The notes under the pieces: generated by a model | Seen by the model: only the letters and a program-made list of their open reading frames with translations | Database searches by the model: none | Told to the model about the DNA's origin: nothing | Position numbers and translations under genes: made by a program | Source: a virus | DNA: 24,530 nucleotides | Virus record (IMG/VR): IMGVR_UViG_3300017992_000761 | Span: 1 to 24,530 of that record | Reading direction: 5' to 3' (one strand) | Shown: piece by piece, positions 1-24,530 of the stretch | How the letters are laid out: each line of letters opens with the position of its first letter | Numbering within the stretch: position 1 is the first letter of the stretch

Positions 1-54
1 GACCATGGGGCCGGCCAGTCCAGAGGTGAGGGACGCGGCGATTTCTTCAGACAT
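1..54 (-). CDS. Start of an unidentified gene (runs off the left edge)
   Basis: Only the first 18 codons are inside the window (begins MSEEIAASLTSG). The ATG overlaps the TGA of the upstream coiled-coil membrane protein by one base (TGATG), which supports the start by translational coupling. The fragment is too short to identify. It follows the fibre genes and a holin-like membrane protein, so a lysis or late-gene role is possible, but that is position only. Confidence 0.55.
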   Translation of the reverse strand, partial: MSEEIAASLTSGLAGPMV

Positions 55-470
55 CAGAAACATCCTCCGGCGGCCATGCCCATGATTAGGCTTGCCGCGG
101 CTACGATTACGCCGCCGGCCACACCGGCGACCCACTTCCACTTGGCTCGCCGCTTGGCGGCCTCGTCGGCCTGCATCTTCGCGACCTGCGCCCTGGCCTC
201 CTCGACCTCATTGCGCTGCGTGTCGCTCACCGACTTGTCGCGCTGTTTGCGCCACTCCTCCAGGTCGACCGTCCGCCGGTGGTGGTCAGCGCACCGCTGG
301 TCCTGCGCAGCAAACCGACTCTCGAACTGCCGCTGCAGGCCACCCACCGAGCCGGCGAGCTCGCTTGTGGCGGCTGACACCTCGTCCAGCTTGCGCGCGG
401 TGGTGCCGGCATGGGCCAGGATGCGTCCCTGCTGTTCGTACAGGGCGGCGAGCAGTTCGTGATCGGTCAC
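54..470 (-). CDS. Coiled-coil protein with one C-terminal membrane segment (holin-like position)
   Basis: A 138-residue protein starting with GTG; the start forms a GTGA overlap with the stop of the upstream virion gene, which fixes it. Residues about 5-100 are polar and heptad-like, rich in Glu, Lys, Arg and Gln. A KRRAKWKW basic patch precedes a hydrophobic Val/Ala/Gly/Met helix at about 113-133, and the protein ends GGCF. This N-in, C-terminal-anchor layout recalls small haemolysin XhlA-like or accessory lysis proteins, and the place at the end of the tail-fibre block fits a lysis cassette. No catalytic motif is seen. It could equally be a membrane-anchored accessory protein. The membrane segment is seen; the lysis role is inference. 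Confidence 0.7.
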   Translation of the reverse strand: MTDHELLAALYEQQGRILAHAGTTARKLDEVSAATSELAGSVGGLQRQFESRFAAQDQRCADHHRRTVDLEEWRKQRDKSVSDTQRNEVEEARAQVAKMQADEAAKRRAKWKWVAGVAGGVIVAAASLIMGMAAGGCF

Positions 471-1264
471 TGTACGGTGACCTCCAGGCGCAGCAACCAG
501 TTGACCGTGTTGGCGGCGTCACCGGTGAGCTGGGCGATCACGTTGGCGCCGGAGACGCCGATCGTGGCGGCCCAACTGGCGTCCTCCTCGGCGGTGTGGT
601 CGGCTGTGACCGAGCCGACGACCGCGGCGGTGCCGCCGGTCTGCTCGATCGTGGCCACGCACTCGTAGCTGGCCGACTCGCCGGAGGTCGCGTCCCGGCC
701 GATCGCAATCAGCTTGACGTGGGCCACCTCGTCGGCGGACAGGGCGTGGGCGATCTTGGTGGTCGGCGTGGAGTCGGTCGTGGTGGTCGACAGCCGATAG
801 ACCGTCTTGTCCTGGTCGTAGTGGGTGATGAGGCCATTGAACGTGGCCAGCCGCCCATGGGTCGCGTCTGCTTCGAGGTACTCGCCGACGAAGGCGGGCC
901 GGTTGCCGGCGTTGTCGAGCACGTAGACTGCGCTGGTCTTGGTGTCGCCGTCCGACGCGTATTGCTTCGAGCCGGCGCCCCCGTTGACCCTCAGTCTGAT
1001 GCCGTAGGCCTGGCCGAGACCAGACCCGACGGTGAAGCTGGCGATCTGGCCCTGCGGGTTGCCGCTGAGCGTGAGAGCTGGCGCCGAAACGCCCGAGTCA
1101 TGGGTGCCGAAGATCTCCCACTCGATGGTGGCCGACTCGATGCCGGTGAGGTCGGCGATCTTGCAGTTGACGGTGGCGCTGGCCGCCGCATCGGCTGCGA
1201 CACCTGCAGCGCCGTAGCTGCCAGTGCCCGGGTCAATCTGAAAAAGCGCGCTGGCGGTGGTCAT
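467..1264 (-). CDS. Beta-rich virion protein, probable fibre or receptor-contact protein
   Basis: A 265-residue protein rich in Thr, Ser, Gly, Ala and Val and without long helices. The N-terminal half (about 20-130) alternates short strands and turns. The C-terminal part (about 200-265) contains the pattern DASWAATIGVSG followed by VIAQLTGDAANTVNW and ends LRLEVTVQ, a style common in C-terminal beta domains of phage fibres. It lies three bases after the PKD-like gene and overlaps the membrane-protein gene by four bases. No enzymatic motif is present. The receptor-contact role is inferred from composition and from its place after the baseplate genes. Confidence 0.72.
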   Translation of the reverse strand: MTTASALFQIDPGTGSYGAAGVAADAAASATVNCKIADLTGIESATIEWEIFGTHDSGVSAPALTLSGNPQGQIASFTVGSGLGQAYGIRLRVNGGAGSKQYASDGDTKTSAVYVLDNAGNRPAFVGEYLEADATHGRLATFNGLITHYDQDKTVYRLSTTTTDSTPTTKIAHALSADEVAHVKLIAIGRDATSGESASYECVATIEQTGGTAAVVGSVTADHTAEEDASWAATIGVSGANVIAQLTGDAANTVNWLLRLEVTVQ

Positions 1265-1267
1265 GGC

Positions 1268-1927
1268 CTATCCGATCAGGGCGTAGCGCCAGGTAGACGC
1301 GTCCGAGCCGTCGCTGCTCTGGACGTCGAAGCCCACCCCGGCGTTGGGGGTGATTACAAGGGTGCCCCGGCTGCTCGCCGTCTCGCAGTGCATGGCCACC
1401 ACAGTGGCGGCGGTCACACTGGTGTCGGCGACGCTCACCGTGCCGCTGGACAAGGTGAACGTGCCGGTGCGCTCCTCCGGGGCCGTCTCTTTGACGGTGC
1501 CCGCGGTGGTCTTCTTTTTCATCCGCGAGCCGGTGGAGCTGTAGAAGTGCGTTTCGCCGAGGGCGGGGGTGGGCACACTGCCGTCCGCCACCGGCGGGTA
1601 GCGATGAGCCTGGGCCACGTCCACCGGGGCGGTGTCAATTACGCTGATGCGAAGGACGTAGGCTGTGGAGCCGTCCACCGTGACGGTGATCACGTAGTAG
1701 CCGGCCACGTCGGGCGTGAAGACGGGCGTGGCCGAGGTGAAGCTCGACAGGTCGGCGCGGCTGGTGGAGCCGGACGGGGTGGCCTGGCCCCACGAGTAGC
1801 TCGATGGCGATCCCGTGGTGGACAGGGTGATCTTTTCGCCGACGACGTAGCCGCTGACCGACTGGTCGGCCGCGGTGTCGCCATCACCCATCGTCTGGGT
1901 GGCCGAGTTGGCTTTGATTCCTGCCAT
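1268..1927 (-). CDS. PKD/Ig-like domain virion protein
   Basis: A 219-residue protein. Residues about 20-100 look like an Ig/PKD-type beta sandwich: a strand ending in YSWGQATPSGS, then TPVFTPDVAGYYVITVTVDG, the usual 'sequence-to-Pro, G-x-Y-x-V-x-hydrophobic' ending of such domains. Residues 120-219 form a second beta domain with a tip-like ending (NAGVGFDVQSSDGSDAS, then WRYALIG) resembling fibre C-termini. It sits between two other beta-rich proteins in the same transcription direction. It probably decorates the baseplate or fibre and binds carbohydrate or host surface. The domain call is from pattern, not from a search. Confidence 0.72.
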   Translation of the reverse strand: MAGIKANSATQTMGDGDTAADQSVSGYVVGEKITLSTTGSPSSYSWGQATPSGSTSRADLSSFTSATPVFTPDVAGYYVITVTVDGSTAYVLRISVIDTAPVDVAQAHRYPPVADGSVPTPALGETHFYSSTGSRMKKKTTAGTVKETAPEERTGTFTLSSGTVSVADTSVTAATVVAMHCETASSRGTLVITPNAGVGFDVQSSDGSDASTWRYALIG

Positions 1928-1937
1928 GGGTTGGTCC

Positions 1938-3092
1938 TCAGATGCTCGGCGGGATTTCGATGAAGCCGGCGGAGTGGATCAGCTCCGTGGCCGCTGGGTT
2001 TTGGGTGGCCGGCGCGGTCGGCGACAGCGTGCGCTGCGCGTCGATAAATTCCGCGTGGAGGTCGAGCAGCGGTGGCACCGTGGCCACAATCGTGTTGGTG
2101 GTGTCGGCGGCGCTGTGAACCGAGGTGTTGGCGATGTGGGCCACGTAGGCCCGGTAGAGCTCGCCGTAGGCGGCCATCGCCAGCGCCATGTGAGCCGAGC
2201 CGCTGGGCCGCGAGACCACGGGCAGGTTGGTGTAGTCGGGCGCTGCCACGGTGCCGCCGCCAGTTGCGTGGAGCAGGCGCCCCCCCGCGCCGGTGCCGTC
2301 GTCGTTGACCATGTGGCACCACAGCCGGCGCAGCATCACCTGGGCGCAGTAGTAGTAGCCCTCGGGGGTGGCCGGCGCGGCCGGCAGGCTCTCGATTTCG
2401 GAATCGTTGTAGGCGTCGGCAACGTTGTGCCAGGCGCCCCCGTTGTTGTTGAAGTGCAGCGGGAGATCTAGCTGGAGCTCAGCGTGCAGCGCCGCCAGGC
2501 CTGCCATGGAGGTGGCCGGAGTGATGTCCGCAAGCGCGTCCACGTGGGACAGCACCGAGGTGTTCTCGGCCGCCGTAAGCGCCTTCCCGGTGGCACCGAA
2601 GATGGCCGGCGTCCGCTCGCCGTGGGTGGTGGCAGTGGTGGCCCGGATGGTGCCGTTCCACACCCACACCACGAGCTTGGCCGTGCCGTACTCCGGGGCA
2701 CCGATCGGGGACACGAGCCGCTGGCCCACGTAGACCGACAGGGTGGCCTCGGCGCCGAGCTTGGTCTCGCTGTCGTAGCTGTCGGGGTCGCCCTTGTGCC
2801 CGCCGCCATAGGACGCGGCGCCCCTGGTGTACTCCTGAGCCGCCAGCACATAGACGCCGCCGACGTCCAGCTCCACGTCTGGCTTTTCCGCGACCCCACA
2901 CTCCACCATGAGCACGCGGGCGGCCTTGGCGTTGGTCACGCTCTGGTCAAGCCTGGTCCGCCATTGCGAACCGGCCGGCGCATTGGTGCACCAGACGCGC
3001 ACGTAGTTGCCGCCGCCGGACGCGGTGAACACCAGGCGCACCTTTCCCGGCGGCGCGTAGGTCGGCTCCGTCGTGATCGCGGTAATGGCCAT
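1938..3092 (-). CDS. Large fibre-like virion protein with a duplicated His-x2-Ala-Asp motif
   Basis: A 384-residue protein. Residues 1-150 are beta-rich and open with an Ig-like pattern (GKVRLVFTASGGGNYVRVW). Residues 190-355 contain two related helical motifs: H213-x8-H222 followed by NVADAYN, and H319-x6-H326 followed by SAADTTN. Between them is a Cys/Trp/Tyr-rich helix (about 245-262). The start ATG overlaps the preceding stop by one base (TGATG). It is probably part of a tail fibre or adhesin. The paired His could bind a metal, as HxH motifs do in the T4 long tail fibre tip, but the spacing differs and this is speculative. Confidence 0.7.
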   Translation of the reverse strand: MAITAITTEPTYAPPGKVRLVFTASGGGNYVRVWCTNAPAGSQWRTRLDQSVTNAKAARVLMVECGVAEKPDVELDVGGVYVLAAQEYTRGAASYGGGHKGDPDSYDSETKLGAEATLSVYVGQRLVSPIGAPEYGTAKLVVWVWNGTIRATTATTHGERTPAIFGATGKALTAAENTSVLSHVDALADITPATSMAGLAALHAELQLDLPLHFNNNGGAWHNVADAYNDSEIESLPAAPATPEGYYYCAQVMLRRLWCHMVNDDGTGAGGRLLHATGGGTVAAPDYTNLPVVSRPSGSAHMALAMAAYGELYRAYVAHIANTSVHSAADTTNTIVATVPPLLDLHAEFIDAQRTLSPTAPATQNPAATELIHSAGFIEIPPSI

Positions 3093-3637
3093 CAGGTGTG
3101 GATGGTAACGTTGCCGTCGCCGCTGGCGCCGGAGCAGTACCAGCCGCTGCCGCCGGAATGGTAGGTAAACTCCACCGAGCCACCGTTGCCGCTGCCGACG
3201 ATGCGCGCCAGTTCGGTGGTGTCCTCGCGCTCAAAGATGGCGTCGGCGGTGACCGAGGTGATGGTCATAATCGCGCGGATGCGGTTTCCTGTGGTCGGCA
3301 CCGTACCGGTGTGCCGCAACGTGTAGGTTCGGTTGACCGTTGGCGCCACCGTGAACCGATACTCGTCATAGTCGGCGATCATGTCGGCGTCGGCGTTGAC
3401 CAGCGTGTTGAGCCGCCAGCCGACGCGACCGCTCGAGTTGAATGTCACCGGGCAGTTGAGCGCCATGCTGCCGGAGATGTCGTGGTCGCCGCTCCACGAA
3501 ATGTTCCCGGCATACGAGCCGCCGCCAACGCCGTCCACAGCATCGGGCTGCTGGTTGGCCAGCGTGGTCATGTGGGTGGACGACAGGACCGCGCCGAAGG
3601 CGTAGCCAGTCCCGCCGGTCGGATCGACCAACGTCAT
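3092..3637 (-). CDS. Fibre-like virion protein
   Basis: A 181-residue protein. The N-terminus (FGAVLSSTHMTTLANQQPDAVDGV) looks like a short helical attachment region, and is followed by a Gly/Ser/Asn-rich beta stretch (about 40-75: NISWSGDHDISG, then TFNSSGRVGW). The C-terminal end is a compact beta region with aromatic and Gly residues (VEFTYHSGGSGWYC). This organisation of helical attachment followed by repetitive beta structure is typical of short tail fibres. The ATG forms an ATGA overlap with the preceding gene. No chaperone or hydrolase motif was seen. Confidence 0.68.
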   Translation of the reverse strand: MTLVDPTGGTGYAFGAVLSSTHMTTLANQQPDAVDGVGGGSYAGNISWSGDHDISGSMALNCPVTFNSSGRVGWRLNTLVNADADMIADYDEYRFTVAPTVNRTYTLRHTGTVPTTGNRIRAIMTITSVTADAIFEREDTTELARIVGSGNGGSVEFTYHSGGSGWYCSGASGDGNVTIHT

Positions 3638-4005
3638 TGGTTCTTGCTCCTGACCCGGCCCTCGAAGTAGTCCACCTCGACGGGTGTTCCGTGGCCGTTG
3701 GGGTCACGCAGGGGGATACGGATGGTGTCGCCGTCTATGACCACCAGCCTGAGCCTCTGGAGCCGCTCGGCCGCGGCCATCACCGTGCGCCTGTCGATCG
3801 TGTCAGCGCCGGCCCACGGCGGCTTGGCCCAGGCGGTCTGAAGCACGGCAACCACCTCGGCGGCGCTCCTGTCGGCGCGGCCGTGGGACAGCACGTTGTA
3901 GACCGAAACGTCGAGCACGGCGCGCTGCCGCTGCTCCACAGTGGAGATGAATGGGATCCCGAACTGGGCAAGCTGGCTGCGCTGGTGGTTGGTGAGCTCC
4001 CTCAT
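3634..4005 (-). CDS. Small protein with a possible winged-helix C-terminal half
   Basis: A 123-residue protein beginning MRELTNHQRS. The reading frame stays open further upstream, but that part is a shadow of the gp48-like gene; ATG 4005 gives an ATGA overlap with that gene's stop, so this start is chosen. Residues about 70-98 (DRRTVMAAAERLQRLRLVVIDGD followed by TIRIPL) look like a recognition helix plus beta wing. The rest is helical. A DNA-binding fold in a tail operon would be odd, and it may instead be a tail-assembly or fibre-attachment protein with a similar helix-hairpin shape. The function is unknown. Confidence 0.65.
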   Translation of the reverse strand: MRELTNHQRSQLAQFGIPFISTVEQRQRAVLDVSVYNVLSHGRADRSAAEVVAVLQTAWAKPPWAGADTIDRRTVMAAAERLQRLRLVVIDGDTIRIPLRDPNGHGTPVEVDYFEGRVRSKNQ

Positions 4006-4772
4006 GGCACAATCGCTCCGAAATCGAGCTGAGACACGTCGAGGACAAACCCTGTGCTGACCTCGAGCGCCCAATTGAAGGTCATGTATGCGGGCAGCAG
4101 CCACGTCAGGTGGTGGAAGAGGTGCACATTCATCAGGTCGAGGAACTCGGCCTCGGTCATCGTATCCGGCTGCTGGACCTCGATCACCAGGTTGGCCCGC
4201 TCGCTGAGCCACGCGCCGCCGCCCAGACTGTAGGCGGCTGGCCCCGCGTTGACCCCCGGCCAGAAGGTCAGCGTGGGCGGGTTCGCCAAGTCAGTGCCGC
4301 GCTGCCGCCAGCTGCGCACGTAGGCGTCGCCGAGCAGCGTCTCCAGCGACGTGTCGACGTGGCGCTGGTTGTTGCCCTTGGCGGCCTGGTCCTTTGCGGC
4401 ACACCGGGCGCGGACCTCCGACCGGGAGTCGGTGGCAGCCGTGCGGACGCCGAGCGCCTTCACGTGAGACTCGAGCCGCTCATCTGAGGTGGCCGGCGTC
4501 TGGTTGGCGTGGAGCTTCTCTGCAGCTCGGGTGCGCCCCGCCTCGGCACGCGCAATTGCCACGTGCTCGATGTGCACCAGGGTGTCGTCATCCGTGGTGT
4601 AAGCAGACCCGCGCATGGCCTGCAGCTCGCGGTACCAACGCCACGCATAGGGGCGCTCGCCCTCGGTGTTACTATCCCGCTTGTCGAGCTCGCCGCCGTA
4701 GTGGCCGATCTTCCGATCGTGTGACCAGGGCGGCTTCCCCTCGAGCTTGGTCTTGTCGATGTGGACGCCCAT
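4002..4772 (-). CDS. Probable baseplate wedge protein, Mu gp48 / P2 gpI-like (DUF2313-type)
   Basis: A 256-residue protein. Residues about 90-165 contain an R-rich helix pair (SDERLESHVKALGVRT, then SRSEVRARC). Residues about 168-250 have the 'F-x-G-x-N-A-G' start and a C-terminal 'LLPAYMTFNWAL' segment, matching the P-A-h-x-h-x-F/W ending seen in gp48/gpI wedge proteins. It lies downstream of gp47, as gp48 does in Mu, although two extra genes intervene. Its likely role is to close the baseplate wedge and carry fibres. The fold is inferred from pattern and synteny. The first 80 residues, which are Lys/Arg/Glu-rich, are not recognised. Confidence 0.55.
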   Translation of the reverse strand: MGVHIDKTKLEGKPPWSHDRKIGHYGGELDKRDSNTEGERPYAWRWYRELQAMRGSAYTTDDDTLVHIEHVAIARAEAGRTRAAEKLHANQTPATSDERLESHVKALGVRTAATDSRSEVRARCAAKDQAAKGNNQRHVDTSLETLLGDAYVRSWRQRGTDLANPPTLTFWPGVNAGPAAYSLGGGAWLSERANLVIEVQQPDTMTEAEFLDLMNVHLFHHLTWLLPAYMTFNWALEVSTGFVLDVSQLDFGAIVP

Positions 4773-5218
4773 CAGTACACCGTGACCGTGACTGCAGCCG
4801 AGTCAGCCACACCGGCGGCATTGAACGTGCGGATCCGAATCGTGGTGGGCGACTCGATCTCCCACGTGCGCCAGCGCATGGCGCCAGCGCCGCAGCTCAC
4901 ACGGCAGCGCTTGATGTTGACCGGGTGGACGTTGCCGTAGGCGTCCTCCCAACTGTCGTCGAAGGTGATGCGGATGTCGCCGGTTGCCAGAAAGGCCACC
5001 GCGGGCGCGTAGTCCTCGCCGACACCATTCTGGCCGTTGTAGGCCAGCAGGTTGCCGGTCGTGGCGCCGGTCTGCTCGACGGTGACGGACGCCAGCTTGG
5101 CGCGGCGCACCATGGCAACCATGGCCGAGCACATGGCGGCATACTGCGCCGCCGTCCAGCCGTGGATCGGACCGCCGCCGAGCCGCAGCGGCAGGGGTGC
5201 GAAGCCTCCAAACGCCAT
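4772..5218 (-). CDS. Baseplate-linked paralogue B (DSWEDAYG family)
   Basis: A 148-residue protein of unknown function. After an N-terminal helix (WTAAQYAAMCSAMVAMVRRA, 21-40) it becomes beta-rich. It contains F86-DDSWEDAYG (to 95) and a C-terminal IRIRTFNAAGVADSAAVTVTV. The upstream neighbour has the same layout (WEDSYEDAYG, then VRIRCWDAAGAAALDKTVTVTI), so the two are tandem paralogues. The start ATG is in a TGATG overlap. They lie between gp47 and gp48 genes, where Mu has none. A structural role such as fibre adaptor or baseplate decoration is likely but unproven. Confidence 0.65.
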   Translation of the reverse strand: MAFGGFAPLPLRLGGGPIHGWTAAQYAAMCSAMVAMVRRAKLASVTVEQTGATTGNLLAYNGQNGVGEDYAPAVAFLATGDIRITFDDSWEDAYGNVHPVNIKRCRVSCGAGAMRWRTWEIESPTTIRIRTFNAAGVADSAAVTVTVY

Positions 5219-5754
5219 CAGCCCACCGTTGTCGAGATGGTCACCGTGACCGTCTTATCAAGCGCCGCCGCGCCGGCCGCGTCCCAGCAGCGGATCCGAA
5301 CGGCATTGTAGGAGCCGTTTGCTGTGGTGTCGTGTCGCGTCCAGGTACACCCGCCGGCAGCCGTGCCCTCTAGATCGGCGTGTACGTGGCCGATGTTGAT
5401 GTCGCCAGCGATCCCGTATGCGTCCTCGTAGCTGTCCTCCCAGGTGAGAAGCACCACACCGTCGCTCTCGCGCGTCGCCGTGGGGGCCCGCGCGCCGGCC
5501 ATGGCGTCGTAGCTATCGACGGTCGGATCCGCGGTTCCCGTGTCGTCCTGCGTGTACGTGATGGTCGCGAAGTCCGCCACCTTCCCCAGCGCCTCGACGT
5601 CGGCACACAGGCGCGCGAACTGCTGGGCGGTCACGTCGGTCTTGGCGTTGATCGCGCCCTGGCCCTGGTAGTTCTCCTTTTGGAGATGGCCGCCGTAGGT
5701 GGTGTGGTCGTTGGTGCGCTCCCAAACGGGGGCGCCGGTGGGAGTGGTGGTCAT
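5218..5754 (-). CDS. Baseplate-linked paralogue A (DSYEDAYG family)
   Basis: A 178-residue protein. An N-terminal polar part carries helix VTAQQFARLCADVEALGKV (41-59), equivalent to the helix of the downstream paralogue. The shared core is TWEDSYEDAYG (104-114), and the end is AVRIRCWDAAGAAALDKTVTVTIS. It is longer than paralogue B because of an N-terminal extension with many His and Gln residues. The start lies four bases beyond the stop of gp47. There is no enzyme motif. A gene duplication inside the baseplate operon is the simplest reading. Confidence 0.65.
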   Translation of the reverse strand: MTTTPTGAPVWERTNDHTTYGGHLQKENYQGQGAINAKTDVTAQQFARLCADVEALGKVADFATITYTQDDTGTADPTVDSYDAMAGARAPTATRESDGVVLLTWEDSYEDAYGIAGDINIGHVHADLEGTAAGGCTWTRHDTTANGSYNAVRIRCWDAAGAAALDKTVTVTISTTVG

Positions 5755-5758
5755 GGTG

Positions 5759-7276
5759 TTACTTCACGTAGATGCCGAAGTGGCGGGGCATCAGGATCCT
5801 CGGGTCGAGATCCACGGTGCCCGGCACGGCCGGCGCGGTGGAGCTGCGATATGACCAGTCGATGTCGGTGATCTCCGGGTGCGCCAGCTTCATGTTGAGC
5901 AGCTGGGTAATCGACAGGTCGCTGGGCCACTCGTCGGCGATGAATGGATGGCGGAGCGCTCGGGGCAGCCGGTTTGCGTCGCTGGTGTTCTCGCCGGGGC
6001 CGAGCGAGCGCATCTGGGTCCGCCACGTCTCGCCATAGGCGTCGATGTTCACCGCCGCCGGGCTGATGTAGTCGCCAATCGCCACGGCCACGTTCTGGCC
6101 ATCGACGAACGGCGCATCCAGCGTCAACTCCCAGACGCCCGTACCGCCGCCCACCCCCGTCACGAGTCGGGTGTAGAAGCGGCGCTCGGTGGGGCTCCAC
6201 CAGCTAACGTGCGTCTGGCCAGCAATCGGTGAGGTAGTCGTCGCCGCGTCCACCTTGATGTCGTAGGTGGCGCCAAGTGCCGTGACGGTCACCTTCGTGT
6301 CGCCGCCGTCAAGCGGGGGCCATGGCGTGGCGTCCACCCAGCCGGTGCCATTGCCGCCCTGCGACGCCGCGTCGGGGATGGTGACCTCGAGCGAGCAGTC
6401 AACACTGACGTCCACGCAGGTGCCAACCACAACCTCGTTGCCGTCCGGCATCGCGTCATGAATGGCGCCGCGCACAATGGCCAGCGCGGCCGTCGGCAGC
6501 GCGCGGGTGAAGCTGTTGCGGTCGGGGTCGATGTCTCGGATCACCACGACCTTGACCGAGCTGGGGCCGCCGAGCGCCGGGTAGACGAAGGCATACTGCG
6601 CCGACGCCAGCGCGTTCAGCGCCAGCTCGATCAGGTGGCCCGCGTTGCCGCCCTGCGGTACGTTGCGCCGCCGGTTGAGGATGCGCGCCCGCTTGCGCTC
6701 GTCGGTCTCCGCGTCTCGGCCGCCGCGCAGCGGGCTTTCGACGGAAACCTCCGCCTCGACCTGCACGTTGAGCGGCGGGTTGGTGAACTTGACGATTTCC
6801 CCGGCGTCCAGCTCGGTGTCGGCACCGGTGTCGATCGTGATCACGTTCACGGCCGAGCCGTTCACCACCACCGAATGGGTGCCGGCCACCTTGCCGCGCT
6901 TGCCGTTGGGCAAAAGGAACTGTGTACCGTCGACCAGTGTGGTGGCGCTGCCGCCGGTGACGCCGACGTAGATCTTACCCGAGCTCGGCGAGGCCTCGAC
7001 TACCGGCAGCCCCTCGGCCTCACGGATCTGGTCGAGCTTGTCGCCCGTAGCGGTGAGCACGTCGCTCTGCCGCTCGGCGATCCGAATGTTGGTGAACTGG
7101 ACGATTCCGACGTTGGCCAGCGCCGTGGCCAGGATGTGCCAGTCGGTGCCGGGCTGGGTCGGCGGCGTCGCGATCCCCAGGTCCTTGGCCTGGTTCTCGA
7201 TGTCTCGCAAGATCTCATCGCGCAGCTCCGGCGCACCGGAGGGCATCCAGATTTTCCCGACCTCGTATGATGCCAT
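5759..7276 (-). CDS. J: Baseplate wedge protein J (Mu gp47-like)
   Basis: A 505-residue protein with the baseplate-J pattern. The N-terminal helical domain (about 15-95) has LRDEILRDIENQAKDLGI and LTATGDKLDQIREAEGLP. A beta barrel follows (100-180: GKIYVGVTGGSATTLVDGTQ, then INTIDTGADTELDAG-like strands). The linker SPLRGGRDAETDERKRARIL (about 184-203) is the hallmark 'G-G-x-D-x-E-T-D-E-x-x-R-x-R' of this family. The C-terminal half is less typical and ends HFGIYVK. GAGGAG lies about 9 bases before the ATG. It directly follows gp25, as in Mu and P2. It forms the wedge dimers of the baseplate. Confidence 0.92.
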   Translation of the reverse strand: MASYEVGKIWMPSGAPELRDEILRDIENQAKDLGIATPPTQPGTDWHILATALANVGIVQFTNIRIAERQSDVLTATGDKLDQIREAEGLPVVEASPSSGKIYVGVTGGSATTLVDGTQFLLPNGKRGKVAGTHSVVVNGSAVNVITIDTGADTELDAGEIVKFTNPPLNVQVEAEVSVESPLRGGRDAETDERKRARILNRRRNVPQGGNAGHLIELALNALASAQYAFVYPALGGPSSVKVVVIRDIDPDRNSFTRALPTAALAIVRGAIHDAMPDGNEVVVGTCVDVSVDCSLEVTIPDAASQGGNGTGWVDATPWPPLDGGDTKVTVTALGATYDIKVDAATTTSPIAGQTHVSWWSPTERRFYTRLVTGVGGGTGVWELTLDAPFVDGQNVAVAIGDYISPAAVNIDAYGETWRTQMRSLGPGENTSDANRLPRALRHPFIADEWPSDLSITQLLNMKLAHPEITDIDWSYRSSTAPAVPGTVDLDPRILMPRHFGIYVK

Positions 7277-7280
7277 CGGG

Positions 7281-7724
7281 CTACTCCTCGGAGGACACGC
7301 GGTCTGCGAGCCCGGTGGTCAGATCGGTGTAGACCATCAACACGGTGGCTCGGCCGGTGGACAGCCGCCCCACGAGGAGCTGATCAATGCGGATCACCCT
7401 CTCTACGTGGGTCAGCTGGTGGTAGGCGGCGCGAACGTTTCGCCGCACGGTGTATTCAAACGTCTGATCCATCCGGTCCGGCAGCTCGATGCCCAGCTTC
7501 GGCAGCACCGTGGACGAGCCGCGGATGGTGCGCATGATCAGCTGGACCCGCTGGCGCACCGGCGGCATACCCTTGAGCTGAAGCGTCTTCGGGTCCTGCT
7601 CGAAGTCGCCCGTGCCCGGGTTGATCCACCGCGAGAGCGAGCCGTTGCCCGTGGGAATGGCTGCCACCTCCAATGGTGAGCCGAGCGCAATGGGGCTCGT
7701 AACTATGGGGCCAGCAATCCACAT
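7281..7724 (-). CDS. gp25-like baseplate wedge protein (Mu gp46 / P2 gpW type)
   Basis: A 147-residue protein. The family core is seen at about 50-80 (MPPVRQRVQLIMRTIRGSS, then LPKLGIELPD), which resembles the 'eav-xQ-x-h-x-h-L-x-T-x-x-GER-x-x-x-P-x-hG' motif of gp25 proteins. A helical segment and a beta C-terminus (TGRATVLMVYTDLTTGL) follow. Its place between spike and gp47 is the standard one. The ATG overlaps the stop of the proline-rich gene (TGATG). The protein joins wedges to the sheath. The N-terminal extension of about 30 residues is Pro/Gly-rich. Confidence 0.8.
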   Translation of the reverse strand: MWIAGPIVTSPIALGSPLEVAAIPTGNGSLSRWINPGTGDFEQDPKTLQLKGMPPVRQRVQLIMRTIRGSSTVLPKLGIELPDRMDQTFEYTVRRNVRAAYHQLTHVERVIRIDQLLVGRLSTGRATVLMVYTDLTTGLADRVSSEE

Positions 7725-8026
7725 CAGGCGGCGTCCAATGGGCAGGGGATCAGGAAATTGGGGAGAGGCGGCAGTTGCGGGGGCGCCGGCAGTCCCGGGA
7801 TCGGAATCGGTATCGAGAGCGACAGCGACAACCCGGGGATGGCGAGGCTGAACGTGGGCAACGGGGGGAGCTGCGGGGGTGCCGGAAGCCCAGGGATTGG
7901 AATGGGGATCGCCAGGTTGAGGCTCAATCCCGGGATGGCGATCGAGAACGACGGCAGGGGTGGGAGCGCAGGGATCCCCGGCAACCCGGGGATGGGCAGC
8001 GGGATCGTGAACGAGCAGAGGGACAC
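7724..8026 (-). CDS. Ile/Leu/Pro-repeat protein next to the spike gene
   Basis: A 100-residue protein made almost wholly of Pro, Ile, Leu, Ala, Gly and Ser. Three copies of a 32-residue unit (8-39, 40-71, and 72-94 incomplete) each contain an IP-x-P-I-P-G-L-P turn, an LPPLP box and an F-S-h-A-I-P-G-L-S strand. Apart from Asp98 there are no charged residues; Cys4 and Cys95 flank the repeats. It is tightly coupled to the genes on both sides: TGATG with gp25, and one base after the spike stop. It is therefore expressed with the central baseplate. It may form a fibrous or membrane-active element near the spike, but it matches no family I know. It is a true ORF because its codon-level repeat is in frame and the junctions are exact. 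Confidence 0.75.
   Translation of the reverse strand: MSLCSFTIPLPIPGLPGIPALPPLPSFSIAIPGLSLNLAIPIPIPGLPAPPQLPPLPTFSLAIPGLSLSLSIPIPIPGLPAPPQLPPLPNFLIPCPLDAA
7745..8005 (-). repeat. 96-base tandem repeat, about 2.7 copies, coding for the Pro-rich protein
   Basis: Units are approximately 7910-8005, 7814-7909 and 7745-7813 (partial). Each encodes the same 32-residue pattern. Copies two and three are closer to each other (both encode PGLPAPPQLPPLP) than to copy one (PGLPGIPALPPLP), pointing to a recent duplication of the inner unit. Confidence 0.8.
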
Positions 8027-8027
8027 G

Positions 8028-8690
8028 CTATGGGCCGAGCAGTACGCTCGTCGCTGGGCCTACCGGCATCGGTGCGCCACTGGGGTCCACCTTGATCGCC
8101 GCGGCCGTGGGGTTGGGGCCCAGCAACACCTTGTCCGCCTTGAGCCAGATGGTCCCCCCCTCGAGCACCTGGATCGACGCCTTGCCGTCCTTGGCACACA
8201 GGGCGATGCCGTTCTGCTCGCTGGCCTCGATGATGTGCCCGGCGGCGCTGAGCGTGGCTTGGCCGGTGATGCGGTCGAGCATGAAGATGTAGTCACCGCC
8301 GCTGCCGCCAGGCGGCTGGCTGATCACCAGCGAGATGTGCTGATCCTTGCAGAACACCCGGGCGCCGAAGTCCTTGCCCGTGGAGTGTAGGGCCGTCTCG
8401 CCGGGGGCCAGCTGCCCCACCACGTCGGCGCTGCGCTCGTCGCGGGCAGCCACACAGATCGCGTCGGTGCCCCCGCAGCTGCGGAGGACGACGCCCTCCA
8501 CCACACCGTCGTCGTCCTTGGGGGCGGGCAACGCGGTGACGCCCAGGGCCCCAAACATGTCAACCTCGGCGAAGTGCTCAACGTCGTCCTGGTCGTCGCC
8601 AGCCGGGTTGACGCACTGAGCGACGGGCAGGGAGGTCTGCTCGTCAACTCTAGAGTCGCCGATGTGAACGAGGTCGGTGTCGTTGGCCAT
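8028..8690 (-). CDS. Baseplate spike protein (Mu gp45 / P2 gpV-like)
   Basis: A 220-residue protein. The N-terminal part (40-70: VDMFGALGVTALPAP, then VEGVVLRSCGG) matches the gp45-type OB-fold with its 'D-x-h-G-h-x-G-h-x-x-x-P' signature. A middle region (about 85-130: GETALHSTGKDFGARVFC) follows. From about 130 the sequence has short periodic strands with Gly and Asp turns (ITGQATLSAAGHIIEAS, then GKASIQVLEGGTIWLKADK, then VLLGP), as in the trimeric beta-helix of spikes. It sits between hub and gp25, as in Mu. The trimer pierces the outer membrane. No PAAR tip gene was found nearby. Confidence 0.82.
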   Translation of the reverse strand: MANDTDLVHIGDSRVDEQTSLPVAQCVNPAGDDQDDVEHFAEVDMFGALGVTALPAPKDDDGVVEGVVLRSCGGTDAICVAARDERSADVVGQLAPGETALHSTGKDFGARVFCKDQHISLVISQPPGGSGGDYIFMLDRITGQATLSAAGHIIEASEQNGIALCAKDGKASIQVLEGGTIWLKADKVLLGPNPTAAAIKVDPSGAPMPVGPATSVLLGP

Positions 8691-8693
8691 GGG

Positions 8694-9869
8694 TCAGTAC
8701 ACGTAGGAGGACACGCGACGCATGGTGAGCGCCGTGGATGGGCCGCTGTCGTAGCGGTGCGAGACGGCCTCCACCCACAGCGTCTCGAACACGTTGCACA
8801 CCTCGTCGTGCACCTTGATCATCGTGTCGGGTGCATAGACGCCGCCGTCGGGGGCCAGGTGGCCCTGGACCTCGCACTGGTAGAGCAGCGTGTCCTTGAA
8901 GCGCTCGGCGACCGCGCGAAGCATCGCCTTCATCAGCTGCGCCTCGTTCTTGCTGTCCGAGTCGCGGCGATAGAAGAGCCGATAGAGCCCCGGGGCACTC
9001 TTGGGGCCATCGGCCGGCAGCTGGCGCTCGATGGTCACCAGCTGATCGGTGATGTGCTTGTCGAGCGCGCCGTCGCTGAAGGCGAAGGGCTGCTCGACCT
9101 TCATCGGGTTACGCGTCTTGCCGACCCGCCCCTGCTTGCCGACGAACAGCACGAAGCTGGGGAAGCCGGACAGGTCCCGCCGCGCCGAGCTGTTCTTGAT
9201 CGTGTTGCTGGCGCTCTTGACCGGATCGCGGAGCCGCCGCAGCTCACACATGGCGCCCTGCTGGTAGTTGGGGGCAGCCACCGCCAGCTGGTTCCGGTCG
9301 GCGCCGGGCTGGACGGTCGCCCCGTGACGGGCCACCAGTGACTGGCAGAAGGCCAGCACGCGCTCGTTGTCGTCCGGCTTGTAGTCCTCGAGCTTGGCCT
9401 GCTTGAAGTCCGCGCCGGGCTGGGCGCCACCGATGGACACGCCGGTGCGAATGTTCCGCAGCATCACCTCGTCGTCGCCGACCACGGTGTCGATCCCACA
9501 CGGCCCAGCGGCCAGCAGCAGCGCCGCCGAGAGCGTCATGTCCTTGGTGAGCTTGACCGTGGGATCTACGTCACACTCGGCCAGATCGGCGATGTAGTCG
9601 CGACCCGAGCAGCGGATCGTCGAGCCGTCGCTGCCGCCGCACTCGGTGACGTCCACCCGGCCCTTGAGCTGCTGGTGGCCGTGGAGCGATAGCGTGACGG
9701 GCTGGAGGTCCAGGCCTGTCAGCTTGGCGGGGTCCTGGTCCCACAGCTCGAACGAGAACGAGTCGGTGGGCGAGGTGAACGACGTATCCAGCTGGTAGCT
9801 CTGGACGTTGCCGCGCTGCTCTCCCAGCAGCTCCCACGCAATCGAGAGCGCTGGCTCGGTCTGGGCCAC
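8694..9869 (-). CDS. Baseplate hub protein (Mu gp44 / gpP-like, gpD/gp27 family)
   Basis: A 391-residue protein. The N-terminal strand region (about 20-75: VQSYQLDTSFTSPTDSFSFEL, then LSLHGHQQLKGRVDV) is the usual hub pattern of a ligand-like beta domain. IRCSGRDYIADLAECDV (about 86-102) matches the 'h-x-G-R-D-x-h-x-D-L-h-D' hallmark of gp44/gpP proteins. A helical insert then leads to the LAFCQSLVARHGATV segment (about 182-196). It lies between the gp43-like gene and the spike with only three bases on each side. It forms the trimeric hub that carries the spike and contacts the tube. Confidence 0.88.
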   Translation of the reverse strand: MAQTEPALSIAWELLGEQRGNVQSYQLDTSFTSPTDSFSFELWDQDPAKLTGLDLQPVTLSLHGHQQLKGRVDVTECGGSDGSTIRCSGRDYIADLAECDVDPTVKLTKDMTLSAALLLAAGPCGIDTVVGDDEVMLRNIRTGVSIGGAQPGADFKQAKLEDYKPDDNERVLAFCQSLVARHGATVQPGADRNQLAVAAPNYQQGAMCELRRLRDPVKSASNTIKNSSARRDLSGFPSFVLFVGKQGRVGKTRNPMKVEQPFAFSDGALDKHITDQLVTIERQLPADGPKSAPGLYRLFYRRDSDSKNEAQLMKAMLRAVAERFKDTLLYQCEVQGHLAPDGGVYAPDTMIKVHDEVCNVFETLWVEAVSHRYDSGPSTALTMRRVSSYVY

Positions 9870-9872
9870 GGG

Positions 9873-10790
9873 TCAGGCCGCCTCGCCGATCTTGCCCGGG
9901 TGCCAGATCTTCGTGCCCTTGGGCACCTCGGGGGCGCCGGCCGCCAGTGCGGGATTGTGGTCGAGGAGCTCGGTAACGGTGAGCCCCAGCGTCGAGGCCA
10001 CCACACTGATGGTCGACAGCGCCGCCACCGTATGCTCGTAGAGCTTCTCGGCCGGGTTGCCCACCGTGTCCTTCAGGTGCAGCGCCGAGTGCTTGACCCG
10101 CTGGGCGCTCTGCTTGAGCGGCCACGCCTCCGGGTCGCCGAGCTCGTCGATGGTGTTGCTCAGCTTGTCACAGTTGAACGCCACCGCGTCCATCTTCGCC
10201 GCGAACATGTCGCCGGCCAGTTGTACCTGGGTCAACGCCCCGTCGATTGCAGCCAGCGGGTCCACAGTGGGCTCTGGCGGCTCCTCCTGCTGCCAGTCAA
10301 CGCGGGCCACCTGGGCGTCCAGGGCGCCGGCCTCCGCCGTGGTGCTTTGGAGATCAATCACCGCCTCGCCGGTCAGGTCCAGCTCCTCGGTCTCCGGGGC
10401 GTGGATGAAGTCGATCTCGAGATCCACGCCGTCGCGCTTGAGCACGTTCAGCGTCTCGTTGTAGCTGACCGCAACGGCCTTGAACTTGCCGTGCACGGGG
10501 TCCCACAGGTCGCCCGGCTCACGGTCGAGGCACGCGTTGAGGAAGTCGGTGAGCCCCTGGGTGAACAGCTTCTCATGGGGGCCGCGCACGATGTCCTCGC
10601 GCATCGGGATCGAGTAGCGGAACGTCAGGTTGCGGGCGCCGAGCGGCTCGATCTGCTCGCGGTCGCGGAAGACGTACTTGTGCTTCGCCAGCTCGTGCTG
10701 GAACCCGACGGTGCGCCCGGTGATCGGCACCTTCAGGCCGCGCCACTCCAGCGTCCTGAGCTGCTTGAACAGGTCTTGAATGGCTGCCAT
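9873..10790 (-). CDS. DNA-circularisation-type tail protein (Mu gp43-like) with C-terminal LysM-like domain
   Basis: A 305-residue protein. Residues 8-90 (LRTLEWRGLKVPITGR, FQHELAKHKYVFRD, then GARNLTFRYSIPM) match the N-terminal domain of the Mu gp43/DNA circulation family. A middle helical and acidic linker covers about 130-245. Residues about 252-300 look like a LysM/gpX domain: helix TLGLTVTELLDHNPAL, then PKGTKIWHPGK. In P2 this LysM-like protein (gpX) is separate, so this is a fused form. The gene sits between tape measure and hub, as in Mu. It probably lines the tube-baseplate junction. Confidence 0.83.
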   Translation of the reverse strand: MAAIQDLFKQLRTLEWRGLKVPITGRTVGFQHELAKHKYVFRDREQIEPLGARNLTFRYSIPMREDIVRGPHEKLFTQGLTDFLNACLDREPGDLWDPVHGKFKAVAVSYNETLNVLKRDGVDLEIDFIHAPETEELDLTGEAVIDLQSTTAEAGALDAQVARVDWQQEEPPEPTVDPLAAIDGALTQVQLAGDMFAAKMDAVAFNCDKLSNTIDELGDPEAWPLKQSAQRVKHSALHLKDTVGNPAEKLYEHTVAALSTISVVASTLGLTVTELLDHNPALAAGAPEVPKGTKIWHPGKIGEAA

Positions 10791-10796
10791 GGGGTG

Positions 10797-12947
10797 CTAC
10801 CTGCGGGGAACGGTGGGATCGCCACCGACGACGGGGCCGCCCTTGCCGGCGGAGGCCTTGAGCGCCGCTGCCGCTTCCTTCAGCGCCGACGCGGCGCTTT
10901 TGTGCTCGGAGGCGCCGCCGCTCGTGGCCTGCTTGAGCGCGTCGGCCAGCGAGCCCATGGAGGCGATGCCGCCGCCGTAGAGCTTGGCCGTGTCGTGCTC
11001 GGCGTACTGGCCGGTCTTCTCGTCCTGGCGGAGATACCGCGTCTTCATGGTGTCGCCGGTGATCAGGTCCCAGGGCATGAGGTCCTCGTTCTGGACCGTC
11101 TTGGCGCGCGTGACCTTGGTCTGGACTTCGCCCAGGGCCTTCATGTTGCGGATGTCATCCTTGAGCCGCTCGTCCTGGTCCTTGGCCGGGTCCGACCACT
11201 CGTCGATGAGCTTCATCAGCTGGTCGATGGCGAGCGCCAGGCCGCCGAGCCCGATGGCGACGGCGCCGAGGTTCTTGCCCAGGTTGCTCTGCAGCGCCGT
11301 TTCGATGACGCTCTTCGCCCCGGCGCCGATGCCGGCCGCCGCCAGGTCCTTGGCCACGCTCGCGGCGATGAGCACCCCCACGCCCTTGATCGGGTTGTTG
11401 GAGAACCACTCGATGAACTCCGCCGCCGCCGTGGACAGCTTGACGAAGTGCGGCGTCAGCCGGGCGATGACGGGGATAAGCTCCGTCACCGCGGGGAGCA
11501 GCTGGGAGCCGACCACGCTCTTGAACTGCACCAGGGCGATCTCGAATTGCTTGTCATCCTGGGCGCGGCGGAAGCCGGCCGACTGGGTGATCTCCTGGCC
11601 GCTCATCTTGAGCGAGCGAAACCGGTTGAAGCTCTTGCGCATCGCAGCCAGGCCGGCCTCGCCACCACCAGCCTCTACGTACACCTTGCGGAACGGCTCC
11701 ACCGCCTTCTTGGAGCGGATGCCAAACATCTTGCCGAGGGCGGGGATGGAGCCGCCGGTCTTGTGGATGGCGTCCATCATGATCTCGGCCGGGTCGCGCA
11801 GCGCCGTCTTGCTCTTGTCGGCGAAGACGTTCACGCCGTGCTTGCGGTAGGCCCGCGTGCCGCCCTTCTGGCCGATGTCGGAGGCGTAACGCATGAGCGC
11901 GGTCATGGCCTCCTCGGGACTCGACGCACCGCCGGCGATGGCCAGCTGCCCCATGGCGCCCATGGTGTTGGCCAGGTCGGCCACGTCGCCCTTGAACATG
12001 CCGGCCGACGACATCAGCTTGCCCATCTGGGTGGCCATGTCGCGCATCTCGATGGCGCCGCTCTTGGCCTGGCCGGCCACTACGCCGGTGATTTTCTTCA
12101 CCGCGTCCAGGGCCTTGTCTGGCGCCATACCCTGGGCCATCGCGGCCATGAAGATCTGGCCGGCGGTTTCGCCCACGTCCTCGAGCTCGGCGCCAGTGGC
12201 GTCGGCCACGTCGGCGAAGAAGGGGGCGAGCGCGGTGGCAGCGTTCACGTCGCCAGCTTTGCCGTGGAAGGTCCGCATGGCGCCCACGACCTGCTCAGGG
12301 CTGAACCCGGACATGGTCGAGGCCCCTCGAGCGGCGCCCACGATCGACTTCTGGATGTCCGAGCGACTGCGGTTGCCCGCCGCCGTGGTGCCGAATGCCT
12401 GGTTGGCGAGCGATGCGGCGCCGCCCCTGAAGCGCTTCTCCGTGCCGATCGCATCGGACAGCGCGAACCCACCGCCGATGGCCAGCGCGCCGGCGGCCAG
12501 GCTGCTGACGCGCGAAAAGCCGCGGCTGACGGCCCCTCCTGCGAGGCCGACACCACGGCGGAAACGTGCTTGGGCGGCCCGCTCCGCTCGCTTTCGCTCA
12601 CGGATGCCGCGTTTGATTCTGCGAAGGCGCGCTCGCGCCCGGTTGCGCCGCCGTCGCGCCAACGCGCGCTCATCGGCGTCGATCTGACGGGTTGCCCGGC
12701 GGTTGATGGCCACGCGCTCCTGGGCCTGCCGCTTCTCGATGGCGAGCATGGCCGCCTGGGTTTTCTTCATCTGGGCCATCAGCCCAGCGTCCCCACGGCT
12801 GCGCCCAGCACCGGAACCCGACACCGGGCCGCCGTACATGCGCGCCATCTTGGCGTTGTGGCGGACGAAGCGCTTCTCCACGCTGGCGACCGCACGCATT
12901 ACACGGTTGATCCCGACCACTCGGAAGTCGTACTGGAGGATCGCCAT
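10797..12947 (-). CDS. Tail tape measure protein
   Basis: A 716-residue protein, the longest in the window. Residues 60-135 are an extremely Arg-rich coiled coil (for example ALARRRRNRARARLRRIKRG). A hydrophobic Gly/Ala helix (about 133-165) precedes a TP901-type core at about 170-500 (FRGGAASLANQAFG, MRTFHGKAGDV, then MGQLAIAGGASSPEEAMTALM). Hydrophobic segments at about 519-585 could cross the membrane during ejection. The C-terminus is Ala/Lys-rich. It lies directly after the chaperone gene and before gp43. By the known ruler relation of about 0.15 nm per residue, the tail would be near 107 nm; this is an estimate. Confidence 0.92.
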   Translation of the reverse strand: MAILQYDFRVVGINRVMRAVASVEKRFVRHNAKMARMYGGPVSGSGAGRSRGDAGLMAQMKKTQAAMLAIEKRQAQERVAINRRATRQIDADERALARRRRNRARARLRRIKRGIRERKRAERAAQARFRRGVGLAGGAVSRGFSRVSSLAAGALAIGGGFALSDAIGTEKRFRGGAASLANQAFGTTAAGNRSRSDIQKSIVGAARGASTMSGFSPEQVVGAMRTFHGKAGDVNAATALAPFFADVADATGAELEDVGETAGQIFMAAMAQGMAPDKALDAVKKITGVVAGQAKSGAIEMRDMATQMGKLMSSAGMFKGDVADLANTMGAMGQLAIAGGASSPEEAMTALMRYASDIGQKGGTRAYRKHGVNVFADKSKTALRDPAEIMMDAIHKTGGSIPALGKMFGIRSKKAVEPFRKVYVEAGGGEAGLAAMRKSFNRFRSLKMSGQEITQSAGFRRAQDDKQFEIALVQFKSVVGSQLLPAVTELIPVIARLTPHFVKLSTAAAEFIEWFSNNPIKGVGVLIAASVAKDLAAAGIGAGAKSVIETALQSNLGKNLGAVAIGLGGLALAIDQLMKLIDEWSDPAKDQDERLKDDIRNMKALGEVQTKVTRAKTVQNEDLMPWDLITGDTMKTRYLRQDEKTGQYAEHDTAKLYGGGIASMGSLADALKQATSGGASEHKSAASALKEAAAALKASAGKGGPVVGGDPTVPRR

Positions 12948-12956
12948 TGGTGTGGT

Positions 12957-13826
12957 CTACGCTTCTTCGTCGATGGCGCCGTCAAACCCGAGGCGGGCCG
13001 ACACGCGCGCCACGTCCTCGATGGTCACCGGCTCGCCTGGCTCCACCCCGAGCAGCGGGTCATCGTCGGGATCCTCGCCTGCCGGCGGCTCAGCTTCGCC
13101 GCCATCCGGGACGGGGATCAGTCCAGGCGTGAAAGCGTTGGCACGCTGCGCGCCAAAGGACGATGTGTCGACGCCCCACTCGGGCGGGAGGGACACCGAA
13201 GTATTGGGCGAGTTCGAGCACAGGAACGCCAGGCACGCGCTCAGGCTGTACGCTCTTTTCGCCAACAAGCAGCTCAATTCGACCAAGCGAAGCCAGGTGA
13301 AGCGCGCTAAAGGGTCGGCACCCTCCGCCAGCCGACGGATCCACCCGGTCAGCTCGGCCTCGTCCTGGATGTTGCCGACGTAGGGGCCGAACTTGTCTTG
13401 CACCACGAGGTACGCGCTGAACAGCACGTTGAGTTCGTCGGCGGTCAGGATGTCCAGGTGCTCGGGCGTCGGGAATGGGCGCCCGTACTTGATGCCGCCC
13501 GGGGTGACCTCGGATCCCTCGATCGGGTCCTCGTCGACCACCGCGCGGCTGAGCAGATGGCGGGCCACGGCGTCGCCGTAAACCTGCTTGAGCGGCGCCC
13601 CGTCAGCGAAGTCCTCGGGCTCGAGCCCCTTGTCCTTCACCCACTTGCGTGCCTCGATGCGCGCCCAGTCGTGGTCGGGCATCTCCAGCACCTGGATCCG
13701 CACCTTGCCGATCGGCTTGCCGTCCGTCCCCTTGCGGGGGAAGTCGACCACCTCCGACGGGGCGGGATTCTCCTGGAGCTTCTGCCACAGCTCCGATGGT
13801 GCGGTATCCGTGCTCGGTCCAGTCAT
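12957..13826 (-). CDS. Tail assembly chaperone candidate
   Basis: A 289-residue acidic protein between tube and tape measure, the position of the tail-assembly chaperones (Mu gp40/gp41, lambda G/GT). The N-terminal half is a compact alpha/beta region (RIQVLEMPDHDWARIEARKW); the middle is helical (LTADELNVLFSAYLVVQDKFG, then LARFTWLRLVELSCLLAKR). The C-terminal about 60 residues are acidic and Pro-rich (EPPAGEDPDDDPLLG). It is one continuous frame rather than two frameshifted ORFs. GGGAGG sits 6 bases before the ATG. The function is assigned by position; no clear sequence match was recognised. Confidence 0.65.
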   Translation of the reverse strand: MTGPSTDTAPSELWQKLQENPAPSEVVDFPRKGTDGKPIGKVRIQVLEMPDHDWARIEARKWVKDKGLEPEDFADGAPLKQVYGDAVARHLLSRAVVDEDPIEGSEVTPGGIKYGRPFPTPEHLDILTADELNVLFSAYLVVQDKFGPYVGNIQDEAELTGWIRRLAEGADPLARFTWLRLVELSCLLAKRAYSLSACLAFLCSNSPNTSVSLPPEWGVDTSSFGAQRANAFTPGLIPVPDGGEAEPPAGEDPDDDPLLGVEPGEPVTIEDVARVSARLGFDGAIDEEA

Positions 13827-13879
13827 CGTTGCCTCCCAGCGACTGGTGGTGATTGATGGTCAGCGGTCAGCCAGCCGCG

Positions 13880-14248
13880 CTACTCGCGCGCCTTAAGCTC
13901 GCCCACCCAGGACAGGTTGCCCTCGGAGTTGGCGTTCACGCTCTGGCCCTCGGTGACCTCCAGGATCTTGCCGGTGCCCTGGTACTGCTTGGACCCGATG
14001 ACGACCTGCGCGGTGCAGTATTCGCCGCGGGCACAGATGCCCTGGAAGTCCAGCTCAGGGCCGCTGATGGGGATCGCGAAGCCGAGCGAGATCGACACGT
14101 CGCCGCTGCCGGGGGTGAACCCGGCCAGGCCGGCCATGGTGTCCACGCGCTGCTGGCCGCTGTTGGTGGTCTTCTCGATCGAGGTCACCTCAACCAGAGA
14201 CGTCTGGTTGAAGAGCACCTGAATCTTGGCATGGTCGACAAGCGCCAT
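13880..14248 (-). CDS. Tail tube protein
   Basis: A 122-residue protein immediately after the sheath gene. The pattern is typical of small tube proteins: an N-terminal strand with VTSIEKTTNSGQQRVDTM, then SGDVSISLGFAIPISGPELDF, and C-terminal strands GKILEVTEGQ and NLSWVGELK. Its length is at the short end for tube proteins such as Mu gpM. A strong AGGAG lies about 9 bases upstream of the ATG, suiting a protein needed in many copies. It stacks as hexamers inside the sheath. Confidence 0.85.
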   Translation of the reverse strand: MALVDHAKIQVLFNQTSLVEVTSIEKTTNSGQQRVDTMAGLAGFTPGSGDVSISLGFAIPISGPELDFQGICARGEYCTAQVVIGSKQYQGTGKILEVTEGQSVNANSEGNLSWVGELKARE

Positions 14249-14267
14249 GTGTGTCTCCTGATGGCGT

Positions 14268-14305
14268 GGGCCGGCGCCTCGGCTGCGCGCCTACGCGTCC
14301 GGCCC
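14268..14305. terminator. Inverted repeat between sheath and tube genes
   Basis: GGGCCGG at 14268-14274 and CCGGCCC at 14299-14305 pair perfectly (7 bp) around a 24-base GC-rich loop. It lies in the 81-base gap between the sheath stop and the strong ribosome site of the tube gene. No T-tract follows, so it may be an mRNA-stability or attenuation hairpin rather than a terminator. Confidence 0.35.
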
Positions 14306-14329
14306 GACGGTTGTGGTGGAGTCAGGCCG

Positions 14330-15901
14330 TCAGCCGCTGCTGACCTCGGCGAGACGGAAGGTGGCCTGGTGCAGCAGGTCGATCACGTGCAGGTCGTGGC
14401 CCGTTTCGAGCCGGCCCGCGTTGTTCGGGTCGACGACACAGCGAAGGCCCTCCTTGGAGGCGTCCTCGTTCTGGATCAGGCCCTTGTCGGCGAAGTCGTC
14501 GATGAAGCCGCGGATAAACGGCTTGAACAGCGACGGGGTGATGACGCCCGGCACCAGCTTCTGGTTCGGGTTGACCGAACCATCACTGAGGTACTGGTCG
14601 TCCTTCAGGCGCTTGTTCTCGTAGTTCAGCGCGTAGTTGACCAGCACCGTGTCCATGTAGAGGTCGGCGACGCTCACCCGATGCGTCTCGGCGGCCCGGA
14701 AGTCGTCCTGGGTGCCGGCGCTGTTCTTCGATCGCGTGCTGATGCTCATCACGATGTAGCTGCCCACCTGGTCCGAAGCGATCGGGGTGAGCCCATCGGT
14801 GATGGCGTCGTTCTGGTTGGTCTGGGTGGGCCAATCCGCCTGGGAGTAGGCCGGCGGCACGAGCCAGTCGCTCGCGTTGCGGTAGCTGTCGAAGTTGTGG
14901 GCGGCGAGCACGCTCTCGCGCTTCTGCCGGATGCTGGCCACGTTGGCGGCGAGCTCGGCCGGGTCGGCCCAGCTGTTGGGCTGCCAGGCGATCTGGAGCC
15001 GCTCGTAGTTGCGCGCCGTCGCCAGCGTCTGCGCGTTGGCCAGCGTGCCCTGGTAGCCCGCGATGCCCACCGAGCGCAGGCCCGGGTTGGGTTCGCTCTT
15101 GTTGCTAATGTGGGTCTGCAGGTTGCCCAGGCTGGTGGCATCCCAGCACGTGGTGACGATGTAGTAGTAGCGGGCCGCGTTGATGGTCGCGAGCGCCGTC
15201 GCCAGGTTGGCGGCCTCCGTGGTCGAACCCTCGGCGCCGGTCGTGCCGGTGCCCAGGCCGAGCGCGTCGGTGGTGCCGCCGTTCTCGGTCGCCACGGAGG
15301 TGGTCTTGCCGGCGTCAATGAATGCGCGGACCCGGATCGCTCCGGTGGTGCCGTCGCCCTGGCTGATGCCGTTGATCTTGGCCTCGAGGGTCAGCACGCC
15401 GGCCGCGTTGTCGGCGGTGACCGGCAGGTGGGAGCGATCGTTGATTGCCGCCTTCATGGCCGTGGCGATCGTGGTGACCGTACTCGCGTCGGTGAACGCG
15501 ACCGTGATCTCCTCGCCGCAGATCTCCACCCCGGTGACGCCGGTGGCGGTGGGGTCGTCGGTCCATGTGACGGTGAGGTCGGCCTTGGCCGGGGCGCCGC
15601 CGCTGGTCTCCGCGTAGGGCAGGGCCCAGAGCTTGGTGATCTTGTTCGTCTTGAGGATCCGCCGGAGCGCCCGGTGGAGCGGGGAGCCGGCGCCAGCGCC
15701 GTCGATCGCGGTCTGCTCGTTGGTGACCTCGTAGACGGTGTTTGCCGTCCAGGTGCCCGAGCCGGTGAGCTTGGGCGCCACCACAATGATGTCGCGCTGG
15801 CCGGCGGCAGCCGTCGCGGGACCCTGGGCGAAGAGGATCTCGGCATACGAGCCGGGGACGCGCCAGGTGGACGGGATGCCGAGGATCGGAATCTCTGCCA
15901 T
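14330..15901 (-). CDS. Tail sheath protein (Mu gpL-like)
   Basis: A 523-residue protein. The N-terminus (about 10-60: STWRVPGSYAEILFAQGP, then GQRDIIVVAPKLTGSGT) matches the Mu gpL start, where the sheath's inner strand exchange begins. Residues about 120-215 form a domain with 'VTGVEICGEEITVAFTDAST' strands. The C-terminal end (about 450-520: DGSVNPNQKLVPGVITPSLF, KGLIQN, and NNAGRLETGHDLHVIDLLHQ) matches the conserved sheath C-terminal domain. AGGAG precedes the ATG. It contracts to drive the tube. Confidence 0.92.
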   Translation of the reverse strand: MAEIPILGIPSTWRVPGSYAEILFAQGPATAAAGQRDIIVVAPKLTGSGTWTANTVYEVTNEQTAIDGAGAGSPLHRALRRILKTNKITKLWALPYAETSGGAPAKADLTVTWTDDPTATGVTGVEICGEEITVAFTDASTVTTIATAMKAAINDRSHLPVTADNAAGVLTLEAKINGISQGDGTTGAIRVRAFIDAGKTTSVATENGGTTDALGLGTGTTGAEGSTTEAANLATALATINAARYYYIVTTCWDATSLGNLQTHISNKSEPNPGLRSVGIAGYQGTLANAQTLATARNYERLQIAWQPNSWADPAELAANVASIRQKRESVLAAHNFDSYRNASDWLVPPAYSQADWPTQTNQNDAITDGLTPIASDQVGSYIVMSISTRSKNSAGTQDDFRAAETHRVSVADLYMDTVLVNYALNYENKRLKDDQYLSDGSVNPNQKLVPGVITPSLFKPFIRGFIDDFADKGLIQNEDASKEGLRCVVDPNNAGRLETGHDLHVIDLLHQATFRLAEVSSG

Positions 15902-15992
15902 GGGATTCTCCTGCGGAGGCGCCTGCTAGCCACCTCGAGCGGCTGCGGCGCGGAATGGGCCGACGGCGAGGGCTCGTCGGCAGATGGGAGGA

Positions 15993-16391
15993 CTACTTGC
16001 GCCCGGCGGACTTCCGCGAGCGCCCCGGCTTGTCGTTGCCGGCGTCGTCGGTGGATGGCTGCGCCGTGGCCGTCTGGCGCCACTGGCCGCCCTCGAAAGC
16101 GACCGCTACAAACGGGACCTCACACGCCGCCGCGGTAGCCTCGTCGGCGCACCAGAGCGACTGCGAGCCCTGTCGGCGACTCCTGCGCACCTCGTCGATG
16201 AGCAGCTGGCCGGCGGGCGTGTCGGAGTTGAAGGCCTGCGGTTCTTTGGTCGCCGGGTAGCCGGCGGGCTTGCCGTTGGCGGCAGGCCGGAAGTCGCGCC
16301 CCACGTATTGGCGGGCCGTGCCCACCAAGGGGATCTGATTGGGGACCGCCACAAGCTGGGCGTCGCGGGCGTAGAAGCGCAGTCGGGCCAT
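15993..16391 (-). CDS. Small protein upstream of the sheath (Mu gp38-like position)
   Basis: A 132-residue basic protein beginning MARLRFYARDAQLVAVP. The N-terminal half (QYVGRDFRPAANGKP) is compact; residues 100-132 are Lys/Arg-rich and low complexity (GRSRKSAGRK). In Mu, a small DUF2635-type protein (gp38) precedes the sheath gene, and the placement is the same here. GGAGG lies about 10 bases before the ATG. Function unknown; similarity to gp38 is only positional. Confidence 0.65.
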   Translation of the reverse strand: MARLRFYARDAQLVAVPNQIPLVGTARQYVGRDFRPAANGKPAGYPATKEPQAFNSDTPAGQLLIDEVRRSRRQGSQSLWCADEATAAACEVPFVAVAFEGGQWRQTATAQPSTDDAGNDKPGRSRKSAGRK

Positions 16392-16409
16392 GATTCCGTT
16401 GCCTCCGAG

Positions 16410-16865
16410 CTAGAATCGTGCAGCGGCCTTCGCTAGTTCGGGCGCGATGAGCGTGCCGAACCGGAGCGAGGCCTGGTAAGTCGCGTTGTGCAAGAACCGG
16501 TAGGGCCTTGTCCCGGGGTGCCAGACGCGGCGCAGGTGCATCACCCGGCCGGTCTTGTCCCACCAGAACACCAGCCGGCCACCGGGGCGGCGCGGGTAGA
16601 TCCAGTGGGGCCGCGTGCCGTGCTCGATGAAGTGAGCGTGCTTCGCGGTGTTCTGAAGGATCACCCGGGCGCCGCTCTTGAGCCGCACGATCCGCTTCCG
16701 GGTGGCGCGCTTGAGCGTGCCCGTCCGGTGGGAGTATCCGGCGTAGCTGCGCGACCAGCGGATGCCGTGGTTGGCCGCCCCGATCGAGGCCTTCAGCGTC
16801 GCCGCCTTGGTGTCGCGGATCAGCTGGGCGTGGGCGCGGCGAATGGCCCCGAGGTTGGTGATCAC
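16410..16865 (-). CDS. Tail completion / HK97 gp10-like protein
   Basis: A 151-residue basic protein. The frame is open far upstream of the true start, but that part overlaps the preceding gene out of phase. GTG 16865 forms a GTGA overlap with its stop, so that start is chosen. The motif KHAHFIEHGTRPHWIYP (about 84-100) and VWHPGTRPYRFLHNA (about 119-133) match the conserved 'HP-G-T-K/R-P-x-P-F-L' of gp10-like neck/tail-completion proteins, which help attach the tail to the head. Many Arg residues precede it. Confidence 0.8.
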   Translation of the reverse strand: MITNLGAIRRAHAQLIRDTKAATLKASIGAANHGIRWSRSYAGYSHRTGTLKRATRKRIVRLKSGARVILQNTAKHAHFIEHGTRPHWIYPRRPGGRLVFWWDKTGRVMHLRRVWHPGTRPYRFLHNATYQASLRFGTLIAPELAKAAARF

Positions 16866-17665
16866 GACGTTGGCGGATCCAAGCTGTCGAGCTTCTCGCC
16901 CGGGTGCTCGGTCTCGAGCTGGAGCGCGTCGGGGATGGTGCCCTCGCCGCCGCCCAGGCCGAGCGACAAGCTCATGCCGGCCAGCGGGGCGTCCTCGGCG
17001 GTGGGGTCGGCCGTCTCGACGGTTTCGAGGTCGAGGTGGAGGGCGTGCATGATCAGCCCCTCGCCTTGCTCGCCGAACTCGGCGGCGCCGAGCTGGGCCT
17101 TGGTGAGCCGGATGGAGTCGAAGCCGCCCTTGCCCGTGCCGAACTGCACGGCGCCGCTCTGGTAGGCGGGGTGGCCCTGCTGCTCGATCACGCGGTGGAG
17201 CAGGTGGTGGACGTAGACCAGGGCCGCGCCCAGCTTGCGCTGGTCCTCGATGGTGAGCTCGCCCATGATGTAGTCGACGCCCCAGGTCCACACCGTGCGC
17301 TCCTTGTAGAGCGTGGCCTGGTCGTCCACGGCCTCGACGCGGTAGATGCACAGCAGTGGGAAGCCCCACTTGGCGGCGCGCATCACCTGCTTGGTGGGCT
17401 GTTGGTACAGCGTGTCGGCGACGGGCATGGCCGCCGACAGCGACGTGCCCACACGGGCCTTGTACCAAGCCGAGTCGGTGGCCGGGCTGGTCTGGTGGTG
17501 AGCCAGCTCGTGGTTGATCGCCGCCTTGAACAGCGCGAGCAACAGATCCGTGGCCGGGTCACAGACCGTGTACAGCTCGGCGTTGGGCGCGTCCGCCACG
17601 TCCCTGTCGAAGACTGGGAAGGGGACGTCGCCGAGCCGCTGGTACAGGTAGTCGTTATCGGCCAT
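16862..17665 (-). CDS. Possible tail terminator protein
   Basis: A 267-residue protein between neck and tail genes. Residues about 100-185 (KWGFPLLCIYRVEAVDD, then ERTVWTWGVDYIMGELTIED, then LGAALVYVHHLLHRVIEQQG) read like a tail-terminator fold with a long helix. The last 60 residues are acidic and low complexity. Residues about 51-55 spell HELAH, a chance-level zinc motif with no visible third ligand. Function is inferred from position (after tRNAs, before gp10-like). No Shine-Dalgarno is clear before the ATG. Confidence 0.6.
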   Translation of the reverse strand: MADNDYLYQRLGDVPFPVFDRDVADAPNAELYTVCDPATDLLLALFKAAINHELAHHQTSPATDSAWYKARVGTSLSAAMPVADTLYQQPTKQVMRAAKWGFPLLCIYRVEAVDDQATLYKERTVWTWGVDYIMGELTIEDQRKLGAALVYVHHLLHRVIEQQGHPAYQSGAVQFGTGKGGFDSIRLTKAQLGAAEFGEQGEGLIMHALHLDLETVETADPTAEDAPLAGMSLSLGLGGGEGTIPDALQLETEHPGEKLDSLDPPTS

Positions 17666-17674
17666 GGGGAGAAT

Positions 17675-17710
17675 GCCGGCTGGGTGCGGGGAACCCTATC
17701 GCCTGCCGGC
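17675..17710. other. Hairpin-prone spacer next to the tRNA cluster
   Basis: GCCGGC occurs at 17675-17680 and 17705-17710 and can pair, with an inner GGGT/ACCC pairing. It lies between the tRNA cluster and the tail-terminator candidate, inside a 101-base non-coding stretch (17666-17766). It might be a processing or weak terminator signal; no T-run follows. Confidence 0.3.
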
Positions 17711-17766
17711 GTGGCGCGTTGGGAGGCAACGAGCGGTGGGGTAGCTACCGGAGCCTCGACCAAAGG

Positions 17767-17844
17767 TGGTCCCAGCCGCAGGAGTCGAACCTGCCCCTGG
17801 TGGGCTTTTGACCCACCCCGCACCTACCGGATGCGCTGACTGAG
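17767..17844 (-). tRNA. tRNA with irregular anticodon loop (anticodon uncertain: AAA or CAA)
   Basis: A cloverleaf is visible on the minus strand. Acceptor CTCAGTC pairs with GGCTGGG (7 of 7, two G-U); D-stem CGCA/TGCG has a GG in the loop; T-arm GCAGG-TTCGACT-CCTGC is perfect; discriminator A and encoded CCA follow. The anticodon arm is GGTGG(G)...(C)CCACC. Either a 6-bp stem leaves a 7-base loop TCAAAAG (anticodon AAA, but C at position 33), or a 5-bp stem leaves a 9-base loop with T33 and anticodon CAA. U8 is replaced by A. It may be functional, degenerate or decode unusually. Confidence 0.7.
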
Positions 17845-17849
17845 ATGTG

Positions 17850-17886
17850 GGGGGCGTCCTGTCCAGCTAGACGAGACGGCGTCCGC
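17850..17886 (-). other. Orphan tRNA 5'-half-like fragment
   Basis: The minus strand reads TC-GTCT-AGCTGGACA-GGAC, an excellent Glu/Asp-type tRNA D-arm (D-arm itself 17856-17872), preceded by a possible acceptor strand. No anticodon arm, T-arm or matching 3' acceptor follows in order. It looks like the remains of a tRNA or part of a rearranged one. Confidence 0.5.
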
Positions 17887-17897
17887 TTGTGCACAGC

Positions 17898-17929
17898 GGG
17901 GGTGTCGCCCCCGGGACTTGAACCCGGGC
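17898..17929 (-). other. Orphan tRNA T-arm-like fragment and overlapping G/C hairpin
   Basis: CCGGG-TTCAAGT-CCCGG at 17911-17927 (extended by one C-G pair) is a consensus T-arm on the minus strand. It begins only nine bases after the CCA of the Met-type tRNA, so no 5' half can precede it. It overlaps a GGGGG/CCCCC hairpin (17898-17912) with a five-base loop. A tRNA remnant, or one piece of a rearranged tRNA. Confidence 0.5.
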
Positions 17930-17937
17930 TTTCCCCT

Positions 17938-18013
17938 TGGTTGCGGTGACAGGATTCGAACCTGCGGCCTCCTGGGCATGAACCAGGCGGGCACTCCTCT
18001 GCCCCACACCGCT
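17938..18013 (-). tRNA. tRNA-Met-type (anticodon CAT), CCA encoded
   Basis: A canonical 73-base cloverleaf plus CCA. Acceptor AGCGGTG/CACCGCA pairs at six positions with A1-A72 mismatched. D-arm GGGC-AGAGGAGT-GCCC, anticodon arm CCTGG-TTCATGC-CCAGG, 5-base variable loop, T-arm GCAGG-TTCGAAT-CCTGT. The unpaired 1-72 position is a hallmark of bacterial initiator tRNA, but the three G-C pairs at 29-31 are incomplete (29-41 is T-A). CAT could also be an Ile tRNA with lysidine. G37 is unusual. Confidence 0.85.
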
Positions 18014-18072
18014 ATGTGCCGGTGACCGTGGCCAACCGGCTCCCCCAGGACGTACCCGAGGGGATGTCTCGG

Positions 18073-18216
18073 TCAGGCGATCACGACGTCATCGACGTCG
18101 AAGCACCGTCCCATCCACATCCGCCACACGCACAGGTGCTTGCCCCGCGCGTCGCTGTAGCGGCTGCGGTAGGTGAGCGGGACCAGCTGCTTGAGGTACC
18201 AGATCGCTCGTTGCAT
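18073..18216 (-). CDS. Small Trp/Arg-rich conserved-looking phage protein (47 residues)
   Basis: ATG 18216 to TGA 18073 gives 47 residues. GGGAG sits about 7 bases upstream of the ATG and the gene begins 13 bases after the stop of its upstream neighbour. The sequence has a strong pattern: LTYRSRYSDARGKHLCVW, then RMWMGRCFDVDDVVIA. The aromatic/Arg core followed by an acidic tail looks like a folded small protein. I have an impression of similar tiny proteins in other tailed phages, but cannot verify it. It lies between the neck genes and the tRNA cluster. Confidence 0.7.
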   Translation of the reverse strand: MQRAIWYLKQLVPLTYRSRYSDARGKHLCVWRMWMGRCFDVDDVVIA

Positions 18217-18229
18217 GTTGTCTCCCGAT

Positions 18230-18667
18230 TCAGCTGCTCCGCTTGCAGATCAGCCGATAGTTGTAGCCGCGGCCGTGCTTGACCTCGGCGATCGTGAAGC
18301 TCGCCCCGGAGGGGAACCGCGGGCCGGTGAGCACCACGCGCACCGACGTGTTGACCGCCGGGTCTGGGGCCAGCGTGGACAGCAGCGTCCCGCCCCCCGG
18401 GAAGTCCGGGGTCACGGGGCCGATCTCCACGGTGCCGGCCTCGTATCCGCCGACGGCCAGCTCCTCCGAGCTGAGCCACCGGACCTTGGGTGGAGCACCG
18501 CCGGCCTCGGTGATCGCCGTCGTCGTCTCGGTCTCGGTGCCGTCGCCAGGGTTGTCCCCGGCGCTGGCCGTGGTGACCACGGCGACGGTGTAGGGGCGCA
18601 CGCCGAAGCTGTTGGGGATGGCGCGCACCGAGTTGGCTACGCGGCGCAGCGAGTCGCGGAAGCTCAT
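18230..18667 (-). CDS. Neck protein candidate (head closure or completion)
   Basis: A 145-residue protein. The basic N-terminus (MSFRDSLRRVANSVRAIPNSFGVRPY) could contact DNA or the portal ring. The rest is beta-rich (TVAVVTTAS, KVRWLSSEELAVGG, then SVRVVLTGPRFP) and ends with a basic strand (HGRGYNYRLICKRSS). The size and position between the adaptor and tail genes fit a head-closure or stopper protein. The start is three bases beyond the adaptor stop (TAGGCGATG). The exact role is inferred. Confidence 0.65.
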   Translation of the reverse strand: MSFRDSLRRVANSVRAIPNSFGVRPYTVAVVTTASAGDNPGDGTETETTTAITEAGGAPPKVRWLSSEELAVGGYEAGTVEIGPVTPDFPGGGTLLSTLAPDPAVNTSVRVVLTGPRFPSGASFTIAEVKHGRGYNYRLICKRSS

Positions 18668-18670
18668 CGC

Positions 18671-19282
18671 CTACCAGAGCGCCACAGAGGCGCCCGAAGC
18701 CTGGTGCTGGTTCCACAGGTTCTCGACACCGAGTGCCGCGGCGAGCTTGTCCCGCCAGTGCGCTTGGACGTCCTCGAGGCTGGCAAGCCGGCTGCCGCCC
18801 CGTGAGTCGTGGAACGTGATCTCGTCCACCCGCTTGACGCCGGCCGCGCCCGTAGCGCCCTCGCCGAGCTCGACGGCGATGCTGTCGAGCCGGTGGAGGA
18901 TCTGACGGATGAAGGCCTCGCCGCCCTCGACCATGACCGGGAAGGTCCCGGAGTGGGCCTTGCTCAGCAGCACCGTCATGTCGGTGCCGTCGAGCAGCTG
19001 GATGGTCGCCACTTCCTGCCGATCGTCCACGTCGATGACGACGCGATCGAACGCCGAGAAGCCGGTGGCGCTCGCCAGCGGGAGGGTCTGCGGGGTTGGG
19101 GTGGTCGCGGCGGCGATGGCCGTGGTGAGCGTCACCGTCGTGGAGGCGCCGGCCTGAAGGTACGGCTGGATCACCTGCTCGAAGGTGGCGTAGTAGCCGA
19201 TCATTGGCTCAGCGGAGACGGTGAGGAGGTGGTACCCCAGCTCCGCCTTGATCCGCTGAACCTCTGAAGTCGTGAGTGCCAT
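18671..19282 (-). CDS. Head-tail adaptor candidate
   Basis: A 203-residue protein. N-terminal helix MALTTSEVQRIKAELGYHLL and a beta insert (about 45-120: TVTLTTAIAAATTPTPQTLPLA, with FDRVVIDVDDRQEVATIQ). C-terminal helices (EAFIRQILHRLDSIAVELGE, then LEDVQAHWRDKLAAALGVEN). The helical core around a beta domain is compatible with connector/adaptor proteins that bind under the portal. It follows the capsid and decoration genes. The beta insert is longer than in most adaptors I know. Confidence 0.6.
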   Translation of the reverse strand: MALTTSEVQRIKAELGYHLLTVSAEPMIGYYATFEQVIQPYLQAGASTTVTLTTAIAAATTPTPQTLPLASATGFSAFDRVVIDVDDRQEVATIQLLDGTDMTVLLSKAHSGTFPVMVEGGEAFIRQILHRLDSIAVELGEGATGAAGVKRVDEITFHDSRGGSRLASLEDVQAHWRDKLAAALGVENLWNQHQASGASVALW

Positions 19283-19324
19283 CGCCTACCGCTTGTGGTG
19301 GATGATGTGGCCGATCCCTCAGCC

Positions 19325-19750
19325 TCAGCCCTTGTCGAAGGCCGAGTACTTGAGGTAGCGGTACGTCATCGCGTAGGTGTCGGCGGTGTTGCCGGTCGTA
19401 ACCCCGTTGACCACGCATGCGCGGACGTACTTCCAGCCCTCGATGCCGCGCGGGGCGGCAATCGCCTTGCTCACCGCGGCGTCAGCACCAGCGGTACCGG
19501 TCGCGAGCACGACCACCGCCGCGTTGTTCTCGGGCGGGAAGTCGTACCAGGTGGAGTTGTCGTTGGACACCTGCCACTTGTGCTCGAGGGTGAGGGTGTT
19601 GGTTTCCGCGTCGACCACGAACAGGCACGAGAGCGAGCCCTTGGCGACGAGGTTGGTCTGGAGGGCGGTGCCCCCCTTGACGGTCCCGGCAGCGTCGGTG
19701 TTGAAGTTGCCGGAACCGCCGTCGAGCGAGGTCCATCGCTTGAGGCCCAT
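19325..19750 (-). CDS. Head-module beta-sandwich protein, possible decoration protein (copy 1 of the W-x-D family)
   Basis: A 141-residue protein directly after the major capsid gene, separated by two bases. It is beta-rich with a signature WQVSNDNSTWYD (59-70) followed by a second strand near GIEGWKYVRACVV (102-114). The small protein at 22861-23166 has the equivalent signature LQITVDGTNWFD. This small jelly-roll-like layout suits a capsid-decoration or head-fibre protein. GGAGG lies inside the end of the capsid gene. Decoration is inferred from position. Confidence 0.65.
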   Translation of the reverse strand: MGLKRWTSLDGGSGNFNTDAAGTVKGGTALQTNLVAKGSLSCLFVVDAETNTLTLEHKWQVSNDNSTWYDFPPENNAAVVVLATGTAGADAAVSKAIAAPRGIEGWKYVRACVVNGVTTGNTADTYAMTYRYLKYSAFDKG

Positions 19751-19752
19751 GG

Positions 19753-20841
19753 CTATGCGTCCTCCGAGTAGCGGACCGAGCGGACGAACCGGTTGTCAGC
19801 CAGGCCGAGGGCCAGGTCTGCCAGCCAGATCACCTTTGCGGTCTCGCCGTAGTTGTCATCGGACGCTGCGCGTACCGACGGGGCCCGGCCGATGCCGCCC
19901 ATGAAGACGCCGGGCGAGATGGCGTGGCCCTTGTGAATGTCCACCGACGAGCTGTTGGCCGTCTTGGTGAGCGTGTTGGACTGGAAGCAGTGGAACTCCG
20001 GCGTGCTGCCGAAGTAGCTCGGGAACAGCGGGTTGGTCTCCTTGTGACCTTCCGCGTAGGCCGCGAACTGCGGGTCATCCTTGAGCTGCTTCTTGCCCGT
20101 GGGGGTGGCGACGAAGATGCGCCGGCCGTCGCCCAGGGTGGGCAGGTCGGCCTCGTCCATCTGCTTGGCGCAGCGGCTCATCTGCTCGTAGGTGAGCGGG
20201 AACATGCCGGCCGCGGTCGCGTCGTTGTCGGCGCTCATGCCCTCGGGGTAGGTGGTGGCCGAAGCGTTGTCGGCGAGCAGCACCATCAGGGCGTCGATCA
20301 GCCGGTGGAAGTCGCGCTTGAGGTGGGTGCCGACGAACTTGGCGAGGTTGTGCACGCCCATCGTGGCGTCGAAGGCGTCCAGGGCGTAGGGCGCCACGCG
20401 GCTGTTGGTGGAGTCGTAGGGACCACCCAGCCGCTTGATGGTGAGCTTCACCTGCTCGGAGCCCGCCGTGATCGGCACGGTGGAGATCGTCTGGTTGGTG
20501 CCGATCTGCCGAGCCGCCTCGGTGTAGGTCGAGTTGGTGAACCGCGGCCGGTTGAATCGCAGGGTGTGGCCGGGGCCGCCCTTGAAGTTCGCCTTCGCGG
20601 CGAACAGTTCGCTGGGCAGGTTGGTGCCGTTCAGCATCAGCCGACCGGACTCTGCGCTGGCGTAGTCGGCGCCTTGGCCACCGACGGGGCGCCAGCCGAG
20701 CGAGTCGGGCACGCCGAGCTCGATGGCGAGCGCCTGCAGGAACAGGCTGGCGTAGAAATACTGCGGTTCGGGCTGGACCAGAAGCTGAGCCGAGGTGATG
20801 TCGAAGAATTCCTCGGGCAGTTCTTCGCGAGAGATGGGCAT
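19753..20841 (-). CDS. Major capsid protein (HK97-fold type)
   Basis: A 362-residue protein. Features fit an HK97-fold capsid: a loop region (about 70-110: NLPSELFAAKANFKGGPGHTL), a long helical spine segment (about 160-190: FDATMGVHNLAKFVGTHLKR followed by LIDALMVLLAD), an A-domain with helix YEQMSRCAKQMDEADLP, and a C-terminal VSVR-like end (RFVRSVRYSEDA). No protease-cleavable delta domain is obvious; a separate scaffold gene precedes it. A purine-rich AAAGGAAAG lies before the ATG. Sequence identity to a named family cannot be checked here. Confidence 0.85.
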   Translation of the reverse strand: MPISREELPEEFFDITSAQLLVQPEPQYFYASLFLQALAIELGVPDSLGWRPVGGQGADYASAESGRLMLNGTNLPSELFAAKANFKGGPGHTLRFNRPRFTNSTYTEAARQIGTNQTISTVPITAGSEQVKLTIKRLGGPYDSTNSRVAPYALDAFDATMGVHNLAKFVGTHLKRDFHRLIDALMVLLADNASATTYPEGMSADNDATAAGMFPLTYEQMSRCAKQMDEADLPTLGDGRRIFVATPTGKKQLKDDPQFAAYAEGHKETNPLFPSYFGSTPEFHCFQSNTLTKTANSSSVDIHKGHAISPGVFMGGIGRAPSVRAASDDNYGETAKVIWLADLALGLADNRFVRSVRYSEDA

Positions 20842-20889
20842 TGCTGCTTTCCTTTTCTCGACCCGAACCGCAGGGCGCCGTTGGGGGCG

Positions 20890-21672
20890 CTATGCGTCCG
20901 GGTAGATGTCTGCCCCGTGGGCGTTCAGGTAGTGAGCCGCCTTCACGGGGTTTTCTTTGCGGAGCTGCGCGTAGACCGCCTTGTGATCGGGCGGCGACGT
21001 GTCAGCGTCGGTTGGAGCAGAGCGCGGCGGCGTGGTCGTCGCCGGCTGTTGCGGAGTGGTGGGTGGTTGAGCGGGAGGCGTCGCTGCGGCGGGCTGGGTG
21101 CCCGCGTTGGCTGCGTCCTCGGCGCCCTGTTGTTGCTGCCCGGTGGCAGCGGGTTGCGCCTCGCCCCAGGTGGGACGGAGCGCGTCGATGGTGCGGAGCT
21201 GGGCCGCGGCGTCGTCGTCACCGGCGATTGCGCACACGGCGGCGCGCTGCGGCTCGGTGAGTGTGGCCATCTCGATCTTGCACCGCTGCGCGATGGTCTC
21301 GGAGAGGGCCGCGTTCTCCTTCTGGAGCTTGTCGGCCTCGGCCTTGGCGTCGGCCGCCTTCTGCTCGGCGGTCTTCTCGGCCTCGAGCTTGGCCTCGTGA
21401 GCCGTCTTCAGCTCGGCGATCTGCTCGGCGGTCATGCCGATCTCGCTGAACACCTCCGCCTTGGCGCTCTGCTTGGCCCGGTCGAGCCGGTCCTTGAGCC
21501 ACGGGGGGTTCTGCGGATCGCCCTGGGGAGGTGCTGGGGCCGCTGCCGGCGTGGCAGCTGGTTGCGCCGGCGGTGTGGCGGGCGGCTGCCCACCGTCCGT
21601 GCCGGCGCCTTGGTCGTTGCTGGTGGTGCTGGGCGTAGTGGTGCCCTTCGCGTCGTCGTTTCCGTCGCTCAT
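20890..21672 (-). CDS. Scaffolding protein
   Basis: A 260-residue protein typical of scaffolds: Pro/Ala/Thr-rich disordered N-terminus (about 1-58), a Glu/Lys/Ala coiled coil (about 60-125: GMTAEQIAELKTAHEAKLEA, then KAADAKAEADKLQKENAAL), a Gln/Pro/Ala-rich linker, and a short C-terminal helical tail (HKAVYAQLRKENPVKAAHYL) that could bind the capsid protein. It precedes the capsid gene, and GGAGG lies 7 bases upstream of the ATG. The sequence is highly biased, as scaffolds are. Confidence 0.85.
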   Translation of the reverse strand: MSDGNDDAKGTTTPSTTSNDQGAGTDGGQPPATPPAQPAATPAAAPAPPQGDPQNPPWLKDRLDRAKQSAKAEVFSEIGMTAEQIAELKTAHEAKLEAEKTAEQKAADAKAEADKLQKENAALSETIAQRCKIEMATLTEPQRAAVCAIAGDDDAAAQLRTIDALRPTWGEAQPAATGQQQQGAEDAANAGTQPAAATPPAQPPTTPQQPATTTPPRSAPTDADTSPPDHKAVYAQLRKENPVKAAHYLNAHGADIYPDA

Positions 21673-21699
21673 GTGGTCCCTCCAGACCGTTTTGTTTGC

Positions 21700-21752
21700 C
21701 GCCCCGTCGGGCGTGAGAGGGCTATGTGCGAGGCCGATTCAGCGCAGGCCTC
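21700..21752 (-). promoter_or_regulatory. Two hairpins in the longest head-module gap, just before the scaffold gene
   Basis: In the 98-base gap between the GroES-like gene and the scaffold gene, GAGGCC/GGCCTC (6 bp, 21730-21735 with 21747-21752, 11-base loop) and CGCCC/GGGCG (5 bp, 21700-21713, 4-base loop) follow each other. The second lies shortly upstream of the GGAGG site. They may be RNA processing, attenuation or stability elements that set scaffold/capsid levels. There is no poly-T tract and no clear -35/-10 pair. Confidence 0.35.
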
Positions 21753-21770
21753 GGGGCGCTGGAGCGTGGG

Positions 21771-22058
21771 CTACGACTCGGTGACCTTGGCCACCAGCAC
21801 GTAGGTGTCCACGATGCGCGTGGTGTCGTCGAGCTTGGTTCCGCTGTGGCGGGCGTAGGCCTTGACAAACACCGTGTCGCCGACCTTGCAGGGCGACTTG
21901 GGGCCGACGGCGACGACCAGGGCCAGGGTGGCCGCGTCACTGTCGTCCGGGGGGCTGACCGCCCCGCTGGGGTCCTCGGAGCCCTGGGCCTTCTGGGGCT
22001 CGGGCTCCAAGAACTGGAGGGCCAGGTGGCCCTCGAATGGCTTGATGCTGGGCGTCAT
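21771..22058 (-). CDS. GroES-like co-chaperonin candidate
   Basis: A 95-residue protein (the frame continues upstream, but ATG 22058 follows the neighbour's stop and gives a compact protein beginning MTPSIKPFEGHLALQFLEPE). The layout resembles GroES/T4 gp31: an N-terminal 'I-x-P-x-x-G' strand; a polar flexible segment (about 20-43) where the GroEL-binding mobile loop would be; then LALVVAVGPKSPCKVGDTVFV (46-66), close to the 'G-x-V-h-A-V-G-x-x-x-x-x-V-K-x-G-D-x-V' core; then a C-terminal strand TYVLVAKV. The hydrophobic GIVL loop tripeptide is not seen. A phage co-chaperonin beside the capsid genes would parallel T4 gp31. Confidence 0.6.
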   Translation of the reverse strand: MTPSIKPFEGHLALQFLEPEPQKAQGSEDPSGAVSPPDDSDAATLALVVAVGPKSPCKVGDTVFVKAYARHSGTKLDDTTRIVDTYVLVAKVTES

Positions 22059-22069
22059 GGCGCCGTCGC

Positions 22070-22474
22070 TCAGGACACGGTCACGGACACGAGCACGCCG
22101 ACGCCGTGGGTGACGCCGCTGGTGTCCACCTCGGTGCCGTCGTTGTCGGTGAGCTCGCCGGTCACCTTGTCGGTGGAGACGGCGAGCGCGTCGATCGAAG
22201 CGCCGAGCATGTAGACCGCCTGCGGGGTGCTGTCCTGGCCGCCGAAGGCGGGGGCAGCCCATTCCACGGTCCGGGTCTTGCCGTCGCGGCAGCGGGCCGA
22301 GATGGTGGCGCCCACGTCCTCGATCGCAGCGGTGTCGCTGGACGCGGTGTAGGCAGCGAAGTCGGCCGTCAGCAGCCAGACCTCGCGAGCGTCGCGGGCA
22401 CTGACGGTGCCGGCGCCGGCGAAGGGTGCGTGGACGAGGGTGACGCCGCGAATGGTTCCGTCGATTTCAGCCAT
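22070..22474 (-). CDS. Head-module beta-rich virion protein
   Basis: A 134-residue protein. After a Gly-rich start it has the pattern DAREVWLLTADFAAYTASSDTAAI, then VGATISARCRDGKTRTVEW, then a second set of strands ending VGVLVSVTVS. It may be a decoration or head-completion protein. AAGGAGA sits 9 bases before the ATG, and the next gene (GroES-like) follows 11 bases after its stop. No motif identifies it further. Confidence 0.65.
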   Translation of the reverse strand: MAEIDGTIRGVTLVHAPFAGAGTVSARDAREVWLLTADFAAYTASSDTAAIEDVGATISARCRDGKTRTVEWAAPAFGGQDSTPQAVYMLGASIDALAVSTDKVTGELTDNDGTEVDTSGVTHGVGVLVSVTVS

Positions 22475-22495
22475 GGATCACGTTCTCCTTGGGGG

Positions 22496-22861
22496 TCAGC
22501 CGGCCTGCGGGATGCGTCGCACCTTGGCGGCGGGCTTGTCCTTGGCGGCGTCGAGTAGCCGCTTGATCTGGTCGCGCTCCTTTTCGAGCGCTTTGCGGGT
22601 TTTGATCTCGCGCTCCACCACCTTGAGGCGGGCACGAGCCCACTTGATGACGGCCGCCAGGTTGGCCGGCTCGTCGGTGGGGAAGGGTTTGGGGGGCGGG
22701 GCCTTCGGCTTGGCCGTGGTCTGGGGTTGGGGTGACGGCTCGTCCTGGACCTGCGGCAGATCCGGTTGGCCTGCGGCGCGCCGTCGAGCTGCCGCGAACA
22801 GTCCGCCAGCGTCCTCGAGGTCGTCCAGGTCGAAGGCGTAGGGGTCGGCGGAGTCGGACAT
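22496..22861 (-). CDS. Disordered and coiled-coil head-module protein
   Basis: A 121-residue protein. The start ATG 22861 forms a TGATG overlap with the upstream gene; the reading frame stays open much further upstream but only as a shadow. Residues 1-20 are acidic (DLDDLEDAGG), residues 30-65 are Pro/Gln/Lys-rich (disordered), and residues 66-107 are a basic coiled coil (ARARLKVVEREIKTRKALEK, then ERDQIKRLLDAAKDK). It could be an assembly factor or minor scaffold. No family recognised. Confidence 0.65.
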   Translation of the reverse strand: MSDSADPYAFDLDDLEDAGGLFAAARRRAAGQPDLPQVQDEPSPQPQTTAKPKAPPPKPFPTDEPANLAAVIKWARARLKVVEREIKTRKALEKERDQIKRLLDAAKDKPAAKVRRIPQAG

Positions 22862-23166
22862 CAGCTCTTGCTCAGGTCGAAGCCGCGGACCAGCGCGGTC
22901 AGGCTGTGGCCCGAGCCGCTGACCACGACAAGCCGGACCTGCTTCACCGCCTGCTGGAGCTCCTCGAAGCTGTCGGCGGACAGGGCGGTCATGGCCGAGT
23001 GGTCGAACCAGTTGGTGCCGTCCACGGTGATCTGGAGCTTGAGCACGGCGCTGTTCCAGGTGCCGAAGATGTGGAGCCACTTGTCGGCAATCTGCTCCAA
23101 GGGGAGGGCGTCGCCGTTGCCCGATGCCGGAACGTCCAGGGAGCGGTTGAAGTATCCAGCGGCCAT
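22861..23166 (-). CDS. Small head-module beta protein (copy 2 of the W-x-D family)
   Basis: A 101-residue protein. It shares the signature LQITVDGTNWFD (44-55) with the 141-residue protein at 19325-19750 and a similar following strand (VKQVRLVVVSGSGHSL). AAGGA lies about 10 bases upstream. The duplicates flank the scaffold-capsid genes, so a decoration or vertex/fibre-support role is plausible. Confidence 0.65.
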   Translation of the reverse strand: MAAGYFNRSLDVPASGNGDALPLEQIADKWLHIFGTWNSAVLKLQITVDGTNWFDHSAMTALSADSFEELQQAVKQVRLVVVSGSGHSLTALVRGFDLSKS

Positions 23167-23169
23167 GGG

Positions 23170-23439
23170 TCAGTCCTTCTTGGTGGTGCGGCGGCTGCGG
23201 CGGGCCTTGCGCTCGAGTGCTGGCTTGGTGGGTGGCAGCTCGTCTGCCTCCCGAGCGTCGGCGAGCGCCTTGGCCAGCGGGTGCTGGTAGGTCCACGGTC
23301 GGGGCTCGGCCTTCGCCACGGGCTTGGGCGCCGGCTTGGCCTTCGCAGTCCCGGGCGCCCACGACGCCTCGCCGCAGATGGGGCAGTAGGTCGCGTCGGC
23401 GTCACACTTGGCGCCGCAGATGGCACAGAGCTTGGTCAT
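23170..23439 (-). CDS. Zinc-ribbon small protein with basic tail
   Basis: An 89-residue protein; ATG 23439 is chosen because GGGAG lies about 7 bases upstream and the Cys motif follows at once. C5-x2-C8 and C19-x2-C22 form a zinc ribbon, and an extra C12 lies between them. Residues 28-46 are Ala/Pro/Lys-rich, and the C-terminus ends with a strongly basic tail (LERKARRSRRTTKKD). Nucleic-acid or protein contact is likely; the target is unknown. Confidence 0.7.
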   Translation of the reverse strand: MTKLCAICGAKCDADATYCPICGEASWAPGTAKAKPAPKPVAKAEPRPWTYQHPLAKALADAREADELPPTKPALERKARRSRRTTKKD

Positions 23440-23455
23440 GGTGTCTCCCGTCGGG

Positions 23456-23968
23456 TCAGTCGTCCCAGATTTGGCTACAGGCCTCGGCGCCGTCGGCGAT
23501 GGCGTCCTTGCGCTTGGGCGGGGCCGGGTGTGTCCCGTCCACCTTGGTGCCCTCGTCGTCGAGGTAGGCACCCAGGGGCGAGACGGGCAGCCCAGCGATG
23601 CCGAGCGTGCAGCCGGCCCACATGTCGGCGCTCAGCTCGTCGGTGCGCTTGCCGCCGTGGTGGTCGATGAGGTGGCCGAGCTCGTGGCCGAAGATGCCGA
23701 CGATGGCCGGGTAGCCGTAACGGCTGGCGATGCGCTCCAGCTCGGGGCGGTTGTAGACGACGCGGATACGTGGCCCGATGAAGAACACACAGGCGGGGTC
23801 GACCGCCTCAGAGGGGAGCAGCTGCGGGGTCTTGCACTCGGGGCAGACCAGCGACAACGACTGGAGGGCGTCGCCGAAAGCTTGCTCCGCGAGACCCACC
23901 TGGACGCACGGGGCGGCGGGCTGGGCGCAGGCGGCGAGCAGAGCGAGGGCGGGGAGCCAGCGGGTCAT
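23456..23968 (-). CDS. Lipoprotein with M48-type zinc metallopeptidase motifs
   Basis: A 170-residue protein. An N-terminal lipobox (MTRWLPALALLAAC, Cys14) predicts export and lipid attachment. HELGH (95-99) is the zinc-binding motif; ELSAD (111-115) has the E-x-x-A-D third-ligand pattern; THPAPPKR (146-153) matches the M48 'T-H-P-x-x-x-x-R' end motif. A CPEC pair (42-45) may be a small extra zinc site. It is short for an M48 protease: core only. The gene overlaps its upstream neighbour by four bases (ATGA). A secreted, membrane-anchored protease in a capsid operon suggests a cargo or lysogenic/lysis accessory, not a head component. Confidence 0.72.
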   Translation of the reverse strand: MTRWLPALALLAACAQPAAPCVQVGLAEQAFGDALQSLSLVCPECKTPQLLPSEAVDPACVFFIGPRIRVVYNRPELERIASRYGYPAIVGIFGHELGHLIDHHGGKRTDELSADMWAGCTLGIAGLPVSPLGAYLDDEGTKVDGTHPAPPKRKDAIADGAEACSQIWDD

Positions 23969-24369
23969 TGGAGAACGAGCTTGGCCGCCTTCTTGGCACC
24001 AAGGGACTCGGCGTCCGACTCCCAGTCCTCCGAGAGCGTGACGGCCGAAGCCTTGGCGTCGTCGATCGCCTGCTTGTCGCCGGCGCCGAGACTAGCGGTG
24101 CTCGCCTTCTCGATGTCAGCGGTGATCGGGTAGGCGTACTCCTCGCGCTTCGGGTGCCTCCGCACTTCCGCGTAGGTCGCCATCGTCACGTCAGGCCCCT
24201 TGCGCGGCTCGAACTCCTCTTGCCCGGTGAGCAGGAAGGCGTCCGCCTGTAGCTTCTTGGTCGCCGGCTTTGGCTTGGGAGCCTTAACGGTCCGCGGGTA
24301 GCCGAGCAACTTGTCTGCGGCGGCCTGCACGGCTTCGCAGTGGGTCTTGGTGCCGATGGTGTACTTCAT
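23965..24369 (-). CDS. Small unknown protein upstream of the metalloprotease
   Basis: A 134-residue protein. ATG 24369 is chosen because it overlaps the stop of the LamG-like gene (TGATG); the upstream extension has no support. The Lys/Pro/Ala-rich middle (about 25-40) is flexible; the remainder is a charged, mostly helical protein with an Asp/Glu-rich C-terminal part (SEDWESDAESLGAKKAAKL). No motif recognised. It overlaps the metalloprotease gene by four bases, so the two may be co-translated. Confidence 0.65.
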   Translation of the reverse strand: MKYTIGTKTHCEAVQAAADKLLGYPRTVKAPKPKPATKKLQADAFLLTGQEEFEPRKGPDVTMATYAEVRRHPKREEYAYPITADIEKASTASLGAGDKQAIDDAKASAVTLSEDWESDAESLGAKKAAKLVLQ

Positions 24370-24530
24370 CACAGCCCGCTCCCGGCCTTGATTGCGGTCT
24401 CGACCAGTGCCATCTCCTCGTCGGTCAGCACGTGTGAGTAGGCGGCAATGCGGCACAGCCGAGCATCAATGTTGGATACACCGGCCACACCACCAAGCTC
24501 GGACGCGGCACCCCATGCCCCAAAGGTCGC
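24369..24530 (-). CDS. C-terminal end of a LamG/concanavalin-like lectin-domain protein (5'-truncated by window)
   Basis: The last 53 codons only; the gene starts beyond the right edge. The ending NIDARLCRIAAYSHVLTDEE resembles the 'h-x-E-h-x-h-Y-x-R-A-L-T-x-E-E' C-terminus of LamG-type laminin-G/concanavalin domains, which bind carbohydrate and are common in phage fibres and head fibres. Its TGA overlaps the next ATG. Lectin role is inferred from this short stretch. Confidence 0.6.
   Translation of the reverse strand, partial: ATFGAWGAASELGGVAGVSNIDARLCRIAAYSHVLTDEEMALVETAIKAGSGL

Follow-up and report, generated by a model that had tools for sequence, protein, structure and literature searches.

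A three-unit, proline-rich protein encoded beside a phage tail spike gene is a candidate spike cap outside the PAAR family

In contractile machines a spike of threefold symmetry has to taper to a point, and to our knowledge the known answers to the symmetry problem at the spike end are PAAR caps and HxH apices. The viral record analyzed here (IMG/VR; 24,530 nt, hereafter the window) raises the question of what a small, proline-rich protein encoded directly after the spike gene contributes to the spike. The tail genes of this 24.5-kb record are carried on the minus strand, in the order sheath (14330-15901; phrog_165, E 1.5e-60), a tape-measure-sized open reading frame (ORF), a DNA_circ_N tail protein (9873-10790; PF07157, above its cut-off), a baseplate hub resembling gpP and Mu gp44 (8694-9869; phrog_177, E 6e-16), the central spike protein (8028-8690), the three-unit gene considered here (7724-8026), a gp25-like baseplate wedge protein (7281-7724; phrog_43, E 2e-7) and a gp47/Baseplate_J wedge protein (5759-7276; PF04865, E 4e-20). 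The presence of a sheath gene indicates that the tail is contractile.

The three-unit gene starts with GTG at 8026, after a one-base gap from the spike stop codon, and ends with TGA at 7726-7724, which shares one base with the ATG of gp25. Its translation is VSLCSFTIPLPIPGLPGIPALPPLPSFSIAIPGLSLNLAIPIPIPGLPAPPQLPPLPTFSLAIPGLSLSLSIPIPIPGLPAPPQLPPLPNFLIPCPLDAA, a protein of 100 residues with 30% proline and a single charged residue, Asp98. Among the 26 genes of the window, its product has both the lowest charge (1%, median 20%) and the highest proline content (median 5%), and at the mean charge rate of the window the probability of finding no more than one charged residue in 100 is ∼6e-9. The sequence repeats with a period of 32 residues (z = 14 over residue shuffles), and a division anchored on the C-terminal cysteine yields unit 1 (residues 1-30, starting VSLCSF; 7937-8026), which is shorter because it begins at the N terminus, unit 2 (residues 31-62; 7841-7936) and unit 3 (residues 63-94; 7745-7840), with 81% identity between units 2 and 3. 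Two cysteines, Cys4 (8015-8017) and Cys95 of a CPLD motif (7742-7744), fall in alignment columns that are invariant across the family described below. The original prediction had given this gene its position, its lone charged residue, its 32-residue repeat and its tight junctions on both sides, and the present analysis bears out all four, with the gene on the minus strand.

Because the plus strand is likewise open across the three-unit gene, composition alone is no proof of coding, and homology has to decide; the GC3 of the minus-strand reading is high, as in the neighboring genes. BLAST against 50,697 phage records, with the window protein and two relatives (from loci L018 and L032) as queries, returned no match, probably in part owing to low-complexity filtering, as the GenBank record MW202476.1 does hold a member at 4938-5249. 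Direct viral scans with the window protein or a small alignment recovered a near-identical contig only. Relatives were reached through neighboring genes, using gp47 and the spike as baits, of which gp47 found most: ∼35 further contigs were obtained, nearly all with a relative in the slot on the spike side, and the family counts 33 distinct members once duplicates are removed. Purifying selection is evident in eight of nine gene pairs (dN/dS 0.03-0.43), with a value of 0.75 in the remaining pair. Judged by this comparison of sequences, with the minus-strand reading conserved in 33 phages, the three-unit protein is the product of a real coding gene, and the expectation that it would be tied to the central baseplate is matched by conserved synteny in the relatives. 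The member in MW202476.1 is without annotation there; a CDS at 4940-5395 uses another frame over it, so that the gene is absent from the annotation of that record.

The prediction that no known family would match was likewise borne out: the window member falls into none of the families in Pfam, PHROG, NCBIfam or the PDB, nor was a Pfam match accepted for any of 29 members. Hits in Pfam and NCBIfam to unrelated families such as TldD, GlgS and Corona_3, with E values from 1e-4 to 1, were rejected as low-complexity noise. One relative (L032) matches phrog_25430, of unknown function, over 31 residues at E 2e-4, a weak match in which no stretch is significant by itself, and the window member gave no match to this group. 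We found no description of such a protein in open-licence full texts. A first scan of genome contigs found no relatives; a second yielded one contig from a Chloroflexi metagenome-assembled genome (MAG), carrying the alternative 83-residue slot protein described below, and 200 sampled genomes of the phylum Chloroflexi gave one more weak match.

The architecture of the family is uniform in the number of its units. All 33 members have three (length/period 2.97-3.22), over protein lengths of 99-125 residues and periods of 32-41 residues. Every member has a cysteine near the N terminus, usually as C-x-F, and a C-terminal CP[LFI], with D, N or E as the usual next residue. When the units are set in register, the N-terminal cysteine lies -2 to +6 residues from where the C-terminal one would map; in a closed body this would place it in the third turn, where the two chain ends come together. 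These two cysteines and a few prolines are the only invariant columns. Proline makes up 10-30% of the residues, and no histidine is conserved (the window protein has none at all).

To what extent are the three units kept alike? Within one protein, units 2 and 3 are on average 73% identical, whereas a given unit compared across proteins is 40% identical. At the DNA level, a comparison of units 2 and 3 within a gene shows almost saturated synonymous sites (mean pS 0.62) and an identity at fourfold sites of 43% (201/467), where codon usage would give 39% by chance. Mean nonsynonymous divergence between units is 0.24, and that of orthologous pairs with pS > 0.5 ranges from 0.24 to 0.46; at similar silent divergence, the units thus diverge nonsynonymously about as much as orthologous proteins do. 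Since the silent sites are near saturation while the units remain alike, the equivalence of the three units is maintained rather than left over from a fresh duplication, and recent DNA duplication as the source of the likeness is rejected for most members. In three genes (L029, L059 and L018) the units seem to have been homogenised recently, with a pS of 0.11-0.35 between the second and the third; in two of them, L029:4218-4529 (pS 0.11) and L059:3699-4028 (pS 0.23), these two units differ very little in their DNA. The simplest reading of these sequences is that all three units are equally constrained and that their equivalence is kept up by purifying selection together with homogenisation from time to time.

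Regularly spaced prolines and alternating hydrophobic residues, next to a gene for a beta-rich spike whose relatives are trimeric, could also suggest a stiff polyproline or beta rod, or a homotrimeric extension lengthening the spike, as the original prediction had proposed; a 60-residue version with one unit, found in L020 and L021, could indeed be a homotrimer. A rod, however, should vary in repeat number, and in this family the number stays at three in all 33 members while the unit length varies; moreover, it is not obvious what two invariant terminal cysteines would do in an open rod. We therefore regard the rod or extension as unlikely. A count fixed at three combined with a variable unit length fits a body on a threefold axis, whereas a rod would show the reverse, and units kept alike over long times are what threefold symmetry would require.

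The identity of the neighboring protein is central to this argument. No Pfam model recognises the 220-residue, gp45/gpV-like product of 8028-8690, but its predicted structure (pLDDT 76) resembles known spikes. Foldseek matched it to the spikes of PlPVC1, PhiTE, an Algoriphagus contractile injection system (CIS) and phi92, all at E < 1e-3 (1e-4 for the PhiTE spike and 4e-4 for phi92 gp138), and VIA-align matched it to those of PhiTE (Z 9.1) and Mu (Z 9.0) (residues 1-125), and also to those of phiKZ and P2. VIA-align ranked G-box/TCP10 beta-sheet domains equally high, over residues 87-186 only, and these matches reflect a common repetitive beta arrangement. As modeled, in a prediction of the monomer only, the neighbor would be a central spike of the Mu/P2 type, with an OB fold followed by a triple beta-helix. 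Its last 25 residues are unstructured in the model, and it has no HxH apex: an HxH motif is absent from the final 70 residues in all 32 spikes examined. A search of 25 records, which may be incomplete, with the single Pfam model for PAAR (PF05488) gave no match at E ≤ 1.

The three-unit gene is closely tied to this spike gene. In 25 of 28 complete loci its start codon lies -4 to +7 nt from the end of the spike gene, commonly with a 4-base overlap, an arrangement typical of coupled translation. In L032 the order is changed: the gene lies 5' of the spike, between hub and spike, again with a 4-nt overlap. The connection is looser in L040 and L022, where 1285 nt and 302 nt, respectively, separate the two genes. 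The gap to gp25 reaches 2.5 kb and exceeds 700 nt in 13 of the 28 complete loci, because other genes, often antisense and lipoprotein-like, have been inserted. The three-unit gene tracks the spike, not gp25. Of the original view that it is wedged between the two, the fixed place beside the spike stands; adjacency to gp25 does not, since other genes often intervene, and in L032 the gene precedes the spike.

Strict adjacency and likely coupled translation would suit a spike-specific chaperone or assembly factor, acting outside the virion, as well as they suit a subunit. AlphaFold2, run on the three-unit protein alone with 27 sequences, returned a disordered model (pLDDT 44.7, pTM 0.19) that offers no usable structure, which is also compatible with such a factor. 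Yet a chaperone need not keep three equivalent units, and with no PAAR found and no HxH motif, the end of the spike would be left with no known cap; we consider this explanation improbable.

The composition of the window protein had further suggested a membrane-active tip, which could mean a peptide that inserts into a host membrane during injection, and both this protein and its relative in L022 are almost wholly uncharged and hydrophobic. Across the family, however, members carry from 1 to 27 charged residues (acidic plus basic) within the same architecture, and 10-30% proline disfavours transmembrane helices, so that membrane insertion appears very unlikely. Absence of charge, which had been taken for a property of the protein as such, is private to the window member and a few others rather than a trait of the family. 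Of the predicted spike-tip role, the position at the tip remains plausible, while the hydrophobic, membrane-active character does not, because homologues are commonly charged and the property is therefore not selected. Least likely of all is another role in the central baseplate, for example as a plug set between the spike, the hub and the tape measure, which would fit the operon place among hub, spike and wedge genes equally well, as would the gene between hub and spike in L032, but which adds a requirement, given that the published center of the Mu baseplate contains no subunit beyond the tube initiator, the hub, the spike and the tape-measure C terminus (PMC11915804).

We consider it probable that a single chain of the three-unit protein caps the trimeric spike with pseudo-threefold symmetry, doing a job like that of PAAR without being a PAAR protein. 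This proposal builds on the family, its three units, the selection acting on it and its synteny, all of which are observed, and on the predicted fold of the neighboring spike. With no recognisable PAAR or HxH apex, and with a small three-unit protein coupled to the spike, we infer a cap role, and with it the closed pseudo-threefold fold, the place on the spike, the cysteine seal and a part in puncture. The chain would fold into a pseudo-threefold body in which each unit supplies a proline-rich arm flanked by short beta strands. Of the three hairpins, two would be internal; the third would form where the N- and C-terminal strands meet, fastened by the two cysteines through a disulfide or a metal, which would seal the body at its open third turn. 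The low-confidence AlphaFold2 model has short strands at residues 3-6, 27-31, 34-38, 60-63, 66-69 and 91-94, a pattern of two internal hairpins and two terminal strands that is only a hint of such a fold. One copy on the threefold axis, with each unit contacting one spike chain, would close and sharpen the blunt end of the trimeric spike, doing for a spike that lacks an HxH metal apex what PAAR does for VgrG and T4 gp5.4 for gp5. On contraction, the cap would lead the tube, reaching the outer membrane before any other part of it.

It is instructive to compare the three-unit protein with known tips. PAAR closes the trimeric prism of VgrG, with a base of pseudo-trimeric symmetry and a vertex that binds metal; T4 gp5.4 does likewise, and the spikes of P2, phi92 and R2 tie their own ends with iron-bound histidines (PMC10715212). 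PAAR proteins of type VI secretion systems (T6SS), extracellular contractile injection systems (eCIS) and T4 (gp5.4; PF05488) are also ∼90-100 residues long, often encoded beside the spike and equipped with conserved cysteines, and they cap a trimeric spike with pseudo-trimeric symmetry, as we propose for the three-unit protein. The latter is likewise small, and its gene lies next to that of a spike in a contractile system, as spike fold, sheath and adjacency indicate. In contrast to PAAR, the family has three explicit sequence repeats and 10-30% proline and lacks the PAAR motif: the PF05488 profile gave no match at E ≤ 1 in 29 members, and a PAAR-type His/Cys metal site is absent, there being no conserved histidine and only two invariant cysteines. 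By these features the three-unit protein is not a member of the PAAR family, although its mode of action may be similar. Francisella IglG (DUF4280) is a known PAAR replacement of a non-canonical type, and its cysteines are functional (PMC10715212). IglG has four cysteines for metal, whereas the three-unit family has two conserved ones at the chain ends, and DUF4280 is not among the Pfam results for the family. The HxH iron-binding apex of P2 gpV, phi92 gp138, R2 pyocin and Mu gp45 solves the same problem of closing the end of a trimeric beta-helix, but it is part of the spike chain, in contrast to the separate gene that follows the HxH-free spikes here.

The fuller picture, of a PAAR-free spike tip in which three near-identical proline-rich units form a closed pseudo-threefold ring with cysteine-sealed ends, so that the symmetry is written in the sequence itself, has in our estimate about an even chance of being correct. 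The proposed role, a spike tip, is of a known kind; the protein itself appears to belong to no family of the libraries searched. If the proposal is true, it adds a third answer to the tip problem, unrelated in sequence to the other two and hence a case of convergent evolution, and it explains a gene that annotators overlook or read in an incorrect frame. The repeated units would also offer a natural setting in which to test how selection preserves symmetry inside one protein.

The slot beside the spike is not occupied in the same way everywhere. In L070, a divergent relative, the spike is followed directly by gp25, with no three-unit ORF. The 60-residue ORF of L020 (4284-4466; the same in L021) lies between spike and gp25 and contains a single unit with both cysteines (C..F...CPLD); it is possibly a homotrimeric version of the cap. 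In L037 (∼4301-4549) and L024 (∼1615-1863) the slot holds a different Cys/Pro protein of 82-83 residues (MAC...PPFP.LP...FCCK...CPRE), which had no match in a PHROG search and is perhaps an alternative tip.

The antisense lipoprotein-like genes inserted after the spike/three-unit pair and before gp25 were found at L014:3654-4196, L015:3107-3913, L027:3614-4423, L036:3337-3990, L041:3620-4468, L043:3076-3900, L009:2994-3599, L006:5344-6138, L040:3621-4136 and L032:2671-3327, in every case on the minus strand. Many overlap the upstream stop codon by 4 bases, most are without a Pfam match, and several share a common signal sequence like LEWLGGSVLVYVLVAACS; they could be superinfection-exclusion or conversion lipoproteins. 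In the window itself, a putative lipoprotein with an HELGH motif and a weak match to Peptidase_M48 (E 0.005, below the cut-off) is encoded near the end of the record, at 23456-23968 on the minus strand.

Follow-up and report, generated by a model that had tools for sequence, protein, structure and literature searches.

Head-gene block of the window and its GroES-like gene

The window, i.e. the whole stretch of DNA analysed here, comprises positions 1 to 24,530 (24,530 bases) of the IMG/VR virus record IMGVR_UViG_3300017992_000761. Its head genes lie on the minus strand and are transcribed in the order decoration-like, GroES-like, scaffold-like and major capsid protein. The GroES-like (Cpn10-family) gene occupies 21771..22058 (−), where the ATG is at 22058 and the stop codon ends at 21771, and encodes a protein of 95 aa. 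The gene upstream of it, at 22070..22474 (−), encodes a 134-aa protein without a PHROG match, to which a head-decoration-like role was assigned from its position and conservation. Directly downstream are the gene of a 260-aa, low-complexity protein (20890..21672, −), which gave only weak matches and is putatively a scaffold by its position, and that of the 362-aa major capsid protein (19753..20841, −; phrog_1357 major head protein, E = 4e-4), about 40 kDa as estimated from its length. The placement of the GroES-like gene ahead of the scaffold and capsid genes, as made earlier from the sequence alone, is thus correct.

The window also encodes a Mu gpL-type tail sheath (14330..15901, −; phrog_165, E = 1.5e-60; 50% identity with a Mu-like gpL sheath) together with a baseplate J-like protein (5759..7276, −; PF04865, E = 3.8e-20) and baseplate hub and wedge proteins. 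By these matches the tail of the phage is predicted to be contractile and of the Mu type. Several other ORFs of this strand deserve mention. In the head region, 23456-23968 (−) encodes a small secreted-looking protein with an H-E-L-G-H motif that weakly matched peptidase M48 (E = 0.0047), and 23170-23571 (−) a small protein whose paired C-x-x-C motifs are of the zinc-ribbon type; L007, L018 and L024 encode proteins resembling the latter upstream of their capsid genes. A 100-aa ORF made of I-P-G-L-P / P-P-Q-L-P-P-L-P repeat units lies between the baseplate genes (7724-8026, −). Over its C-terminal 67 residues, the product of 1268-1927 (−) is similar to the terminal part of phrog_24355 (polysaccharide deacetylase; E = 4.9e-7), and these residues are perhaps a shared appendage domain.

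A longer reading of the GroES-like ORF, beginning at 22262 with an in-frame ATG that falls within the upstream gene, is possible. We consider 22058 to be the better start, because most of the homologues begin at that point of the alignment and because it lies 11 nt after the stop codon of the decoration-like gene. For the comparisons below we used n = 14 homologues, hereafter the family, none of which (0/14) comes from a named phage isolate. Among close pairs of family members dN/dS was about 0.1–0.3, with dS high or saturated, and among more distant pairs 0.5–0.7; these figures are rough, as dS is near saturation in several pairs. The gene is under purifying selection in the close pairs. The ORF is not due to chance, since homologues occur in the same slot of other contigs, synonymous changes far exceed nonsynonymous ones in the close pairs, its product matches PHROG 3188, and two AlphaFold (AF2) models found Cpn10 first.

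Fold, mobile loop and roof region of the family

The window protein matched PHROG 3188, "co-chaperonin GroES", at E = 1e-4 and Pfam Cpn10 (PF00166) at E = 0.082, which is under Pfam's cut-off. Seven of 12 family members matched Cpn10 (best E = 2.4e-6), and the match passed the cut-off in 1 of the 14 carrier records. When the 12-member family alignment was compared with a 9-member GroES/gp31 set by hhalign, the two were matched at E = 3e-10 with a probability of 96.8%. Searching PDB sequences with the family profile yielded 18 matches with E values no higher than 1; 17 were co-chaperonins, headed by Chaperonin 11 (E = 1.1e-5). A phmmer search of the PDB with the single sequence gave chance matches only.

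We modelled single chains with AlphaFold. The model of the window protein had a pLDDT of 78, with low confidence at residues 22-27 and 31-36, and that of the homologue from L097 a pLDDT of 85.5. Against 1p3h, the window model gave a VIA Z of 10.5 (rmsd 3.9, 84 aligned) and the L097 model a Z of 9.2 (rmsd 3.1, 81 aligned). Cpn10/GroES came first in the fold lists of both models, where gp31 was also listed. In the BFVD list, most of the named rows were viral GroES or co-chaperonin predictions, several rows were nameless and one was uncharacterised. The sequence-only reading had described a GroES-like order of strands and a G-D-x-V core, and both were found as described, the core reading K-V-G-D-T-V; the best matches were neither to a fold unlike GroES nor to unrelated head proteins. 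The profiles and the models together confirmed the window protein as a genuine Cpn10/GroES homologue with the GroES beta-barrel as its predicted fold. That it is instead a barrel of another origin, e.g. the N-terminal domain of an alcohol dehydrogenase, or an unrelated head protein, is highly improbable: ADH_N did match 2 of 12 family members (best 0.0088) and dehydrogenases come next in the fold lists, but Cpn10 matched more members and matched them better, co-chaperonins led both fold lists and had the higher Z, and the profile search of the PDB, led by Cpn10, contained just one dehydrogenase, at E = 0.69, as its sole match that was not a co-chaperonin.

In GroES, the I-V-L of the mobile loop touches L234, L237 and V264 of GroEL, and the L27A mutant of GroES is unable to interact with GroEL (PMC3514286). 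In the window protein the equivalent region (residues 18-44; 21927..22007, −) has 27 residues, is acidic, and its longest hydrophobic run is 1. The residues G-A-V-S (21954..21965, −), placed by eye, correspond approximately in position to G-I-V-L of GroES and G-L-I-I of gp31; the loop diverges too far to be aligned exactly.

We aligned the 14 family members with 61 cellular Cpn10 and 25 other phage co-chaperonins, including gp31, and read as the loop the stretch corresponding to residues 16–36 of the E. coli protein. The cellular set represents 61 of 62 loci (L133 stayed outside the alignment and its place was read separately as L205), and for Vibrio phage Kuja (L202), where no gene is annotated at the place, the matched frame was translated. 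A hydrophobic run of 3 was present in the loop of 61/61 cellular proteins, 22/25 other phage proteins and 0/14 family members, counts in which the cellular controls are best-scoring matches and hence biased, the phage controls are biased toward their queries (E. coli GroES, one Vibrio phage GroES and gp31), and related sequences do not count independently. D485, VAP7 and YC, the three exceptions among the phages, retain G-I-A-L, G-L-T-L and G-L-V-T. Under a looser rule (small-hydrophobic-x-hydrophobic), the motif was found in 61/61 cellular proteins, 24/25 phage proteins and 1/14 family members, the sole family match being 'DVGV' of L012, which is not Gly-led. The hydrophobic tripeptide that docks on GroEL is missing throughout the family, so that its reported lack in the window protein holds for 14/14 members. 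The mean net charge of the loop was −6.2 in the family, −1.6 in the other phages and −1.1 in cells. Acidity is conserved among the family loops, while length and sequence are variable; one subgroup shares P-S-D-S-Y-N.

The roof region of the window protein is shortened to GPKSPCKV (21882..21905, −), i.e. 8 residues vs 18 in cellular GroES. It has 8–11 residues in the family, 18 in all 61 cellular proteins and 11 in gp31, which is one of 13 short-roofed proteins among the 25 other phage co-chaperonins. The roof hairpin is missing in the family, as in gp31.

Divergent Cpn10 paralogues with a short roof but a hydrophobic loop motif were observed in L205, L206, L207 and L208, from the phylum of a Phycisphaerales MAG. 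When the loops of weak cellular Cpn10 paralogues were read by eye, a hydrophobic-x-hydrophobic motif was present in 10/10. We rejected an origin of the family from the weak paralogues of this MAG's phylum, as they retain the motif and barely match the family profile.

Carriage of the gene among capsid lineages

Relatives of the capsid protein were collected from 23 + 79 viral loci and two MAG loci, which gave 72 unique capsid sequences. Carriage was counted over the 64 lineages whose capsid protein is near-full and whose upstream sequence spans 1.5 kb or more; 12 of them carried the GroES-like gene and it was absent from 52. Two further members (L193 and L194) were found by a search with L062. 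In 36 of 53 non-carriers, the interval between decoration and scaffold genes had no ORF of at least 55 aa, with gaps of 64–131 nt, apart from an odd negative gap value given by one of the 36, L101. Other ORFs or a different spacing were observed in 9/53, and 8/53 had no recognised decoration-like gene. Permissive HMMs run on 332 slot ORFs disclosed one hidden GroES-like candidate, in L099.

This 85-aa slot ORF (L099:2956-3213; HMM E = 0.0036 among the 332 slot ORFs; hhalign probability 81% over 58 columns) may, from its sequence, be a still more degenerate Cpn10. In L194 (4001-6989) the order is rearranged, with the GroES-like and scaffold-like genes followed by those of the decoration-like and capsid proteins. 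An unrelated ORF of ∼98 aa fills the slot in L020, L021 and L025 (about 4066-4369).

A prophage-host search via the capsid protein returned two MAG contigs only (Phycisphaerales and Burkholderiales), 0/2 with the gene. GroEL was found in 0 of the 14 carrier records, many or most of which are fragments, so that its absence is not proved. No second Cpn10 was found in these 14 records with the Pfam model, which detects only 4/14 family members.

The GroES-like proteins of L097 and L004 are 79% identical, vs 23% for their decoration-like, 41% for their scaffold and 43% for their capsid proteins. The DNA of these two loci is similar from the ATG of the gene in both as far as the opening codons of the scaffold gene; in the comparison with L009 the similarity continues into that gene. 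Capsid proteins that are 89% identical occur with the gene (L006) and without it (L022), and the same is true of a 78% identical pair, L097 with and L099 without the gene. On a quick capsid tree, carriage needs 9 changes vs a shuffled mean of 11.4; it is scattered over the tree but not random. The GroES-like gene is an optional cassette that has moved alone between phages of unlike capsid type. Near-identical capsids with and without the gene, its single-gene exchange and the selection acting on it together led us to conclude that it is selected but optional, and not tied to capsid type. Therefore, carriage follows something other than capsid type, and a host factor would be the obvious candidate.

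Known co-chaperonins and the proposed function

The family shares with cellular GroES/Cpn10 the barrel fold, the strand order, the K-x-G-D-x-V core and the N- and C-terminal strands, but it is without docking tripeptide and roof hairpin, its loop is acidic and the window protein stays below the PF00166 cut-off. T4 gp31 and its Straboviridae relatives are likewise phage-encoded, roofless and of the same fold; however, gp31 keeps its G-L-I-I in the loop, and gene 31 of T4 does not adjoin the capsid gene, whereas the window gene lies in the capsid block. gp31 serves head folding in T4, where it folds the ∼56 kDa gp23, and it is functional although it has no roof loops and is only 14% identical to GroES (PMC6318259). 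The window protein matches the profile of PHROG 3188, but in the sampled GroES of phage isolates the docking motif is retained. Xanthomonas phage PBR31, Shewanella phage 1/44 and Vibrio phage 1.049 have a GroES gene by terminase, portal, scaffold and capsid genes, or between capsid and tail genes; unlike the family, these proteins have the canonical tripeptide and an 18-residue roof. Chloroplast Cpn10(1)/(2) of Arabidopsis are roofless as the family is, but they are plastid proteins acting in hetero-oligomers. Cpn10(1) of Arabidopsis is active only in hetero-oligomers with Cpn20, and the mobile loop of Cpn10(1)/(2) is said to vary only slightly (PMC4242682). Chaperonin 11 of Chlamydomonas, the top profile match of the family, is also a plastid protein.

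Phage GroES genes, including some in head modules, are known already; phages having GroES only, with no gene for a GroEL partner, are well known (PMC7185714). The CmdTAC paper concerns T4 gp23 and gp31 and, considered as a possible defence link, contributed nothing on the present family (PMC11618068). Among phage records, 1359 contain gp31 relatives and 90 contain other GroES. The chaperonins of virioplankton are reportedly the subject of Marine et al. 2017. Among the open-access papers searched, and judging by titles and the beginnings of abstracts, we recognised none on a family of phage co-chaperonins that lacks the docking motif. In tblastn searches of 50,697 phage records, the window protein reached only one Vibrio phage co-chaperonin family, at E = 8 and with its docking motif retained, and two further family members gave no match. 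The expectation that such a gene would be unusual in a phage of this type was therefore only partly right: phage co-chaperonins are common, some of them in head modules, but by tblastn with these three members the family has no counterpart in the phage records. What is new is a Cpn10 family that lacks both tripeptide and roof and travels as an optional cassette.

Our preferred reading, with a probability of about 50%, is that of a host-facing, accessory co-chaperonin, optional and exchangeable, which is made with the capsid genes and does not dock on GroEL via the usual tripeptide. The N- and C-terminal strands of the barrel would still hold rings together, and the protein would retune the host GroEL/GroES machine during capsid-protein synthesis, bypassing canonical tripeptide docking. 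It may do so as a low-affinity, open lid that contacts GroEL through other parts of the loop, or by assembling with GroES subunits of the host into mixed rings that are partly loopless and roofless. Such mixed rings have a precedent, because the roofless Cpn10(1) works only with Cpn20 and the top PDB match of the family is Chaperonin 11. Any link to GroEL is inferred, since the best-known route to it is missing in every member. A more specific form, in which a 'loopless subunit' with intact ring strands is taken up into the GroES rings of the host, or sits on GroEL as a cap making fewer or other contacts, and thereby opens or weakens the folding chamber, appears unlikely.

The main rival to a host-facing co-chaperonin is a repurposed barrel, i.e. 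a GroEL-independent Cpn10 ring that lost its docking and acts in head assembly (e.g. on scaffold, portal or decoration protein) or as a part of the particle. The head-gene operon fits a role in the particle itself, and this reading would accommodate the slot between the decoration-like and scaffold genes, the loss of the tripeptide in 14/14 members together with that of the roof, and a loop in which acidity is conserved (mean net charge −6.2) but length and sequence are not. We regard it as possible though doubtful, as 52/64 lineages manage without the gene. A host partner is favoured over a capsid partner because the gene was exchanged alone among phages that share only 23–47% identity in their decoration, scaffold and capsid proteins. 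It is distinctly unlikely that the protein is a standard gp31-like co-chaperonin, which replaces GroES on the host GroEL to fold the capsid protein of the phage. The Cpn10 fold, the roofless barrel and the nearness of the capsid gene agree with such a function, and gp31 itself is functional at its low identity to GroES; but gp31 and the other phage co-chaperonins keep the docking motif (22/25 by the strict and 24/25 by the loose rule, vs 0/14 and 1/14 in the family), and capsid proteins of 89% identity occur on either side of carriage. Moreover, the 362-aa capsid protein is, by length, small enough for GroEL-GroES and below the ∼56 kDa of gp23, and the gene crossed capsid types. The direct equivalence to gp31 that had been suggested from the sequence is not supported by these observations, and the reading we favour differs from a simple replacement of GroES of the gp31 type.

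In the sets compared here the docking tripeptide is nearly universal, and gp31 serves as the paradigm of how phages control chaperonin folding. A Cpn10 family that is under purifying selection and has no tripeptide is a natural test of whether such proteins cap by other contacts, form mixed rings or have moved to head assembly. If the family did act as loopless subunits of host rings, it would represent a capture of the chaperonin by the virus that works through the mixing of subunits and not through replacement of GroES. The presence and absence of the gene beside near-identical capsids make the question of what the family does without the tripeptide testable with natural pairs.
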